DNA of 64,000 nucleotides, taken from positions 1,691,166 through 1,755,165 of the forward strand of contig NZ_OAML01000003.1 in the NCBI RefSeq assembly GCF_900199435.1, in the 5' to 3' direction. This stretch comes from Pygmaiobacter massiliensis (GTDB taxonomy: Bacteria > Bacillota > Clostridia > Oscillospirales > Ruminococcaceae). This document shows, piece after piece, positions 1 to 64,000 of the stretch (its first letter is position 1; each line of letters opens with the position of its first letter). The translations under genes and the position numbers were made by a program. The notes under the pieces were generated by a model. It was not told the DNA's origin, made no database searches, and saw only the letters and a program-made list of their open reading frames with translations.

Positions 1-329
1 GTTTACAGTAAAGAAAAAAATCTATAGCTAAGAATATAGAGCTATGCTATATGTCTTAGTATATCTAACTCTTGTACACATTGTATACTTTAGAGCGACG
101 GCCGCGCACGGATCAGTTGCGGTTATTTGGCGATATGCACAAAGATACCAAAAGAAAAAACAACAATCTCCGGGGGCGCGGGGCACTCCCCGCAACCAAA
201 GCGACGATAGCCGCCTGGTAGGGTTTCCACCGACAGGTGGAAAGACGTGCAGCAGTAACCTGTTGAAGAATTAAAAGTGTTTGAAAGAGTGCAAGATGTG
301 CTATAATTACCATACTTGGAGGTGGAGAA
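1..329. other. Non-coding left edge with two GC hairpins
   Basis: I see no convincing gene here. Two perfect hairpins stand out: GCGGGG/CCCCGC with a CACT loop (178-193) and TTTCCACC/GGTGGAAA with a GACA loop (224-243). Neither has a good T tract. A TATAAT at 302-307 lies just upstream of the fic ribosome binding site and is a plausible -10 box for that gene. The region may continue an accessory element to the left of the window. Confidence 0.4.
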
Positions 330-1127
330 ATGCCGACGTACAATGAAGTAGTATCCTTTTGGCAAAATAAGCGAGCTTCGGGAGAGGCTACAATTGAGCA
401 ACACCTCGATAGCTTTCGAGTTTTATTTGCTTACCATTCCGGCAAAATCGAAAATGATGAAGTGAACTATCACGATACCAGAGAGATTTTTGAGAATGGG
501 AAAGTGCAGAATTATACTGGCTCGCCCAGAGCGCTGTTTGAGCAGCAGAATCAAAAACTTTGCTATGACTTTTTGAAAGACAAGATAGAAAACAGAGAGC
601 CGTTGACGCTCCAGCTTATCAAAGAAATTCATTTAACGCTGACAGCCGGAACCTTTGATGAACGACGCTTCATTGAAAACGGTGAACGCCCAGGAGAGTT
701 TAAGAAACATGACTATGTTACCGGGGTGCTGGAAGTGGGAGCTGCCGCAGAGGACGTGGAAATGGAGCTGCAAGACCTGCTGGAAGAAGTGAACAACTAC
801 CAGGGCAACAACCGGCTGACCGCCGCAGCGTATTTCCATGCGCGATTTGAAAACATTCACCCTTTTGCAGACGGCAACGGTCGAGTAGGCCGGACGCTTA
901 TGAATTACTATTTGCTGATTCATAATTTCCCACCGCTCATTGTGTATGAAGAGGACAAGAAAATATACTTTGAATGTTTGCAACGGTTTGATGAAGAAGA
1001 AGAGTTGCAGCCGTTGACACGTTTTCTCGCTTACGAAGCAGAAAAGACATGGACGAAAGCCTGGGAGCTGGAGCAGAAGCGGCAGGTGCAGCATCGGTCA
1101 CTAGAAGAACATATGATTGATCGATAG
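330..1127 (+). CDS. Fic domain protein with N-terminal inhibitory motif
   Basis: This is a Fic-family protein of 265 residues. Such enzymes usually transfer AMP from ATP onto hydroxyl side chains of target proteins. The Fic core HPFADGNGR is intact at about residues 177-185, with the catalytic His177 and the phosphate-anchoring loop. An N-terminal SGKIEN (37-42) fits the (S/T)xxxE(G/N) inhibitory helix of class II Fic proteins, so the enzyme is probably autoinhibited and needs no separate antitoxin. The start follows GGAGGTGG with good spacing, and TATAAT lies just upstream. It stands alone between its own promoter and terminator. The target is unknown. Confidence 0.92.
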   Translation: MPTYNEVVSFWQNKRASGEATIEQHLDSFRVLFAYHSGKIENDEVNYHDTREIFENGKVQNYTGSPRALFEQQNQKLCYDFLKDKIENREPLTLQLIKEIHLTLTAGTFDERRFIENGERPGEFKKHDYVTGVLEVGAAAEDVEMELQDLLEEVNNYQGNNRLTAAAYFHARFENIHPFADGNGRVGRTLMNYYLLIHNFPPLIVYEEDKKIYFECLQRFDEEEELQPLTRFLAYEAEKTWTKAWELEQKRQVQHRSLEEHMIDR

Positions 1128-1135
1128 ATAAAATT

Positions 1136-1176
1136 AAAAGAGTGGGTGCAGCCGTTGGCTAGCCCCACTCTTTTTG
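1136..1176 (+). terminator. Rho-independent terminator after fic gene
   Basis: An 11-bp perfect stem (AAAAGAGTGGG with CCCACTCTTTT) closes a loop that itself contains a GCAGCC/GGCT pairing. A T tract follows. Confidence 0.88.
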
Positions 1177-1233
1177 TTTGCTATAAGTAGAAGGAAAAAA
1201 TTACTTATGCTATAATAAATTAAGGAGTAGTTT

Positions 1234-1698
1234 ATGAAAAGATTTATGATAAAGTTAGGAAACAAGCTTTTACAACTATGTTCAGACGATGCGAAATGTA
1301 AGAAGAAGCAACAAGCTTACAATAGTTTGATGCTAGAGTATAGTAAAAAAGAAACAGAAGAGCTGGATTTTTTATATGTGAGTACAAAAGCAAATTATGA
1401 GGCGAAGAAAAACTTTCTCTCCTATTTTTCTGTTTCGGTTTTAATAACTGGTTTTATTGGAATCTGGGGATTTTTGTTTGAAGTGATAGGAAAAATGATA
1501 CAATTTTATCAGACCTTTTCTGCAAGTGAGAGAGTACTGATGCAATGCTGTCTATATCTCGTGATTTTCTTAACGCTATTAGTGGCGGTTGTCATCACAG
1601 TAATCATTGGCATAAATGTAAAGGAGCTAAAAAAGTTGCAGGAGAGATTATTAATGATTGAGATTGCGAGAAAAAGGAAAGACTGTTCATGTTCATAA
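1234..1698 (+). CDS. Small membrane protein, unknown
   Basis: A 154-residue protein I do not recognise. The first 60 residues are charged and helical, with many Lys and Glu. Two strong hydrophobic segments follow at about residues 63-90 and 102-128, and then a short charged tail. The start has AAGGAG in front of it, and TATAAT at 1211-1216 is a likely -10 box. It overlaps the next gene by 10 bases, which suggests co-translation. The layout of a coiled-coil head with two membrane helices resembles small accessory-island effectors, but I assign no function. Confidence 0.7.
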   Translation: MKRFMIKLGNKLLQLCSDDAKCKKKQQAYNSLMLEYSKKETEELDFLYVSTKANYEAKKNFLSYFSVSVLITGFIGIWGFLFEVIGKMIQFYQTFSASERVLMQCCLYLVIFLTLLVAVVITVIIGINVKELKKLQERLLMIEIARKRKDCSCS

Positions 1699-2081
1699 GA
1701 ATAGGAAAACAAATTTGGAAAGAAGTTATCTATGCACTTGCGCTTTTGATATATTTGTTCAATTTGCAACAATTAAATAAGAAGCTTGTCGCTCAAAACT
1801 TATCCAGTGTTGAAATAGTAATGTATAATAATTTCGAGCCCCTTAAATATTTCGGGGGAGCGTTCGTTTTCTTTGCAATGGGAATTTTTATGGCTTATCT
1901 AGTTATAAAGCGGATGAAAGAAGACATACACAACCCTTATGAAATGCTTATAGGGGCTGCGGAGTTGTTAATACTACTTATACTCTTGATTATGATAATT
2001 ATATTTATAGATAATCCAATTTTAAGAGCGGTGCTTACTGTGGCGTTAGCCGTCAGTGCTTTAATGTTTTCCAACGACTAG
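1689..2081 (+). CDS. Small membrane protein, unknown
   Basis: A 130-residue protein with about four hydrophobic segments spread over its whole length and little soluble sequence. Its ATG lies inside the last codons of the preceding membrane protein, so the two are probably coupled and may form a complex. I do not recognise a family. A GGGAC-N5-GTCCC palindrome follows at 2139. Confidence 0.65.
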   Translation: MFIRIGKQIWKEVIYALALLIYLFNLQQLNKKLVAQNLSSVEIVMYNNFEPLKYFGGAFVFFAMGIFMAYLVIKRMKEDIHNPYEMLIGAAELLILLILLIMIIIFIDNPILRAVLTVALAVSALMFSND

Positions 2082-2138
2082 TTTCAGGGAGTATGCGATT
2101 TTCAGTGGAGCATCGGGCAGAAAGATAATACAGAGGAT

Positions 2139-2153
2139 GGGACAATTTGTCCC
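2139..2153. repeat. GGGAC/GTCCC palindrome, copy 1
   Basis: GGGACAATTTGTCCC is a 7-bp perfect inverted repeat around one central base. It lies 58 bases after a stop codon and is followed by GGCCTGG and an AT-rich stretch. It belongs to a five-member family confined to 2.1-5.2 kb. Confidence 0.75.
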
Positions 2154-2204
2154 GGCCTGGTTTATAAAATAATCATAGTAAAAACATGAAGGAGGAAAGA
2201 CAGA

Positions 2205-2408
2205 ATGAACAGAATGAATACCAATATAAGAATCGATACGGTGAATATGCTGATGCAGGGCAAAATCGAAACAAGAGAAATTGTGAAGATTCTGGCAAAA
2301 AAGTATAATACCACAAAACAGCGGATATGTGGCAACCTCTCGTATCTCAAACGCTGCGGAGCAATCCACATTTTCAGCGATAGACCACACAGCGTGGCAT
2401 ATCTTTAA
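2205..2408 (+). CDS. Small winged-helix-like protein
   Basis: A 67-residue protein. Residues 20-55 (ETREIVKILAKKYNTTKQRI and the following helix) look like a helix-turn-helix with a recognition helix rich in Lys, Asn and Arg, followed by a short beta-like tail. It could be a DNA-binding regulator of the island. GGAGG is well placed before the first ATG; a second ATG three codons later is also possible. A strong terminator follows directly. I cannot name the family. Confidence 0.6.
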   Translation: MNRMNTNIRIDTVNMLMQGKIETREIVKILAKKYNTTKQRICGNLSYLKRCGAIHIFSDRPHSVAYL

Positions 2409-2421
2409 ACTTTAAACAAGA

Positions 2422-2457
2422 AAAAGGCTGGGACCAATGGTCCCGGCCTTTTATTTT
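2422..2457 (+). terminator. Terminator containing palindrome copy 2
   Basis: The GGGACCAATGGTCCC palindrome at 2430-2444 is extended by AAAAGGC/GCCTTTT arms and one T-G pair. This gives a 14-bp stem with an AAT loop followed by ATTTTT. It is the only family member that is a full canonical terminator. Confidence 0.85.
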
Positions 2458-2477
2458 TAAGAAAGAAGGAAAATGAA

Positions 2478-2759
2478 ATGAATAAAAAAGAGTGGATTAA
2501 ATATTGGAGTAAGATTTGGCTGATATTCAATATTGGGGCGTTTTTTGTTCTCTTAGCTACTGGAGAGTTTACCGTCAGAGAAATTGTTGCAGCAATACCA
2601 GTCATAATACTAGTTTGTACACTCTCCTTTATAATACTAGGTATAATAGAATGGCTCTTATGGAAGATATACAAGCGAGAACACTTAAAAGAACAATCAA
2701 ATATTTTATGCGCAATACTTATTGTATGTTTGGTTTTATTGCTCATAAGCTTGTTATAA
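2478..2759 (+). CDS. Small membrane protein, unknown
   Basis: A 93-residue protein with about three hydrophobic segments (residues 12-30, 36-60 and 74-93) and a short Lys/Glu-rich stretch between the last two. Its ATG follows GAAGGAAAATGAA. It converges on the next gene, and their 3' ends overlap by 6 bases. No family is recognisable. Confidence 0.55.
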   Translation: MNKKEWIKYWSKIWLIFNIGAFFVLLATGEFTVREIVAAIPVIILVCTLSFIILGIIEWLLWKIYKREHLKEQSNILCAILIVCLVLLLISLL

Positions 2760-3446
2760 GAGCCATTGTTTTAAAAATATTTTTAAGAGCATGTATACGA
2801 GCAAGCAGAATGTGGGAACACCGAACAATCGCGAAAACAATAAATATAAGTATTCCTCGCTTATTATAGTGGGTGTCAATAGGTAAATAATAGCTAAAAT
2901 CTGAAGACAAATAAACCAAATAAGGCAGATGAACAGTCCCCAGGAGAAAAGAATATTAAATATAGGAATAGAAAATTCAAGAATATGAACGAAAAAAAGT
3001 AATATAAAAGGTATTGCAAGAAGTGGCCATTTCACAAAAGTGCGAGAGAAAATAGAGTGACCATCACATTCTAGACTCGAAAGTAAAGCAAAAACAATTG
3101 CTAGTCCACAAGAGGTTAATTGAACGTAAAAAAGAAAAAGAGTTAACGAACTGGAATGAAAACCCCATAGAAAAATCAAAGTTGCAATACCAAATGCAAG
3201 TAAAAACCAGACAAGAAAGAAGTTTTGAACATCTAATTTTGAGGTGTCTGTTGGAGTGTTGGTGTAATTGTTATAGATCCTATTATCGTTATAAATCACT
3301 GCATGGTTATCATGTGAAACAGATGTGTGATTGTTTTTGCCAGAAACGTTGACCGAAGTAGTTGGAGTGTTTTTTTTCTTGTTGCTGACCAGCTTGGTAA
3401 GCAATTGGAAGAATGAGTTTATCGCTTCAATAATAGAAACCATCAT
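2754..3446 (-). CDS. Membrane protein, unknown
   Basis: A 230-residue protein. The first 75 residues are polar and rich in Asn, Thr and His, and about five hydrophobic segments follow. A strong AGGAGG precedes the tandem ATGATG start. It lies 45 bases downstream of the J-domain gene in the same direction, so the two are likely one transcript. I do not recognise the family. Confidence 0.65.
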   Translation of the reverse strand: MMVSIIEAINSFFQLLTKLVSNKKKNTPTTSVNVSGKNNHTSVSHDNHAVIYNDNRIYNNYTNTPTDTSKLDVQNFFLVWFLLAFGIATLIFLWGFHSSSLTLFLFYVQLTSCGLAIVFALLSSLECDGHSIFSRTFVKWPLLAIPFILLFFVHILEFSIPIFNILFSWGLFICLIWFICLQILAIIYLLTPTIISEEYLYLLFSRLFGVPTFCLLVYMLLKIFLKQWLL

Positions 3447-3491
3447 TTTATATTCCTCCTAAGGACAGGGGGCATTGTACCAGTTTTTTGA

Positions 3492-4100
3492 TTAACGAAC
3501 AAGCTCCAAAAGAAAGGTGTTGACTACTTGCAACACGAATGCTACTGCTTGCAACGCGTAAACAAAAACACCGGCAACAACAAAGCAGAATCCGACTGAA
3601 AGCCAATCCGAGGCAGTGCGCGGCGTTTGAAAAATGGTTAGCAGAAGATTGAAACAACCAAGTACAAAATAGAGGCCGCCTATTATTTTTGAAAAGTAAT
3701 CAAAGAAGGAGACGATTAAAATTGCCAGCCGTAGGAACCCGCTGATTAGGTACACCGGAATTTTAACGATGAATCGGAAAACCTTATTTTTGATGATATG
3801 CTGATTTTTGATAATCTCGTTGATTTCTTCCTCGGCACAATGATGAAAATGATATGTAGGCTCGTCAGCTGGTGGCGGCGGTGGAGTGCTAGAGGCCGAT
3901 GCGGTAGAGTTTGCGGTCTGCCTAGCTTGTGCAGGAGCGGACAACGTTTCATATGCTTCTTGCACTAATCGGAAGAAAGCTGCTGCATTGGGTGCAGTGT
4001 TCACATCTGGGTGATAGATTTTTGCAAGAGTTCGATATGCAGCTTTAATTTCCTGTTGACTGGCGTTTTCCCTAACGCCCAGAATCTCATAGGGAGTCAT
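3492..4100 (-). CDS. J-domain membrane protein (DnaJ-like)
   Basis: The first 60 or so residues form a clear J domain: [23 protein letters not shown] with the HPD motif that stimulates Hsp70 ATPase, and an AYETL helix. A proline-rich linker follows, then about three membrane segments toward the C terminus. The glycine/zinc-finger and substrate domains of DnaJ are missing, so this is a membrane-anchored Hsp70 recruiter rather than general DnaJ. I chose the ATG at 4100 because AAAGGAG sits just before it; an upstream in-frame ATG at 4118 lacks such a site. Its client is probably encoded in the same island, perhaps the downstream membrane protein, but that is inference. Confidence 0.85.
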
Positions 4101-4139
4101 AAGCATCTCCTTTAGCAAACAAAACTTTCAAAGTTAAAC

Positions 4140-4158
4140 CTGGGACCAATGGTCCCAG
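4140..4158. repeat. GGGAC/GTCCC palindrome, copy 3
   Basis: CTGGGACCAATGGTCCCAG is an 8-bp stem with an AAT loop, identical in its core to copy 2. It lies between two divergent genes, where no transcript needs to be terminated, so it may act as an operator or be a mobile hairpin. Confidence 0.75.
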
Positions 4159-4201
4159 CCTTTTGTTGCTTCAAAAACAATTCATTGATTTTACAAATCC
4201 A

Positions 4202-4230
4202 TTGACTTATTGAGCGAAAAGATGTATAAT
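4202..4230 (+). promoter_or_regulatory. Sigma-A-type promoter of the XRE gene
   Basis: TTGACT (4202-4207) and TATAAT (4225-4230) are separated by exactly 17 bases. The likely transcript start near 4237 leaves only a short leader before the XRE coding region. Confidence 0.88.
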
Positions 4231-4253
4231 ATAAGAGTAGAAACACCAAGGGG

Positions 4254-4487
4254 GTGGAAATTATTAACGAAGAAGGAAAGAACCTTGCCCGACTTCGGAC
4301 ACAAGCACAGCTCACACAAAAGCAACTTGCTACGTTGTGTGGAATTGGCACACAGTACATTTCAGACCTTGAACGCGGTGTGCGTAAGGTGAGCAGCATT
4401 TCAATTCGCGCGGCTGTCCCTCTGGCTGACGCGCTGCATTGTGAAGTGCGAGAGCTTCTTGTGAAAGAAGAGGACACAGAAAAGTAG
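4254..4487 (+). CDS. XRE/Cro-CI family small regulator
   Basis: A 77-residue protein that is almost entirely one HTH_3 domain: LARLRTQAQLTQKQLATLCG, then GTQYISDLERGVR as the recognition region. It is a typical single-domain repressor or antitoxin-like regulator. The reading frame is secure but the start is not. GTG at 4254 is the only standard start, yet the AAGGGGG before it is too close; an ATT at 4260 would be better spaced. A near-consensus promoter lies just upstream. No toxin gene is adjacent downstream, so regulation of the divergent J-domain unit or of itself is the simplest guess. Confidence 0.85.
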   Translation: MEIINEEGKNLARLRTQAQLTQKQLATLCGIGTQYISDLERGVRKVSSISIRAAVPLADALHCEVRELLVKEEDTEK

Positions 4488-4490
4488 GCC

Positions 4491-4505
4491 GGGACAAATT
4501 GTCCC
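4491..4505. repeat. GGGAC/GTCCC palindrome, copy 4
   Basis: GGGACAAATTGTCCC is the exact reverse complement of copy 1. It starts 4 bases after the XRE stop codon and is flanked by GCC and AGGC, which can extend the stem with one bulge. No T tract follows. Confidence 0.75.
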
Positions 4506-4541
4506 AGGCAAAGGGTTACCAGGTTGTCCAAAAGAAACACA

Positions 4542-4570
4542 TTGACTTTTGGTAAATTTTGGAGTAATCT
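4542..4570 (+). promoter_or_regulatory. Promoter of an orphan RNA
   Basis: TTGACT (4542-4547) and TAATCT (4565-4570) are spaced by 17 bases. No coding sequence follows; the next strong signal in this direction is the terminator at 4730-4780. Confidence 0.72.
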
Positions 4571-4576
4571 CTTTGT

Positions 4577-4780
4577 GTACCCCTATACAAAAAAATAAAA
4601 CCCTCATAGGTGTTCACCTGGTTGGAGCCAAGTGAACACCATGCGCCAAACAGATGTATCGAGCATCTGGCTGACTTATGAGAGCTTATCTGCGCTTGAT
4701 TATATCAAGTGCTTGGATAAATTGTCAAGAAAGTGCCAGATGTTCGCCGCGCAAAGTGGACATCTGGTACTTTCTTTTTT
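4577..4780 (+). ncRNA. Candidate structured small RNA, about 200 nt
   Basis: The unit has a promoter (4542-4570), no open reading frame with a ribosome site, three internal hairpins and a strong terminator. The hairpins are a 9-bp stem GGTGTTCAC/GTGAACACC (4609-4640), CAGATG/CATCTG (4651-4669), and GCGCTTGAT/ATCAAGTGC with a TAT loop (4692-4712). The terminator stem AAAGTGCCAGATGT/ACATCTGGTACTTT (4730-4773) ends in CTTTTTT. The CAGATG and CATCTG words occur in both hairpin 2 and the terminator, so the two can swap partners. It matches no RNA family I can name. It could be a trans-acting RNA, an antisense control RNA of a mobile element, or an attenuator. Confidence 0.6.
4730..4780 (+). terminator. 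Strong terminator of the orphan RNA
   Basis: A 14-bp stem with one G-T pair, a 16-base loop and a CTTTTTT tail. No gene lies within 240 bases upstream on this strand. Confidence 0.88.
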
Positions 4781-5150
4781 GCTATAAAGCCGAGAGGCTT
4801 TATATATAAAGCTGCACCTTGAAAACAGAACAGGGTATTCACAACAATACTCTGTTCTACATAGCTGACTTAGAGGCATTCGATGCCTGTGGTAGGAGCA
4901 ACTGAAACAGTGCGCCATGATTTCACGATCGTGAAGGAGCGATAGAACTTGTTTCAACGCGCAAGTGGTTCTTGCGTTTGCGAAGACACTGACAGGTACG
5001 CGATACATTGGAAGGGGTGAGCCACAAGGCAGCCACATTGCAATGTCCGCAAGCTGTAAACCAACAGCTCCTCGGTCAACTCATATGAAACATATGCTTT
5101 CGTTATATACAGGGTGGGATAATTTGTCCCGACCTTATTGTTGCGTGAAA
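4781..5150. other. Hairpin-rich non-coding segment
   Basis: No gene is supported. Perfect inverted repeats follow one another: TATAAAGCC/GGCTTTATA with a GAGA loop (4783-4804); a 13-bp arm pair opening AGAACAGGGTATT (4827-4858); AGGCAT/ATGCCT (4874-4888); the 14-base palindrome TTCACGATCGTGAA (4922-4935); CGCAAG/CTTGCG (4960-4976); and palindrome copy 5 (5116-5130). The density is far above that of the core intergenic regions of the window. Possible roles include a transfer or replication origin or structured RNA. Confidence 0.5.
5116..5130. repeat. GGGAC/GTCCC palindrome, copy 5 (variant)
   Basis: GGGATAATTTGTCCC keeps the symmetry with one T-G pair and is followed by GACCTTATTG, like the tails of the other copies. 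It is the last copy before the tRNA gene. Confidence 0.65.
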
Positions 5151-5194
5151 GCATAGCAGACGGCCTTTGCTGTAACAAAGACAATCTGCTATGC
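5151..5194. terminator. Bidirectional hairpin terminator 3' of tRNA-Val
   Basis: GCATAGCAGA (5151-5160) pairs with TCTGCTATGC (5185-5194) and encloses an inner CTTTG/CAAAG stem. TTTT follows on the plus side, and GAAA precedes on the minus side as TTTC. It is placed to end the tRNA-Val transcript on the minus strand. Confidence 0.7.
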
Positions 5195-5202
5195 TTTTAA
5201 AT

Positions 5203-5279
5203 TGGTGGAGACGGAGGGGCTCGAACCCGCGACCTCTCGGATGTGAACCGAACGCTCTAACCAGCTGAGCTACGCCTCC
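5203..5279 (-). tRNA. tRNA-Val (anticodon CAC)
   Basis: A complete 77-base cloverleaf read on the minus strand. The acceptor stem GGAGGCG/CGTCTCC pairs fully and is followed by A and an encoded CCA. The D arm GCTC/GAGC is intact. The anticodon stem TTCGG/CCGAG holds the loop TTCACAT, giving anticodon CAC for GUG codons. The T loop is TTCGAGC; its stem GCGGG/CCCTC has one C-U mismatch, the only irregularity. The 3' end points at the accessory island, the usual geometry when an integrative element uses a tRNA gene as its attachment site. Confidence 0.96.
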
Positions 5280-5361
5280 AATTTTTTGTTGCTTAGTTAT
5301 TTTAGCACACTCTGCTGTAAAAATCCAGTCTTTTTTGATAAAAAATATCCTGTGTACACGG
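5280..5361. other. Non-coding spacer upstream of tRNA-Val
   Basis: AT-rich sequence upstream of the minus-strand tRNA, so it should hold the tRNA promoter. I could not pin down convincing boxes for it. Confidence 0.3.
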
Positions 5362-5390
5362 TTGCAAAACAGGCGTTAAAATGATATTAT
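5362..5390 (+). promoter_or_regulatory. Promoter of the DUF1846 gene
   Basis: TTGCAA (5362-5367) and TATTAT (5385-5390) with a 17-base spacer. It implies a leader of about 180 bases before the start codon. Confidence 0.65.
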
Positions 5391-5396
5391 TTTAAA

Positions 5397-5579
5397 GTTA
5401 ATGAAAAAGGCAAAAGGCGCAGACGGCAGCTTTCCGGACAAGCCCTTATGGGGGAGAATGGTTAGGGTACCGCGGCGCCTTTTCGATTGAAAATGGTGTT
5501 TTGGCGTTGGCGGTTGTAGCTTGTGCGTATCTTTTTTGCCGTTTTGGCTACAATTTCAACAGGAAAGGGGCTATCAGTG
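5397..5579 (+). promoter_or_regulatory. Structured leader with T-box-like motif
   Basis: AAAAGGCGC (5412-5420) pairs perfectly with GCGCCTTTT (5475-5483). The right arm is directly preceded by AGGGTACCGCGG (5464-5475), which resembles the T-box consensus AGGGTGGNACCGCG with three bases missing. A second stem, TTGTAGC/GCTACAA (5514-5553), follows. The full T-box stem I and specifier loop are not visible in so short a leader, so this may be a relic or another attenuator class. Confidence 0.4.
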
Positions 5580-7064
5580 ATGAAAATAGGTTTTGACAAT
5601 GCAATGTATATGGAAAAACAGAAACAGCACATTTTAGAGCGAATCGAAAGCTTTCGCGGTAAGCTGTATCTGGAGTTTGGCGGCAAACTCTTTGATGACT
5701 ATCACGCGGCCCGTGTTCTGCCGGGTTTTGACGTCAACGCTAAAATTAAACTGCTGCACGATTTGCGCGACAAAGCAGAGATTATCTTTGTGGTCAGCGC
5801 TGGTGATATTGAAAAAACGAAAATCCGCGCGGACCTTGGCATCAGCTATGACATGGATGTACTGCGCCTGATTGATGACATCACCCATATGGGCATTGAT
5901 GTCAACAGCGTTGTTATTACCCAGTATACCGGGCAAAGCGCAGCCGATGCGTTTGCGGCTAAGCTGACTATGCGCGGTGTGAAAAACTACATTCATCATC
6001 CCATCAAAGGCTATCCATCGGATATTGATTATATTTGTAGCGAACAGGGCTTTGGCTCTAACGCTTATATTGAAACCACCAAACCGCTCGTGGTCGTCAC
6101 AGCCCCCGGCCCCGGCAGCGGCAAACTGGCTACCTGCCTTTCTCAGGTTTACCACGAAACTGTGCGCGGCATCCCCGCAGGCTATGCAAAGTTCGAAACC
6201 TTCCCCATCTGGAATCTGCCCCTCAAGCACCCTGTCAACCTTGCTTATGAGGCAGCTACCGCTGACCTGGCAGACCTAAATATGATCGACCCGTTCCATC
6301 TGGAAGCATACGGCAAAACAACCGTAAACTATAACCGCGACGTGGAGGCGTTTCCCATCGTACACACCATTTTGTCCCGCATCGCGGGCGAGACAGATTG
6401 CCCTTATAAAAGCCCAACCGATATGGGCGTCAATATGGCGGGCTACGCCATTGTCGATGATGCCGCTGTCAGCGAGGCAAGCCGTCAGGAGATTGTGCGT
6501 CGTTATTATAAAACGGTTTGCGACCACCGCCAGGGCAAGGGCTCGCAGGAGGCAATCGAAAAGATTCGCCTTATTATGCAGCAGCTCAACTTAAAGCCGA
6601 ACGACCGTGCAGTGGTAGAGCCTGCGCTTACCAAGAGCAGTACCAGCGGCATGCCGGCCGGTGCAATTCAGCTGCCGGACGGACGTATTTTCACCGGTAA
6701 AGCAAGCGATTTGATGAGCGCTTCTTCCGCTACGGTGCTCAATGCCATCAAAGCACTCTCTGGCATTGCAGACGACCTCACCCTGATCAGCCCGGTCATC
6801 TTAGAGCCGATTATCAAACTGAAAATTAACATTCTGAACAGCCGCAGTACACTGCTCAAACTTGACGATGTGCTGACTGCCCTTGCCATGAGCGCCGCAA
6901 CCAACCCGGTCGCTGCCCGTGCAATGGAAGCACTGGTGCTGCTGCGCGATTGCGAAATGCACTCGACCCAGATGCTGCACTCCGGCGACGAGGGCACACT
7001 GCGCCGCCTTGGCCTGCGCTTAACCTGCGAGCCGGTATTCCCCGGCAAAGATCTTTTCTTCTAA
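5580..7064 (+). CDS. DUF1846 family protein
   Basis: A 494-residue protein that matches the DUF1846 family along its whole length. Recognisable stretches are the N-terminal KIGFDNAMYMEKQKQHILER, LYLEFGGKLFDDYHAARVLPG, and VVTAPGPGSGKLATCLSQVYH, a P-loop-like GPGSGK at about residue 180. The family is widespread in Firmicutes and its biochemical role is not settled; a nucleotide-dependent activity is only suggested by the loop. The ATG at 5580 has AGGAAAGG before it; an upstream in-frame GTG at 5523 has no ribosome site. It is monocistronic, with its own promoter and terminator. Confidence 0.9.
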   Translation: MKIGFDNAMYMEKQKQHILERIESFRGKLYLEFGGKLFDDYHAARVLPGFDVNAKIKLLHDLRDKAEIIFVVSAGDIEKTKIRADLGISYDMDVLRLIDDITHMGIDVNSVVITQYTGQSAADAFAAKLTMRGVKNYIHHPIKGYPSDIDYICSEQGFGSNAYIETTKPLVVVTAPGPGSGKLATCLSQVYHETVRGIPAGYAKFETFPIWNLPLKHPVNLAYEAATADLADLNMIDPFHLEAYGKTTVNYNRDVEAFPIVHTILSRIAGETDCPYKSPTDMGVNMAGYAIVDDAAVSEASRQEIVRRYYKTVCDHRQGKGSQEAIEKIRLIMQQLNLKPNDRAVVEPALTKSSTSGMPAGAIQLPDGRIFTGKASDLMSASSATVLNAIKALSGIADDLTLISPVILEPIIKLKINILNSRSTLLKLDDVLTALAMSAATNPVAARAMEALVLLRDCEMHSTQMLHSGDEGTLRRLGLRLTCEPVFPGKDLFF

Positions 7065-7085
7065 TTTCGGACATGTATTAAAAAT

Positions 7086-7126
7086 AAAATCCGTTCACAG
7101 CCCAACCGGGTGTGAACGGATTTTTT
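7086..7126. terminator. Bidirectional terminator
   Basis: AAAATCCGTTCACA pairs with TGTGAACGGATTTT around an 11-base loop, flanked by A and T runs. It serves both the DUF1846 gene and the converging dehydratase-like gene. Confidence 0.92.
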
Positions 7127-7167
7127 GTTTTATTAAGGATTCCCAATCAATCATAAAGGCAGCTAAA

Positions 7168-8502
7168 CTATTTTGCGGCCACAGTACCGGCAAATCCGCG
7201 CAGAGGCAGCGGGTCGCTGTACTCTGATGCCGGTTTGCTCTGCCAGGGATCGGCCGGCTGATTGCGCAGTTTTTCTTTTGCCATGCTCAGCATCAGCTTA
7301 ATGCGGTTTTCCTGGTTGACGCGGGTAGCACTGGGGTCGTAATCAATGGCAACGATATTGGCATCCGGGTAAGCAGCGCGAATTTTATTCATCATACCCT
7401 TGCCGCAAATGTGGTTGGGCAGGCAGCCAAAGGGCTGGGCGCAGACGATATTATCCACACCGTGCTGCTGAAGCTCCACCATTTCAGCGGTCAGCAGCCA
7501 GCCTTCGCCCATTTTATTGCCATAGCCAATCATGCCGTCAGCGCACTCCATCGTTTCCGAAAAGGCGGCAGGGGCACGCAGCTCAGGGTAATTACCAATC
7601 GCATTTATCATGTCGTGCTCGCGCACGGCAAACCAGTCCAGCAACTTTTCTGCGCCAAAACGCAGGACATTGCTGCCGCCATAAAGACGAATGGTTTCGC
7701 TGGTGTTGGCAACGCAGTAAAGCAAAAAACCAAGCAGGCCCGGCACCGTTACTTCGCAGTCTTCGCCCGCGAGAAACTGCTCTAACCGGTTATTGCCGAG
7801 AGGAGAATATTTAACATAAATCTCGCCCACTACGCCGACCTTGACCTTGGGCACCCGTGTGGTGCGAATATGGGCAAAGCTGTGTGCAATGCGGTCAAAG
7901 TTGGCCGCCATTTCACGCCGGGCGATGCCATGGCCTGCTGCAAAGTCCTCAGAGAGGATTGTCGTCCAATATTGGACCAGGTGGTCAGCATCACCGGGGC
8001 GGTTTTCGTAAGGGCGAATCTGGTTTGCAAGCAGCATCAGCTCATCGCCGTAAAACACTGCAGCTACCATTTTGCGCAACATTGGCAATGTCATTGCAAA
8101 GCCGCTGTCCTTTTCCAGGCCGGAAAAGTTGAGCGATACTACCGGAATATTGCCATACCCCGCTTTTACCAGTGCTTTGCGCAGTAGGTGGATATAGTTG
8201 GAGGCACGGCAGCCGCCGCCGGTCTGGGTAATCATCAGCGCGGTGTGTTCTAAGTCATAATTGCCGCTGGCAAGTGCGTCAATCATCTGCCCGATTACGA
8301 GCAAGGCGGGGTAGCAGGTGTCGTTATGTACGTATTTTAGCCCGGTGGCAACCACGGAAGGCCCTTGGTTGGCCAATACCTGCACGCGGTAGCCTGCCTG
8401 TAAAAATACATTTTTCAACAAACCAAAGTGAATGGGTGCCATCTGCGGAATCAAAATCGTATGGGTGGCTTTCATCTCTTTGGTGAATTTAGGATATTCC
8501 AT
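7168..8502 (-). CDS. 2-hydroxyacyl-CoA dehydratase-type (HgdB-like) protein
   Basis: A 444-residue protein of the HgdB/BcrC-like family, which in characterised members binds a [4Fe-4S] cluster with activase-supplied electrons. Typical stretches are HNDTCYPALLVIGQMIDAL, MITQTGGGCRASNYIHLLRKA and CAQPFGCLPNHICGKGMM, with conserved Cys in each. It sits 91 bases downstream of the activase gene on the same strand. Combined, the two match the size and domain order of the single-chain activase-dehydratase proteins (about 1400 residues) of many clostridia. The substrate is unknown, and no CoA-transferase gene is nearby, so a role outside amino acid fermentation is possible. Confidence 0.85.
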   Translation of the reverse strand: MEYPKFTKEMKATHTILIPQMAPIHFGLLKNVFLQAGYRVQVLANQGPSVVATGLKYVHNDTCYPALLVIGQMIDALASGNYDLEHTALMITQTGGGCRASNYIHLLRKALVKAGYGNIPVVSLNFSGLEKDSGFAMTLPMLRKMVAAVFYGDELMLLANQIRPYENRPGDADHLVQYWTTILSEDFAAGHGIARREMAANFDRIAHSFAHIRTTRVPKVKVGVVGEIYVKYSPLGNNRLEQFLAGEDCEVTVPGLLGFLLYCVANTSETIRLYGGSNVLRFGAEKLLDWFAVREHDMINAIGNYPELRAPAAFSETMECADGMIGYGNKMGEGWLLTAEMVELQQHGVDNIVCAQPFGCLPNHICGKGMMNKIRAAYPDANIVAIDYDPSATRVNQENRIKLMLSMAKEKLRNQPADPWQSKPASEYSDPLPLRGFAGTVAAK

Positions 8503-8593
8503 CCTTCAATCATCCCTTTCTGGAATGGTGCTCGCTGTGCAAAAGCACAGGGCAAAATTTGCTGCCTCTCTTTTATGCAGCCGTACCGGCGCG

Positions 8594-11503
8594 TTATCGG
8601 CCAATGGCGGCCAGTAAACTGCGCAGGCGAATATTAACAGCGCCGAGGTTGGTAATTTCGTCAATTTTAAGCTGGGTGTAAATCTTGCCGCCTCGGTGCA
8701 GTATTTCCTTTACTTCGTCAGTGGTCACGGCATCCACGCCACAGCCAAAGCTGACAAGCTGTACGAGGTTCATATCAGGCTGGGTAGCCACATAGCTGGC
8801 AGCGGCATAGAGCCGGCTGTGGTAGGTCCACTGGTTCAGCACGTTTACTTCTACCTTACCGGCCCGGTCATAAACTGCATCTTCTGAAATCAGCGCAGCG
8901 CCATGGCTGCAAATCAACTGGTCGATGCCATGCCCGGTTTCTTCATCCAGATGGTATGGGCGCCCAGCGACCACCAGAATGGGCATATTGCGGCGACGCG
9001 CTTCGTCGATCATTTCAGTGCCTTTGGCTCGAATACGTGCAAGATAGGCGTCATATTCGGCGTAGGCAGCCTTTGCGGCGGTTTTTACCTCGGCAAGCGA
9101 GATGCCGGTGAAATACTTTGTCAGCACATTGGTCATCTTGTGGGGGAACACCTTAGGGTAGTGGATGCCGATGTAATCACCAATAAAAGTTTTGCTGGCA
9201 ATGCAGCGACAGTTGGCGGCAATTACTTCTGGGTAATAGGCCACTACGGGGCAATTATAATGGTTGTCACCCAGATCTTCGTCAATATTGTAAGACATAC
9301 ACGGATAGAAAATGACCGGTACATCATCGCGCGCGGCAAGGGCCGCAATATGGCCGTGCATCAATTTGGCCGGAAAGCAGACCGTGTCAGAGGGAATCGT
9401 ACCCTGCCCGGAAAGATAAAGTGCCCGATTAGAGGCGGGACTGGTGACGACCTCAAAACCGAGACGCGTGAAAAACGTGTGCCAGAAGGGGAGGAGTTCG
9501 TACATATTCAGCCCCATCGGCAGCCCGATTTTACCGCGTGGGCCAGATACCGGCTGGTAAGCGGCAAGCAGGCTGCGTTTATAGGCAAACATATTCAGCG
9601 GTTCTTGGGACACCCCTGTTTTCAGTGGCTTTTCACAGCGGTTGCCCGAAATAAAGCGACGACCGCCGGTGAACTCGTTGAGGGTAAGCTGGCAGTGGTT
9701 GCCGCAGCCGTTACAGGTAAAGCTTTTTGCTTGATGTGTAAACGCGGCAAGGTCCGCCGCACTCAGCAGGCTGCTACGGGTGCTTTTGCCTTGCTGGGCG
9801 GCGCGCGCGCCGCCGTAAAGTGCGGCACCATAAGCACCCATCAGTCCGGCAATAGCTGGGCGAATTACCTCTACCCCCATTTCCTGCTCAAAGGCACGCA
9901 GCACTGCTTCATTATAAAAAGTGCCGCCCTGCACTACGATATTGCGGCCCAAATCTTCTGGGCTGGTGGTACGTATTACTTTATAAAGTGCGTTTTTGAC
10001 AACGCTCAGCGAAAGGCCCGCAGAAATATCTTCGATAGAAGCACCGTCTTTTTGGGCTTGTTTTACGCTGCTGTTCATAAACACGGTACAGCGGCTGCCG
10101 AGGTCTACGGGGCGCTTTGCAAACAGGCCCAGTTTTGCAAATTCCGGTACCGAAACGCCGAGCGCTTCCGCGAAGGTTTGCAGAAAGCTGCCGCAGCCCG
10201 ACGAGCAAGCTTCGTTTAAGTAAATATCGCTGATGGCGCCATGGTCTACTTTAAAGCACTTCATATCCTGCCCGCCGATGTCGATAACAAAATCAACCTC
10301 GGGCAGAAAATGCTTTGCCGCAGTAAAATGTGCCACGGTTTCTACTACGCCATAATCCAGCGAAAAGGCGTTTTTGATAATCTCTTCGCCGTAGCCGGTT
10401 GCTGTTGCACTGCGCACAACTAAATCTGGGCGCTGGCGGTAAAGGTCTTCCAGTACCGCTTTCACCAGTGGTACCGGGTTGCCGGAGTTGGGCTGGTAGC
10501 TCTGATAAACCAACCGCCCCGCTTCATCCAGTGCCGCAAGTTTTACCGTTGTGCTGCCGGCATCGATGCCGATATCCAATGCACCGCGCGCATCCGCAAG
10601 GGTGCCGGTGGGCACAGTTGCCTTGGCGTGTCGTGCGCGAAAATTTTCATATTCCGCATCGTTTGCAAACAGCGGCGGGTTGCAGACAAAATCTGCTGCG
10701 GCGCTGTAATGCTCCAGCTTTTCTGCCACATCGTCCAAATCAAAAGCCTTGTCTGAATAGAGTGCAGCACCAAGCGCCACGTAGTAAAGCGAGTTTTGTG
10801 GCAGCGTGCCGGTAAGTCCCAATGCTTCGTCAAAGCTGTTTTTCAGTGCCGAGAGAAAAGTGATGGGCCCGCCCAAGTACATAACATTACCCTCGATAGG
10901 GCGCCCCTGTGCCAGCCCGGCAATGGTTTGGTTAACTACAGCCGCGTAGATAGAAGCGGCAATGTCCTCTTTTTTTGCGCCTTGGTTGAGCAGCGGCTGA
11001 ACGTCGGTTTTGGCAAATACGCCGCAGCGCGAGGCAATGGTGTAGCGTTTTTCGCTATGTAATGCCGCTTCGTTCATCTCGTCAGCCGAAAGCTTGAGCA
11101 GCGTTGCCATCTGGTCAATAAAAGCGCCGGTGCCCCCGGCACAGCTGCCGTTCATGCGAACGTCCATACCGCCGGTAAGAAATAGAATTTTGGCGTCTTC
11201 GCCACCCAGTTCTATAATCACGTCGGTGTCAGGCGAAAAGCGAGAGGCTGCTACCCGGGTGGCAAAAACCTCCTGCACAAAAGGCAGTTCGCAGGCATTT
11301 GCAAACCCCATACCCGCCGAGCCGGAAATGCCCAGCACAGCGTGGCTGTCACCAAGTGTTTCATGCAGCTTGCGCACTAATGCAGCTGATTTTTCTACAA
11401 TATGAGAATAATGTCTTTCATAAGATTGATATACAATACAGTCATTGTTATCAAGCACCACACACTTAATTGTGGTGGAACCGATGTCAAGCCCGATTTT
11501 CAA
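8594..11503 (-). CDS. Double BadF/BcrA-type activase with C-terminal DUF2229-like region
   Basis: A 969-residue protein with two ASKHA ATPase repeats. The first starts at residue 1 (KIGLDIGSTTIKCVVLDN) and has ELGGEDAK, SCAGGTGAF and SRCGVFAKTDVQPL. The second starts near 310 (DIGIDAGSTTVKLAALDE) and has DIGGQDMKCFK, ACSSGCGSFL and GSRCTVFMNSSV. The Cys residues in these motifs match the bridging [4Fe-4S] ligands of known activases. After about residue 600 comes a Cys-rich CNGCGNHCQLTL segment and a DUF2229-like part. It probably couples ATP hydrolysis to one-electron transfer onto the HgdB-like partner downstream. Translation starts at TTG, with GGAGG seven bases upstream. Confidence 0.88.
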   Translation of the reverse strand: MKIGLDIGSTTIKCVVLDNNDCIVYQSYERHYSHIVEKSAALVRKLHETLGDSHAVLGISGSAGMGFANACELPFVQEVFATRVAASRFSPDTDVIIELGGEDAKILFLTGGMDVRMNGSCAGGTGAFIDQMATLLKLSADEMNEAALHSEKRYTIASRCGVFAKTDVQPLLNQGAKKEDIAASIYAAVVNQTIAGLAQGRPIEGNVMYLGGPITFLSALKNSFDEALGLTGTLPQNSLYYVALGAALYSDKAFDLDDVAEKLEHYSAAADFVCNPPLFANDAEYENFRARHAKATVPTGTLADARGALDIGIDAGSTTVKLAALDEAGRLVYQSYQPNSGNPVPLVKAVLEDLYRQRPDLVVRSATATGYGEEIIKNAFSLDYGVVETVAHFTAAKHFLPEVDFVIDIGGQDMKCFKVDHGAISDIYLNEACSSGCGSFLQTFAEALGVSVPEFAKLGLFAKRPVDLGSRCTVFMNSSVKQAQKDGASIEDISAGLSLSVVKNALYKVIRTTSPEDLGRNIVVQGGTFYNEAVLRAFEQEMGVEVIRPAIAGLMGAYGAALYGGARAAQQGKSTRSSLLSAADLAAFTHQAKSFTCNGCGNHCQLTLNEFTGGRRFISGNRCEKPLKTGVSQEPLNMFAYKRSLLAAYQPVSGPRGKIGLPMGLNMYELLPFWHTFFTRLGFEVVTSPASNRALYLSGQGTIPSDTVCFPAKLMHGHIAALAARDDVPVIFYPCMSYNIDEDLGDNHYNCPVVAYYPEVIAANCRCIASKTFIGDYIGIHYPKVFPHKMTNVLTKYFTGISLAEVKTAAKAAYAEYDAYLARIRAKGTEMIDEARRRNMPILVVAGRPYHLDEETGHGIDQLICSHGAALISEDAVYDRAGKVEVNVLNQWTYHSRLYAAASYVATQPDMNLVQLVSFGCGVDAVTTDEVKEILHRGGKIYTQLKIDEITNLGAVNIRLRSLLAAIGR

Positions 11504-11958
11504 AATGGAACCTCCAGACGGCCGCAGGCCATAAAAAAACCATTCTAAGATGTTTAAATGATTCTACTCCACAAAAAAGCAAAAGACAACAGATAAATTG
11601 TCGAAATTGTCGGATTCTTAGCGCGCCTATATAGCAGTTTGTCCGAAAATAGAGACATTGTCCGCAAAAGAAAAACGAAGATACGCAGTAAAAAGTCAGC
11701 CGCTTGACCAACTAGAGAAATAAACCATTGTTTCTAAAGTATGCAACAGCTTCTCGTTTCAGAGCTGCTTTGTCCATCGCATTGTACAGGAAAAGGATAA
11801 GATAAAAGGGCTTTTTTGGCTTGATGGTTTGCGCACCGAACGAGGGAAACAACAAAAACGGCAGACGAGAGAGAACTCGTAACGACAAATTTCCAGCCTG
11901 AACCGACACACAATGCTTTGGGGCCGCATAGCATATGGCAAAAGGAGGGAAGCATTTT
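11504..11958. other. Intergenic region between divergent genes
   Basis: About 450 bases separate the activase from the peptidoglycan-binding protein gene. I see no supported gene, tRNA or clear hairpin. It must carry divergent promoters, but no box pair was convincing. Confidence 0.3.
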
Positions 11959-12876
11959 ATGTTTCGTGAATTCGATAGAGATTTTACACCTGTAGAACCC
12001 CATCGCTATCCGGTGGAGCCGCAGGAGACAGAGGCAATTCCCGCAGAAGCATTATTGGAAGATCCGGTAGTAGAGGTAATGGCTACCGCCACACCGCCCT
12101 ATCCCGGCACCCCGCTGAGTGTAGGCAGCACCGGCAATGACGTTGCGCTGATGCAGTACGACCTTAACGCCATTGGGGCGCAGCTTTACCCCACCCTCAA
12201 CAAGCTTACGGTAGACGGCATCTTTGGCTCTAAAACCGAAACCACCGTAAAGCAGTATGAGGCAATTAAAGACTTGACTGTGGATGGCATCATTGGCCCA
12301 CAAACCTGGGATGCAATCGTAACCGATTACGCCAACCTGCCCGCACCCGCAACTGACGTTTATCCTGGCCCGCCCCCGCTTCAGCAGGGCAGTGTCGGCC
12401 CGTCTGTTGTAAACATGCAGACAAAGTTGAATGTGATTGCCACTCTGTACAATGCGATTAACACCCTGAAAGTGGACGGCGAGTTCGGCAGCAATACCGC
12501 CGCAGCAACCCGTCGTTTCCAAAAACAGTTTGGTCTTAGCCCCGATGAGATTATCGGCAAAACCACCTGGGACCGTATCGTGACCGTGAAAAACGGCATG
12601 GATGCAAGCAACAATACCAAAGTTGTGACCACATATCCCGGCAGCCCGATTGGAATCGGTGCGTCGGGCGACAGTGTGCGTTTTATCCAAAGCTACATGA
12701 GCCGCATTGGCGTAAAAACCGGCAGCTGGGCTGCTGTTACCGTGGATGGCCAGTTTGGCAGCAAAACGCAGCAGATGGTGTACCACTTCCAGGGCAAGTA
12801 CGGCCTCGAACCGGACGGTGTTGTAGGCAGTGCTACCTGGGCTAAAATGATTACGGAGTTTAACGCTACGCTGTAA
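11959..12876 (+). CDS. Triple peptidoglycan-binding repeat protein
   Basis: A 305-residue protein with three PG_binding_1 domains at about residues 45-125, 130-205 and 220-305. Each is introduced by a YPG-P motif and contains a DG-FG or DG-VG loop (VDGIFGSKTETTVKQYEA, VDGEFGSNTAAATRRFQK, VDGQFGSKTQQMVYHFQG). Such repeats bind cell wall peptide. There is no signal peptide and no catalytic domain, so it may be a forespore or spore-coat protein, or export may use another route; this is inference. The ATG at 11959 is chosen because AGGAGGG precedes it; the ATG at 11935 lies before that site. Confidence 0.88.
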   Translation: MFREFDRDFTPVEPHRYPVEPQETEAIPAEALLEDPVVEVMATATPPYPGTPLSVGSTGNDVALMQYDLNAIGAQLYPTLNKLTVDGIFGSKTETTVKQYEAIKDLTVDGIIGPQTWDAIVTDYANLPAPATDVYPGPPPLQQGSVGPSVVNMQTKLNVIATLYNAINTLKVDGEFGSNTAAATRRFQKQFGLSPDEIIGKTTWDRIVTVKNGMDASNNTKVVTTYPGSPIGIGASGDSVRFIQSYMSRIGVKTGSWAAVTVDGQFGSKTQQMVYHFQGKYGLEPDGVVGSATWAKMITEFNATL

Positions 12877-12894
12877 CCTTTCGCTTACCCCATC

Positions 12895-12927
12895 AAAAAA
12901 GGACCGCTTTCGGGCGGTCTTTTTTTG
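12895..12927 (+). terminator. Terminator after peptidoglycan-binding gene
   Basis: GACCGC/GCGGTC stem with a TTTCGG loop, flanked by an A run and seven T. Confidence 0.9.
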
Positions 12928-12976
12928 TGCGTATCTGCCTTATGTTTGCCTGTTTTGGCAGAATGAAAAAAGAGGG

Positions 12977-13005
12977 TTGACGCGTCAAAAAGCACGTGGT
13001 ACACT
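12977..13005 (+). promoter_or_regulatory. Promoter of CPBP protease gene
   Basis: TTGACG (12977-12982), 17-base spacer, TACACT (13000-13005), about 50 bases before the ATG at 13055. Confidence 0.75.
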
Positions 13006-13054
13006 ATCATTTAGACAAATATCGAAATGAGTACTGCAAAAGGAGCGTATTTTT

Positions 13055-13936
13055 ATGAAAAGACGAGCAGTGATTTTTACCGGGTTTGCTTTATTACTGG
13101 CGTGGATACCGTGTATTTGGCTGATGGCCTCCGGTGCTGTAAACACCCCCACAACGGTTGCTTTGGTTTTCAGCGGCTGCATGTTTGCCCCTGCGCTTGC
13201 TTCGCTACTTACCCGCGCCATTACCCGAGAAGGCTTTGGTGAGATGCGGCTGCATTTTCACTTTCGCGGCAACCTGCGGTACTACCTTGCAGCATGGTTC
13301 GGTCCCTCTCTTTTCATAGCAGTAGGCGCAGCAGTATATTTTCTTGTTTTTCCCGCGCAGCTAGACCCCAGCGCCGCCTCTTTTGCAGCGCAGTTAGGTG
13401 TGCCGGCAGACCAGCTGCGCAGCCTGCTACTCAGCCAAATTGCACTGGGCGTACTTGCTGGACCACTGATTAATGTGGTGCCGGCATTGGGCGAAGAACT
13501 TGGCTGGCGGGGTTACCTGCTGCCGCGTTTGCTGAAAATTACAACTCCTGCAAAAGCTGTTTTGCTCTCCGGCGTCATCTGGGGCGTGTGGCATACACCG
13601 ATGATTGCCATGGGGCATAACTACGGCACGGGTTATCTTTTGTGGCCTTGGGCAGGTATTGCTGCGATGACCGTGTTTTGCATTGCGGTCGGTATTTTTC
13701 TGGCGTGGATTGCCGAGAAGACCGACAGTGCGTGGCCCTGTGCGATGGCACATGCCGGACTGAATGCCGTTGCAGGCACCGCCGCTTATTTTACTGTGGC
13801 AGGCGGCGGCAATCCGTTTGTTGGGCCGCTGCCTACGGGCATTATCGGCGGCATTGGCTTTTTAGTCTGCGCAGCAGTACTGTTTGCGCTGTTGCCTAAA
13901 TGGTTGCCTGCACATGACAGCACTGTAGAGGATTAA
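13055..13936 (+). CDS. CPBP family intramembrane glutamic protease
   Basis: A 293-residue membrane protein with about eight hydrophobic segments. The CPBP (Abi, Rce1-like) motifs are present in order: EELGWRGYLLPRLL near residue 148 with the catalytic Glu pair, GVIWGVWHTPMIAMGHN with the conserved His, and HAGLNAVAG near 230. Members cleave membrane-associated substrates and are often linked to bacteriocin immunity or prenyl-protein processing. AAAGGAG precedes the start. It is a single-gene unit with its own promoter and terminator, so the context does not hint at a substrate. Confidence 0.9.
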   Translation: MKRRAVIFTGFALLLAWIPCIWLMASGAVNTPTTVALVFSGCMFAPALASLLTRAITREGFGEMRLHFHFRGNLRYYLAAWFGPSLFIAVGAAVYFLVFPAQLDPSAASFAAQLGVPADQLRSLLLSQIALGVLAGPLINVVPALGEELGWRGYLLPRLLKITTPAKAVLLSGVIWGVWHTPMIAMGHNYGTGYLLWPWAGIAAMTVFCIAVGIFLAWIAEKTDSAWPCAMAHAGLNAVAGTAAYFTVAGGGNPFVGPLPTGIIGGIGFLVCAAVLFALLPKWLPAHDSTVED

Positions 13937-13952
13937 CCTGATACATCAAATA

Positions 13953-13992
13953 GCAACCCGGCGTGGCATTGGCTGCGCCGGGTTGCTTTATT
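13953..13992 (+). terminator. Terminator after CPBP gene
   Basis: GCAACCCGGCG pairs with CGCCGGGTTGC (13976-13986), followed by TTTATTTAT. Confidence 0.9.
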
Positions 13993-13999
13993 TATATAC

Positions 14000-14288
14000 G
14001 CAGCGAACTGCCAAATAAACTTTTTGCAGTGGTAAACAATGGCAATAATATCAAGACCTACTTAACGCAGTGCAGTAAATCAGGCTGACGTCTTTGCACT
14101 TGCCCCAGCTATTGTGCAAGGCTGCATTTTTGTGCAGCACCCGTTAAAAGCGTTAGAAAAGGAGCGTTTTGGAACGAGCAAAAAGGCGTAAAGCAGAGCG
14201 AAAAGTCCATTGTGGGCTTTTTTTCTCGTCTCAAGAAGCGTATAATATAATTTTATAAAATGTAATATAAAGAAAGAAGAGACCAACC
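14000..14288 (+). other. Leader region of the G3E GTPase gene with orphan terminator
   Basis: No gene is supported. A terminator-like hairpin AAAAGTCCA/TGGGCTTTT with a TTG loop and seven T (14201-14224) lies between the CPBP terminator and the TATAAT at 14241-14246. It has no gene to terminate, so a small RNA or attenuator upstream is possible. Two more small inverted repeats (TTGCAC/GTGCAA, GCTGCA/TGCAGC) lie between 14093 and 14143. Confidence 0.4.
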
Positions 14289-15455
14289 ATGACCAGAATT
14301 GATATCTTTTCGGGCTTTTTGGGGGCAGGCAAAACGACCCTCATTAAAAAGCTGATTGCAGAAGCATTTACCGGCGAAAAGCTGGTGTTGATAGAAAACG
14401 AATTCGGTGAAATTGGCATTGACGGCGGCTTTATGAAAGACGCGGGTATTGAAGTGACCGAGATGAACTCGGGGTGCATCTGCTGCAGCCTCGTAGGCGA
14501 TTTCAGCACCGCGCTCGAAAAAGTGATTCACGAATACCAGCCGGACCGTATTCTCATTGAGCCGTCTGGTGTGGGCAAACTGTCGGACGTTATCCGTGCA
14601 GTGGAACAGGTCGCCGAAAAAAACGAAGTGATGCTTGGCAGTTTTGTTGCCGTAGCTGACGCCGGCAAAGCAAAACTGTACGAAAAAAACTTTGGTGAGT
14701 TTTACAACGACCAGATTGAGCACGCTTCGGCGATTATTTTAAGCCGCACCCAAACTGTGCCGCAGGACAAGCTTGAAACTGCCCTGCACATTTTGCGCAG
14801 CCATAACCCTCACGCTACCATCATCACCACCCCGTGGGAGCAGCTGCCCGCAGAAAAAATTACAGAGGTAATGAACCAGCCAGCCGCCATTGAGCGCGAG
14901 CTGCATGAGCTGCTGCACGAGGCAGAGCACTGCCATAACCACGAGCAGGAGCACCATCACGGACACGGCCATCACGACCATGACGAAAATTGCAGCTGCG
15001 GCTGCCATGACGAGCACAAAGAGCACGACCATCGCCATGGCGAATGCTGTTGCGACGACCATGACCACGAGCATGACTACGAAGAAGAGCATCACCATGG
15101 TCACGAGCATGACCATGCGCACGAACACCACCACGAGCATGGAGAAGAGTGCAGTTGTGGCTGCCATGGGCATCACCATGCAGATGATGTGTTTGCAAGC
15201 TGGGGTGTAGAAACCATTCGTAAATATACTGCCGAGCAGCTGAAAGCCGCCCTAAAGGCATTGGATGAGGGCAGTTATGGTACTGTATTGCGTGCCAAAG
15301 GCATCGTAGCAGGACAGGACGGCAATTGGCTTTACTTTGACCATGTGCCGGGTGAAGCTGACGTGCGCACCGGCAGTGCAGATGTCATCGGCCGACTTTG
15401 CGTCATCGGTGCAGAGCTTGATGAAGCCGCACTCAAAACGCTTTTTGAAGTTTAG
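14289..15455 (+). CDS. G3E (CobW/COG0523) GTPase with His-rich metal-binding insert
   Basis: A 388-residue metal-chaperone-type GTPase. It has the P-loop GFLGAGKTT (9-17), ENEFGEIGIDG, the metal-binding CICC (63-66) in the invariant GCxCC context, and EPSGVGKLSDV. Residues of about 214-300 form a very His/Asp/Glu-rich insert with three Cys clusters (CSCGC, ECCCDD, CSCGC), able to hold many Zn, Ni or Co ions. A CobW C-terminal domain follows. G3E proteins use GTP to insert metal into a target enzyme. A second G3E gene follows 45 bases after the stop, so they probably work together. No metal-dependent enzyme or permease sits next to them, so the metal is uncertain. Confidence 0.92.
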   Translation: MTRIDIFSGFLGAGKTTLIKKLIAEAFTGEKLVLIENEFGEIGIDGGFMKDAGIEVTEMNSGCICCSLVGDFSTALEKVIHEYQPDRILIEPSGVGKLSDVIRAVEQVAEKNEVMLGSFVAVADAGKAKLYEKNFGEFYNDQIEHASAIILSRTQTVPQDKLETALHILRSHNPHATIITTPWEQLPAEKITEVMNQPAAIERELHELLHEAEHCHNHEQEHHHGHGHHDHDENCSCGCHDEHKEHDHRHGECCCDDHDHEHDYEEEHHHGHEHDHAHEHHHEHGEECSCGCHGHHHADDVFASWGVETIRKYTAEQLKAALKALDEGSYGTVLRAKGIVAGQDGNWLYFDHVPGEADVRTGSADVIGRLCVIGAELDEAALKTLFEV

Positions 15456-15500
15456 CACATTGCTCCTTGCAACCTGTGCAGGCACGAAAGGAAAACTGTG

Positions 15501-16445
15501 ATGAAAACGATTCCCGTTTATCTGTTTACTGGCTTTTTAGAGAGCGGTAAAACAACCTTTATTCAAGAAACTCTGGAAGACCCACGCTTTTCTGCGGATG
15601 AAAAAACACTGCTGCTGCTTTGCGAAGAGGGCGAGGTCGAATTCGACCTTTCTAAGGTGCCGGGCGGCACTGTAACGGTCGAAACCATCGAAAGCAAAGA
15701 CGAGCTGACCCAGGAATACCTGCGCAACCTTGCAGCCAAAAGCCATGCAGACCGGGTACTGGTAGAGTATAACGGCATGTGGATGCTGAGCGACCTGCTG
15801 AGCAATATGCCGAAAAACTGGCAGCTTTACCAAAACATCATGCTGGCAGATGCGACAACCTTTCCTCAGTACAGCTTAAATATGCGCAGCCTGGTAATCG
15901 ACAAGGCAGGCCCTGCGGAGATGATTATCTTTAACCGCTGTGCCGACGATGTAGATCGGATGGAGCTGCACCGACTGGTGCGCGAAGCTTCTCGCCGCGC
16001 TGAAATCAGCTACGAAGCGCCCGATGGCACTGTAGATTACGATGAGCTGGAGGACCCGCTGCCGTTTGACAAAGAGGCGGAGCTTATTAAGATTGCAGAT
16101 GACGATTTTGGGCTTTGGTACACGGACATCACCGATAACCCACAGGACTACACCGGCAAACGAGTGCAGTTTAAAGCACAGGCCTGCCAAACCCCGCGGG
16201 TACCGAAAGGATGTTTTGCACCCGGCCGCTTTTTGATGACCTGCTGTGTGGAAGATATCACATTTGTCGGGCTCGTGTGCAAATCAGAAACCGCAGCAAG
16301 CTGGCATAACCGCGAATGGATTACTGTAACCGCGCGAGTGAAACAGGAATACCAAGCGATTTATAACGGAAAAGGCCCAGTGCTGGTGGCAGAATCCATC
16401 ACCCCGGCAGAAAAAGCGAAAAACGAGGTAGTCACCCCGTACTAA
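15501..16445 (+). CDS. G3E-like GTPase lacking CxCC
   Basis: A 314-residue protein with the P-loop GFLESGKTT (11-19) and the general G3E fold. The CxCC metal site is absent: the equivalent stretch reads LLLLCEEGEVEFD with a single Cys, and the EPSG switch is replaced by VEYNGMW. The C-terminal third (from about residue 200) is a divergent domain with CQTPRVPKGCF and CCVED Cys motifs that could offer other ligands. It lies just downstream of the His-rich G3E gene in the same direction. ATG at 15501 gives the better spacing from AAAGGA; GTG one codon earlier is possible. A strong terminator follows. Confidence 0.85.
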   Translation: MKTIPVYLFTGFLESGKTTFIQETLEDPRFSADEKTLLLLCEEGEVEFDLSKVPGGTVTVETIESKDELTQEYLRNLAAKSHADRVLVEYNGMWMLSDLLSNMPKNWQLYQNIMLADATTFPQYSLNMRSLVIDKAGPAEMIIFNRCADDVDRMELHRLVREASRRAEISYEAPDGTVDYDELEDPLPFDKEAELIKIADDDFGLWYTDITDNPQDYTGKRVQFKAQACQTPRVPKGCFAPGRFLMTCCVEDITFVGLVCKSETAASWHNREWITVTARVKQEYQAIYNGKGPVLVAESITPAEKAKNEVVTPY

Positions 16446-16448
16446 AAA

Positions 16449-16489
16449 TAAGGCTGTCCTCCACGCATCTGCCAGAGGACAGCTTTTTC
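16449..16489 (+). terminator. Terminator of the G3E operon
   Basis: GCTGTCCTC pairs with GAGGACAGC (16475-16483), with a TTTTT tail. Confidence 0.9.
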
Positions 16490-16556
16490 TTCGCTTTCCG
16501 GGGTATAATCAGCTTGCATCAAAGGTAAAATAACCGCAAAAGGACGGGAGAACACA

Positions 16557-17039
16557 ATGGAGATAGAACGTAAATTTTTAATTAGCGGCTGGCCGGAACA
16601 CTTGCCGATGATACGCGAGGAAGTTTTGATGCAGGGCTATCTTTCCACCAAACCGGTGGTGCGCATTCGCAGCCACAAAGGTGCCAATGGTACAAGATAC
16701 ATTCTCTGCTTTAAGGGCAAGGGAACCCTTGCACGCGAAGAGATTGAGCTTGAAATTGAACAGGATATTTTTCGCAAACTGGCACAGTTGTTGCCCGCGC
16801 CGCTGCTTTGCAAAGAGCAGCGGGTTTACCGCCTGCCCACCGGAGAAGAACTGGAATGCAACTTGGTAGAGCCCGGCAGCAAAACCGCGTTTTTTTATGC
16901 CGAAGTAGAGTTTGACTCGGTAGCTGAAGCGGAAATGTTTACCCCACCGGCATTTTTAGGGCAGGAGAAAACCGAAGCCGAAGATTTTTCGATGGGCGCA
17001 TACTGGCGTAGCTATGTGGACAGAATGAAGAAAAAATAA
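16557..17039 (+). CDS. CYTH domain protein (triphosphate tunnel enzyme)
   Basis: A 160-residue single CYTH domain. It opens with MEIERKFLI, the ExExK signature, and continues with VVRIRSHKGANGTRY, YILCFKGKG and EEIELEIE strands that line the tunnel. Family members hydrolyse or cyclise triphosphates (tripolyphosphate, thiamine triphosphate, ATP). The short bacterial form here most likely acts on inorganic triphosphate. GGACGGGAGAACACA precedes the start. Confidence 0.92.
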   Translation: MEIERKFLISGWPEHLPMIREEVLMQGYLSTKPVVRIRSHKGANGTRYILCFKGKGTLAREEIELEIEQDIFRKLAQLLPAPLLCKEQRVYRLPTGEELECNLVEPGSKTAFFYAEVEFDSVAEAEMFTPPAFLGQEKTEAEDFSMGAYWRSYVDRMKKK

Positions 17040-17191
17040 CTTTAGTAAGCCAAAAGTTTGATTTTTTGTTCGCCCATATGATACAATTTCACCAAGGGCA
17101 TTACAGCCCGAAAAAACAAAGGCCTGAAAAACAGACAGGCGTGCGGTGGCAGGGTTTTCGCCCGTTGCCGCAAGAAAGGAAAGGTACCCCC

Positions 17192-17665
17192 ATGAAAAAG
17201 ATTTCTCTCATTCTCTGTGTCGTACTGAGCTTTGCACTGCTGACAGGATGCGGAAAAACCGCAAACAGCGAAAAAATGTTAGACGGCAGCCTGGAAGAGA
17301 TCATGAACAAGGTATATGAGGGCATCCCGGAAGACAGCCTGCCGATGGTCGGCAACCAGCCAATTACTGAAGAGATGAGCGAGTACAACGTCGGTGTTAC
17401 TGCAGACCGCTATAAAGAGGCACAGAGCGGCGACGCAATGATCGGCTCTATCCCGCACTCAGTAGTATTGGTACGCGCAAAAAGCATGGACGATGTGGCG
17501 GAACTGAAAGCCGACATCGAGAAAAATGCTAACCCGCGCAAATGGGTGTGCGTAGAAGCGGAGAAGGTTATTGTAGACAGCATTGGCGATGTGATTATTC
17601 TTATCATGTCTGATGCAGCTACTGCAGATGCCATCGACGCGAACTTCAAAGCACTCGCAAAATAA
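17192..17665 (+). CDS. DUF4358-type lipoprotein
   Basis: A 157-residue lipoprotein. The signal peptide MKKISLILCVVLSFALLTGC ends in a lipobox with Cys at residue 20. The mature part has LEEIMNKVYEGIPEDS, a run of conserved Asp/Glu and a C-terminal VDSIGDVIILIMSD, which I recognise as the DUF4358 pattern of clostridial lipoproteins. The start at 17192 has AAGGAAAGG before it. The stop and the next ATG share one base (TAATG), so translation is coupled to the DHHW gene. Function is unknown; an envelope role with the DHHW partner is likely. Confidence 0.82.
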   Translation: MKKISLILCVVLSFALLTGCGKTANSEKMLDGSLEEIMNKVYEGIPEDSLPMVGNQPITEEMSEYNVGVTADRYKEAQSGDAMIGSIPHSVVLVRAKSMDDVAELKADIEKNANPRKWVCVEAEKVIVDSIGDVIILIMSDAATADAIDANFKALAK

Positions 17666-18606
17666 TGACAAAACGAACCAAAACTGTGATCGCCGCGCTT
17701 TGCGCGGCGATTGCTGCTACCGGCGTTATTGTAGCGTTGTTGCCGTGGGCGGCAGAAAACTATCGCAAATCTAAAAAACTGCCAGATGAACACGGCCTCT
17801 ATCGCATCGGCAGCCATATTTTTGAGCCGCTGGGCAGCTATAATGAAACAGGCGTTGCCTACTTTGGCAAAAAGCTCAACCGGGTACGGCAAGAGCTGCT
17901 GACCGAAGACAATAAGGTGTACTATGCCCTTGTGCCGGACAAAGCCTATTTTGTGCAGGATTCCGGCTACCCGGTGTATGATTACGAAACGATGCAACGC
18001 ACCGTCAAAACAGCATTGGCAGACTGGCAACGGATTGATTTGACCTCGGCCCTGGCCCTGGACAGCTACTATGCCACCGACCCGCACTGGCGGCAGGAAA
18101 AGCTGTTTGGCGCGGTAAAAGAGCTGGGCTATGCGATGGATTTTAATATCGATACGACCCAGTTCAGCCCTGTTATCACCGATGGCTTTATTGGTGGCTA
18201 TGCCCGGCGTGCCGAAACCGCTGAGCAGGAAGCGCTAATCTATCTGACGAGTGAGGAAACCGAGGCAGCATCGGTGGAAAACATCGAAACACAAAATAAG
18301 CAGCCGGTTTACAATACCGCCGCACTAAAAAGCAAAAATGCCTATGATGTCTATCTCGGCGGTGCCGCTGCGGTGCAGGTAATGGAAAACCCGCACGCGG
18401 AGACAGACCGCGAGCTGGTGCTTTTTCGAGATTCGTTCGGCAGCAGTCTCGCACCGCTTTTGCTGCCCGCATATAGTAAAATCACTCTGGTCGACCTGCG
18501 CTATATTGCCACCGACCTTGTGAAGGAGTATGTGGAGTTTACCAACCAGGATGTGCTGTTTGTATACAGCTATTGGGTGGTGAATAACGCGGCAATGCTG
18601 CGCTAG
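17665..18606 (+). CDS. DHHW-family (AlgX/SGNH-like) envelope protein
   Basis: A 313-residue protein with an N-terminal membrane anchor (about 8-28). The key motifs are TDPHWR at about residue 133, the Asp-His pair of the DHHW/AlgX-like SGNH fold, and LFRDSFGSSLAPLL at about 252, which carries the Ser of the RDSF block. Relatives act with MBOAT O-acyltransferases to acetylate exopolysaccharides outside the cell. No MBOAT gene is adjacent here. It is translationally coupled to the DUF4358 lipoprotein and ends with a terminator. Confidence 0.78.
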   Translation: MTKRTKTVIAALCAAIAATGVIVALLPWAAENYRKSKKLPDEHGLYRIGSHIFEPLGSYNETGVAYFGKKLNRVRQELLTEDNKVYYALVPDKAYFVQDSGYPVYDYETMQRTVKTALADWQRIDLTSALALDSYYATDPHWRQEKLFGAVKELGYAMDFNIDTTQFSPVITDGFIGGYARRAETAEQEALIYLTSEETEAASVENIETQNKQPVYNTAALKSKNAYDVYLGGAAAVQVMENPHAETDRELVLFRDSFGSSLAPLLLPAYSKITLVDLRYIATDLVKEYVEFTNQDVLFVYSYWVVNNAAMLR

Positions 18607-18625
18607 GCGAATATTTCAAAAATAA

Positions 18626-18676
18626 AAAACCGCCATGGCAGGTACCCGTAAAAGTACCCGCTGTGGCGGCTTTTGT
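18626..18676 (+). terminator. Terminator after DHHW gene
   Basis: CCGCCA pairs with TGGCGG; the loop contains a second GGTACCCG/AGTACCCG element; CTTTTG follows. Confidence 0.75.
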
Positions 18677-18736
18677 TTGTATGAGCCGACTATAAAAGAG
18701 TTGATTGAGAGCGTTTTGCGCCAGCGCTGTATGAAG

Positions 18737-19456
18737 TTAAACTTTTTCGTTTAGCCCTGTAAGGTCGCGAATGACCTCGCCTGCCAGCAACAGCCCGGCA
18801 GTGCCTGGCACAAAGCTCATGCTGCCGGGGGTTTGGCGGCGGCCGGGCGCATTTTCGCAAGGGGCGGGGGTAAGCGGCTGTTCGGGCGACCACACCACCT
18901 TAAGGTGACGAATACCGCGCAGCTTCAGCTCTCGGCGCATTACGCGCGCCAAGGGGCAAACGGTGGTTTTGGTGATGTCCGAAACGGTAAAAAGGGAAGG
19001 GTCAAGCTTATTGCCTGCGCCCATTGCTGAAATTAGCGGCACACCTGCGGCAGCGGCACGCTCTGCCAGCAGCAGTTTAGAGGATACGGTGTCGATTGCA
19101 TCAATCACATAGTCATAGCCGGAAAGCGGAAACTCGTCCGCATTCGATGCTTCGTAAAAAACGGCATGAGGATAAATTGTGACATCGGGATTGATGTCGC
19201 GGCAGCGTGCTGCCATTACCTCGGTTTTTTCTTGCCCGATGGTGCTTTGCAGTGCAATAATTTGCCGATTAAGGTTAGAGCGGGAAACCGTGTCCCGATC
19301 GAACAGGCTAAGGGTGCCGACACCGGCGCGGCAGAGCGCCTCTACTGCAAATCCGCCAACACCACCCACGCCAAACACTGCTACATGTGCACCGGCAAGG
19401 CGGTCGATTCTCTCTTCGCCAATCAGCAATGCACTGCGGCTGAATTCTTCTTTCAT
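18737..19456 (-). CDS. tcdA: TcdA-like tRNA threonylcarbamoyladenosine dehydratase
   Basis: A 239-residue E1/ThiF-fold protein. It has the ATP-binding GVGGVGGFAVEALCRAGVG, FDRDTVSRSNLNRQ, the DAIDTVSSKLLL loop and the Cys-bearing TTVCPLARVMRREL segment. The size and the R(S)ALLIGEERIDRL start match TcdA/CsdL, which cyclises t6A37 to ct6A in tRNA using ATP. I chose ATG 19456, about 13 bases from AAAGGGA; an upstream ATG overlaps that site. A TTGACG/TATAAT promoter far upstream (19640-19668) implies a leader of about 175 bases. Confidence 0.85.
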   Translation of the reverse strand: MKEEFSRSALLIGEERIDRLAGAHVAVFGVGGVGGFAVEALCRAGVGTLSLFDRDTVSRSNLNRQIIALQSTIGQEKTEVMAARCRDINPDVTIYPHAVFYEASNADEFPLSGYDYVIDAIDTVSSKLLLAERAAAAGVPLISAMGAGNKLDPSLFTVSDITKTTVCPLARVMRRELKLRGIRHLKVVWSPEQPLTPAPCENAPGRRQTPGSMSFVPGTAGLLLAGEVIRDLTGLNEKV

Positions 19457-19639
19457 TATAACGACCATCCCTTTCTTGGAAACTGCGACGGTTTTGAATG
19501 ATTCTGGCATTAGATTGCCCGAATACAAAAAGCACAAAACCGAAGCCGGATAAAATTTGTTGAAAAAGTGCCGCGGCTCACAGGGCGGCATCCTCATAAA
19601 ACGGCAGCCGCTATCCGGTACCGTTTTGGGAATGTTATT
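19457..19639 (-). other. Long leader of the tcdA-like gene
   Basis: The promoter at 19640-19668 implies an untranslated leader here. On the minus strand TGCCGC pairs with GCGGCA and is followed by CTTTTT (around 19570-19590), which could be an early terminator. No coding sequence is supported. Confidence 0.4.
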
Positions 19640-19668
19640 ATTATAGTTTGCAGGGCGGCCCTCGTCAA
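19640..19668 (-). promoter_or_regulatory. Promoter of tcdA-like gene
   Basis: On the minus strand TTGACG (19668-19663), a 17-base spacer, and TATAAT (19645-19640). This is close to consensus. Confidence 0.8.
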
Positions 19669-19862
19669 ACGTTGCTTTTTGCGGTATAATAACCAAAAGC
19701 CATATAACGCCGCCCTTCGCGGCTTTGCATGATAAGCTTGTTGCACAAAGCAAGCTTTGCTGAATCAAAGAAACCAAGCGGCCCGGTAGTGCTGTGCACG
19801 AAAACCCGGGCATCGGCTGCACCATTGCAGCACCCAAACGCTTGTTAAGGAGCTGAATTTAA
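19669..19862. other. Spacer upstream of the MYG1-HAD gene
   Basis: A TATAAT at 19685-19690 could serve the rightward gene, but its -35 is weak. A GTGC/GCAC-rich stretch around 19785-19845 has small inverted repeats without a T tract. Confidence 0.3.
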
Positions 19863-21524
19863 ATGAGTGAACATCTGACTACCGCGTTTACCCACGGCGG
19901 CAAATTCCATGCCGATGATGTGTTTTCTACGGCATTACTGCGCATTGTTTCGCCCGAAATTAAAGTTACGCGCGGGTTCGAGGTGCCGCAGGGGTTCGAC
20001 GGCATTGTATACGACATTGGCGGCGGTGAATTTGACCACCACGGCCCCGAGGTGAAAGCCCGTGAAAGCGGCGTGCCATATGCGGCGTTTGGCCTGCTTT
20101 GGCGCCGTTTCGGCCCCGAGCTGGTAGGCCAGCAAGAGGCCGACTATTTCGACGAGCAGTTTATTTCACCGCTCGATTTGGATGACAATACCGGCTGCGG
20201 CTCGTCACTGGCTGCGGCCATTGGCAGCTTTAACCCCGGCTGGGACAGTACCGCTGACGAGAACGAGCAATTTGAAAAAGCGGTTGGCTTTGCCAAGCAG
20301 ATTTTAGAGAATAAAATTGCTCTCATTCACGGCGATGCCCGCGCCAAGGCGCTGGTGGAAGCGGCGCTTGCCAAAATGCAGGGCGGCATTGCTGTTTTGC
20401 CACAGTTTGCACCCTGGAAGCGGGCCGCCAAGCAGGAGCCGCGGGTGCAGTTTGTCGTGTATCCCTCGCAGCGCGGCGGGTTTGCCGCACAGGCAGTTAC
20501 TGACCCGCAAAGTGAAGACCATGCACTGAAATGCCCGTTCCCCGCCGCGTGGGCCGGGCTGCGCGATGACGCTATCGCGAAAGTGTCGGGCATTGCCACG
20601 CTGCGGTTTTGCCATAACAGTCGCTTTATGGTTACGGCAGGCACCCAAGAGGATGTGATTGCTGCCTGCAAGGCTGCACAGCGCGAGCAGATTGCGCAGT
20701 TTATGCCGCAAAAAAGCTGGCCTGTCAAAGCAGTGGTTACAGACTGCGACGGCACCATCGTCAGCGAGCTGGAGCATGAGCCCAGCAAAGCGGTGCTATA
20801 CCAGCTGCGCCGCGCAAAAGAGCAGGGGGTAAAAGTAATTGTGGCTTCCGGCCGCATTTTACCCGTAATTCCCAAATCGTTGCGGGGCATTGTTGATTAT
20901 TACGTGTGCGGCAACGGCGCGCTGGCGGCAGATGCAGCGGGCAAAACGCTGCGCAAGGATGTTTGGAGCCAAGAAGAAACAGCCGATTTCTGGGCCTTTT
21001 GCGAGGCGCAGGGCGCAGGGCTTAGCTTGTTTTTTGAAGACGGTTATAGCATCTGCTCGCGCTGGGATGATTTTTTGAAGTTCTATCAATTGACGGTGGG
21101 CGATATTCGCGCGCAGATGCACGAAGACACCGGCTGCCGCCGCTATCTGACCGAAGCACCCTATGGTGCGTTTTATATCGGCAGCGACGAGGCACTTGCA
21201 AAATATCTTGCAGCGCATCCGGATATGCAGGCAGCCCCGTTTATGGCTGGCTATTATGACGTTTACAAAAAGACAACCAATAAAGCCAAAATGATTGAAT
21301 ATGTGCTGGATTTTGCCGGGGTGGACTGGCAGGACACTGTGGCCTTTGGCGATGGCGGCAACGATGTAGAAATGCTGCGCGCCGCCGGGCGCGGTTACGC
21401 CATGGAGAACGCGCGCGAGGTGGCAAAAAAAGCGGCTGATGCGATTGCTCCGCCGGTATCCGAAAATGGTGTGGCACAAGTTTTGCGCAAGCTGATACCT
21501 GACGCGCCGAAACCAGTAAAATAA
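19863..21524 (+). CDS. MYG1-like exonuclease fused to Cof-type HAD hydrolase
   Basis: A 553-residue two-domain protein. Residues 1-285 match the MYG1/UPF0160 family: TAFTHGGKFHADDVFSTALL, DIGGGEFDHHG and LDLDDNTG carry the DHH-like metal ligands. Residues from about 293 are a Cof-type HAD phosphatase: VVTDCDGTI (motif I Asp), ASGR, a cap, and FGDGGNDVEMLRAAG (motif IV). Both halves look complete and active by motif. MYG1 proteins are RNA exonucleases in eukaryotes; HAD Cof proteins dephosphorylate small phosphates or nucleotides. A join of the two suggests successive steps on nucleic acid breakdown products, but that is inference. AAGGAG precedes the start. Confidence 0.9.
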   Translation: MSEHLTTAFTHGGKFHADDVFSTALLRIVSPEIKVTRGFEVPQGFDGIVYDIGGGEFDHHGPEVKARESGVPYAAFGLLWRRFGPELVGQQEADYFDEQFISPLDLDDNTGCGSSLAAAIGSFNPGWDSTADENEQFEKAVGFAKQILENKIALIHGDARAKALVEAALAKMQGGIAVLPQFAPWKRAAKQEPRVQFVVYPSQRGGFAAQAVTDPQSEDHALKCPFPAAWAGLRDDAIAKVSGIATLRFCHNSRFMVTAGTQEDVIAACKAAQREQIAQFMPQKSWPVKAVVTDCDGTIVSELEHEPSKAVLYQLRRAKEQGVKVIVASGRILPVIPKSLRGIVDYYVCGNGALAADAAGKTLRKDVWSQEETADFWAFCEAQGAGLSLFFEDGYSICSRWDDFLKFYQLTVGDIRAQMHEDTGCRRYLTEAPYGAFYIGSDEALAKYLAAHPDMQAAPFMAGYYDVYKKTTNKAKMIEYVLDFAGVDWQDTVAFGDGGNDVEMLRAAGRGYAMENAREVAKKAADAIAPPVSENGVAQVLRKLIPDAPKPVK

Positions 21525-21565
21525 TGCACTGGTACAACACACAGATACCCAAAAAGGAGCAAACG

Positions 21566-22267
21566 ATGAACCGAACTGCTATACCAAGCATTTCTATTGC
21601 TGAGATAGACCGGGATAAATGCTATTTTAACCCCGGTTGTGCGATGAGCCTTGAATATCCACAAACCGAGCATAAGGCCCTTGCACTTATCCACGCATAT
21701 TTCGGGCCAGCGGTAATGCACAACATTTGCTGCCATCATAACCCAGGCCTGCCGCAGGGGTCTGTTATCATCAACACCTGCGGCGGGTGTGACCGCAGAT
21801 TTCGCTCTCTTTATCCGGGTGTTCGCACCATTTCGCTGTGGGAACTGCTGGACAGCATCGAAGGCTTGCCCTTGCCGCGCTATCCCGGTTTAACAGTGTC
21901 GGTGCATGATTCCTGCCCCTTTCGGCAAAAGCCGCAGGTGCATGCAGCGGTGAGAAGCCTGCTGCATAAAATGGAGATTCAGGTGATTGAAAGCGAATTT
22001 GCGGGCACCAAGTCTATTTGCTGTGGAGATGACTTTTACGGAAAAGTTCCGCTGCCGGAAGTGACATTGTATCAAAAAAAGCGTGCGGCTCAAATGCCGG
22101 CGCAGCAGGTCGTCGTATACTGTGTGTCCTGCATCAAATCCATGGCGATTGGCGGTAAAACCCCGCGGCATATTCTGGACTTGGTGCTCGGCCAAAGCAC
22201 AGACCCGAAAGGACTCGACATCACGGACTACCATGACGAGCTGCAGCGCTACATAGACCAGCATTAG
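21566..22267 (+). CDS. Cys-rich (Fe-S) protein, CCG-domain like
   Basis: A 233-residue protein with CCG-type cysteine pairs such as those of heterodisulfide reductase subunit B and related proteins. Cys-rich elements are FNPGCAMS, HNICCHHNPG, NTCGGCDRRF, VHDSCPFRQ, KSICCGDDFYG and VYCVSCIKSM. These can bind one or two Fe-S clusters, so it is probably a small redox or electron-transfer protein. ATG 21566 follows AAAAAGGAG closely. It lies 41 bases after the MYG1-HAD gene and may be in its operon. The partner is unknown. Confidence 0.75.
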   Translation: MNRTAIPSISIAEIDRDKCYFNPGCAMSLEYPQTEHKALALIHAYFGPAVMHNICCHHNPGLPQGSVIINTCGGCDRRFRSLYPGVRTISLWELLDSIEGLPLPRYPGLTVSVHDSCPFRQKPQVHAAVRSLLHKMEIQVIESEFAGTKSICCGDDFYGKVPLPEVTLYQKKRAAQMPAQQVVVYCVSCIKSMAIGGKTPRHILDLVLGQSTDPKGLDITDYHDELQRYIDQH

Positions 22268-22342
22268 AAAGACTGTTTGCTGTTATAAAACTTTGCATTT
22301 GTGCGCTAACTGCAAAGCAGATAAACCGGCTTAAAACAAGCT

Positions 22343-22386
22343 AAAAGGCTTCGACACCGATACAAATGGTGCCGAAGCCTTTTGCT
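22343..22386. terminator. Terminator, possibly bidirectional
   Basis: GGCTTCG pairs with CGAAGCC inside AAAA/TTTT flanks, with a second CACC/GGTG pair. It separates the Fe-S gene from the converging ECF gene. Confidence 0.88.
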
Positions 22387-22439
22387 TTTACAGCGCGGTT
22401 TAGGATACTGCCGCTACGTATTGCGATAAAAACAATCTA

Positions 22440-23036
22440 TTACTCTTTGGTGCGCAGTTTATCAAACATGCCCGCACGCTGCAGCGCAGGGCGCAGTGCC
22501 ATGTAAATAAGAACTGAAGCAATGGTAGAGGTAACTGCGTTGATGGAAGTTGCGGCAACGTTCCAGGCCAGGGTCAGCTCAGCGGCCGGTTTGCCGAGGA
22601 TCAGCAGCTTGTAGAAGTAGCCGATGAGTGGGTCGAAGATAACATTAAAGAGCAAACCGCCGATGGCAGCAGCCAAAGACCATTTAAAGATTTTTTTGGT
22701 GTCGGTAAGGGAATCGATTTTGCCAAGGCGGTGTGCGATGAAGCCGGTAATCAGACCGATGCACAGTTTAAGTACAAAGGTTTTGGGTGCATAAACAATA
22801 TAAATCGGGTCAAATAAATCGCCAATCGTCATGCCAATGGCACCGCCGAGGCCGCCCGCCCAGCCGCCCATAATTAAAGCGCCCAGCACGCAAACCGCGT
22901 TGCCGAGATGGATGGAAGTAGCATCGCCGCCGGGAAGTGCAATTTTAAACTGCAAAAATGTAAACACAACATAAGAAAGCGCCGCCAGCATGGCAATCGC
23001 AGTCATACGCTGAATGGTGAATTGATTCTGTTTCAT
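22440..23036 (-). CDS. ECF transporter S component, probably vitamin B6-type
   Basis: A 198-residue membrane protein with about six hydrophobic segments. Its pattern (MLAALSYVVFTFLQFKIALP, HLGNAVCVLGALIMGGWAGG, GMTIGDLF) fits substrate-binding S components of energy-coupling factor importers. The energising EcfA/EcfT genes are elsewhere. The gene is divergent from a MocR/PdxR-type regulator, and such regulators usually respond to pyridoxal phosphate. A vitamin B6 vitamer is therefore the best substrate guess. AGGAGAAAA precedes the ATG at 23036. Confidence 0.8.
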   Translation of the reverse strand: MKQNQFTIQRMTAIAMLAALSYVVFTFLQFKIALPGGDATSIHLGNAVCVLGALIMGGWAGGLGGAIGMTIGDLFDPIYIVYAPKTFVLKLCIGLITGFIAHRLGKIDSLTDTKKIFKWSLAAAIGGLLFNVIFDPLIGYFYKLLILGKPAAELTLAWNVAATSINAVTSTIASVLIYMALRPALQRAGMFDKLRTKE

Positions 23037-23108
23037 ACTGATTTTCTCCTCGCTTTTGCGGCCGCGCGCTGCCGCTTGACATTTTAGGTCACTTGGACTA
23101 TCCTCATT

Positions 23109-23167
23109 GTACGGGATATCTGGCACCGTTGAAACTGCCAATTTATATTTTTTTTATAGTGCCAGAT
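23109..23167. promoter_or_regulatory. Divergent promoters with a 9-bp inverted repeat
   Basis: ATCTGGCAC (23118-23126) and GTGCCAGAT (23159-23167) are a perfect inverted repeat, with an imperfect extra copy ACTGCCAAT (23134-23142). On the minus strand TTTCAA, a 17-base spacer and TACAAT form a promoter for the ECF gene whose spacer holds one arm. On the plus strand TATAGT (23155-23160) overlaps the other arm. This is a good operator candidate for the MocR-type protein. Confidence 0.6.
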
Positions 23168-23231
23168 TCTGTAGAGCTTTTATCTAGTATCCCACAAAAC
23201 GACCAAAACCAGCAGGAAAGGGAGTAGAAAA

Positions 23232-24620
23232 ATGGATTACCTGGCTCTGAGCTTAGACCCGGAACAAGACCAGCCGCTTTACCAGCAGCTTTACCGTTAC
23301 CTTGCAGAAGAGATTGCGGCAGGGCGGCTACCGGCAGGCGAAAAACTGCCCGCACGCAGGGTGGCGGCACAGGCACTGGGGGTTTCTCGCAATACGGTAG
23401 AAACTGCCTACGCCATGCTTGAGGACGAAGGCTACATTGAAACCAGAGAACGCAGCGGGCAGTATGTTGCGGATGTTTCACCGCTGGTCCCCAGCCGTGA
23501 AATTGCTGTGGTGCCAGATGTGCCCCCCGTGCCAGAAGCGGAATATACTTTTTCCACCCGCAGCATGGACGCAACGCTGTTTCCGGCGCGCACCTGGGCG
23601 CGTATCGAAAAAGAGGTGCTTTATACCGAACCGGAGCTGCTTAACCACGGGCAGCCGCAGGGAGATTTGGCACTGCGCAGTGCAATTGCGCAATATCTGG
23701 CCGGTTCACGGGCGGTACGATGCAGCCCAGAACAAATTGTTGTGGGTGCTGGCATCGAATATTTGCTGGGACTGCTGGCGCGGCTGCTGGGTGGGCGCCT
23801 GGTTGCAACAGAGGACCCCGGCTATGAAAAAACCGCGATTATTCTGCACAATAACGGCACACCTACGGTGCCGGTGCAGGTGGATGGCGGCGGCATGAGC
23901 ATTAGTGCACTGCGCGAAAGCGGGGCGCAGGTAGCCTATGTTACGCCCTCACACCAGTTCCCCACAGGGGTGAGTATGCCGGTAGGCCGCCGTACCGAAC
24001 TGCTTGGCTGGGCAGGCGAAAACCCCGAGCGACTGATTATAGAAGACGACTACGACTCGGAGTTCCGGTTTGACGGACGGCCAATTCCGTCGCTGCAAGG
24101 GCTCGGCGGCAACCGGGTGGTTTATATCAGTACTTTTACCAAAAGCATTGCGCCCAGTATTCGTATTGCTTACATGGTGCTGCCGCCGCAGGTGCTTGCC
24201 GATTACCGTAGGCTGTTTGGCAGCTATTCTTCCACCGTATCTCGTTTTGAGCAACATACCTTGGCGCACTTTTTGGCGCGCGGACATTTTGCGCGCTACC
24301 TTAACCGCGCGCGCAGCGTCTATCGCCGCCGCCGCGATTTGCTCGAAAATGCACTGATTGCTGTATTTGGAGAAGAGCGGCTGGAGTTTGGCGGTACCCA
24401 CACCGGCCTTTATTTTACGGTGCAGTTTCGGCTTGGTAAAACCGAGCAGCAGCTGATAGATGCTGCCGCAAAAGCAGGAGTGCAGGTCAGCGGACTGTCA
24501 CCTTATTACCACTGTTCGCAGTACGCGCCAGGGGCTACTTTGGTGCTTGGCTACGCTTCGATGGACGAAGAAAAGCTAGAGCAGGCAGTGGCAAGGTTAG
24601 GGCGGGCATTTTTAAGCTGA
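23232..24620 (+). CDS. MocR/PdxR-type regulator (GntR HTH plus aminotransferase domain)
   Basis: A 462-residue protein. Residues 1-75 are a GntR winged helix (QPLYQQLYRYLAEEIAAGRL, LGVSRNTVETAYAMLEDEGY). From about residue 110 a class I aminotransferase fold follows, with EDPGYE, EDDYDSEFR and the PLP-lysine segment STFTKSIAPSIRIAY. Such chimeric regulators sense PLP and control vitamin B6 supply or amino acid genes. The gene is divergent from an ECF S component, with an inverted repeat between them, which supports direct control of vitamin uptake. The start follows AAAGGGAG. Confidence 0.92.
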   Translation: MDYLALSLDPEQDQPLYQQLYRYLAEEIAAGRLPAGEKLPARRVAAQALGVSRNTVETAYAMLEDEGYIETRERSGQYVADVSPLVPSREIAVVPDVPPVPEAEYTFSTRSMDATLFPARTWARIEKEVLYTEPELLNHGQPQGDLALRSAIAQYLAGSRAVRCSPEQIVVGAGIEYLLGLLARLLGGRLVATEDPGYEKTAIILHNNGTPTVPVQVDGGGMSISALRESGAQVAYVTPSHQFPTGVSMPVGRRTELLGWAGENPERLIIEDDYDSEFRFDGRPIPSLQGLGGNRVVYISTFTKSIAPSIRIAYMVLPPQVLADYRRLFGSYSSTVSRFEQHTLAHFLARGHFARYLNRARSVYRRRRDLLENALIAVFGEERLEFGGTHTGLYFTVQFRLGKTEQQLIDAAAKAGVQVSGLSPYYHCSQYAPGATLVLGYASMDEEKLEQAVARLGRAFLS

Positions 24621-24672
24621 GCAGCAGGCTGTAAAACAGCGCAGAAGCCTTTTTTCTGCTTTTTAAATGTGC

Positions 24673-24755
24673 TACAATAGTCGCAATACCATCACGCAAC
24701 GCAGGATGCCGCTTAAGCTATAAGGTTTTGCCGATGCCTTTTAGGTGCGTGATGC
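24673..24755 (+). promoter_or_regulatory. TACAAT box and 9-bp-closed leader element
   Basis: TACAAT at 24673-24678 is a likely -10. About a dozen bases on, CATCACGCA (24690-24698) pairs perfectly with TGCGTGATG (24746-24754), closing a 65-base element that holds GCTTAAGC and two GATGCC words. It could be a structured leader of the M20 peptidase gene. No T tract follows, so any control would be translational. Confidence 0.4.
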
Positions 24756-24812
24756 AGATTCGTTAAAAACAAAAAGCAAAGGGCAAGCCCCTTGCGCAGA
24801 GGAGGCAATCGA

Positions 24813-26246
24813 ATGATCGGATGGATTCTTTTGGGACTGGCGGTTTGTTTTGTTGCAGTGCTGCTGGTGCGCACGGCACAGTTTCGGCCCAAAGCACAGC
24901 AAAATGCAGCACCTCAGGCCTGCCCGGTAGATAGAGATACTGCTGTGGCGCATCTGGCAGAAATGGTGAAAATACCGACCGTTTCGAGTCCCGATCCCTC
25001 AAATTTTGACGAAGCGCAGTTTGCTGCGTTTCGTGCACTGTTGCGGCGGCAATACCCCAAGGTGTTTGCCGCATGTACCTACGAAGAGTTTGACCATACC
25101 GAGATGCTGTTCCACTGGAAAGGCGAAACCGCAGAATCGCCGGTGGTGCTGATGGCGCATTACGACGTTGTGCCGGTGGTGCCGGAGCGCTGGGCGCACC
25201 CGCCTTTTTGCGGCGAAGTATTTGACGGTGAGCTTTGGGGCCGCGGTACGCTGGATACCAAGATTACTTTACTGGGTGTGCTGGAAAGTGCAGAGGCGCT
25301 ATTGGCGCAGGGATTTGTGCCGAAACATGACCTTTATTTTGCATTTGCGGGCGATGAAGAGGTTTCCGGCACCGGCGCACCGGCTGCCGTAGAGCTGCTG
25401 CGCAGCCGCGGTGTGACACCCGGCATGGTGCTGGACGAAGGTGGCGCGGTTGTGGACGGCATTTTCCCCGGTGTTACCAGCCCAATTGCGGTAATTGGCA
25501 TTGGCGAAAAAGGTCCGATGAACGTGCAGATTACTGCAAAAAGCACTGGCGGGCATGCCAGCCAGCCGCCCCGGCACAGTGCAGTGGGCATTTTAAGCCG
25601 CGCCATCGTAGCGTGCGAGAACCATCCCTTCCGCGCAGAATTAACAGACCCAATTCGCGCAATGCTTGAAACCGTTGGCCCTCACGCGCCTTTTGGGCTG
25701 CGGCTGGTCTTGGCGAATCTTTGGTGCTTTGGCGGGCTCATCACAGCTGCCAGCCAAAAGCTGGGCGGCGAGCTGAATGCAATGATGCGCACCACGATGG
25801 CTTTTACGATGGCGGAAGGATCGAAGCAGGCCAACGTGCTGCCCAACGAGGCAAAAGCTACTGTGAATCTGCGGCTGATTAACTCCACTACAACCGAAGA
25901 TGCGCTGGCTCACCTTACCCGTGTCATCAATGACCCTGATGTGGAAGTAAAGATGCTCGAAGGCATGAATGCTTCGCCCTATGCCGATACTGCCAGCGTG
26001 GAATACAGGCTGCTGGCCGAAGCGGTGGCTGAAACATGGCAAGGCTGCATTGTTTCGCCGTATCTGATGATTGCCTGTTCGGATTCTCGCCATTTTTCTA
26101 AAATCTGCAACAACGTGTTTAAATTTTCGGCCATGCAACTTTCAAAAGCACAGCGTGCCTTAATACATAATGATAACGAGCGTATCCCTGTAACCGAAAT
26201 TGGTAAAACAGTCGAATTTTTTACGAGATTGCTCCAAAAACTTTGA
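24813..26246 (+). CDS. M20 family metallopeptidase, membrane-anchored
   Basis: A 477-residue protein with an N-terminal membrane helix (about 2-20) and then a full M20 carboxypeptidase fold. Zinc and catalytic motifs are LMAHYDVVPV (His and the Asp two residues on), GRGTLDTK and GDEEVSGTG (general base Glu). A dimerisation lid and C-terminal SDSRHF complete the site. The PM20D1-like size suggests cleavage of N-acyl amino acids or dipeptides at the membrane. AGAGGAGG sits six bases before the ATG. Confidence 0.9.
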   Translation: MIGWILLGLAVCFVAVLLVRTAQFRPKAQQNAAPQACPVDRDTAVAHLAEMVKIPTVSSPDPSNFDEAQFAAFRALLRRQYPKVFAACTYEEFDHTEMLFHWKGETAESPVVLMAHYDVVPVVPERWAHPPFCGEVFDGELWGRGTLDTKITLLGVLESAEALLAQGFVPKHDLYFAFAGDEEVSGTGAPAAVELLRSRGVTPGMVLDEGGAVVDGIFPGVTSPIAVIGIGEKGPMNVQITAKSTGGHASQPPRHSAVGILSRAIVACENHPFRAELTDPIRAMLETVGPHAPFGLRLVLANLWCFGGLITAASQKLGGELNAMMRTTMAFTMAEGSKQANVLPNEAKATVNLRLINSTTTEDALAHLTRVINDPDVEVKMLEGMNASPYADTASVEYRLLAEAVAETWQGCIVSPYLMIACSDSRHFSKICNNVFKFSAMQLSKAQRALIHNDNERIPVTEIGKTVEFFTRLLQKL

Positions 26247-26260
26247 ATGCCCTTTCCGCG

Positions 26261-26290
26261 AAAAGCCACCCAAGCCGGGTGGCTTTTGTG
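26261..26290 (+). terminator. Terminator after M20 gene
   Basis: AAAAGCCACCC pairs with GGGTGGCTTTT around an AAGCC loop. Confidence 0.9.
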
Positions 26291-26352
26291 CTATAATAAC
26301 CGCATAAGCAAAACTTGAACGTCAGCGCAGTATCTAAAAGAGGTGAGTGGAC

Positions 26353-26661
26353 ATGCCGTCAGAGTTCAGTGTTAAAATTTATGAAATTGTAAAACAGATA
26401 CCCCAAGGCTGTGTGGCAAGTTACGGGCAGGTGGCTGCACTTGCAGGTAACCCGCGCGGTGCCCGTGGGGTTGGCTTTGCCCTGCACCGAAACCCGGAGC
26501 CGGGTGTCATACCCTGCCACCGTGTGGTGTTTGTGGATGGCGGGGTTGCGCCCGGTTTTGCATTTGGCGGCCCGGATGCGCAGCGCCGCCTGTTAGAGGC
26601 GGAGGGTGTTGTTTTTTTACCGGATGGCAAAGTGGACATGCAGCGCTGCCGCTGGCTGTAA
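26353..26661 (+). CDS. MGMT-type methyltransferase, DNA-binding domain only
   Basis: A 102-residue protein corresponding to the C-terminal domain of O6-alkylguanine-DNA alkyltransferases. It has the helix-turn-helix SYGQVAALAG, RGAR near the Arg finger, and the active-site PCHRV with Cys55. The N-terminal domain is absent, as in the alkyltransferase-like proteins, but unlike those it keeps the reactive Cys. It probably repairs or flags alkylated guanine. ATG 26353 follows AGAGGTGA. It is the first gene of a three-gene run with the GNAT and YbaK-like proteins. Confidence 0.88.
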   Translation: MPSEFSVKIYEIVKQIPQGCVASYGQVAALAGNPRGARGVGFALHRNPEPGVIPCHRVVFVDGGVAPGFAFGGPDAQRRLLEAEGVVFLPDGKVDMQRCRWL

Positions 26662-26688
26662 CCTGAAACGAAAGGAAGTGCAGAGCCG

Positions 26689-27258
26689 ATGTTTCGACTT
26701 GCTGAAAAAAAGGATGCTGCAGCGCTGCTTGCGGTGTATGCCCCATATGTAGAAAATACTGTGGTCAGCTTTGAGTACACGCCGCCTACGGCAGAAGAAT
26801 TTGCTGCACGCATTGCAGAGCTGGAGGGCCACCTGCCCTGGATTATCGCTGAGCACCAAGGTAAGGTGCTCGGCTATGTATGCGCACACCCATATGCCTC
26901 CCGCGAAGCATATCAGTGGAGCATTGAAACCTCGATTTATTTGTCGCCCGAAGTGCAGCGGCTTGGTGTGGGGCGCAGATTGTATGACGCACTGTTTGAG
27001 CTGCTGGCTTTGCAGGGCTATACCGATGCGTGGGCAATAATTTCTCAGCCAAATCCCGGCAGCGAGGCGTTCCACAAAGCGTATGGCTTTGCTTTTTGTG
27101 GTGAATTGGCGCATATTGGATATAAACAGGGGCAATGGCTGGGTGTTACCAACTGGCATAAAAGTGTTATTCCGGGTGATGCGCCTCCGCAGCCGCTGCG
27201 CCGCTTAGGGGAACTCAATCCGGCGCAGATTTCTGGAATTTTGGCACGGCACGCATAA
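26689..27258 (+). CDS. GNAT acetyltransferase, phosphinothricin-type
   Basis: A 189-residue GNAT enzyme close to the PAT family, which acetylates phosphinothricin or methionine sulfone-like amines. Motifs are IAEHQGKVLGYVCAHPY, ETSIYLSPEVQRLGVGRRLY (acetyl-CoA loop), NPGSEAFHKAYGF and WHKSVIPG. It lies 27 bases after the MGMT-like gene with AAAGGAAG before the ATG. The natural substrate is unknown. Confidence 0.9.
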   Translation: MFRLAEKKDAAALLAVYAPYVENTVVSFEYTPPTAEEFAARIAELEGHLPWIIAEHQGKVLGYVCAHPYASREAYQWSIETSIYLSPEVQRLGVGRRLYDALFELLALQGYTDAWAIISQPNPGSEAFHKAYGFAFCGELAHIGYKQGQWLGVTNWHKSVIPGDAPPQPLRRLGELNPAQISGILARHA

Positions 27259-27300
27259 GCGTGTGAAAAGCACAGGTCGGCAAAGAAAGGATTTTTTTCT

Positions 27301-27789
27301 ATGGCAAAAAAAGAAGAAAAAACAAATGTAATGCGGTTGCTGGATAAAGAAAAAATCGCTTACACTGCACACGAATATGACCACAGCGACGGAGCCATTG
27401 ATGGGGTGGCAGTGGCCCAAAAATTAGGCCAGGACCCGGCGCAGGTTTTTAAAACGTTGGTCACTCGCGGGGCATCGGGCAGCTTTTTTGTCTTTTGCAT
27501 CCCGGTTGCAAAAGAGCTGGATTTGAAAAAAGCGGCAAAGTCCGTAAAAGAGAAGTCGGTCGCAATGATACATGTTGCAGAAATCAACCAGATTACCGGA
27601 TATATCCGTGGCGGTTGCAGCCCGCTTGGCATGAAAAAGCGATTTATCACCGTGTTTGATGAATCGGTACTGGGGCATACTTCTGTCATGGTATCCGCCG
27701 GTAAAATCGGCTATCAGGTAGAGGCTGCGCCGAAAGATTTGATGCGCCTTTGCAATGCAACCGCAGCACCGCTGACGATGGCCGAGTAA
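27301..27789 (+). CDS. ybaK: Cys-tRNA(Pro)/Cys deacylase (YbaK/EbsC family)
   Basis: A 162-residue YbaK-type editing protein. It hydrolyses Cys mischarged onto tRNA-Pro in trans. Family features are VFKTLVTRG with the catalytic Lys, GYIRGGCSPLGMKKRF and FDESVLGHTSVMVSAG. It lies 42 bases after the acetyltransferase with AAAGGA upstream. Length and sequence are normal for the family. Confidence 0.9.
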   Translation: MAKKEEKTNVMRLLDKEKIAYTAHEYDHSDGAIDGVAVAQKLGQDPAQVFKTLVTRGASGSFFVFCIPVAKELDLKKAAKSVKEKSVAMIHVAEINQITGYIRGGCSPLGMKKRFITVFDESVLGHTSVMVSAGKIGYQVEAAPKDLMRLCNATAAPLTMAE

Positions 27790-27845
27790 AATACGACAAA
27801 AAATACCTGTCTCAATTAAGTGAAATGCCAAAAAAAATTTGGTAC

Positions 27846-27874
27846 TTGCGCTTGGGCAGTTCCTATGTTACAAT
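27846..27874 (+). promoter_or_regulatory. Promoter upstream of the purine-riboswitch-like leader
   Basis: TTGCGC (27846-27851), a 17-base spacer and TACAAT (27869-27874). Transcription would start near 27881, just before the aptamer. Confidence 0.75.
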
Positions 27875-27890
27875 ACAAAATCGTGTGATT

Positions 27891-27958
27891 GATTATATAA
27901 ATTCACAATATGGGTGAATGTTTCCTACCAGCTGCCGGAAAAACAGTTGACTATAATC
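27891..27958 (+). promoter_or_regulatory. Purine-riboswitch-like aptamer, guanine-type with variant core
   Basis: All three helices of the purine family are present. P1 is GATTATA/TATAATC (27891-27897, 27952-27958). P2 is ATTCAC/GTGAAT around the loop AATATGG (27901-27919), whose terminal GG matches the conserved L2. P3 is AGCTG/CAGTT (27930-27934, 27944-27948). J3/1 reads GACTATA, with the C that marks guanine rather than adenine binding. Two departures are clear: J2/3 reads TTTCCTACC instead of TTTCTACC, one base longer, and L3 is CCGGAAAAA instead of CCGTAAA. Since J2/3 lines the ligand pocket, the ligand may differ from guanine. Downstream, CCGGCAG (27993-27999) followed by TTTTT can pair with CTGCCGG of P3, giving a terminator that the folded aptamer would block. 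Confidence 0.8.
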
Positions 27959-28064
27959 CTCCTAACAAGGGGAAAGTATAGGCAAAGTTGTACCGGCAGT
28001 TTTTGCGTCTGGCAGGTGCGTTTTATCCAGTTATCGCAATTTTGAAAGTGAGGTTGTCCAAAAG

Positions 28065-29450
28065 ATGAAAAAAGACATCGTGATCGTAGGCGCGGGCCCG
28101 GCGGGTATTTTCACCGCGCTCGAAATGCTGCGCCTTGGCAGCAAAAAAAGCATTCTGATCGTGGAAAAAGGCCAGGCAATTGAAAACCGCCGCTGCCCAA
28201 AAACCAAAACCAAAAAATGCGTTGGATGCACCCCCTGCCATATTACCACCGGATTTTCCGGCGCAGGCGCATTTTCAGACGGCAAACTCTCGCTCAGCTA
28301 CGAAGTAGGCGGCGATCTGCCCAGCCTGATTGGCGCAGATAGTGCGCAGGAAACCATTGATTATGCTGACAGCATCTACCTTGAGTTTGGTGCAGATACC
28401 CACGTAGAGGGCGTTTCTGACGACGAAGAGGTCAAACATATCCGTAAGCGCGCCATTCAAGCTGGCTTAAAGCTGGTCGATTGCCCTATTCGTCACCTCG
28501 GCACGGAAAAAGCACAAGAGATTTACCTCGCTATTGAGCAGCATCTGCTTGCAAACGGCGTAGAAATTTTGTTTGGCTACGAGTGTGTGGATTTGATTCT
28601 CGACGGCGACCGCTGCACCGGTGTTACCGTTACCGACGGTCGCAAAGACGAAACAATTGAAGCCGGCAGCACGGTAATTGCAACCGGCCGCCGCGGGGCA
28701 GACTGGCTTGAAAAAGTTTGCGCCAAGCACGACATTGCACACGAACCCGGCACCGTGGATATCGGTGTGCGTGTGGAAGTGCGCAACGAAGTGATGGAGC
28801 AAGTCAACAATGTATTGTACGAATCCAAGCTGATTGGTTATCCGAAACCGTTCAAAAATAAAGTGCGTACCTTCTGCCAAAACCCCGGTGGTTTCGTCAG
28901 CCAGGAAAACTATGACAACGACCTCGCCGTGGTGAACGGGCACTCTTATAAGGAGCTGAAATCCAACAATACCAACCTTGCAATTCTTTGCTCGCACAAT
29001 TTTAACGAGCCGTTTAATCAGCCGATTGCTTACGCGCAAAAGGTAGGCGAGCTGACCAATATGCTCGGCGCAGGGCATATTCTTGTACAGCGCTACGGCG
29101 ATATTCTCGATGGCAAGCGCACCTGGCAAAAAGAGCTGGACCGCTCCAACCTGAAACCGACCCTGCCGGATGCAATTGCAGGCGATATCACCGCCGCCAT
29201 GCCTTACCGCGCTATGGTCAACATCATTAACTTTATCGCGGCAGTTGACCATGTGGTACCCGGTTTTGCTTCGATTGAAACGCTACTCTATTCACCTGAG
29301 CTGAAGTTTTACAGCAACCGTGTAAAAATGGATGAAAAGTTCAATACCAACGTTGCCGGTCTGCACTGCCTCGGCGATTCCAGCGGCTGGACTCGCGGCC
29401 TGATGATGGCCTCTGCCATGGGCGTGCTGATGGGACGAGAGCTGGTATAG
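28065..29450 (+). CDS. FAD-dependent protein, COG2509 type
   Basis: A 461-residue flavoprotein. The Rossmann FAD motif GAGPAGIFTALEML starts at residue 8, followed by a Cys cluster CPKTKTKKCVGCTPC and the family stretch TTGFSGAGAFSDGKLSL. ATGRRGADWLE and, near the end, GLHCLGDSSGWTRGLMMASA complete the FAD site. COG2509 proteins are common in anaerobes and uncharacterised; the Cys cluster suggests an Fe-S or thiol function. The gene is controlled by its own promoter and a variant purine-type aptamer, which hints at a link to purine or nucleoside-derived ligands. Confidence 0.88.
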   Translation: MKKDIVIVGAGPAGIFTALEMLRLGSKKSILIVEKGQAIENRRCPKTKTKKCVGCTPCHITTGFSGAGAFSDGKLSLSYEVGGDLPSLIGADSAQETIDYADSIYLEFGADTHVEGVSDDEEVKHIRKRAIQAGLKLVDCPIRHLGTEKAQEIYLAIEQHLLANGVEILFGYECVDLILDGDRCTGVTVTDGRKDETIEAGSTVIATGRRGADWLEKVCAKHDIAHEPGTVDIGVRVEVRNEVMEQVNNVLYESKLIGYPKPFKNKVRTFCQNPGGFVSQENYDNDLAVVNGHSYKELKSNNTNLAILCSHNFNEPFNQPIAYAQKVGELTNMLGAGHILVQRYGDILDGKRTWQKELDRSNLKPTLPDAIAGDITAAMPYRAMVNIINFIAAVDHVVPGFASIETLLYSPELKFYSNRVKMDEKFNTNVAGLHCLGDSSGWTRGLMMASAMGVLMGRELV

Positions 29451-29472
29451 CAAAGTTTACTGTATTTTAATA

Positions 29473-29526
29473 AAAAGCAAGAGCTGCAAGCCACTGGAAA
29501 CAGTGATACTTGCAGCTCTTGCTTTT
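29473..29526. terminator. Perfect bidirectional terminator
   Basis: An 18-bp perfect stem (29473-29490 with 29509-29526), beginning AAAAGCAAGAGCTGC, around an 18-base loop. Confidence 0.93.
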
Positions 29527-29761
29527 GAGGGAAGGTATTTACACCACCCGCCATAAGGAATAAAACAGCTTGAAGGAAAACCATGTGGTGTATAAGCTAA
29601 ATAGATGAGTGTATTGAAATAATTAAAAATGAAAAATAATATTTCAAAATATTGACAAGCATGTAAAGGAAAAATTACAATGAAGCTAATGAAACAGTTC
29701 TGCAATAATTGAGTTGTTATTAAAAGGCTAGTAGCTCTCGGGTATTTGTTAAGGATTGTGT
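29527..29761 (+). promoter_or_regulatory. AT-rich leader with promoter at 29652-29681
   Basis: TTGACA (29652-29657), an 18-base spacer and TACAAT (29676-29681) form a good promoter. The rest is AT-rich without a supported gene. The nearest downstream genes are two small membrane proteins. Confidence 0.55.
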
Positions 29762-29944
29762 ATGTTTTCATTGCTGGTCTTTGCAGCAAATTACACACAG
29801 CTTTCTGAAAATATACTTATTTTTACAACAATGCCAAAATGCGAGACTATCTTTGTACCAGACGAATTTATTATAATGGAAAAGCCCCCAGCAGACAAAA
29901 AACCAAGCGTCCTATCGTTACTTATTCTTTTTACTAAAAAGTGA
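29762..29944 (+). CDS. Possible small protein of 60 residues
   Basis: The ATG at 29762 has AAGGA six bases upstream and the frame stays open to a TGA that overlaps the ribosome site of the next small gene. The protein starts with a short hydrophobic stretch (MFSLLVFAANY) and ends with LLILFTKK. It has no recognisable family. The promoter at 29652 and the tight spacing to the next gene support it, but codon use gives no strong signal. Confidence 0.4.
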   Translation: MFSLLVFAANYTQLSENILIFTTMPKCETIFVPDEFIIMEKPPADKKPSVLSLLILFTKK

Positions 29945-29955
29945 GGTGTTGTCTT

Positions 29956-30144
29956 TTGAAGAAAAAAATATGGATTGGATTAACCCTTTGTATCGTTGGG
30001 ATAATGATACTATTATTTTTGGTGAAAAGTTTTTTTATACCGCAAGGCATTGACGCCACTTTGTTACTGATCATGGCGGGCACTGGCGTTTTTTCAGTAG
30101 GCGGTACTTTACTGGTGCAAGGAATGACACAAAAACAAAAGTGA
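29956..30144 (+). CDS. Small two-helix membrane protein
   Basis: A 62-residue protein that starts at TTG 29956, with GTGAGGTG seven bases upstream. It has two membrane segments (about 4-25 and 36-55) joined by a short loop, with basic residues at both ends (KKK, KQK), so both termini are probably cytoplasmic. No family is recognised. It is followed by a terminator and may share a transcript with the preceding small frame. Confidence 0.6.
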   Translation: MKKKIWIGLTLCIVGIMILLFLVKSFFIPQGIDATLLLIMAGTGVFSVGGTLLVQGMTQKQK

Positions 30145-30192
30145 CACTCAATATAATCGCAGAACAGTGGAAACAGATTGCCACAAATAAAA

Positions 30193-30236
30193 GGAATTGC
30201 CCGGCGTTGGTATTTACCAAGTCGGGCAATTTTTAT
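30193..30236 (+). terminator. Terminator after small membrane gene
   Basis: AATTGCCCG pairs with CGGGCAATT; an inner TTGGTA/TACCAA stem fills the loop; TTTTATT follows. It may also serve the converging plsC-like gene. Confidence 0.88.
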
Positions 30237-30251
30237 TAAAAAAGCAAAGGG

Positions 30252-30977
30252 TTAATGCGGCATTTCCGCAAGCCCCTCTCGTACCTTTTGCTCTGCAAGC
30301 GCAGGCAGGGCACGCCAGTCTTCGCGGGCATAGCCCTCGGTTTCAATGGCAGGCAAGACTTTGAGTGCAATTTTTGCGGGGCGAATCCAATAGCCGTTAC
30401 GCTCCATCAAATTTTCAGTGCCGCTGATGCAGCACGGAACCACAGCAACCTTGTTTTTTTGCGCAATTTTAAACGCGCCACCTTTAAACTCGCCCAGCTC
30501 GCTGGTTTTGCTGCGAGTGCCTTCCGGGAAAATGACCATCGAGTAACCCTGAGATACCCAGTCAGCTGCTTCTCCAAGTGCAGCAACCGAAGCGCGCGGG
30601 TTTTCACGATCGATGAAAACACAATGCAGCTCTTCCATCCAGCCTCGAATGAGCGGAATTTTTTTAATCTCTTTTTTCGCTACCAGCGGTTTGGTGTCGT
30701 TGCCGAGATATCCCAGCATCAGCGGAATATCAAAATAGCCCAGGTGGTTTGCCACATAAACAGCGGGGCCTTCCGGCAGGTTTTCCAGGCCCTCCACTGT
30801 TACCTGCGCACCGGCAAGCCGAATCAGCCGACGTGCCCAGTTGCCCACCACTTTGCGGGTTAACCGGTCGTGCTTTTCTCGCTCGCCTTTACGTCCGAGG
30901 TATCGCGTGTACACGAAAATCGGAAAGATAACAATCAGATAAAGCCAAAAGTAAATAAACCAGAGAATTGTGCGCAT
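30252..30977 (-). CDS. plsC: 1-acyl-glycerol-3-phosphate acyltransferase (PlsC-like)
   Basis: A 241-residue acyltransferase with an N-terminal membrane helix. The catalytic NHLGYFD (HX4D) and the substrate-binding FPEGTRSK are intact and correctly spaced. It makes phosphatidic acid from lysophosphatidic acid at the inner membrane. It is a single gene on the minus strand. The ATG at 30977 follows AAGGCGG. Confidence 0.9.
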   Translation of the reverse strand: MRTILWFIYFWLYLIVIFPIFVYTRYLGRKGEREKHDRLTRKVVGNWARRLIRLAGAQVTVEGLENLPEGPAVYVANHLGYFDIPLMLGYLGNDTKPLVAKKEIKKIPLIRGWMEELHCVFIDRENPRASVAALGEAADWVSQGYSMVIFPEGTRSKTSELGEFKGGAFKIAQKNKVAVVPCCISGTENLMERNGYWIRPAKIALKVLPAIETEGYAREDWRALPALAEQKVREGLAEMPH

Positions 30978-31286
30978 AAAGTTGGACCGCCTTAAAACTT
31001 ATTTTTGTGGTCTGCACTATCCGCAAAGCACGCCGAAGTGCAAAAGAATGACCTTTTGATGAGCGACACCAAAAATGAAAACCAATCGTTTCAGCACTTT
31101 TTCAACGCGAGAAGAGATGCAGCTTACTTGAAAAGTGCGCTTTTATCGCGGAACAGTAAGCGGAAAAGGGGATACGCCTTCTGCCACTGGCACTAAAATG
31201 TTGCAGTATCGCTCTAGCTATTTTAACATGTTCTGCGTTATAATCATAGCAGAAAAGAAAAACTTACGCAGATGGAGGCGAAAATA
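30978..31286. other. Intergenic region between divergent genes
   Basis: No gene or strong hairpin is visible. A TATAAT near 31240 could serve the rightward VOC gene, but no matching -35 was found. Confidence 0.25.
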
Positions 31287-31649
31287 ATGATTCGATTCAA
31301 CCACTTTAATTTTAACGTGCTGGACCTGGAGCGAAGCCTTGCTTTTTACAAAGAAGCGCTTGGTCTTGCACCTGTACGCAGCAAAGAAAAACCGGATTTT
31401 ACGCTGGTTTGGCTGGGCGACGGAGAAAGTGATTTCACGCTCGAGCTGACTTATTTGAAAGAACGCAAAGAGCCGTATAACCTGGGCGAGTGCGAATTTC
31501 ATCTGGCTTTTGTAACCGATGACTCCGATGCTTTGCTGGCAAAACACAAGGCCATGGGCTGCGTTGCGCTGGAAAATGAAGCAATGGGCATTTACTTTAT
31601 CACTGACCCCGACGGCTACTGGATTGAAATTGTGCCGGTGCGCGAGTAA
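31287..31649 (+). CDS. VOC family protein (glyoxalase I-like)
   Basis: A 120-residue VOC protein with two beta-alpha-beta modules. It opens FNHFNFNVLDLERSLAFYKEAL and contains FTLELTYL and YFITDPDGYWIEIVP, the metal-ligand His and Glu pattern of lactoylglutathione lyases. It probably detoxifies methylglyoxal or a related dicarbonyl. ATG 31287 is chosen because GGAGG lies about 10 bases upstream. Confidence 0.88.
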   Translation: MIRFNHFNFNVLDLERSLAFYKEALGLAPVRSKEKPDFTLVWLGDGESDFTLELTYLKERKEPYNLGECEFHLAFVTDDSDALLAKHKAMGCVALENEAMGIYFITDPDGYWIEIVPVRE

Positions 31650-31712
31650 GCGAAGTTGCTTTTAGCCGTTGGCTCTTGTCACTGCTATAAAAGCATATTG
31701 CTCTAAAAAATG

Positions 31713-31745
31713 AAAAGCCGCCCGAATAAGGGCGGCTTTTTTGCG
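31713..31745. terminator. Bidirectional terminator
   Basis: AAAAGCCGCCC pairs with GGGCGGCTTTT; it separates the VOC gene from the converging antiporter gene. Confidence 0.92.
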
Positions 31746-31751
31746 TTTGCT

Positions 31752-32930
31752 TTAGATTCCAGCGTCAATTTCGCCAGCTTTTTGCAGCGTCTTTTTGGTA
31801 ATCGCAGGGCCTACCAGCTCGTAAATCAGCGTGCCGCATAAAATAACAGCACGGATGGTTTCTGCATACTGCGGTACCACAGTTTGTGCCACAAACGTAA
31901 GGCCAATGGCAACACCTGCCTGTGGAATCAGCGCAGGGCCAAGATAGCGGCAGACGGTTTTGGGCGCTTTCATCAGCTTAGCGCCCAAAGCGGCACCGGA
32001 CCATTTACCAGCTACGCGCAGCAGCACATAAACGACGCCGATGAGCCCAATAGAGGGCAGAACTGTGATGTTAAGGTCTGCGCCCGAGAGCACAAAGAAC
32101 ATCATAAACAGCGGGGGCGTCAGCTGGTCGCAAAGCGAGTAAACTTCTGCCGAAGTGCGCGAAAGGTTGGTAAAGGTGGCACCCAGTGCCATGCAAAGTA
32201 AAAGCGCCGAAACGTTAAGCGCGGTTGCCAGAGCGCTGCCAAGAAAAACAAAAGCAATGACAAGCGCCAGCCGGGCGTCGCGGTGGGGGAAAAAGCGAAG
32301 CGCAAAGGTGAACACAAATCCAATTCCAATACCGAGCCCCACGGCAAGCAGCACCTCTACCACCGGTGCTGCGATGGAAGCGAGCAGAGAAACGCTTTCG
32401 GTGCTGTTCAGGGTGCCAGCAATGGCCACCGCAAAGCCGAAGGCAACAAGCGCCACGGCATCGTCAATGGCAACCACCGAAAGCAGCGTTTCGGTAACTG
32501 GGCCGCGGGCCTTATATTGTTTGATGACCATAACGGTGGCAGCCGGTGCGGTTGCCGCCGCAATGGCACCCAGTACAATGGCAAACGGAAGTTCGCAACC
32601 TGCCACCAGCAGCCCAAGTGTAACAAAAAGCACCGCAATAATGCTCTCGAAAAAAGCGATAACAATCGGTGTAGCGCCGACTCGCTTAAAATAACTGAAT
32701 TTAAACTCGCCACCGACTGTAAAGGCGATGAAGCCGAGCGCCATATCCGAGATGATGGCAAGGCCTCCTGCGGCTTCTGCAGATAAGATGCCAAGCAGGT
32801 AAGGCCCAATCAGCAAACCACCTAGCAGATAACCGGTGACATCGGGCAGGCGAAGTTTTTTAATAAGTTTTGCAGAGATTAACCCGGCAAACAGGAGTAC
32901 GGCCAGGTCATAAAGAACATTTAATGACAT
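31752..32930 (-). CDS. CPA2-type cation/proton antiporter
   Basis: A 392-residue membrane protein with about 12 hydrophobic segments covering nearly the whole length. PDVTGYLLGGLLIGPYLLG and the central VVAIDDAVALVAFGFA with paired Asp are typical of monovalent cation/proton exchangers of the Kef/NapA group. No RCK (TrkA-N) domain is attached. Instead, a small PII-like protein is encoded 15 bases upstream in the same operon and may take its regulatory place. Confidence 0.87.
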   Translation of the reverse strand: MSLNVLYDLAVLLFAGLISAKLIKKLRLPDVTGYLLGGLLIGPYLLGILSAEAAGGLAIISDMALGFIAFTVGGEFKFSYFKRVGATPIVIAFFESIIAVLFVTLGLLVAGCELPFAIVLGAIAAATAPAATVMVIKQYKARGPVTETLLSVVAIDDAVALVAFGFAVAIAGTLNSTESVSLLASIAAPVVEVLLAVGLGIGIGFVFTFALRFFPHRDARLALVIAFVFLGSALATALNVSALLLCMALGATFTNLSRTSAEVYSLCDQLTPPLFMMFFVLSGADLNITVLPSIGLIGVVYVLLRVAGKWSGAALGAKLMKAPKTVCRYLGPALIPQAGVAIGLTFVAQTVVPQYAETIRAVILCGTLIYELVGPAITKKTLQKAGEIDAGI

Positions 32931-32945
32931 AGGGCTGTACTTCCT

Positions 32946-33278
32946 TTATTCTTTGATACCCTTGATGAAATCAATGGGCAGGGTGAAAACGACACCTGTA
33001 TTGGGTGCATCCAGGTCGATCACTTCATCAATAATGGAAAGCACGACCGGCACGTTTTCGTCTTTCAGCGCCATCAGAATGGTTCGGTTTTCTTCCCGCG
33101 TGGGCTCCATCACCGCGCGCAGGCTGCCCAAAAAAGACCCGTCCATATAATTTTCTAGCGCCATTGCCATGCCACGGCTAGAAAGGATGGTAGCTCCGCG
33201 AATACTATGCCGCTCAAACTTTTCGAGCAGATGCTCCAGCTCTTCTACCTTGTTTAAAATAAGGACCAAAAGTTTCAT
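32946..33278 (-). CDS. Small PII-fold-like regulator
   Basis: A 110-residue protein. Its ferredoxin-like pattern (MKLLVLILNKVEELEHLLEK, GATILSSRGMA, VPVVLSIIDEVI, NTGVVFTLPIDFIKG) resembles P-II-like signalling proteins, but the T-loop uridylylation Tyr is not evident. It is the first gene of a two-gene operon with the cation/proton antiporter. PII-like proteins often bind adenine nucleotides and bicarbonate or c-di-AMP, so gating of the antiporter is likely, though inferred. A good ribosome site (GGAGG) precedes it. Confidence 0.7.
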   Translation of the reverse strand: MKLLVLILNKVEELEHLLEKFERHSIRGATILSSRGMAMALENYMDGSFLGSLRAVMEPTREENRTILMALKDENVPVVLSIIDEVIDLDAPNTGVVFTLPIDFIKGIKE

Positions 33279-33394
33279 GATTTACCTCCTCAAATCCAAA
33301 ATTAGTTTTAGGATTCGCCAAAACACAAGCGCCCCTATTGTAACATTTGAATTTCACAAATGCAAATTTTGCGGAAAAGTTGCAGATTATGCAA

Positions 33395-33426
33395 ATACCG
33401 CCGCACTTTATATGCGGCGGTATTGA
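33395..33426. terminator. Hairpin after the ABC permease gene
   Basis: AATACCGCCGCA pairs with TGCGGCGGTATT (12 bp, CTTTATA loop). On the minus strand only a short T run follows. Confidence 0.7.
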
Positions 33427-33448
33427 AGAAAGTGAAATTAAATATCGC

Positions 33449-36400
33449 TTATTCCGGTGCTTTTAAGCTTTCTACCATGCTAATACCAGAAAGTTTGGGG
33501 CGCATAACGAGCGCAACCACCAGGCTGAACAGCAGTGTTAGTACTGCGGCATAAAGGTAGCTCGGGGCATAAATCGAACGGCCGAACATGACCATATCAA
33601 TTTCTGCCGTTCGGATGACAAATTGGTGCAAAAACACACCAAGTATCAGCCCGACCCCTGTGCCAAATAGTGATAGCACCGCCGTTTCACGGTAGATATA
33701 AGCGGCGACCTCACGGTCATAGAATCCGAGCACTTTAATGGTTGCCAGTTCTTTTTCACGCTCGGTAATGTTGATGTTGGTCAGGTTGTAGAGCACCACG
33801 AATGCCAGTGCGCCCGCGCTGACAATCAGTACCACCACAATCGAGTTGATGCTGCGAATGCTGTTTGCAAAGCTGGTCGAGAGCTCGCTGGTAAACTGCA
33901 CACCGGCGACATCGCGGCATTTCAGCAGTTTTTCCGACAGTGTGTTCTGTAGGTTTGCATCTTCGGTAGCACGGCAAAGCAGCAGGTTGGGGTCAGCCGT
34001 TTGGCTAAACGCTTTCTCATAAGCACTGCGCGAAATAAAGAGGTAGTGCGATACATAGTTTTCGCAAATATCCGTGATAGTAAACACGGCTTTGCGATTA
34101 TCGCTATTGGTAATTGTCACCTCATCGCCTACAGCAAGCCCCTGGCGCGCTGCAAACTTTTCGGTTACTACCACGGCATTATCATCGAATACCACGGGGA
34201 TATTGTTGGTGCGGTGGCGGAAGGTGAAGAACTCAGTGTACTTTTCGGCATCTTGGGGCACCAGCAAAGAAATGCTGTCTTTCGGCTTGCCGGAGGCGGG
34301 AACAACAGTCCATTCCTCCTGCAACACCGCAAGGTGGTCCTGCACGAGCTCTTTATCATTGAGCAGAGCGTTAAGGTCACGCCCGTTCAATGCATCAGTG
34401 TTTTTCAGCGGAACCATCAAATTGTAGTTGTAAAGGTCATCAAATTGTTTCGAAACGATGTCCGAAATAGAATCTTTGACACCAAAGCCGGTCACCAGCA
34501 AAGCGGTACAGCCGGCGATGCCGATGACGGTCATGAAAAAGCGCTTTTTGTAGCGAATCAGGTTACGCGCGGTGACCTTATGTGTGAATTTCAGACGACG
34601 CCACACAAACGGCATGCTCTCTAAGAAGATGCGCTTGCCAGCCTTGGGGGCTTTGGGCAGCATCAGCCGCGCTGGCACCTCTTTCAGCTCTGCCCAGCAG
34701 GCGTTAACCGTAGCAAGCAGCACGCAGATGGTCATTGCAGCTGCGGAGGTGATGCAGATAGGCCAGTCAAACGGTGTAACCGCTTTGGGTATTTCGTACA
34801 TGATATTGTACGCGTTGATAATCAAGGAGGGGAAGAGCCGAATGCCGACGGCTAGCCCGGCAGCACTGCCCAGTACACCGGCTAGCCCGGCATAAAGCAG
34901 ATATTTCAGCATGATTTTGCTGTTGGAATAGCCGAGCGCTTTTAAGGTGCCGATTTGGATACGCTCCTCTTCCACCATGCGGGTCATGGTGGTCAGTGCT
35001 ACCAGTGCCGCAACCAGGAAGAAGAACACGGGGAAAACGCGGGCAATTGCTTCAATCTTATCCGCATTAGAAGCGTAGCTTGCAAAGCTCAGGTTATCAG
35101 AACGGTCAAAAATATACCATTCGCAGTTTCCAATGTCGCGCAATTTTGCTTCGGCATCGAGAATCTCTTCCTCTGCGTCAGAAAGTTTCTGGTCCGCTTC
35201 GGCTTTTTTTTCGGTATATTCTTTTTCACCGTCCGCATATTGCACCCGGGCATCGCTCAGCTTTTTCTCAGCATCTGCCACTTCAGCACGGGCATCCAAC
35301 AGCGCTTTGTCGGCCTGGATAAACCCGTTCTGGGCTGCAATTATGGTTGCGTTTAGCTCTTTCTCTTTTTGGCCGAGCAGGGTCTCCTGCTGCGCAAGAG
35401 CACTGTCCTGTGCCTGAATCTGGGTCAGCGCAGCGCTGTACTGTTGCTTGCCGGCTTCCAGCGCGGCACGCGCAGTTTCGGTGGTCTGGCCTTGGGCCGC
35501 GATTGCGTTTAGCCCAGCCTGCAAGGCTGTTAGCTGGGCTGCGGTTTCAGGGCTGGTGGGGCCAACGGCTGCGATAACTTGCGGCAAGAGTGCCAGCGCC
35601 TCTGCATCAGAGCCATCGTTTACCGGCAGGCCAATAGAGGTTGCCAGCTGGAATAGCGCTGCCTTTCCGGTTTCCAAACCGGCGATTTGCGTTTCCTGCG
35701 CGGTAAGCTGGGCAAGGGTTTGCTCCAGTTTGGTGTAAGCGGCAGTGATTTTTGCACGGCCCTCGTTTGCGGCGGTGCGCGCTTCGGTTAGCGCTTTCTG
35801 CGCGGTGGGAATCTGCTGTGCAAAGAGGTCTTTGTTTCGGTCCAGATCGGTCTGGCCGTCAATAATGGCCTGCTTGCCGTCTGCAAGCTTTTTCTCGCCA
35901 TCCGCAATTTCTCGGCGTGCAGTTGCCAGCTCTTTTTCTGCATCGGCCAGCTTTTTCTCTGCCTCGGCACGGGCATCGGCCAACTCTACTTTTGCATCCA
36001 TAAGCTGGGTTTTTGCATCGCCAACCACTTCGTCATAACGCAAGGGAGCACGCTCGTTGCCCAGTGCTTCCAAAGTAGTGCTCACTTTTTCTACAAGCGC
36101 ATCATAGTCGGCAGAAAAAGCGTTGTTTTCTAAAGCGCCTTCCAGCGTGAGATAAAACCCGGTATAAATTTCGCTCGAAAAGCTGGAATCCGGCGTGTAA
36201 GCCATCATGCTTACCGTGCCGTTGCCAAGCGTAGAATGTTCCCGCTCGACTGACATATAGTAAGCTGTTTTGGCAATGCCGACAACTTCAAAATCTTTGA
36301 CGGCGAAGGTGTCTTCCGGGGATTCATTCGAAGCGTCCAGGCTCAGTCGGTCGCCCACTTTTGCAGGCAAACCGGTCAATGTGCTGGATTGCAGCAGAAC

Positions 36401-36817
36401 ACATTCACCGGCTTTTTCGGGCATGCGCCCTTCTATGAGCTGAAGCTGGTTCATATACGCCGGGTTTTCGGCGGAAGTATCGGCCGGTAGGCTGTGCATA
36501 CGGGTCACCAGCGTCTGCCCAAGGGGCAGGGTCAGCAACACGTCGCTGTCATAAACGGGGGCTATTGCCTTTATGCCCTCTATCTGTTTTACCGCAGCCA
36601 AATCGTCGTCTGTTAGCCCAAGGGTAGAGAGCAGGCGTACGTCCATCATATTGGTGTCGTCGCAGTACCCGTCGGCAGAAAGCCGCATATCCGGTGTGGT
36701 GGAGAGCAGCCCGGACAAAAAGCCGACGCCGAGCGCTACGATGGCAAAGATGGACAGAAAGCGCGGCAGCGAGCTTTTAACGGTGCGCAGAATGCTTTTT
36801 CGGTATGTTCTGTTCAA
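33449..36817 (-). CDS. FtsX-like ABC permease with large coiled-coil insert
   Basis: A 1122-residue permease with an FtsX-type domain in each half. An N-terminal helix (about 18-40) is followed by a MacB-like periplasmic part. Residues of about 270-600 form a long Ala/Glu/Lys-rich heptad region (EAEKKLADAEKELATARREI and repeats) that must be an extracellular coiled coil. Two clusters of three membrane helices come after it (about 630-760 and 1000-1110). Such proteins, paired with a LolD/MacB-type ATPase, export or sense peptides or lipids. The start is TTG at 36817, three bases after the ATPase stop. Confidence 0.87.
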   Translation of the reverse strand: MNRTYRKSILRTVKSSLPRFLSIFAIVALGVGFLSGLLSTTPDMRLSADGYCDDTNMMDVRLLSTLGLTDDDLAAVKQIEGIKAIAPVYDSDVLLTLPLGQTLVTRMHSLPADTSAENPAYMNQLQLIEGRMPEKAGECVLLQSSTLTGLPAKVGDRLSLDASNESPEDTFAVKDFEVVGIAKTAYYMSVEREHSTLGNGTVSMMAYTPDSSFSSEIYTGFYLTLEGALENNAFSADYDALVEKVSTTLEALGNERAPLRYDEVVGDAKTQLMDAKVELADARAEAEKKLADAEKELATARREIADGEKKLADGKQAIIDGQTDLDRNKDLFAQQIPTAQKALTEARTAANEGRAKITAAYTKLEQTLAQLTAQETQIAGLETGKAALFQLATSIGLPVNDGSDAEALALLPQVIAAVGPTSPETAAQLTALQAGLNAIAAQGQTTETARAALEAGKQQYSAALTQIQAQDSALAQQETLLGQKEKELNATIIAAQNGFIQADKALLDARAEVADAEKKLSDARVQYADGEKEYTEKKAEADQKLSDAEEEILDAEAKLRDIGNCEWYIFDRSDNLSFASYASNADKIEAIARVFPVFFFLVAALVALTTMTRMVEEERIQIGTLKALGYSNSKIMLKYLLYAGLAGVLGSAAGLAVGIRLFPSLIINAYNIMYEIPKAVTPFDWPICITSAAAMTICVLLATVNACWAELKEVPARLMLPKAPKAGKRIFLESMPFVWRRLKFTHKVTARNLIRYKKRFFMTVIGIAGCTALLVTGFGVKDSISDIVSKQFDDLYNYNLMVPLKNTDALNGRDLNALLNDKELVQDHLAVLQEEWTVVPASGKPKDSISLLVPQDAEKYTEFFTFRHRTNNIPVVFDDNAVVVTEKFAARQGLAVGDEVTITNSDNRKAVFTITDICENYVSHYLFISRSAYEKAFSQTADPNLLLCRATEDANLQNTLSEKLLKCRDVAGVQFTSELSTSFANSIRSINSIVVVLIVSAGALAFVVLYNLTNINITEREKELATIKVLGFYDREVAAYIYRETAVLSLFGTGVGLILGVFLHQFVIRTAEIDMVMFGRSIYAPSYLYAAVLTLLFSLVVALVMRPKLSGISMVESLKAPE

Positions 36818-36820
36818 AGC

Positions 36821-37525
36821 TTACCACTCAATCCTTTCCACCGGAATAGGGTTGGGGTTGACTTCGTTCGAAATCGCCTTGCCGCTGTTGATGCGAATCA
36901 CCCGGTCTGCCATTGCGGTGAGCGCGCTGTTATGTGTAATGACAATGACGGTGCGCCCGGTACGGCGGCAGGTATCCTGCAAAAGCTGAAGCACCTGTTT
37001 GCCGGTCTGGTAATCCAGTGCGCCGGTTGGCTCGTCACAAAGCAGTATTTTAGGATTTTTGGCAAGTGCACGGGCAATTGCAACGCGCTGCTGCTCACCG
37101 CCCGAAAGCTGTGCCGGGAAGTTGCCAAGACGCTCACCAAGGCCGACTTCAATTAAAGTTTCTTTAGCGTCCAGCGGCTCGCGGCAAATTTCGCTTGCCA
37201 GCTCTACGTTTTCCAGTGCGGTCAGGTTTTGCACCAGGTTGTAGAACTGAAAAACAAAGCCTACATCATACCGGCGATATTGGGTAAGCTGCTTTTTGTT
37301 ATAGCTGGAAATCAGCGCCCCATCCAGCAGAATACGCCCTTCGTCGCAGCCATCCATGCCGCCAAGCATATTTAGCACGGTGGTTTTACCTGCACCGGAA
37401 GGGCCAACAATAATGCAGAACTCTCCCTGTTCGATGTGAAAGCTGACGTGATCGGCCGCGGCGATTTTCACCTCGCCCATCTGGTAATACTTGCATACGT
37501 TCTCAAATGTTACAAAGGAACTCAA
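36821..37525 (-). CDS. ABC transporter ATP-binding protein (MacB/LolD-type)
   Basis: A 234-residue ATPase with Walker [11 protein letters not shown]-loop region [13 protein letters not shown], signature [15 protein letters not shown], Walker [13 protein letters not shown] and H-loop ITHNSAL. It energises the FtsX-type permease directly downstream. I start it at TTG 37525 because GGAGGTGA ends five bases before; that ribosome site overlaps the stop of the aldo-keto reductase gene. Confidence 0.92.
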
Positions 37526-37530
37526 ACGGG

Positions 37531-38541
37531 TCACCTCCAAAACGCAGGTTGCCCTGCGCAGATAATTTCTATTTTTTGTAGTTCTTGTGTAGTAAAAGGC
37601 GCGGCGTTTAGCGCCCTCAGGTTATCCAGAATCTGTGCCGGGCGCGATGCGCCAATCAGCACGCTGGTTACCTCGTCGCGGCGCAGTACCCATGCCAGTG
37701 CCATCTGGGCAAGGCTTTGTCCGCGTTGCTGCGCCAATTCATTCAGCGCGGTAATCTGGGTAAGCCGCTGCTCAGTTAAGGCACTGGACTTCAAAAAGGC
37801 CTCCCGCGCCATGCGGCTATCCTCGGGTACACCGTGCAGGTAGCGATTGGTCAGCATACCCTGAAAAAGCGGAGAAAAGCAAATCAGCCCAAAACCTTCG
37901 TCCTGCGCGGCTTGCAGCAGGCCGTTTTCTTCGATGCGGCGGTCCATAATGGAATACCGCGACTGGTTGAGCACAAAGGGGCAATGCAGGTCACGCAAAA
38001 GCGAGGCTGCTTTTCGAGACTGCTCGCCGTCGTAATTGCTGATGCCGGCATAAAGTGCTTTGCCGCTGTGTACCGCTGCGGCCAGTGCGCCCATCGTTTC
38101 TTCCAGCGGGGTGTCCGGGTCAAACCGGTGCGAGTAAAAGATGTCCACATAATCAAGGCCAAGGCGCTGCAAGCTTTGGTCCAGACTTGCAAGCATGGCT
38201 TTGCGGCTGCCCCATTCGCCATAGGGCCCCTCCCACATATGGTAACCCGCTTTGGTAGAGATACAAAGCTCGTCGCGGTAAGGCTTAAAGTCCAGTGCCA
38301 GCAGGCGTCCAAAATTCTCTTCGGCACTACCTGGTACCGGCCCATAATTGTTTGCAAGGTCAAAATGTATAATGCCTGCGTCAAACGCGCAGCGCAGCAT
38401 GGCGCGCATTGTGTCAAAGTTATCTACGCTGCCAAAATTGTGCCACAATCCCAGGCTAAGGGCGGGCAGCCGCAGGCCGGTTTTACCTGCGCGTTGATAA
38501 GGCATTGTTTGATAACGCGTGTCAGCTGCCAGGTATTCCAT
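37531..38541 (-). CDS. Aldo-keto reductase (YghZ-like)
   Basis: A 336-residue AKR close to YghZ/Gpr, which reduces L-glyceraldehyde 3-phosphate and methylglyoxal. Catalytic tetrad elements are FDLANNYGP (Asp, Tyr), STKAGYHM (Lys) and FYSHRFDPDTP (His). The C-terminal SVLIGASRPAQILDN binds NADPH. It is the first gene of an operon with an ABC exporter; its stop overlaps the exporter's ribosome site. The pairing with an exporter is unusual for a metabolic reductase. AAGGAGT precedes the ATG. Confidence 0.9.
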   Translation of the reverse strand: MEYLAADTRYQTMPYQRAGKTGLRLPALSLGLWHNFGSVDNFDTMRAMLRCAFDAGIIHFDLANNYGPVPGSAEENFGRLLALDFKPYRDELCISTKAGYHMWEGPYGEWGSRKAMLASLDQSLQRLGLDYVDIFYSHRFDPDTPLEETMGALAAAVHSGKALYAGISNYDGEQSRKAASLLRDLHCPFVLNQSRYSIMDRRIEENGLLQAAQDEGFGLICFSPLFQGMLTNRYLHGVPEDSRMAREAFLKSSALTEQRLTQITALNELAQQRGQSLAQMALAWVLRRDEVTSVLIGASRPAQILDNLRALNAAPFTTQELQKIEIICAGQPAFWR

Positions 38542-38819
38542 GGTTTTACTCCTTAAAATTAATACTTATATTCCTATATGCTTCATTTTATTCTATTCTT
38601 TCCCGAAAGGTTTGGCAATACAAAAACTGTAGTAAAATAACGGCTTTCCACGATAAAGGAAGAATTTTCCACAAATAGCGCCTAACATGTTGAAAACCCG
38701 GGCGCGAAACCCCAAAACACTGCGATGTTTCGAGCCGATTTTTAAACAGCCTGTCCTAGAATGACAAAAGAAAACAAACCGCGCGCTCTACGGTGCGCAT
38801 TCGGAAAGGGAGAGAAAAG
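38542..38819. other. Divergent promoter region upstream of spoIIE
   Basis: No gene. TAGAAT near 38757 is a possible -10 for the spoIIE-like gene. I could not identify a convincing Spo0A box by eye. Confidence 0.3.
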
Positions 38820-40871
38820 ATGATCAACCTCGCACAGGAGGGGCTGCGCCAGCAGGTCAAAAAAGCTCTGGGGGATGCCGCCCCCTATACCAAGCGGCTT
38901 GGGGCGGCTGCAGCCGCAGCATTGCTTGCAAGTACGCCGGTGCTTGGCGGAATTGCCCCGTTTGGGCCGGCGCTTACAGCAGCAGCCCCCGCGGCAGCGC
39001 TGCCCTTTGTGGCAGCGGGCGCAGTGCTTGGCTGTGTGCTGGGGCTACCATTTGCCGCAAGTGGCGGGTTGGTGGCGGCCTGTGTGGTAGCACTTTGCCT
39101 TCGGTTTGCTATGCAGCGCTTTGCACCGGACAAGCCCGGTGTGCTGATTTCTGCCTGCGGCAGTGCGCTAACCCTGCTTGTGGCAGAGATGCTCTCGCAG
39201 CTGCGGCTGGGTGCCAGTATAGAAAAAACCTTTGCCGCTTTTGCGGAAGCAGCCCTGTTAACAGGGTTTGCGCTGCTTGGCAGTGTGGTGTTGGTTGCCG
39301 CGAAACGTGGTTTGCCGGGCCTCACAGGTAATGCTCGTTTTGCTGTGCTTGCTTGGGGCATGGCGGTGGTCGCTGCCCTTTGCCGTGTTTCACTGCTTTG
39401 GGTCAGCCTTGGGGTAGTGGTCTCTGGCGCTCTGGTCTGCTGCCTCGCTTTTGCGGAGGACGCTAAAACCCTCTACGTTGCAGTTGCTGCTGGGGTCGGC
39501 ATCATCGCATACGATACCCGTTTGGCACCGTTTGCGATAGGCATGGGTCTGGGGGCTTTGCTTGCCATGGCACTGCATGGTGCGCGCAGCCGTATGGCAG
39601 TGGGCTATTGTGCGGGTGCCTGTTTTGGCATGCTGCTTTGCCACGGCAGTGCCATGCTGTTGGCTTGTTTTGCCAACGGCTTACTGAGCGCTGTTCTCTT
39701 TTTATTGCTGCCAGACAAGCTGGTAACGTTGGTTGCCGGCGTAGAAGAAGGGGAAAAGGGCCGCCTTGCGGCTGCTTCTACCCGAGTGCGGCAGCTGGGC
39801 AACGCACTTTGCGATGTGGCAGATACCGTACGCGAAGTGTGCCGTACCATTCCGCAAAAAACAGAAATTGGTGAGCTGCCGGATTATCTGACCGACAGCC
39901 TGTGCCGCAACTGCAAAAACAACTGCAATTGCTGGGTGGCGAATGCCAACACGATGATGGACGGAATGAATGCGCTGCAAAGTTGGGTGGCAGCCGGCAG
40001 CGCTGTAACTCCGCAAACTTTACCCGAGCAGGTCTCTACCTGCTGCATCAAACCGTATGATCTTTGCCGTGCACTGAACGAGTATAGCTCAGAGCGGCTT
40101 GCGCTGCGCTGCGCGGCTACCAAGTCTGACGCGCTGCGTACCGCCGTAACAAGCCAGCTTTCGGTGATGTCGCAAGCACTTGCCACCGTAGCAAAAGAGC
40201 TGGCATCCCCGGCACCGCTGCGAGCTAAATATCGCATTGAAACAGCGAGTGCCGGTGCCGCCGCCGAGGGCGTTTCTGCCGACGTAGTGCGCAGCTTTTC
40301 AGGTATGCGCAGCCAGGCACATCTTTTGCTGTGCGATGGCATGGGCGTAGGCCGTGCTGCAGCAGTGGATGGTACCCTTGCGGCTAGCCTTGCCCGGCAG
40401 TTGCTGGAAGCCGGCTTTGATGCCGTTTCCACCGTGCGGCTGATTAATATTGCGCTTTCGCTGCCGGAAGGGGAGGCAGGCGCAACCATTGACATTTTGA
40501 CAGTAGATCTCGCACGCGGCATCTGCCGTGTCTATAAAGCGGGTGGTGCGCCTACTTATTTTGTCCGCAGCGGGCGGGTAGGCAGCCTTTCTTCCGAGAC
40601 TTTGCCGGTCGGCATTTTAGACGAAGTACGTGGCAGCGAAACCAAGCTGGACCTTGGCGCAGGCGATGTTGCGGTGATGGTAAGCGATGGCATGCTTGCA
40701 GCGGGGGATATCTGGATTCAGATGGAGCTGCAGCGCGTTTGGGAGAGCACCCCACAAAATATTGCAGACACGCTGCTGGATGGTGCAAAAAAACGACGCG
40801 GTGCCCGTGCAGATGATATGACAGTTGCGGTAATGCGCATTGTGCCGATTACAGAAGATCCGATGATGTGA
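38820..40871 (+). CDS. spoIIE: Stage II sporulation protein E (SpoIIE-like phosphatase)
   Basis: A 683-residue protein with about ten N-terminal membrane helices (up to roughly residue 300), a central linker, a Cys cluster SLCRNCKNNCNCW near 360, and a C-terminal PP2C-type phosphatase. Metal-site motifs are LLLCDGMGVGRAA and VMVSDGMLAAGD. SpoIIE dephosphorylates SpoIIAA at the asymmetric septum to free sigma-F, and it marks the organism as a spore former. It is somewhat shorter than the Bacillus protein. AAAGGGAGAG precedes the ATG. Confidence 0.93.
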   Translation: MINLAQEGLRQQVKKALGDAAPYTKRLGAAAAAALLASTPVLGGIAPFGPALTAAAPAAALPFVAAGAVLGCVLGLPFAASGGLVAACVVALCLRFAMQRFAPDKPGVLISACGSALTLLVAEMLSQLRLGASIEKTFAAFAEAALLTGFALLGSVVLVAAKRGLPGLTGNARFAVLAWGMAVVAALCRVSLLWVSLGVVVSGALVCCLAFAEDAKTLYVAVAAGVGIIAYDTRLAPFAIGMGLGALLAMALHGARSRMAVGYCAGACFGMLLCHGSAMLLACFANGLLSAVLFLLLPDKLVTLVAGVEEGEKGRLAAASTRVRQLGNALCDVADTVREVCRTIPQKTEIGELPDYLTDSLCRNCKNNCNCWVANANTMMDGMNALQSWVAAGSAVTPQTLPEQVSTCCIKPYDLCRALNEYSSERLALRCAATKSDALRTAVTSQLSVMSQALATVAKELASPAPLRAKYRIETASAGAAAEGVSADVVRSFSGMRSQAHLLLCDGMGVGRAAAVDGTLAASLARQLLEAGFDAVSTVRLINIALSLPEGEAGATIDILTVDLARGICRVYKAGGAPTYFVRSGRVGSLSSETLPVGILDEVRGSETKLDLGAGDVAVMVSDGMLAAGDIWIQMELQRVWESTPQNIADTLLDGAKKRRGARADDMTVAVMRIVPITEDPMM

Positions 40872-40993
40872 AAATTATAGTTATAACACGGTAACGCAAA
40901 GATATGCCAGGCAGCGAGCAAAAAGGCTTACGCTGCCTCAATGCTTATCGAAAATAGGGCATGCAATACTGCTTAGGTTTTGCAACAAAAATT

Positions 40994-41032
40994 AAAAGCC
41001 CGGCCTGTTAAAATACAGTTGCCGGGCTTTTT
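40994..41032. terminator. Bidirectional terminator
   Basis: AAAAGCCCGGC pairs with GCCGGGCTTTT, with an inner CTGT/ACAG stem. It separates spoIIE from the converging HPr-like gene. Confidence 0.92.
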
Positions 41033-41037
41033 GAGTG

Positions 41038-41295
41038 CTAAGAAAGGGTAAGTACAAACGCGCGTAAAGCGGCAATGGCAGCCTCTTCATCTTCGCCCTC
41101 TACCGTAAAGGTAATGGGCTCGCCACTGCGTACGCATAGGCTTAGCAACGCAAATAAACGGCGGCAGTTTGCAGTTTTTTCGGCTTTATGCAGCTCTATT
41201 ACCGAAGCATAGCTGCAAGCGAGAGAAACCAGTTTACCGGCGGGGCGTGCATGCAGCCCTTCGGGGTCGGCAAGGGTGCAAGAAAACTGCTGCAT
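41038..41295 (-). CDS. HPr-family phosphocarrier, His15 present, Ser46 missing
   Basis: An 85-residue HPr-fold protein. GLHARPAG places the phosphoacceptor His exactly at position 15. At the regulatory site the usual NLKS is NCRR, so position 46 is Arg instead of Ser. It can therefore take phosphate from PEP-dependent enzyme I but cannot be phosphorylated by HPr kinase, and so should not serve CcpA-type catabolite control. It lies alone on the minus strand, without enzyme I. It may serve a particular PTS or be a regulator. AAGGAAGGAG precedes it. Confidence 0.88.
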   Translation of the reverse strand: MQQFSCTLADPEGLHARPAGKLVSLACSYASVIELHKAEKTANCRRLFALLSLCVRSGEPITFTVEGEDEEAAIAALRAFVLTLS

Positions 41296-41409
41296 AGAAA
41301 AAACTCCTTCCTTTTTTACGAAATAATTTTAGCCAAAATATACCATAAAAAAAGAAGGAAAAACCGCAATTTGTGCGGTAAAAACCACACTTTTTTCTTA
41401 CCCTTAAAC

Positions 41410-41437
41410 TTGACATTTGGCGCCGATTCGATATAAT
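41410..41437 (+). promoter_or_regulatory. Strong promoter of the zinc-ribbon gene
   Basis: TTGACA (41410-41415) and TATAAT (41432-41437), both consensus, 16-base spacer. Confidence 0.88.
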
Positions 41438-41540
41438 AATTTTATGTATTCTACTTGCCACGCGGCGTACTGCAAAGGGCGTAAGCGGTTGGCTTTTTTG
41501 AAAAAACAACTGGTTTAACCTGTTTGCGGAAAGGATTTCT

Positions 41541-41702
41541 ATGGTTTACATCTGCGATAAATGCCAATTTTTATTTGAACGAATGGGTGAGGTGCTCAAC
41601 TGCCCTGTTTGCAACAGCAACCATATTCGCCCTGCCGACGACGCGGAGCGTACCCGCTATGAAGAGAGCAAAAATGCCTCTGAACAGCCCACCCGCGACT
41701 AA
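41541..41702 (+). CDS. Small zinc-ribbon protein, 53 residues
   Basis: A short protein beginning MVYICDKCQFLFERMGEVLN, followed by CPVC at residues 21-24. The two CxxC pairs form a rubredoxin-like zinc ribbon; the tail is acidic and polar. GGAAAGGATTTCT precedes the ATG, and a consensus promoter lies about 100 bases upstream, with a terminator after it. So it is a well-supported single-gene unit despite its size. The partner is unknown; such ribbons often bind nucleic acid or other proteins. Confidence 0.8.
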   Translation: MVYICDKCQFLFERMGEVLNCPVCNSNHIRPADDAERTRYEESKNASEQPTRD

Positions 41703-41725
41703 AGGCAACAAAGCCAAAATATATT

Positions 41726-41766
41726 GCCCCAAAGAGCCTGCAAGGACCCTTTGGGGCTTTTTGCTT
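41726..41766 (+). terminator. Terminator of the zinc-ribbon gene
   Basis: GCCCCAAAG pairs with CTTTGGGGC, followed by TTTTTG. Confidence 0.9.
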
Positions 41767-41826
41767 TTTGGAAACAAATTTCCATAATGTTTCGTGTTTT
41801 TTGCAAAGCGAAAAAAGCCGCACCTC

Positions 41827-41855
41827 TTGTTTGAAAGAAACGGGAATGCTACAAT
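41827..41855 (+). promoter_or_regulatory. Promoter of glucokinase gene
   Basis: TTGTTT (41827-41832), 17-base spacer, TACAAT (41850-41855). Confidence 0.72.
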
Positions 41856-41911
41856 AGTAACGGTGCATTACAGCACCTTGCTTAGAACAAAGATTTCTGG
41901 GAGGGAACCGT

Positions 41912-42865
41912 ATGAAATATACCATCGGCGTAGACCTTGGAGGAACGAATATCGCGGCAGGCGTGGTGGACGAGCAATACCACCTGCTGGCCAAAGGCTC
42001 GGTAAAAACAGAAAGTGAGCGCGGCTTTGAAGCCGTAGCTGCCAGCATGGCAAAGCTTTGCCTCAAGCTGGTTGCAGACGCTGGCCTTTCGGTGGAAGAT
42101 ATTGACAGCATCGGCATTGGCAGCCCGGGAACAAGCAATAAAGAAAACGGCGACATTATTTTTTCCAACAACCTGCATTGGGACAATGTTCCTCTTGCAC
42201 GCACCATCCGCAAAGCGACAGGCGTTGAAAGCGTAGTAGTAGGCAACGACGCAGACTGTGCCGCACTGGGCGAGTTTGTGGCCGGTGCTGGCGAAGAGTT
42301 CTCTTCGCTTGCTATGATTACGATTGGCACCGGCGTGGGCAGCGGCATTATTTTAGACAACAAAGTGTTTGCACCGGCAAATTCTGTTGCACCAGAGTTG
42401 GGCCACACTACACTGATTTATGATGGTGAGCCCTGCACCTGTGGACGCAGAGGCTGCCTGGAGAGTTATGCCAGCTTTACCGCACTGATTCGCGATGCAA
42501 ACCGCGCAGCAGACGCACATCCCGAATCGCAGCTTGCAAAAATTCGCGAGTCGGGCGACAGGCTGAACGGCAAAAACATTTTTGATGTAGCCAAAGCAGG
42601 TGACGAAACCGCAAAAGAATTGGTGGCACATTTTATCGATTACATTGCACAGGGGGCGGCCAATATCGCAAATGCGTTTGGCGTGCGCGCCATCGTCATC
42701 GGCGGGGGCATCTCCAAAGAGGGCAAATATGTGGCTGACCAAATCCATGAAATTGTTAAAAATACGATGTACTGCGGTGATATGTTCGCCCCAGAAATTC
42801 GTATGGCTACGCTTGGTAACGATGCAGGCATCATTGGTGCCGCGGCACTGGCAAGCCACTGCTAA
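41912..42865 (+). CDS. glcK: ROK family glucokinase
   Basis: A 317-residue ROK kinase. It has the N-terminal phosphate motif GVDLGGTNIAAGVVD, catalytic VVGNDADCAALGE, TIGTGVGSGII, and the zinc motif CTCGRRGCLESY that follows the conserved GHTTL. It phosphorylates glucose with ATP in the cytoplasm. Length and motifs are normal for Gram-positive glucokinases. GGAGGG precedes the ATG. Confidence 0.92.
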   Translation: MKYTIGVDLGGTNIAAGVVDEQYHLLAKGSVKTESERGFEAVAASMAKLCLKLVADAGLSVEDIDSIGIGSPGTSNKENGDIIFSNNLHWDNVPLARTIRKATGVESVVVGNDADCAALGEFVAGAGEEFSSLAMITIGTGVGSGIILDNKVFAPANSVAPELGHTTLIYDGEPCTCGRRGCLESYASFTALIRDANRAADAHPESQLAKIRESGDRLNGKNIFDVAKAGDETAKELVAHFIDYIAQGAANIANAFGVRAIVIGGGISKEGKYVADQIHEIVKNTMYCGDMFAPEIRMATLGNDAGIIGAAALASHC

Positions 42866-42877
42866 CCGAATAAATCC

Positions 42878-42912
42878 AAACCGCTTTCTCTTACGAGAAG
42901 GCGGTTTTCTTT
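42878..42912 (+). terminator. Terminator after glucokinase
   Basis: AAACCGC/GCGGTTT with an inner TTCTC/GAGAA stem and a TTCTTTTTC tail. Confidence 0.85.
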
Positions 42913-42969
42913 TTCTCGGGGTATGGTTTTGCGATTTTTTACATATATAACAAACACGGAGGTGCGCAG

Positions 42970-43614
42970 ATGACAGATACAATTTTTTATATTATTGAAA
43001 CCTATGGCGCCATCGGCGTGTTTGGGCTGATTTTGCTCGAGAACCTGTTTCCGCCCATCCCGAGTGAGGTGCTGCTGACCTTTGGCGGGTTTATGACCAC
43101 AAAAACCACGCTGGCCTTGCCGGAAGTGATTTTTGGTGCTACGCTGGGCAGTGTAATTGGCGCATTGATTTTATACTGGGTTGGTACACTGATGGACGAA
43201 GAGCGGCTATGCGGCTTTGCACGGGGCTGGGGGCGGCATCTGGGCCTGCATGAAGAAGATATCCGCCGCACACTGGACAAATACGCGCAAGGGCAAGAAA
43301 AAACGGTTTTCTTTTGCCGCATGGTGCCTATTTTACGCAGCCTTATTTCTATTCCGGCCGGTATGGCCCACATGAAGCTTAGCCGCTTTTTGGTTTTAAC
43401 CACGGTAGGCAGCTTGTGCTGGAATACGATCTTGTGCGGTGCAGGGGCAGCGCTGGGTGATGCCTGGGCGATGCTTTTGGATTATACGGGCTTTTACAAT
43501 TCCATCGTAGTGCTGGTGATGGGAGCCACAATGGGGTGGTTTGCCATCAAGCGGCTGCTGCGGAGCATGAAAGAGAAAAAGCAAGCACAAAGCGCAAGCT
43601 CTGCGCCTAACTAA
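42970..43614 (+). CDS. DedA family membrane protein
   Basis: A 214-residue DedA/SNARE-associated protein with about five membrane segments. Family signs are LENLFPPIPSEVLLTFGGF, GATLGSVIGALILYWVG, and FFCRMVPILRSLISIPAGMA with the conserved Arg and Pro. Members act as lipid scramblases or transporters, notably for undecaprenyl phosphate. GGAGGTGC precedes the ATG. Confidence 0.9.
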   Translation: MTDTIFYIIETYGAIGVFGLILLENLFPPIPSEVLLTFGGFMTTKTTLALPEVIFGATLGSVIGALILYWVGTLMDEERLCGFARGWGRHLGLHEEDIRRTLDKYAQGQEKTVFFCRMVPILRSLISIPAGMAHMKLSRFLVLTTVGSLCWNTILCGAGAALGDAWAMLLDYTGFYNSIVVLVMGATMGWFAIKRLLRSMKEKKQAQSASSAPN

Positions 43615-43660
43615 AACTGGTGGGCTGTATCTCACCCTCTGCAAGAGGGCCGGGCAAACA

Positions 43661-43699
43661 AAAACGACATTGCTGCGCATCTGCTGCAATGTCGTTTTT
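43661..43699. terminator. Bidirectional terminator
   Basis: AAAACGACATTGC pairs with GCAATGTCGTTTT. It separates dedA from the converging diguanylate cyclase gene. Confidence 0.9.
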
Positions 43700-43765
43700 A
43701 TTTTACGGTTTGGTAGTGGCGACAGCCCCAATGAGTAGTATAGCGAATACACATCATTCGTAACG

Positions 43766-44923
43766 CTATTCAAATACGGTCTCAGCTATCGGGCCAAGGT
43801 CCGGCGGTTTGGCATCCAAAGAATGTATGCTAAGCGGAGGACCAAAATAGCAGACGGCATTTCGGCCTTGCCGCTTCGCAGCATACAGCGCAATGTCTGC
43901 TTGCGAAATCATTTGGTCGCAGCTTACCTGCAAAGCCGTAGCAGAGTAGCTGACTCCAATGCTGATGGTGACGATAGGGCGTTGCGCAGCTGGGTGCCGC
44001 AGCCCAAGTGCCATTATTTTTTGGCCCAGATCGCAACATAATGCCACCAATTGCTCGTCAGTATGCGTTTTGCTCACGGCAACAAACTCCTCGCCGCCGT
44101 AACGGAAAAGCAGCAAATCATGTGCGCTACCAAACGCAGCAAACTGTAAACCCAGCGTTTCCAGGCAGCGATCGCCTGCCTGATGCCCCAAACAGTCGTT
44201 GTACTGCTTAAACTTATCCACATCAATCATTGCAATGCCACATATCGGGGTGCTGCAATCCCCGTGGCAACTTTCTTGCAGTACATCATAAAACTTTTTA
44301 CGATTATATAGGTGTGTCAAGGCATCGGTAATCTCGCCAATTTCAGCGCGGCGTTTTAAATCAAAGCTTTCCAGCTGAGAGGTGCTGTGGTAGGTGCCAA
44401 GCAGCACTGAGAGTAAGAAAAAGCTAAACACATTAATAAACTCGTCTACCGCCAGAGTTGGTGTTTTAAAGAAGGCAATAGCGCCCCAATAAGCAGCAGA
44501 CGAAGCAAAAGAGAATAGCGCTATACGCCAAGTTTTGTCCAGCATCAATAAATTGTGCAGCAAAAGTAAAGCCAGCATGCTTACCGAAACAAAGTCTGGA
44601 CCCGAGCAGATGCTGACGATAATAGAATATATCATGGAGAGTGCAAAAAAACTATAAAAGCAAGTCAGAGCAGACCAACGACGGGTAAGCTCCTTTTGCA
44701 TGAGCAGCACAAGGCACAGTGAGAGAAAAGCACCCAAAAAAACAAAGAACAGATAGCGATAGGAGGGCAACAAAACACTTGCGATGGTAAGCACAAAAAA
44801 CATAAGCGTATCTACACGCAGCATTAGCCTTAATGCATTTAAATTGCTTGCCTGAACCGCTACTTGGTTATTTTGCAGAAGTCGTTGCTTTTTTTGTAAA
44901 ATGTTGTGTGCGGCTGCCCACAT
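43766..44923 (-). CDS. Membrane diguanylate cyclase (GGDEF)
   Basis: A 385-residue protein with about six N-terminal membrane helices (30-190) and a C-terminal GGDEF domain. DALTHLYNRKKF, MIDVDKFKQYND, GHQAGDRCL and the active GGEEF (as FRYGGEEFVAV) are intact, so it should make c-di-GMP from GTP. The RxxD inhibitory site five residues ahead is not present. A second cyclase lies at 56955, but no EAL or HD-GYP protein is in the window. Confidence 0.9.
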   Translation of the reverse strand: MWAAAHNILQKKQRLLQNNQVAVQASNLNALRLMLRVDTLMFFVLTIASVLLPSYRYLFFVFLGAFLSLCLVLLMQKELTRRWSALTCFYSFFALSMIYSIIVSICSGPDFVSVSMLALLLLHNLLMLDKTWRIALFSFASSAAYWGAIAFFKTPTLAVDEFINVFSFFLLSVLLGTYHSTSQLESFDLKRRAEIGEITDALTHLYNRKKFYDVLQESCHGDCSTPICGIAMIDVDKFKQYNDCLGHQAGDRCLETLGLQFAAFGSAHDLLLFRYGGEEFVAVSKTHTDEQLVALCCDLGQKIMALGLRHPAAQRPIVTISIGVSYSATALQVSCDQMISQADIALYAAKRQGRNAVCYFGPPLSIHSLDAKPPDLGPIAETVFE

Positions 44924-45040
44924 ATCGTCCGCTCCCTAACTTGCATTATTTTGTCCATCCTACCACATATAGCGCGAAAAGTAAACGAAACAAAAGAAAA
45001 AATGGCTTAAAATAAGCACAAAATATAATGCTGAAATTTC

Positions 45041-45090
45041 AATAAGAAAGCGCTGCACAGAAATTTCCTGTGCAGCGCTTTCTTATTTTT
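45041..45090. terminator. Very strong terminator of secA
   Basis: A 20-bp perfect stem (45041-45060 with 45068-45087) around an AAATTTC loop, with A/T flanks. Confidence 0.93.
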
Positions 45091-45098
45091 ATAGGTGC

Positions 45099-47843
45099 TT
45101 AGTCCGGGTGGTACTCTTTGCAAGTGCATTTTTTCCACTTCAGCCCGCTGCCGCAGGGGCACGGGTCGTTGCGGCCAACTTTGGTGCTCTTGGCAGGCTG
45201 TTTCGAGTTCAGCTTTTCACCGCCGGCTGTTTCGCCTACGGGTACAGCCACCTGCTCACGCTTCGGGCCTTCTTCGGTACGAATCTCCACCGTCAGCAGC
45301 ATGCGGGCGGTATCTTCTTTGATGGAATCAATCATGGCATCGAACATATCGAAGCCTTCGATACGGTACTCAACCACGGGGTCACGCTGGCCGTAGCTGC
45401 GCAGGTAAATGCCCTTGCGCAGTTCATCCATGTTGTCGATGTGCTCCATCCACTTGGTGTCGACGTTGCGCAGCAGCACGGCACGCTCCAGCTCACGCAT
45501 GATGTTAGCACCGTAGCGCTCCTCTTTGCGTTTGCAGATTTCCAGCGCACGATCATAGAGCAAGGTTTCGAGCTTTTCGCGGGTCAGCTCTTTCAGTTCG
45601 GCTTCATCAAAACGCAGGTCTGCGTCGGTCAGCAGCCAGCCGCGATAGTGGTCGCGCAGGCCGGAAATATCCCACTCTGCTGCATTTTCGCCAGCTGCAA
45701 AAAGTGCAACGTTGTTGGTGATGGCTTCGCGGATCATGTTGTGGATGCTTTCAGAAACATCCTCGCCCTCCAGCACTTTGCCGCGCTGGCCATAGATGAT
45801 TTCGCGCTGCTGATTCATAACGTCGTCGAAGGACAGCACGTTTTTACGAATCGAGAAGTTCTGCGCTTCAATCTTCTTCTGTGCGCTCTCAATGATGTTG
45901 GTGATTGCGCGACTTTCAATCGGCATATCCTCTTCTACTTTGAGAGTGTTCATAAGGGTCTGCACACGCTCACCGCCGAACAGACGCATAAGGTCGTCCT
46001 CCAGCGAGATGAAGAAGCGGGAGGCACCGGGGTCGCCCTGACGACCGGCACGGCCGCGCAGCTGGTTATCGATGCGTCGAGATTCATGGCGCTCGGTGCC
46101 GATGATATACAGGCCGCCTGCTTCACGCACCCGCTCAGCCTCAGCGGCAATGACGGGTTTGTATTTTGCAAGGGCCTCTTCAAATGCACGGCGCACTGCG
46201 ATGACCTGCTCATCATCGGTCTCGGCGTGGCCGTCTGCCTCGGCAATCAGTGCATCGTCAAAGCCTGCTTTGCGCAGGTCTGCTTTTGCCATGTAATCGG
46301 CGTTACCGCCCAGCATAATATCAGTACCACGGCCTGCCATGTTGGTTGCGATGGTCACCGCGCCGAACTTGCCGGCCTGTGCGATGATTTCTGCTTCCTT
46401 CTCATGGAATTTCGCGTTCAAAACTTCGTGTTTTACGCCGCGGCGTTTGAGCATGGAAGAGAGCAGCTCGCTCTTTTCGATGCTGATGGTGCCGACCAGA
46501 ACCGGCTGGCCTTTTTCGTGGCACTCGATTGCCTGTTCGATAACAGCGTTAAACTTGCCTTTTTCGGTGGTATATACCACGTCGTCCATATCTTTACGAA
46601 CCATCGGACGGTTGGTGGGGATTTCAACGACCAGCAGGCCGTAGATTTCGCTGAACTCATCGGCTTCCGTTTTTGCAGTACCGGTCATACCGGCCAGCTT
46701 CTTGTACATACGGAAGTAGTTCTGGAAGGTGACAGTTGCGAGAGTTTTGCTCTCTTTTTCAACAGTTACGCCCTCTTTTGCCTCGATGGCCTGATGCAGG
46801 CCTTCGTTATAGCGACGGCCAATCATTAAACGACCGGTGAACTCGTCAACGATGATAACCTCGCCTTCACGTACCACGTAATCAACATCGCGTTTCATGA
46901 TGCCATGTGCGCGAATTGCCTGATTAATGTGGTGCGACAGGGTCATGTTGTCGGCGTCGGCAAGGTTTTCTACATGGAAGTAGGCCTCGGCCTTTTTAAT
47001 GCCCTGCTGGGTCAGGGTAACGGTTTTTTGTTTTTCCACCACGATGTAGTCGCCGTCGACCTCTTCATCGTGCTCTTCTTTGTCGTCTACATCAGCAAAG
47101 GTAACTTTGCGCAGGCGTTTGACGAACTCGTCCGCTTTGTGGTAAAGGTCGGTGGATTTGTCACCCTCGCCGCTGATGATAAGCGGCGTACGGGCCTCGT
47201 CGACCAAGATGGAGTCGACCTCATCGACGATGGCAAACGCGTGGCCGCGCTGTACCATCTGGTTTTTGTAGGTAACCATGTTGTCACGCAGGTAGTCAAA
47301 ACCAAACTCGTTGTTGGTGCCGTAGGTGATATCCGCTTGGTAAGCAGCTTTGCGCTCGGCAATGGTAATATCGTGCACCACCAGGCCAACAGAAAGGCCG
47401 AGGTAGCGGTACAGTTTGCCCATCCACTCAGAGTCGCGCTTTGCGAGGTAATCGTTGACCGTGACAACGTGAACACCGGCACCGGTGAGCGCATTTAAGT
47501 AAACCGGGAGAGTTGCCACGAGTGTTTTACCTTCACCGGTCTTCATCTCAGAGATGCAGCCGCGGTGCAGCACAATACCGCCGATAATCTGTACGGGGAA
47601 GTGTTTCATGCCAAGTACACGCCAGCTGGCCTCACGGCAAGTAGCGAAAGCATCCGGCAAAATATCGTCAAGTGTTTCGCCGGCGGCAAGCCGCTCTTTC
47701 AAGGCGGGGGTCATGGCACGAAGCTCCGCGTCCGACAGGGCAGCGTACTTACTTTCCAGTGCCAGTACGCTATCAGCGATCGGGCGAATCTTTTTCAGCT
47801 CTTTGTCCGAAAAGGAGCCGAAGAGTTTTTCCATCAAAGACAT
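45099..47843 (-). CDS. secA: SecA preprotein translocase ATPase
   Basis: A 914-residue SecA. Walker [23 protein letters not shown]-type motif Ib, DEAD-like [27 protein letters not shown] and [12 protein letters not shown] are all present. The C terminus carries the SecB/lipid-binding zinc site [16 protein letters not shown]. It drives secretion through SecYEG. Length and domain order are those of a normal housekeeping SecA. AAAGGA lies about 13 bases upstream of the ATG. Confidence 0.97.
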
Positions 47844-48014
47844 ATCGTGGAACCAATCCTTTATATTTTATTTCTACATTATAGATGCAGGGAAACGCAT
47901 ATGAATTCATTTTACTCCACACCGGGGGCGCTGTCAAACAAACGGGGTACAAAACAATTGAACATTTTGTAAAACTTTTCGCGTTTTATCGCCCTTGCCC
48001 GACCCTTTAAAACG

Positions 48015-48054
48015 AAAAAAGCAGCGGGGCGCGCTGCTTTGCGCACTCCGCTGC
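48015..48054 (-). terminator. Terminator of the HPr-like gene
   Basis: GCAGCGG pairs with CCGCTGC and an inner GCGC stem; on the minus strand TTTTTT follows. Confidence 0.85.
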
Positions 48055-48065
48055 CGCAGGCAGCT

Positions 48066-48326
48066 TTATTTGTTCATGCCCTCTTTGCCAAACAGGTTGT
48101 AACGGAAAAGTTTGCTTTCGTCCTCGGGATCATCGCAAACAAGGGTAGCCTCTGCAAGTTTGCCGCCTTCAATCAGGCGGGTGAAGCCAATCAGCTGGCA
48201 CAGCTTGCTTTTGAGGTTGAGTTTATCGCCATAGGGGGTGACCATAAAAACGTCGCCCTTGCAGGAATTGATGACCTCGGTGAATTCTGCGACATCGACA
48301 CCGCTGAGTTTAACTGTATCTGCCAT
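48066..48326 (-). CDS. HPr-like protein lacking the active-site His
   Basis: An 86-residue protein of HPr length. KLNLKSKLCQLIG aligns with the NLKSIMGVMSLG block of HPr, so the Ser46 equivalent (Ser40 here) is kept. The GxHARPA segment is replaced by SGVDVAEFTEV, with no His. It cannot carry phosphate from enzyme I but might be a substrate or decoy for HPr kinase. GGAGGGTAAG precedes the ATG at 48326. The assignment rests on one motif block and length, so it is moderate. Confidence 0.6.
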   Translation of the reverse strand: MADTVKLSGVDVAEFTEVINSCKGDVFMVTPYGDKLNLKSKLCQLIGFTRLIEGGKLAEATLVCDDPEDESKLFRYNLFGKEGMNK

Positions 48327-48581
48327 AATCTTACCCTCCATATGTAAAGTATAAATGTATCTTGCTCTTCAGTATTGCCGCGCAGGCAGGGTTTCAAACA
48401 TGAAAATACTGCGGAGCAGAAAAGAAGCAGGTGCTTCCTTCAATCGTATTATAAATGGCGCACTGCGCAATTGCAACAGTTTACACAGCGCCCCGGAGTG
48501 AATTGTACAAAGGTCTCAGAAGTAGATAAGACTCTTTTGAAAAAGTTGGTAAAAATTTAACAAAGAATGCGACAAAAATGC
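48327..48581. other. Intergenic region
   Basis: No gene or terminator is evident between the HPr-like gene and the promoter at 48582. Confidence 0.3.
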
Positions 48582-48610
48582 TTGCAGTCCCCCTTGCGAA
48601 AACCTATAAT
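48582..48610 (+). promoter_or_regulatory. Strong promoter of the IscU-like/GGGtGRT operon
   Basis: TTGCAG (48582-48587), 17-base spacer, consensus TATAAT (48605-48610), leaving a leader of about 95 bases. Confidence 0.85.
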
Positions 48611-48711
48611 AATAAGTAGTGAAAGCTTGGGGTACACTGCTTTTGCCAGAGTTTTGTTTTCCGGGGCGAAAAAGCTCGCCCCATCCATAAATCAGATAAA
48701 GGAGTGCGAAT

Positions 48712-49404
48712 ATGAACTATTCCAGAGAAGTAGAACATATGTGTCCTCTGACCAAGGGCTGCAACCATGGCCCTGCGCCGATTCCCGAAGAAGGCAAATG
48801 GGTCAAGGCATATGAGATCACCGACATCTCCGGCCTCACTCACGGTGTAGGCTGGTGCGCCCCTCAGCAGGGTACTTGCAAGCTTACCCTCAACATCAAA
48901 AACGGCATCATTGAGGAAGCATTGGTCGAAACGATCGGCTGCTCCGGCATGACCCACTCTGCCGCAATGGCGGGCGAGATTCTGCCCGGCAAAACCATCC
49001 TTGAAGCACTGAATACTGACCTCGTGTGCGATGCCATCAACGTGGCAATGCGCGAACTGTTCCTCCAGATTGTCTACGGCCGCAGCCAGACTGCGTTTTC
49101 GGATGACGGTCTGCCCATCGGCGCTGGCCTGGAAGACCTTGGCAAAGGCCTGCGCAGCATGACCGGCACCATCTTTTCCACCAAAGCAAAAGGTGTGCGC
49201 TATCTCGAGCTGACTGAGGGCTATATCCTCAAACTGGCATTGGATGCCAACAACGAGGTAATTGGTTACCAGTTTGTACGTTTGGGCAAAATGCTGGAGG
49301 ACATCCGTCACGGCAAAGACCCCAAAGAGGCATTTGAGAAGAATATCGGCACTTACGGTCGATTTGACGAAGCCGTCAAATACATCGATCCGCGTGAAGA
49401 ATAA
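48712..49404 (+). CDS. IscU/NifU-like Fe-S scaffold-type protein
   Basis: A 230-residue protein whose core resembles the U-type scaffold: IEEALVETIGCSGMTHSAAM holds Cys77 in the place of the first IscU Cys region. Further Cys are at 11, 17, 49, 56 and 106. It is longer than IscU, with an N-terminal Cys pair and a C-terminal YLELTEGYILKLALD extension. The partner gene 18 bases downstream encodes a GGGtGRT-family protein. The two are probably an obligate pair. Whether it delivers clusters to that partner is inference. AAAGGAG precedes the ATG. Confidence 0.78.
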   Translation: MNYSREVEHMCPLTKGCNHGPAPIPEEGKWVKAYEITDISGLTHGVGWCAPQQGTCKLTLNIKNGIIEEALVETIGCSGMTHSAAMAGEILPGKTILEALNTDLVCDAINVAMRELFLQIVYGRSQTAFSDDGLPIGAGLEDLGKGLRSMTGTIFSTKAKGVRYLELTEGYILKLALDANNEVIGYQFVRLGKMLEDIRHGKDPKEAFEKNIGTYGRFDEAVKYIDPREE

Positions 49405-49422
49405 GAAAGGAGGAACACACTT

Positions 49423-50418
49423 ATGGCAACTTTTGAAAGTCAGGAAAGACGCATGCCGAAAATCGAGGCATGCCTCGCTGCTAATGGGCTCGAGTCCCTC
49501 GACGCCTGCCGTGAGATGCTCCTCGCAAAGGGCATCGATTGCGAAGCTATCGTCAAAGGCGTTCAGAACATCTGCTTTGACAACGCTGTTTGGGCTTACA
49601 CCCTGGGTACCGCTATCGCTGTAAAGCGCGGCCTGAAAAACGCTGCAGACTGCGCTGCCGCAATTGGCGAAGGCCTCGAAGCTTTCACCATCCCCGGTTC
49701 TGTTGCAGAGCAGCGCTCTGTGGGCTTGGGCCACGGTAACCTTGGTGCTATGCTGCTGCGCGAAGAGACCAATTGCTTCGCCTTCCTCGCAGGCCACGAG
49801 AGCTTTGCGGCTGCAGAGGGGGCAATCGGTATTGCACGCACTGCAAACAAAGCCCGCAAAACCCCGCTGCGCGTTATCCTCAACGGCCTTGGCAAAGATG
49901 CTGCTTATATCATTAGCCGCATCAACGGTTTTACCTATGTAGAAACCGATTTTGACTTTAAGACCGGCGAGCTGAAAGTCGTCAACGAGAAAGCATTCTC
50001 GACCGGCGAGCGTGCTGCAGTACGTTGCTACGGCGCAAACGACGTTCTCGAAGGCGTCGCCATCATGAAAAAAGAACACGTTGAAGTTTCCATCACCGGT
50101 AACTCCACCAACCCGACCCGCTTCCAGCACCTGGTTGCAGGCACCTACAAAAAATGGGCAGTGGAAAACGGCGCAAAATACTTCTCCGTTGCATCCGGCG
50201 GCGGCACCGGCCGCACCCTGCATCCGGACAACGTTGCAGCTGGCCCTGCCAGCTACGGCCTGACCGACAGCATGGGCCGTATGCACGGCGATGCACAGTT
50301 TGCAGGCTCTTCCAGCGTCCCGGCACACGTCGAGATGATGGGCCTCATCGGTGCTGGCAACAACCCGATGGTCGGCATGACTGTCGCCTGCGCTGTTGCA
50401 GCTTCTGAAGCAAAATAA
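49423..50418 (+). CDS. GGGtGRT-family protein
   Basis: A 331-residue protein that carries the name-giving motif GGGTGRT at 259-265 (SVASGGGTGRTLHPDN) and the other hallmark stretches, LGHGNLGAMLLREETNCFAF and GLIGAGNNPMVGM. The family (PF14057) is found in anaerobic Firmicutes and has no known activity; Gly-rich loops suggest nucleotide or cofactor binding. GAAAGGAGG precedes the ATG. A strong promoter, tight coupling to the IscU-like gene and a terminator point to a well-expressed two-gene operon. Confidence 0.9.
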   Translation: MATFESQERRMPKIEACLAANGLESLDACREMLLAKGIDCEAIVKGVQNICFDNAVWAYTLGTAIAVKRGLKNAADCAAAIGEGLEAFTIPGSVAEQRSVGLGHGNLGAMLLREETNCFAFLAGHESFAAAEGAIGIARTANKARKTPLRVILNGLGKDAAYIISRINGFTYVETDFDFKTGELKVVNEKAFSTGERAAVRCYGANDVLEGVAIMKKEHVEVSITGNSTNPTRFQHLVAGTYKKWAVENGAKYFSVASGGGTGRTLHPDNVAAGPASYGLTDSMGRMHGDAQFAGSSSVPAHVEMMGLIGAGNNPMVGMTVACAVAASEAK

Positions 50419-50457
50419 AATAGCAAACTTTACGGCGGGGCAGCTTGCCCGGCCATC

Positions 50458-50492
50458 AAAAAAGCGAGAGTGGAATCACTCTCGCTTTTTTA
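50458..50492 (+). terminator. Terminator of the GGGtGRT operon
   Basis: A 15-bp perfect stem (AAAAAAGCGAGAGTG and its complement) around a GAAT loop, with a T tail. Confidence 0.95.
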
Positions 50493-50735
50493 TTTGCAAA
50501 GGCGTGCCAATGCTTTTTGCACGCAACAGATTGTAAAAAACAATAGCTAAAAATAAAAGTTTTGGCTGTATCGGCAGGCATTGTGCGATTTTTGCATACT
50601 GCCCATACGGCGCTTGTAGGCTGAAAGAGACTGTTAAAGAGCAGCAAAGCTTTTTATCTGGAATTTACAGAACCCCAGTACAAATGTTAAGATGAAATTA
50701 GATCCTGTTTCGCCACATCGTTTAAGGAGGTAACC
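50493..50735. other. Intergenic region with weak promoter
   Basis: TTTACA (50664-50669), a 17-base spacer and TTAAGA (50687-50692) may be the promoter of the antiporter gene. A GGCGTGC/GCACGC hairpin lies near 50506. Nothing else is seen. Confidence 0.35.
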
Positions 50736-52331
50736 GTGTCAGAATACATTCTATTGATTGCTGTTATTATTTTGGTGTGCCTAATGCTGCGAAAAGCATT
50801 TGGCAAACTTGGTATGCCGATGCTGCTTGCCTTTATTTTGCTGGGCATGGTGTTTGGTTCAGACGGACTTTTTAAAATTTATTTTGACAACTATGCAATT
50901 GCAGAACAGGTTTGCTCTTTTGCACTTATTTTTATTATGTTCTATGGGGGCTTTGGCACAAGCTGGCACGCGGCAAAACCTGTGGCCGTCAAAGCGGTGC
51001 TGCTCTCCAGCATGGGCGTCGTTTTGACCGCATTGTTTACCGGAGCATTTTGCCATTTTGTATTAAAAATCAACTTTTGGGAGAGCATGCTGATTGGTTC
51101 GGTCATCAGCTCTACCGATGCGGCTTCGGTGTTTTCGATTTTACGCTCTAAACGTATCAACTTAAAAAATCACACCGCGCCGCTGCTGGAAGTAGAGAGT
51201 GGTAGCAACGATCCCTGCTCTTATATGCTCACCGTTGTGGTGCTTTCTGCCATGACCGGAAAGGCAAGCGGCGGGCAGTTCGCTTACCTGATTTTTGCCC
51301 AGATTGTTTTTGGCATTTTGGTCGGTGTCGGCACAGCACTTGCGGCCTGGTATGTGCTGTGCAAAATGAAAAAGCCGAAAGATGGCGTAGATACGATTTT
51401 CGTGTTCGGCATAGCACTGGTGTCGTACGCCGTGGCTTCGCTGATTGGTGGTAACGGATACTTAAGCACATATATTGCGGGCATCATTTTAGGCAATCGG
51501 CCGCTGGGCAATAAAAAAGCGCTGGTTCACTTTTTTGATGGTGTCACCGGGCTGATGCAGATGCTGATTTTCTTTTTGCTAGGTCTGCTGTCGTTTCCCT
51601 CCAAACTGCCGCAAATTGCAGGTACGGCACTTGCCATTGCGCTATTTTTGACATTTGTGGCAAGGCCACTTTCGGTGTTTGCTATTTTAACCCCGTTTCG
51701 GTGTCCACTTTCCCAGCAGCTGCTGGTCAGCTGGGCAGGGCTGAGAGGAGCGGCGTCTATCGTGTTTGCCATTATGGCAACCGTTCATCCCGCGTACATG
51801 AAGCATGACGTGTTTCACATCGTTTTTTTCATTGTGCTATTCTCGATTAGCCTGCAAGGCTCGCTCATTCCATGGATTTCTAAAAAACTGAAAATGATAG
51901 ATGATGACAGCAATATTATGAAAACGTTCAGCGATTACTCGGAAGAGGTGCCGGTGGAATTTGTACAGATTTCCATTACACCCTGTCACGGGTGGGCCGG
52001 GCGTGCAATCAAAGACATCGCACTGATGCCGGAACTTTTGCTGGTGCTGATTTTGCGCGGCAAAGAGCGCATTGTCCCGAAAGGGGATACCGTGCTTTTG
52101 CCCGGCGACACGCTGATTCTGAGCGCGCTTTCGGTGCGCAGTGAAATTACATGCAGCCTCACCGAAGTTACCATCAGCAAAGACAGCCAATGGCTTGGCA
52201 AAGCACTGGCAGAGCTTGAGCTGGAGGACGAAAAGCTGGTGATGCTCATCAAACGGAAAAATAAAGTGCTGATTCCTCACGGGAAAACCAAAATTCGAGA
52301 AGACGACGTTTTGGTGCTGAGCCAGATTTAG
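50736..52331 (+). CDS. Potassium/proton antiporter (CvrA/NhaP2-type) with RCK-C domain
   Basis: A 531-residue protein with about 12 membrane segments (1-380) of the CPA1 type, including SSTDAASVFSILRSKRINLK and LLEVESGSNDPCSYML. The C-terminal 140 residues form a TrkA-C/RCK-like ligand-binding domain (VPKGDTVLLPGDTLILSAL). It probably exchanges K+ for H+ and is gated by a small ligand such as c-di-AMP. The start is GTG with AAGGAGGT upstream. It is a different class from the antiporter at 31752. Confidence 0.9.
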   Translation: MSEYILLIAVIILVCLMLRKAFGKLGMPMLLAFILLGMVFGSDGLFKIYFDNYAIAEQVCSFALIFIMFYGGFGTSWHAAKPVAVKAVLLSSMGVVLTALFTGAFCHFVLKINFWESMLIGSVISSTDAASVFSILRSKRINLKNHTAPLLEVESGSNDPCSYMLTVVVLSAMTGKASGGQFAYLIFAQIVFGILVGVGTALAAWYVLCKMKKPKDGVDTIFVFGIALVSYAVASLIGGNGYLSTYIAGIILGNRPLGNKKALVHFFDGVTGLMQMLIFFLLGLLSFPSKLPQIAGTALAIALFLTFVARPLSVFAILTPFRCPLSQQLLVSWAGLRGAASIVFAIMATVHPAYMKHDVFHIVFFIVLFSISLQGSLIPWISKKLKMIDDDSNIMKTFSDYSEEVPVEFVQISITPCHGWAGRAIKDIALMPELLLVLILRGKERIVPKGDTVLLPGDTLILSALSVRSEITCSLTEVTISKDSQWLGKALAELELEDEKLVMLIKRKNKVLIPHGKTKIREDDVLVLSQI

Positions 52332-52344
52332 CACAGTGCCAATC

Positions 52345-52392
52345 AATATAACAAAAGAGCTGCGATGAAAATCGCAGCTCTTTTGTTATATT
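52345..52392. terminator. 22-bp perfect bidirectional terminator
   Basis: Arms at 52345-52366 and 52371-52392 pair over 22 bases around a GAAA tetraloop; the lower part is AT-rich, so it works in both directions. It reaches into the stop codon of the VOC gene on the minus strand. Confidence 0.95.
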
Positions 52393-52771
52393 ACTCGTGC
52401 AGCTCCAGCGGCAGGCCGTCCGGGTCGAAGAAAAAGGTAAATGCGCCGCCGCTGTAAGGGTCAATGCGTATTGGCTCGGCCTCGATGCCGAGCGCTGTTA
52501 ACTCCTCTACTGCCGCGGCTACGTTATCTACCCGGAAGGCGAGGTGACGCAGGCCCAAGGCCTCTGGCCCGGTAACACGGGCAGGTGCGTTAGGCGCGCT
52601 GAAAATCTCCAGCTCAAGGTCGCCAACCGCAAGGTCCAGCTTGTAATCATCCTTTTCAGGGCGGTGATTTTCCCGAATTACCGCAAAGCCAAGCAGGTCT
52701 ACATAAAAATGTCGGCTCTTTTCATAATCCTTGACCAAAATCGCGACGTGATGTACCGATTGCAGCTTCAT
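52391..52771 (-). CDS. VOC family protein (SMU1112c/GloA2-like)
   Basis: A 126-residue VOC protein. VHHVAILVKDYEKSRHFYVDLLGF, LRHLAFRVDNV and FFFDPDGLPLELHE carry the His and Glu metal ligands of the YaeR/GloA2 subgroup. It is related to, but clearly distinct from, the VOC protein at 31287. Probably a dicarbonyl-modifying or unknown lyase. GGAGAAAACG precedes the ATG. Confidence 0.9.
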   Translation of the reverse strand: MKLQSVHHVAILVKDYEKSRHFYVDLLGFAVIRENHRPEKDDYKLDLAVGDLELEIFSAPNAPARVTGPEALGLRHLAFRVDNVAAAVEELTALGIEAEPIRIDPYSGGAFTFFFDPDGLPLELHE

Positions 52772-52947
52772 CGTTTTCTCCTTTTTTGCGCAGATTTTTC
52801 CCAGAAAGTAAGATATGCTTTGTATTCCTTGCTTTTATTTTACCATAATGCTACAATACCTTTGCAATATTTTGCCGATAAAAGGAAATAAAGCGGGTTT
52901 TGCGGTGTAAAGCGCAACACCCTAGACTTCTCAAAGGGTGTAGACTT

Positions 52948-53355
52948 TTGTATAAACAAACATTAAATCAGCTTACCGTGTATGACTATATCGCGCCAAT
53001 CGAAGAGTTGCTTTCTCCCGAAAACCGGTGGGTGAAGCTGGCACAGCAGGTGGATTGGCTTTCGATAGAAGAGGAATACGCCTCTCACTTTTCTCACGGC
53101 GGCAAGCAGGCTTTTGGAGTGCGTGTCGCTTTCGGCAGCCTTGTAGTAAAAAAAGCACTCCATCTCTCAGATCAGCAAACCACGTTGCTGATTGGCGAAA
53201 GCCCTTATCTGCAATACTTTTTGGGAATGAACGAGTTTCGCCCCAAGGCGCCGTTTTCAGCCCGTACCATGGCCAGTTTTCGCCGCCGCATCCCCGACAA
53301 CATAATTGCCGAGGCAGTGCGTGAACTAAACCGGTGCGAAACAGCTGCGAAGTAA
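52948..53355 (+). pseudogene. Transposase remnant (DUF772, IS5/IS1182-type N terminus)
   Basis: About 135 residues (LYKQTLNQLTVYDYIAPIEE, VRVAFGSLVVKKALHLSDQQ, YLQYFLGMNEF, FSARTMASFRRRI) match the N-terminal DUF772 part of IS5/IS1182-type transposases. The DDE catalytic domain, normally another 250 or more residues, is absent; the frame ends in a short unrelated tail and a terminator. It is therefore a decayed insertion sequence or a domesticated DNA-binding stub. A CACCCT/AGGGTG inverted repeat lies at 52918-52940. The likely TTG start at 52948 is weak. Confidence 0.75.
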
Positions 53356-53358
53356 ATG

Positions 53359-53392
53359 AAATCCCTCTGCCAAGGCGGAGGGATTTTTATTT
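53359..53392 (+). terminator. Terminator after the transposase remnant
   Basis: AAATCCCTC pairs with GAGGGATTT; a TTTATTTTT tail follows. Confidence 0.85.
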
Positions 53393-53424
53393 TTATCGGT
53401 TATGTAACATACTCTTTTCTATCG

Positions 53425-54093
53425 TCAATTGCCTGTTTCCATGCCGCACAAGGTAAATTGGCTGCCCTCAATTTTCAACAACCCGTCCGCTTTCATACGG
53501 GTGAGTTCCCGCGCAAGCGCCGTGCGGTTGCAGCCAAGGTGTTCTGCCAGGGCGGTGCGGGTAAGGGGAATCGCTACCGGGCCTTTGTCTGCGCCAAGGC
53601 TTTGCAGGTAAAGCAGCACGCGCTGGCGCAGGCGCGGAGTCATAAGCAGATCCAGCCGGTGGCTGAGCACGAAATATTTGTCGCTGATGGTGCTGATGAG
53701 ATTTTGCAGCAGACGGGGCAAAGCAGCAGGCACGGTGCCGCTGACAGCCAGCAGATGCGCGTGCGGGAACAGCATCAGCTCGCAGGCGGTTTCGGCAACG
53801 ATAGTGATAGGCGAGACGGTGTGGCTGCCCGAAAGCACATCTCCGAAAACGCTGCCTTCTTTCAGCGCGGCAATCGGCAAACGCTCACCGTCGGCAGTGG
53901 TGCGCTCGGCAGAAAGGCGGCCACGCAGCACAATGCCAATCTCGTTTGACTCAAAGCCCGCAAGCAGTACAACCTCGCCAGGACAGTAGTTTTTGATTGC
54001 GGGGTGCAGCCATTGCAGCAGCTCTTCGGCAGACGCAGGCGTAATCCCCTCAAACAGCGAAGTCGATAGAATAATGTCCAGCCGATTGGTCAT
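53425..54093 (-). CDS. Crp/Fnr family regulator
   Basis: A 222-residue protein with an N-terminal cyclic-nucleotide-type beta roll (SLFEGITPASAEELLQWLH to VFGDVLSGSHTVSP) and a C-terminal HTH (TRTALAEHLGCNRTALARELTRMKADGLL). No Fnr-type N-terminal Cys set is present, so it is not a 4Fe-4S sensor. It is divergent from an ABC uptake operon with a palindrome between them, and probably controls that operon. ATG 54093 follows AAAAGGAG. Confidence 0.9.
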   Translation of the reverse strand: MTNRLDIILSTSLFEGITPASAEELLQWLHPAIKNYCPGEVVLLAGFESNEIGIVLRGRLSAERTTADGERLPIAALKEGSVFGDVLSGSHTVSPITIVAETACELMLFPHAHLLAVSGTVPAALPRLLQNLISTISDKYFVLSHRLDLLMTPRLRQRVLLYLQSLGADKGPVAIPLTRTALAEHLGCNRTALARELTRMKADGLLKIEGSQFTLCGMETGN

Positions 54094-54219
54094 GTACACC
54101 ACTCCTTTTATTTAAGACTGAAGTTAGGGTGAATAATATAAGCAGCTCTCTATCGCTTAACAAAAACAAGGATAAAATTGTTTCAAAATTTCCCTTTTAT
54201 GGCATCAAAAAGAAAAAAG

Positions 54220-54235
54220 TGTTGCCGTGGCAACA
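54220..54235. promoter_or_regulatory. TGTTGCC-GT-GGCAACA palindrome, likely operator
   Basis: Two perfect 7-base arms with a 2-base centre lie midway between the divergent Crp-type gene (start 54093) and the ABC operon (start 54372). The length and symmetry fit a Crp/Fnr-family site, though the half-site TTGCC is not the textbook TGTGA or TTGAT. Confidence 0.65.
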
Positions 54236-54371
54236 TCATCTTTAGGGCAATTATATTAAAATAAAAAAGCAATGTCAACGCAATGATAAAGTGGTATTGT
54301 CGCCTTGCCGCCAAAACGCGCGGCAAAAGGACGTTGACCCTGACGCAATGCCCGGAAAGGATTTTTCGGTT

Positions 54372-55421
54372 ATGAAAAAAATAGTTTCTTTATTGCTGGC
54401 ACTCTCGCTGAGCGCCAGCCTGCTTGCTGGCTGCAGTGCAGCAGCTTCCTCCAGCAGTGAGGCTGCATCTTCGCAGGGCACTTCTTCCGCTGCATCCTCC
54501 GCGGTGTCGGTGCCGGCTGCCGAGCGTACTGCTTTTCGCATCGCAGGTCTGAAAGGACCGACCACGATGGGCATGGTAGAGCTGATGAAGGCTGCAGAAG
54601 ACGGCACTGCACGTCACGATTATGAGGTCGCGATGTACGGCACCGCAGACGAAATCGTCCCGAAGCTTGTTTCTGGTGAGCTGGATGTTGCAGCAGTACC
54701 TGCAAACCTTGCCAGTGTGCTGTATGCAAAAACGCAGGGTGGCGTGCAGGTTGCAGCCGTGAATACGCTGGGTGTACTTTACGTGGTAGAAAACGGCGAT
54801 GCGGTACAAAGTATTACCGACTTAAAAGGCAAAACCGTGTATACCACAGGCAAAGGTACTACCCCGGAGTATGTGCTGAATTATCTGCTGCGAGAAAACG
54901 GCCTGGACCCTGAAAAAGATTTGACCATTGAATACAAAAGCGAAGCAACCGAAGTAGCGGCCGCCTTGCAGACAGCAGGCGCAGGTGCAGTGGCTATGCT
55001 GCCGCAGCCGTATGTCACTGTGGTTTCGCAAAAAATTCCGGAGCTGCGTGTCGCGCTGGATATGACGCAGGAGTGGAACAAAGTCAGCCCCGATTCCGGC
55101 CTCGTTACCGGCGTACTGGTAGCCCGCCGTGATTTTATCACTGAGCACAAAGCTGCTTTTGCTGAGTTTCTGGCAGACTACAAGAACAGCACCACCTATG
55201 TCAACGAAAATGTAGATGCTGCCGCTGAGCTGGTAGCACAATATGGCATTATTGAAAAAGCACCGCTGGCAGCAAAAGCCATCCCGCAGTGCAATATTAC
55301 CTACCTTGACGGCAAAGAAATGAAAACAGCGGTTGCAGGGTATCTGCAGGTGCTGTTTGACCAGAACCCGAAATCGATCGGTGGGGCACTGCCCGGCGAT
55401 GACTTCTACTATGGTGCATAA
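54372..55421 (+). CDS. ABC substrate-binding lipoprotein (NrtA/SsuA-like)
   Basis: A 349-residue lipoprotein. The signal peptide ends in LLAGC, followed by a Ser/Ala-rich linker of about 35 residues. The mature fold (FRIAGLKGPTTMGMVELMKA, LKGKTVYTTGKGTTPEYVLN) is of the NMT1/THI5/nitrate-sulfonate-taurine type. The ligand cannot be told from sequence. It overlaps the permease start, so it is co-translated. GGAAAGGA precedes the ATG at 54372. Confidence 0.9.
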   Translation: MKKIVSLLLALSLSASLLAGCSAAASSSSEAASSQGTSSAASSAVSVPAAERTAFRIAGLKGPTTMGMVELMKAAEDGTARHDYEVAMYGTADEIVPKLVSGELDVAAVPANLASVLYAKTQGGVQVAAVNTLGVLYVVENGDAVQSITDLKGKTVYTTGKGTTPEYVLNYLLRENGLDPEKDLTIEYKSEATEVAAALQTAGAGAVAMLPQPYVTVVSQKIPELRVALDMTQEWNKVSPDSGLVTGVLVARRDFITEHKAAFAEFLADYKNSTTYVNENVDAAAELVAQYGIIEKAPLAAKAIPQCNITYLDGKEMKTAVAGYLQVLFDQNPKSIGGALPGDDFYYGA

Positions 55422-56193
55422 CAAAAAGGTTGATTCTACGATAGCGGCCAAAGGGGCGCGGCGCAAGATGGTGTTGGCGATTGGCTTTTGGCTCATCGTC
55501 TGGCAAAGTGCGGCTTTTTTGCTGGGCCAAGAGCTTCTGTTGGTTTCTCCGCTCGCGGTTCTGCGCAGTCTTGGCACGCTGGTTGTAACATCTGCCTTTT
55601 GGCAAAGCGTAGGGCAAAGCTTCGTGCGCATTGGCGGCGGCTTTTTGCTGGGTGCGGCGGCAGGGTGTGCCTGTGCCGCCCTTGCTGCCCGGTTTGCCAC
55701 AGTGCGCATTTTGTTTGCACCGCTCTTTGGTATGGTGCGGGCAATCCCCGTTGCAAGTTTTGTTATTTTAGCCCTTTTGTGGGCTGGTAGTAATAACCTT
55801 TCGGTGGTTATTTCGTTTTTGATGGTTGCACCCGTTTTATACACTTCACTGCTTGCGGGGCTGGATGCACGCGACCCCGGCCTTGCAGAGATGGCAGAGG
55901 TATTCCACATTGCCCCGGCCAAGCGGCTGCGTTACTTAACGCTGCCCGCTGTGCTGCCCTGGATAGCAAGTGGCTGCCGCACTGCGATTGGCCTGGCATG
56001 GAAAAGCGGTGTCGCGGCTGAGGTGATTGGTCTGCCGCGACAGACCATTGGCGAAAGACTGTACCAAACCAAGCTGTACCTTGAAACCGGTGAGCTGTTT
56101 GCCTGGACACTGGTGATTATTCTACTTAGTGCCGCGTGTGAAAAGCTGGTTACCACCGCGTTAAACGCAGCAGAACGGAGGCTTTGCCGATGA
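55411..56193 (+). CDS. ABC permease (SsuC/TauC-like)
   Basis: A permease of about 260 residues with about six membrane segments and the EAA-like loop (AEMAEVFHIAPAKRLRYLTLPAV). It belongs to the nitrate/sulfonate/thiamine-precursor permease group. The gene overlaps the binding-protein gene; ATG 55411 is used, but ATG 55399 is possible since neither has a strong ribosome site. Its stop overlaps the ATPase start (ATGA). Confidence 0.88.
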   Translation: MVHNKKVDSTIAAKGARRKMVLAIGFWLIVWQSAAFLLGQELLLVSPLAVLRSLGTLVVTSAFWQSVGQSFVRIGGGFLLGAAAGCACAALAARFATVRILFAPLFGMVRAIPVASFVILALLWAGSNNLSVVISFLMVAPVLYTSLLAGLDARDPGLAEMAEVFHIAPAKRLRYLTLPAVLPWIASGCRTAIGLAWKSGVAAEVIGLPRQTIGERLYQTKLYLETGELFAWTLVIILLSAACEKLVTTALNAAERRLCR

Positions 56194-56771
56194 TTTCTTT
56201 GCGACATATCACAAAGATCTATGGTGAAAAAAACGTGTTTGTTGACCTTAACCTCGAAATTGCAGAGGGAGAGGTAACGGTACTGATGGCTCCGTCCGGC
56301 TACGGCAAAACCACATTATTGCGGTTGGTGCTGGGGCTGGAACAGCCGGACACTGGAGAAATAAAGGGATGCCCGAGTACCTGCGCCGTGGTGTTTCAGG
56401 AAGACCGCCTTTGCGGGGCCGTCTCTGCCGTCGCAAACCTTGCACTGGTGTGCAACGAAAAAAGAGAAATGCTCGAGCAACGATTGCTGGAGGCGGGCCT
56501 TGATGCGCAGGCACTTGCGCGCCCGGTAGCCTCGCTATCTGGCGGGGAAGCACGGCGGGTCGCTATTTTGCGTGCCTTGGTAGCCAAAGCTGAGCTGCTG
56601 GTGTTTGACGAGCCGCTAAAAGGGCTGGACGAAGAGGCACGCAGCCGGATGCTGGAGCTGATTGCCCGGTACCGACAAGGCCGCACATTGCTTTGGGTTA
56701 CACATGATGCGCGGGATGCTGATTTTTGGGAATCTGCCCCGCTGCGGCTTGCCCAGATTGCGAGCAAATAA
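56190..56771 (+). CDS. ABC ATP-binding protein, short form
   Basis: A 193-residue ATPase, shorter than the usual 240-260 of this transporter class. Walker A (MAPSGYGKTTLL), Q-loop (VVFQEDRL), signature (LSGGEARRVAILRAL), Walker B (LLVFDEPLKGLD) and H-loop (WVTHDARDAD) are all kept, so it should be active; the C-terminal domain is trimmed. It starts with the ATGA overlap, with GGAGG 11 bases upstream. It completes a three-gene uptake operon. Confidence 0.9.
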   Translation: MISLRHITKIYGEKNVFVDLNLEIAEGEVTVLMAPSGYGKTTLLRLVLGLEQPDTGEIKGCPSTCAVVFQEDRLCGAVSAVANLALVCNEKREMLEQRLLEAGLDAQALARPVASLSGGEARRVAILRALVAKAELLVFDEPLKGLDEEARSRMLELIARYRQGRTLLWVTHDARDADFWESAPLRLAQIASK

Positions 56772-56793
56772 AATAAAAAAGCATGCGCGTTAA

Positions 56794-56833
56794 AAAAGGT
56801 GAACGGAAGAAACTTCTTTCGTTCACCTTTTTA
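56794..56833 (+). terminator. Terminator of the ABC operon
   Basis: AAAAAGGTGAACG pairs with CGTTCACCTTTTT, with an inner GAAG/CTTC stem. Confidence 0.92.
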
Positions 56834-56880
56834 TTGTGTTTAGGGCGTTATCCACAAAAAATACTTTTCGTTAAAAAATA

Positions 56881-56909
56881 TTGTTTACGCATGGTCGATT
56901 TAATGATAA
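56881..56909 (+). promoter_or_regulatory. Probable promoter of the second cyclase gene
   Basis: TTGTTT (56881-56886), 17-base spacer, TGATAA (56904-56909). Confidence 0.5.
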
Positions 56910-56954
56910 ACTGAAAACAAAATGATGAAACGCAGATGTGAAAGGGGGATTTTT

Positions 56955-58064
56955 ATGGTATTTAATAATCTCCTTTTAGGTGCGGTATGCTTTTTTGCAA
57001 TGCTTACGCTGGATTATATGATCAAAAACAGCGATATTCTAGAAAAGCGGATGAAAAAGTACTTTAGGCTTACCATTCTGTTTATTATGCTGGTGGTATG
57101 TGCAGAAGCCGGCACTACTGTGGCAGAAACGCTGCCGGCAAATTACCGGTTGTTTCACATCCTGTGTAATGTGGTAGGTTTTTCCCTTTCACCTGTTGTT
57201 CCGTTATTGTTGGCATGTGCTTTTTGCAACCGGTATACTTCTTTTTGGAGCTGGTCGGCATTGCCGGCATTCATCAATATTGCGTTCACTGTTATATCTC
57301 CGCTTACGGGGAGTATCTTTACGGTTTCGGCACAAAACGGCTATGCAAGAGGCAATTGGTATTTCGTTTACGTCTTTTCGTATCTTGCAGAGGCTCTTTT
57401 TTTGTTTTATGAATCGTATATTTCGCTGCGCCGCTATCAAAATAAAAATCGCAACACCCTCTTGGCATTGATTGCGTTTTTGGCGGTAGGCACCAGCTTG
57501 CAGCTTGTATTTCCTCAGGTGCACACCACCTGGCTTTGTGTCACGCTTGCATTGCCGATTTACTATAGCTATTTTTGTGAGCTAAGCGAAAAACATGACG
57601 TGCTGACAGAGCTGTTTAACCGCCGCGCTTATGAGTGTGAGTTGCAGGAGCTGGAAAAAAAGCCAGAGGCTTGCATTATTTTGCTGGATGTCGATGATTT
57701 TAAAAAAATCAATGACACCAAAGGTCATCAGTACGGAGACCTGTGCCTGCACGCATTGGGTGAAGAGATTAAAGAAGCTTTTCAAGCAGTAGGCCGATGC
57801 TACCGCATCGGAGGAGACGAGTTCTGCGTCATCAGTGAGTATCGCTTGAGTGAGTGGGAACTGAACAATGTGATAAAAGACTTTGACCAAAAGCTGGGCG
57901 CTTCTGTACGGCACAACCTGCCTTTGCCCACGGTAAGCGTAGGATATAGTTTTTATAAAAAAGAGCATGGGGCTGTATCGGCAGCAATACAGGCTGCAGA
58001 CCGCAAGCTTTATGAAAATAAACGTGCCAAACGGCAGCTCAAAGAACAGAAAGTAAATAGCTGA
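56955..58064 (+). CDS. Membrane diguanylate cyclase (GGDEF)
   Basis: A 369-residue protein with about seven N-terminal membrane helices and a C-terminal GGDEF domain. DVLTELFNRRAYE, LLDVDDFKKINDTKGHQYGD and CYRIGGDEFCVI are intact, and no RxxD site precedes GGDEF closely. The 7TM-like sensor half differs from that of the cyclase at 43766, so it should respond to another signal. AAAGGGGG precedes the ATG at 56955. Confidence 0.9.
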   Translation: MVFNNLLLGAVCFFAMLTLDYMIKNSDILEKRMKKYFRLTILFIMLVVCAEAGTTVAETLPANYRLFHILCNVVGFSLSPVVPLLLACAFCNRYTSFWSWSALPAFINIAFTVISPLTGSIFTVSAQNGYARGNWYFVYVFSYLAEALFLFYESYISLRRYQNKNRNTLLALIAFLAVGTSLQLVFPQVHTTWLCVTLALPIYYSYFCELSEKHDVLTELFNRRAYECELQELEKKPEACIILLDVDDFKKINDTKGHQYGDLCLHALGEEIKEAFQAVGRCYRIGGDEFCVISEYRLSEWELNNVIKDFDQKLGASVRHNLPLPTVSVGYSFYKKEHGAVSAAIQAADRKLYENKRAKRQLKEQKVNS

Positions 58065-58094
58065 GCAAAGAAGAACCGGGCAATTTGATCAAAG

Positions 58095-58129
58095 AAAACA
58101 CCGAAGCGGATGCTCCGGTGTTTTTTTGC
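58095..58129. terminator. Terminator between cyclase and csoR genes
   Basis: AAAACACCG pairs with CGGTGTTTT, with an inner AGC/GCT stem; T tail on the plus strand and A/T flanks on the other. Confidence 0.85.
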
Positions 58130-58130
58130 G

Positions 58131-58403
58131 TTATTTGCTCATTGCCTCAAGCAACGAAACCATTTCGTCCAGCTTTTTCTGCTTTTCGGATTCATCCTCA
58201 CAGCAAAAAGCATCTTGCACACAGCCTTGCAGATGGGCCCGTAAAATCTCGGTGTTGGTTTTGCGCAGAATGGCATTTGCTGCAAGAATCTGACGAGAGA
58301 TGTCTACGCAGTACTGGTCCTCTTCAATCATGCGCAATACGCCGTCCAGCTGGCCGCGTGCCGTACGAATCATGCGTGTAATACGTGCTTTGTCGGCCTT
58401 CAC
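58131..58403 (-). CDS. csoR: CsoR-type copper-sensing repressor
   Basis: A 90-residue all-helical CsoR/RcnR protein. The Cu(I) ligands of CsoR are present: Cys32 (YCVDIS), His57 and Cys61 (RAHLQGCV). The family repressor releases DNA upon copper binding. It starts at GTG, whose bases overlap the stop of copA (GTGA), so it is translationally coupled and autoregulated from the copA promoter. Extra C-terminal Cys (FCCEDE) are notable. Confidence 0.93.
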   Translation of the reverse strand: MKADKARITRMIRTARGQLDGVLRMIEEDQYCVDISRQILAANAILRKTNTEILRAHLQGCVQDAFCCEDESEKQKKLDEMVSLLEAMSK

Positions 58404-58609
58404 TCTGCAGCCTCCACACCAGTTACTTCGTAGCCGGCATCGGTAACCGTGCGCACAAGGGTATCGTCAGCGGCATCGCCGGTAACGGTGGCTGTTTTTG
58501 CTGCAAGGTCTACGGTAGCAGAAATGCCGGGCAGCTTATTCAGCGCATCCTCAACACGCGCGGAGCAATGGCCGCAGGACATACCTTCAATATGGATGAT
58601 TTTTTTCAT
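58400..58609 (-). CDS. copZ: CopZ-like copper chaperone, internal in-frame start
   Basis: The last 69 residues of the CopA frame are a complete HMA chaperone starting MKKIIHIEGMSCGHCSARVE. Its ATG at 58609 is preceded by AGAAGGAAATTACT, a good ribosome site inside a hydrophilic linker. It fits a free CopZ of normal size. Whether the free product, the fused one or both are made needs proof. Confidence 0.55.
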   Translation of the reverse strand: MKKIIHIEGMSCGHCSARVEDALNKLPGISATVDLAAKTATVTGDAADDTLVRTVTDAGYEVTGVEAAE

Positions 58610-60925
58610 AGTAATTTCCTTCTTTCTTTCATTTGCAAGAGGGGCAGAAGCGGTTGTTGATAACGCGGAAACTGCCGGGTGGCTGGCTTTGAAAAAACGC
58701 AGACGAAGCGCATTGCTGACAACACAGACCGATGATAGGCTCATGGCAGCAGCGCCGAACATGGGCGAAAGCTTCCAACCAAGCCACGGATAAAACAGCC
58801 CGGCGGCAAGAGGAATACCGATGGCGTTGTAGAAGAATGCCCAGAACAGGTTTTGACGAATATTGCGCAGCACCGAGTGAGAAAGCCGAATTGCAGTTAC
58901 GGCGTCGAAAAGGTCGCTCTTCATTAATACCACATCTGCACTCTCAATGGCAATATCTGTGCCCGCGCCAATCGCGATGCCGACATCGGCGCGAGCAAGT
59001 GCAGGCGCATCGTTGATGCCATCGCCTACCATTGCAACTTTGTGCCCTTCTGCCTGCAAACGGGCAACTTCGCGCTCTTTATCCTGCGGCAGCACTTCGG
59101 CCACCACGCGGGTAAGGCCCAGCGTATTGCCAATGGCCTCTGCGGTACGGCGGTTGTCACCCGTCAGCATTACCACTGAAATGCCTTGTGCCGTCAGTGC
59201 CTCTACGGCGGCGCGGCTGGTGGGCTTTACAGTATCAGCAAGGGCGACGCAACCAAGGTAGCTGCCGCCGCGTGCAAAATAAAGTGGCGTTTTGCCCAGC
59301 GAAGCAAGGCTGTCTGCCTCGTCAGCGGGGACGGAGAGCCCCGCTTCCTCCATCATACGGCGGTTGCCGCAGAGAATTTGAGCGCCTTCTACGGTAGCCA
59401 ATACGCCGCGGCCTTCCTGCGCGGAAAAATCAGTCGCAGCTGCCAGGGGCAATGCACGTTTTTTCGCTTCTTCTACCAATGCAGTGCCAAGCGGGTGCTC
59501 GGAGAGCTGTTCTACCGAGGCAGCAAGTCGCAGCAGCTCTTCGTCCGAAATGCCGGCAGCTGGCAGCAGATCGGTTACCGAAGGTTTGCCTTCGGTAACC
59601 GTGCCGGTTTTGTCGAGCACGATGGTATCAATGCCGCAAAGCAGCTCCAAACTTTCAGCAGTACGAAAAAGAATACCGTTCTCTGCGCCGCGCCCGGTGC
59701 CCACCATAATGGCGGTAGGGGTAGCAAGGCCCAAAGCACAAGGGCAGCTGATAACCAGCACGGCAATGCCGCAAGATAGGGCGAAGTCGAAGCCGTATCC
59801 TAAAAACAGCCATATGAGCGTGGTAACCACTGCAATAGTGATTACCACCGGCACGAAAATGCCACTTACTTTGTCGGCGAGTTTTGCGATGGGAGCTTTG
59901 CCGGAATTTGCTTCTTCTACCAAACGCACTATCTGTGCGAGGGTGGTGTCTTCGCCCACTTTAGCTGCTTGCAATTTTACCGAGCCCGCTTTTAAAATGC
60001 TTGCGCTCATAACGGTATCGCCGGGATCTTTTTCTACCGGTAGGCTTTCACCGGTCAGAGCAGATTCATCTAATACGGCGTGGCCTTCGATGAGAACACC
60101 GTCTACGGGTACCCGCCCACCGGGCCGGACAATGACCGTGTCGCCAACAATAACTTCAGCGACCGGCACTTCAAGTTCTTCGCCCTCACGCAGCACGACG
60201 GCAGTTTTTGGCGCAAGGTCGAGCAAGCGGCGAATTGCATCACCGGTTTTACCTTTGGAACGGGCTTCCAGATATTTGCCTACCGTAATTAAAGTGAGAA
60301 TTGTGCCTGCGGATTCAAAATACAAATCCATATGGTAGCGGTGGACCAGCTCAAAATCGCCATGGCCAAGACCCCACGACATGCGGTACAGCGCAAAAAC
60401 GCCGTAAATGACAGCAGCGGCACTGCCCAGCGCGATGAGGGAATCCATATTGGGACTGCGATGATAAAGAGCCTTGAAGCCCGTTTGATAATATTTGCGG
60501 TTGAGATAAAGAATGGGCAGCGTAAGCAGCAGCTGGGTCAGTGCAAAGCTGACGGCATTTTCTCGCCCCGCCAGCAGCCCAGGCAGCGGCAACCCCATCA
60601 TTTCGCCCATGGAGAGATACATCAGCGGCAGCAAAAACGCGACCGACCAGATAATGCGTTTGCGCACAATGGCGGCTTCATCCATCGGGGATTTTTCTTC
60701 GGGCGCGGGCATTGCGCCAACCGGCGCAGCACCGTAGCCGCTATGCTCTACAGCGGTGATGATGGCATCCGCGTTCAGCTTTGCTTCGTCATATTCTACC
60801 GCCATCGAATTTTGCAGCAGGTTTACGCTGACGGTTTTTATGCCCGGCAGCGCGGATACGCTTTTTTCTACATGAGAACTGCAAGCAGAGCAGGTCATGC
60901 CGGTAACATTGAATTTTTGTTTCAT
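58400..60925 (-). CDS. copA: Copper P-type ATPase CopA with C-terminal CopZ-like domain
   Basis: A 841-residue P1B-type ATPase. An HMA domain with GMTCSAC opens it. About eight membrane helices, the Cu-binding CPC (VISCPCALGL), phosphorylation DKTGTVTEGKP, and GDGINDAPAL follow. After the last membrane helices a linker leads to a second HMA domain of 69 residues (GMSCGHC) in frame. That domain has its own ATG (58609) and ribosome site, so it may also be made alone as a chaperone. It exports Cu(I). The start at 60925 is chosen as the M directly before the HMA domain. Confidence 0.93.
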   Translation of the reverse strand: MKQKFNVTGMTCSACSSHVEKSVSALPGIKTVSVNLLQNSMAVEYDEAKLNADAIITAVEHSGYGAAPVGAMPAPEEKSPMDEAAIVRKRIIWSVAFLLPLMYLSMGEMMGLPLPGLLAGRENAVSFALTQLLLTLPILYLNRKYYQTGFKALYHRSPNMDSLIALGSAAAVIYGVFALYRMSWGLGHGDFELVHRYHMDLYFESAGTILTLITVGKYLEARSKGKTGDAIRRLLDLAPKTAVVLREGEELEVPVAEVIVGDTVIVRPGGRVPVDGVLIEGHAVLDESALTGESLPVEKDPGDTVMSASILKAGSVKLQAAKVGEDTTLAQIVRLVEEANSGKAPIAKLADKVSGIFVPVVITIAVVTTLIWLFLGYGFDFALSCGIAVLVISCPCALGLATPTAIMVGTGRGAENGILFRTAESLELLCGIDTIVLDKTGTVTEGKPSVTDLLPAAGISDEELLRLAASVEQLSEHPLGTALVEEAKKRALPLAAATDFSAQEGRGVLATVEGAQILCGNRRMMEEAGLSVPADEADSLASLGKTPLYFARGGSYLGCVALADTVKPTSRAAVEALTAQGISVVMLTGDNRRTAEAIGNTLGLTRVVAEVLPQDKEREVARLQAEGHKVAMVGDGINDAPALARADVGIAIGAGTDIAIESADVVLMKSDLFDAVTAIRLSHSVLRNIRQNLFWAFFYNAIGIPLAAGLFYPWLGWKLSPMFGAAAMSLSSVCVVSNALRLRFFKASHPAVSALSTTASAPLANERKKEITMKKIIHIEGMSCGHCSARVEDALNKLPGISATVDLAAKTATVTGDAADDTLVRTVTDAGYEVTGVEAAE

Positions 60926-60955
60926 AAAGGCTCGCTTTCTGATCAAGTAAATAGA

Positions 60956-60972
60956 TACCCCACGGGGGTGTA
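60956..60972 (-). promoter_or_regulatory. CsoR operator-like site
   Basis: TACCCCACGGGGGTGTA is a GC-rich pseudo-palindrome of the type bound by CsoR. It lies just downstream of the -10 box, over the likely transcript start, 30 bases before the copA start codon. Confidence 0.78.
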
Positions 60973-60977
60973 CTGTC

Positions 60978-61005
60978 AGTATAGCAGTTTTCTTTAGTTT
61001 GTCAA
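60978..61005 (-). promoter_or_regulatory. Promoter of the copA-csoR operon
   Basis: On the minus strand TTGACA (61005-61000), a 16-base spacer and TATACT (60983-60978). Confidence 0.85.
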
Positions 61006-61066
61006 GTAGCGTTACCAGTTATACAAGCAAAAGTAATATAAGAAACTCTGTTAGATGATATTAAGA

Positions 61067-61095
61067 TTTACAATGCAACTGTAAATTGCTATAAT
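61067..61095 (+). promoter_or_regulatory. Promoter with embedded inverted repeat
   Basis: TTTACA (61067-61072), a 17-base spacer and TATAAT (61090-61095). The -35 is also the left arm of TTTACA-N7-TGTAAA, a possible operator for the DUF1836 protein itself. Confidence 0.68.
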
Positions 61096-61123
61096 TAAAA
61101 GAAAATCGCAGGGAGGTCGCAGG

Positions 61124-61627
61124 ATGGAAGAGCTTGAAGCATTGCGCAGCCGTCTCGCACAGCAGCGCCCGGCAGCCTATGCAGCATTGCCGGATATTGA
61201 ACTCTACAAGGATCAGGTGCTAACCTATATGCAGCGCCAGCAGCCGGGCGGCGAAAGCGAATTGACCGGCGCTATGATTAATAACTATATCAAAAGCGGC
61301 ATTTTGCCCCGTCCGCAGGGAAAGCGCTATACCAAACAGCATCTGGCGTATCTTACGGCAATAGCACAGCTCAAACAGGTGCTTAGTGTGGCACAGCTGG
61401 ACAGCCTGCTGAAAAGCCAACAGGATTTGGAAGACAGTGAAGCATTTTACGCACGCTATTGCGAGGCGCTTGATGCAGCTCTGAACACCACGGTAAAAGA
61501 GCTACCCCAAAAGCAAACTGAAATTGCCGAGCAAGCGCTGCGGCTTTGCCTGCAAAGCTATGCAGACCGACTTGCAGCACTGGAATTACTGGAGCTTTTA
61601 GCGAAAGAAGAAACGGCAGAAAAATAG
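61124..61627 (+). CDS. DUF1836 family protein
   Basis: A 167-residue protein. The DUF1836 stretch LTGAMINNYIKSGILPRPQGKRYTKQHLAYL is a MerR-like winged helix, followed by a helical C-terminal half. Members are thought to be DNA-binding regulators in Firmicutes, with no known target. GGGAGG precedes the ATG. The promoter contains an inverted repeat, so autoregulation is plausible. Confidence 0.9.
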   Translation: MEELEALRSRLAQQRPAAYAALPDIELYKDQVLTYMQRQQPGGESELTGAMINNYIKSGILPRPQGKRYTKQHLAYLTAIAQLKQVLSVAQLDSLLKSQQDLEDSEAFYARYCEALDAALNTTVKELPQKQTEIAEQALRLCLQSYADRLAALELLELLAKEETAEK

Positions 61628-61642
61628 TTGGTTTGAATTTAA

Positions 61643-61675
61643 AAGCGCAGAGTTTCAGCTCTGCGCTTCCTTTTT
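61643..61675 (+). terminator. Terminator after DUF1836 gene
   Basis: AAGCGCAGAG pairs with CTCTGCGCTT around TTTCAG, with a CCTTTTTC tail. Confidence 0.9.
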
Positions 61676-61783
61676 CGCTTCAACTAATACTGCCTAAATG
61701 ATTCGCTAGCCAACGGATAGGTTGGGCGCGATGTTACGTTACGCTTTGGCGTTGCTGCGGGCGCACATCTCAAAGATAAAAAG

Positions 61784-61824
61784 AAAAGCCTTGCTGCTGT
61801 TTTTTACAGCAGCAAGGCTTTTTT
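61784..61824. terminator. Bidirectional terminator
   Basis: AAAAGCCTTGCTGCTGT pairs over 17 bases with its complement (61806-61822). It faces the converging kinase-like gene. Confidence 0.92.
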
Positions 61825-61882
61825 GTAGCTTTAGAAGCAACTAAGCCGACGCAACCTAGTGCTTCGGCTTTTATTACAACCC

Positions 61883-62947
61883 TTAAATTTCCGGTAAGCG
61901 GCAAAATGCGCAAAGCTGGACAAAGAGGGACGAGTAACGATTTGCCATGAAATCAGCTAGGAAATTATTCAGTGGAGGTTCGGTTTCCTCTTCACAATCT
62001 GCAAGCGGCAAGGCAACGGCAACACAGGTGCCCTCGCCATACTCACTTTCTACCGTTACGCTGCCACCCATTAAAGTTGCGAGCAGGTGAACAAAGGTTA
62101 GCCCAAGCCCCAAACCGGGTGGTACATCATCGGCATACACCCCGGCAGAAAAATAAGATTCGAAGATATGAGGCAATACTTCGGGCCGAATACCAGCGCC
62201 GGTGTCTTTTACCCGCAGCAAAACCCTGCCAGAAAGCTGAATCAGCGAAAGAGTGACGGTGTTTCCATCGCGGGTATAGCGCAGTGAATTCGAAATCAGG
62301 TTTTCAATCATTACTGCCAGCAATTCCGGCTCGCAGGCTACGATGATAGGATGTTTCGGCACTTGGAAAATCAGCTGAGGCACGTCCGGATTTGCCAGAC
62401 TGTTGAAGGCCTGACATAGGTCGGCGAGAAGTGCACCGAAATCTACCGGTACCTCCTGAAAGCCACCCCGGCCCAGCTGTGCAAAATGGGAAAGTAACGA
62501 AATGCTTCGCAGGTTTTGGTAGCAGGCACGGTTTACCCGGCGAAGCTGGGTATCGCCGTCGCCCGCCTGCAGGTGTTGAGAAAGCAGCGGCAGCGAAGCG
62601 AGAATCTCGGAAAGCGGTTCACGCGCTATCTCGCACAGGCGCTCGGGATAATCTTGCTGACAAGAAGACGAGAAGGTCACCAGATAGCCGCCCCCCAGCG
62701 GCGTGGCCGAAAGAAGACGATAAGTAAGCGGGACATCATCTAAAAGCAGGTTGGTACTTTGACGCCGCACCATAGCGCTTTTCATCACATTATTGCTGTT
62801 GATGCGTCGAGCAAGTTCTCCATTGACGCAAAGTTGGGGGAGTTCCATCTGTGCAGATTCATTGGCATAGACAAGAGATAGAGTCATGTCCAAAAAACAA
62901 GCTGGAGAAGTTAAATCGTCCAAAATTTTTTGTTCTTCTAATGTCAT
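61883..62947 (-). CDS. Histidine-kinase-like protein without phosphoacceptor His
   Basis: A 354-residue soluble protein. Residues 1-95 look like a PAS-type sensor. The dimerisation helix has CEIAREPLSEIL where kinases have SHELRTPL, so Glu106 replaces the His. The HATPase domain is complete: N box ENLISNSLRYT, DTGAGI, IFESYF and the GLGLGL lid. It could be a phosphatase-only protein, a signalling ATPase, or use another residue. No response regulator gene is next to it. ATG 62947 follows AAGGTGG; a GTG at 62959 is too close to that site. Confidence 0.82.
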   Translation of the reverse strand: MTLEEQKILDDLTSPACFLDMTLSLVYANESAQMELPQLCVNGELARRINSNNVMKSAMVRRQSTNLLLDDVPLTYRLLSATPLGGGYLVTFSSSCQQDYPERLCEIAREPLSEILASLPLLSQHLQAGDGDTQLRRVNRACYQNLRSISLLSHFAQLGRGGFQEVPVDFGALLADLCQAFNSLANPDVPQLIFQVPKHPIIVACEPELLAVMIENLISNSLRYTRDGNTVTLSLIQLSGRVLLRVKDTGAGIRPEVLPHIFESYFSAGVYADDVPPGLGLGLTFVHLLATLMGGSVTVESEYGEGTCVAVALPLADCEEETEPPLNNFLADFMANRYSSLFVQLCAFCRLPEI

Positions 62948-63185
62948 AATAGCCACCACCTTTCGAAGACTAATGTCTGCAAAAAAAGTGCGTGAAAAGA
63001 TAGGGGAGAGAAAACTAAGAGATAGGGAAAGGATATATTGTTGGAAGTTGCTTATATTATACCTGCCGGATTTTGTCGATGTAAAGTCGAAAAGAGTCGG
63101 AGAAATAGAAAAAAATAAAATTTTGTTGAAAATAAAGACAAGAGCACATAAATTTAGCTAATTTGTTAATTAATTGTCAACGCTC
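62948..63185. other. AT-rich intergenic region
   Basis: No gene is supported. The sequence is A- and purine-rich on the plus strand, with the palindromic core TTAATTAA near 63167. I rejected a Rex-type operator because the half-sites do not mirror each other. Confidence 0.3.

Positions 63186-64000
<815 letters not shown>

Follow-up and report, generated by a model that had tools for sequence, protein, structure and literature searches.

The gene for a COG2509-type FAD flavoprotein of Pygmaiobacter massiliensis is probably controlled by a guanine-class riboswitch that acts as a transcriptional ON switch for this one gene and that tolerates an additional base in its junction J2/3 (the COG2509 label is that given in an earlier sequence-only reading of this DNA). 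What appears to be new here is the association with this gene, not a new class of riboswitch. A guanine riboswitch linked to a COG2509/FAD-dependent flavoprotein was not found in print in the open-licence literature, nor was one linked to guanine deaminase together with xanthine dehydrogenase or to clostridial purine degradation. A guanine ON switch placed before distant flavoprotein paralogues offers a lead, open to experiment, on what an uncharacterised family of enzymes does.

The aptamer and its competing terminator

The window, that is, the whole stretch of 64,000 nucleotides that was analysed, contains a single match to the Rfam purine riboswitch model (RF00167), at positions 27873-27973 of the forward (+) strand, on which all the features described here lie (50 bits, with a gathering threshold of 37; E 1.9e-5). 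The whole genome has four such matches, the other three scoring 43.7 to 65.6 bits and lacking the longer J2/3 of this one. The presence of P1, P2, P3, the L2 GG and J3/1, claimed from the sequence-only reading, was confirmed by this match and by a base-by-base check. P1 is formed by seven pairs between 27891-27897 and 27952-27958 (3' strand TATAATC); P2, by six pairs between 27901-27906 and 27914-27919, closing the loop L2 (AATATGG, 27907-27913); and P3, by six pairs between 27929-27934 and 27944-27949, closing L3 (CCGGAAAAA, 27935-27943), which has nine bases, the usual length plus two. Between P2 and P3 lies J2/3 (GTTTCCTAC, 27920-27928), also of nine bases, one more than in the 17 other COG2509 leaders found by the covariance model described below. 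J3/1 is AC (27950-27951), equivalent to A73 and C74 and free of insertions, and the C at position 74 makes this aptamer one of the guanine and not of the adenine type. A promoter-like element (TTGCGC, 17 bases, TACAAT), matched by eye from the sequence only, is present at 27846-27874.

The three-way junction is the minimum free energy (MFE) structure of the aptamer folded alone (-12.9 kcal/mol), and its helices covary across relatives, which the earlier reading had proposed as a check: among 11 distinct clade-A aptamers (see below), both sides have changed in five of seven pairs in each of P1, P2 and P3, thus in 15 of 21 pairs against a mean of 8.6 after shuffling (0 of 500 shuffles), in an alignment that was fitted to the structure of the model and so favours this result. 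Downstream, CCGGCAG (27993-27999) is followed by the U tract TTTTT (28000-28004) of a predicted intrinsic terminator, and was rightly said to be able to pair with the P3 side, its partner being CTGCCGG (27932-27938), which lies inside P3/L3 and overlaps the 5' strand of P3. When the same transcript is folded up to the U tract, the terminator reaches -33.0 kcal/mol and the aptamer, without the contribution of ligand or tertiary contacts, -21.5 kcal/mol, and the terminator fold also pairs part of the 3' strand of P1. These two folds are mutually exclusive, and they recur and co-vary in relatives. They compete for the P3/L3 and P1 strands, so that the ligand should oppose termination. According to the proposed mechanism, in the ligand-free RNA CCGGCAG would pair with a stretch shared by L3 and the 5' strand of P3 (27932-27938), part of the P1 3' strand being taken up as well, and the five U residues that follow would complete an intrinsic terminator at which transcription would stop; guanine bound in the three-way junction would hold P3 and P1, blocking the terminator and allowing the flavoprotein gene to be read. 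A second terminator-like arm (CTGGCAGGTGCG followed by TTTT, 28009-28024) is also able to pair with P3.

Leaders of related flavoprotein genes

The controlled gene (28065-29450, + strand, from the list of open reading frames) encodes a protein of 461 amino acids, whose Pfam domains (Pyr_redox_2, FAD_binding_2 and FAD-depend_C) agree with its earlier description as a FAD flavoprotein. A sample of 297 genomes from the family gave 122 that hold a relative at E 1e-60 or better, and with respect to the window protein two clades can be distinguished: clade A, about 70-80% identical over the full length, and clade B, about 35-42% identical. To scan their leaders, a covariance model was trained on 23 aptamers from this genome and from relatives, of which eight, that of the window among them, belong to COG2509 leaders. 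A purine aptamer is present in 12 of 48 clade-A sources (window included; 11 are distinct, L080 and L081, which share a contig, having the same aptamer), in six of 73 clade-B sources and in one of 80 further named loci (L231). COG2509 leaders without an aptamer are therefore the majority (36/48, 67/73 and 79/80, respectively), and a scan of 20 of the 36 clade-A loci without it, at Rfam gathering thresholds, gave no other riboswitch upstream of the gene. The scans omit L164, which has just 60 bases, and four matches that cover the protein incompletely, starting within it (G064:C37, G249:C11, G079:C111 and G109:C42). Among the leaders included, some are short, such as L079 with 320 bases, and the gene downstream of L094, which may be a broken one, shows similarity only from residue 201 onwards.

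The position of the terminator was compared between leaders by a helix-arm census, which records where the 5' arm with the best fit to the bases preceding a U tract begins and which was used instead of whole-fold scoring because the latter favoured long spans in nearly all leaders, controls included. This arm starts within the aptamer in 21 of 22 COG2509 leaders (12 of 13 in clade A and nine of nine in clade B) versus 14 of 38 other purine leaders, so that the census is not a clean discriminator. The 22 comprise the 18 found by the model (window included) plus L254, L255, L258 and L264, which come from 29 aptamer regions across the order and, having been found with the canonical pattern, are uninformative on J2/3. 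L019 (clade A), counted as inside, is borderline, and the single exception is L087, a decayed aptamer whose best arm is downstream. For the window, the census lists the arm of the second site, whose TTTT lies 71 bases past position 73, the main site being CCGGCAG-TTTTT. In the first control set the arm is inside in five of 19 leaders (XPRT 3/9, BMP 1/4, permease 0/3, own genome 1/3), with a tenth XPRT leader that has no U tract in range and with gene names assigned by Pfam or NCBIfam in 11 cases and by visible similarity in the rest; in a second, unlabelled set it is inside in nine of 19 (21 leaders added, two without result). Some of these inside arms rest on remote U tracts or on chance-like aptamer matches (L261, L280). 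Counted apart from the controls, both leaders of guanine-deaminase-like genes and one of two leaders of a small membrane-like protein have the arm inside. The latter two (L259 and L260, from order relatives) are guanine-type aptamers before proteins of 204 and 179 amino acids, that of L259 matching no NCBIfam or Pfam model at 1e-8; judged by the terminator arm, L259 looks ON and L260 does not.

In most of clade A the arm is taken from the 5' side of P3, in L027-L029 and L231 from the 3' strand of P1, and in L112, L254, L258 and L264 from the 3' strand of P3, and every one of these placements predicts an ON switch. Folding up to the first T run gave non-terminator folds in L019, L025, L051, L089 and L030. 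The two arms are also matched to each other: in 12 clade-A leaders, own arms pair with a mean of -13.0 kcal/mol, versus -9.3 kcal/mol for swapped arms, a value that 0 of 20000 permutations equalled, in statistics that ignore the kinship of the leaders. The arms were chosen by a rule blind to pairing, which takes the wrong U tract in L074, L088 and L087 (all three still counted), and L231, with its P1-side arm, was left out. The location of the arms and their co-variation thus support the predicted ON logic, opposite to that of the usual guanine switch, as a property common to these relatives, as the sequence-only reading had anticipated for the window.

The extra base of J2/3 and the ligand

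The J2/3 of the window is, as had been noticed, one base longer than GTTTCTAC, and its nine bases differ from the eight-base guanine-I form (GUUUCUAC). This insertion is present in none of the 17 other distinct COG2509 leader aptamers found by the covariance model, which carry TTTCTAC, TCTCTAC or TATCTAC in the region (TTTCTGC in L087), and the canonical J2/3 is kept even upstream of proteins 75-77% identical to the window flavoprotein. The order was searched, in 394 genomes, for a pattern with the extra base (GTTTNCTACC, which sees it only at that one spot, so that insertions elsewhere in J2/3 would escape). Two genomes matched, the window's own and a look-alike that is taken for chance because it has no L2 GG; the canonical pattern gave 29 genomes, with a few chance-like cases among them too, and reversed-pattern controls matched eight genomes in each search. 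Within the limits of these data, the insertion seems confined to the window's genome. Regarding L3, its two additional bases stand as described earlier, but its sequence is no peculiarity: CCGG in place of CCGT is also found in L051 and L055 (CCGGAAA), and only the two extra A are particular to the window. L051 and L055, like L074, L080 and L089 of the same clade, are regarded as homologous leaders because most of their P2 and P3 letters are common with the window.

Residue U48 of the guanine aptamer points outward and would be a natural place for an extra base. The window aptamer retains U at position 22, U at 51 and C at 74 (27951), which are the guanine-contacting positions named in PMC9295807. 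According to the same source, guanine-II aptamers have a single-base J2-3 insertion and keep the same contacts, and the one representative assayed binds guanine with a KD of about 8.3 nM or better, so that guanine sensing with one J2-3 insertion has a published precedent (PMC9295807). The ligand is therefore probably still guanine, and the extra C is most likely a private, tolerated insertion that leaves it unchanged. Such a one-base insertion into the pocket of an otherwise guanine-type aptamer constitutes a small natural test of pocket tolerance.

Because the J2/3 of the window is unlike that of its relatives, their behaviour need not carry over, and the insertion could weaken or abolish binding. 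It is conceivable that it has damaged the aptamer and that the leader is decaying, the gene being constitutively low or read by another route, as the private insertion and the two extra L3 bases would allow, and a decayed leader is known in a relative (L087 in G163, before a full-length COG2509 gene, with 21.5 bits, a GC content of 0.56 and changed P1 and J positions). This is unlikely, given that P1, P2, P3, the L2 GG, the L3 CC, both terminator arms, the U tract and the reading frame are all intact in the window, whose leader scores 51.9 bits with the covariance model, sixth of the 12 clade-A leaders (range 21.5-71.5), a model that had the window in its training set. An error of sequencing or assembly, with an ordinary guanine aptamer as the true RNA, would leave the ON switch standing; the inserted bases lie in places typical of indel errors (one beside a C, two in a run of A) and are shared by no relative seen, but two separate indels would be required in an assembly of three contigs whose neighbouring genes have long open frames, which renders this explanation distinctly improbable. 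Least probable, and very unlikely, is that the extra base reshapes the pocket so that the RNA senses another purine (e.g., a nucleoside, xanthine or an oxidised purine), as the sequence-only reading had suggested it might: J2/3 does line the pocket, xanthine-II and 2'-dG-III variants do differ in J2-3 (PMC9295807, in its description of variants), and the pattern with the extra base is rare, found in the window's genome and one look-alike of 394, but the guanine-contacting bases are kept, xanthine-II shows in addition a U51 to G change and a J3-1 insertion that are both missing here, guanine-II still binds guanine with one insertion, and homologous leaders before the same kind of gene, where that reading had proposed to look for the same insertion, have the canonical J2/3, a finding that it had itself named as counting against its proposal. 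A new ligand class as the leading reading is thus rejected in view of the relatives and of the guanine-II precedent.

A possible role in purine disposal and known systems

The flavoprotein itself says little about its function. By sequence profile, the closest solved protein is VP0956 (PDB 3nlc; E 7.9e-27, 23% identical), which is also the nearest fold to the AlphaFold model (pLDDT 88.5; TMq 0.80) and the only full-length match of the fold search, but which is itself uncharacterised and so gives no clue. Four cysteines (C44, C52, C55 and C58), near which the model is least sure, are invariant in an alignment of 28 sequences and also in those clade-B proteins that were aligned, and perhaps form a metal or Fe-S site. 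Judged from lists of open reading frames for the window and ten other loci, the gene looks solitary and its neighbours vary, and operon context was discarded as uninformative on the function of the enzyme.

More is suggested by the distribution of the switch. Four of the six other genomes of the genus have a clade-B gene preceded by an ON-type guanine aptamer (L027-L030) and the other two have neither clade, several of these genomes being incomplete; the clade-A gene is in none of the six, and the window's genome has clade A only. The flavoprotein has thus probably been exchanged while its control persisted. In the same genus, six other aptamers (L015 and L020-L024, of which L021-L023 precede permease-like proteins, by eye) have TTTAAT at P1/J1/2 and ACAATG at J3/1/P1, where the pair 21-75 appears to be flipped in concert from A-U to U-A. 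A purC leader (L001) carries a guanine aptamer that is separated by about 95 bases from a divergently oriented cobalamin riboswitch.

The earlier view that the gene lies outside purine metabolism is weakened by two relatives (L256 and L257) in which the same ON design, with an MFE fold in which the terminator arm is paired to the 5' strand of P3, precedes guanine-deaminase-like genes (342 and 364 bits against NCBIfam TIGR02967, whose cut-off of 375.4 they do not reach). One of these genes adjoins that of a xanthine dehydrogenase subunit, XdhA (1142 bits against a cut-off of 780), and the other, similar-looking genes (by eye). The window's own genome has a guanine-type aptamer (L282) before a xanthine-dehydrogenase-like gene, whose matches are all below equivalog cut-offs; transporter-like genes (by eye) and XdhB- and XdhC-like subunits come next, and this aptamer is not called ON because its terminator arm is downstream of it. 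At one locus of this genome (G000:C2:67.3-79.3 kb; L292, L293), a guanine-type aptamer lies together with genes for two Mo subunits of the xanthine dehydrogenase type, for XdhB/XdhC-like subunits and for what by eye look like transporters. Since ON switches of this kind recur in two protein clades that share about 40% identity, and are also found before guanine-deaminase-like genes in two relatives, the orphan flavoprotein is a candidate for purine disposal, which suggests that it may help to process or dispose of excess purine, serving when guanine is plentiful. Guanine-I switches commonly reduce the expression of genes for synthesis, salvage and uptake (PMC9295807, in its background on the class), so that a set of ON switches before guanine-deaminase-like and flavoprotein genes points to a clostridial response to guanine overflow. 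A broader reading, which is tentative, is that clostridial COG2509-type flavoproteins are guanine-inducible enzymes of an undescribed purine disposal route, under ON switches of the design seen in guanine-deaminase operons, and that the flavoprotein of the window's genome is a distant paralogue of the one in use among its genus mates, with guanine ON control kept and an aptamer that tolerates an insertion in its pocket.

Several known systems resemble this one in part. In the adenine ON switch of pbuE a terminator likewise competes with an aptamer strand, whereas the terminator of the window takes the 5' strand of P3. Xanthine-II riboswitches, as far as their description in PMC9295807 goes, share a J2-3 insertion, an ON architecture and an association with purine degradation genes, but their insertion is of two bases and, like their U51G and J3-1 changes, is missing here. 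The guanine-II class, compared by its description in that source, is similar in its single J2-3 insertion and in keeping U51 and C74; it is predicted to act as an ON switch in Paenibacillus, and its downstream genes are most commonly phosphoribosyltransferases (PMC9295807). It carries, however, most of the other xanthine-II variations, including the J3-1 insertion, and the window has none of them; its J3/1 is AC, as in guanine-I and without insertion, which rules out filing it as guanine-II. With guanine-I (RF00167) the aptamer shares the three-way junction, the L2 GG, the L3 CC, U51, C74, J1/2 and J3/1, at a score above the gathering threshold, and differs from it in the extra J2/3 base, the nine-base L3 and the predicted ON logic.
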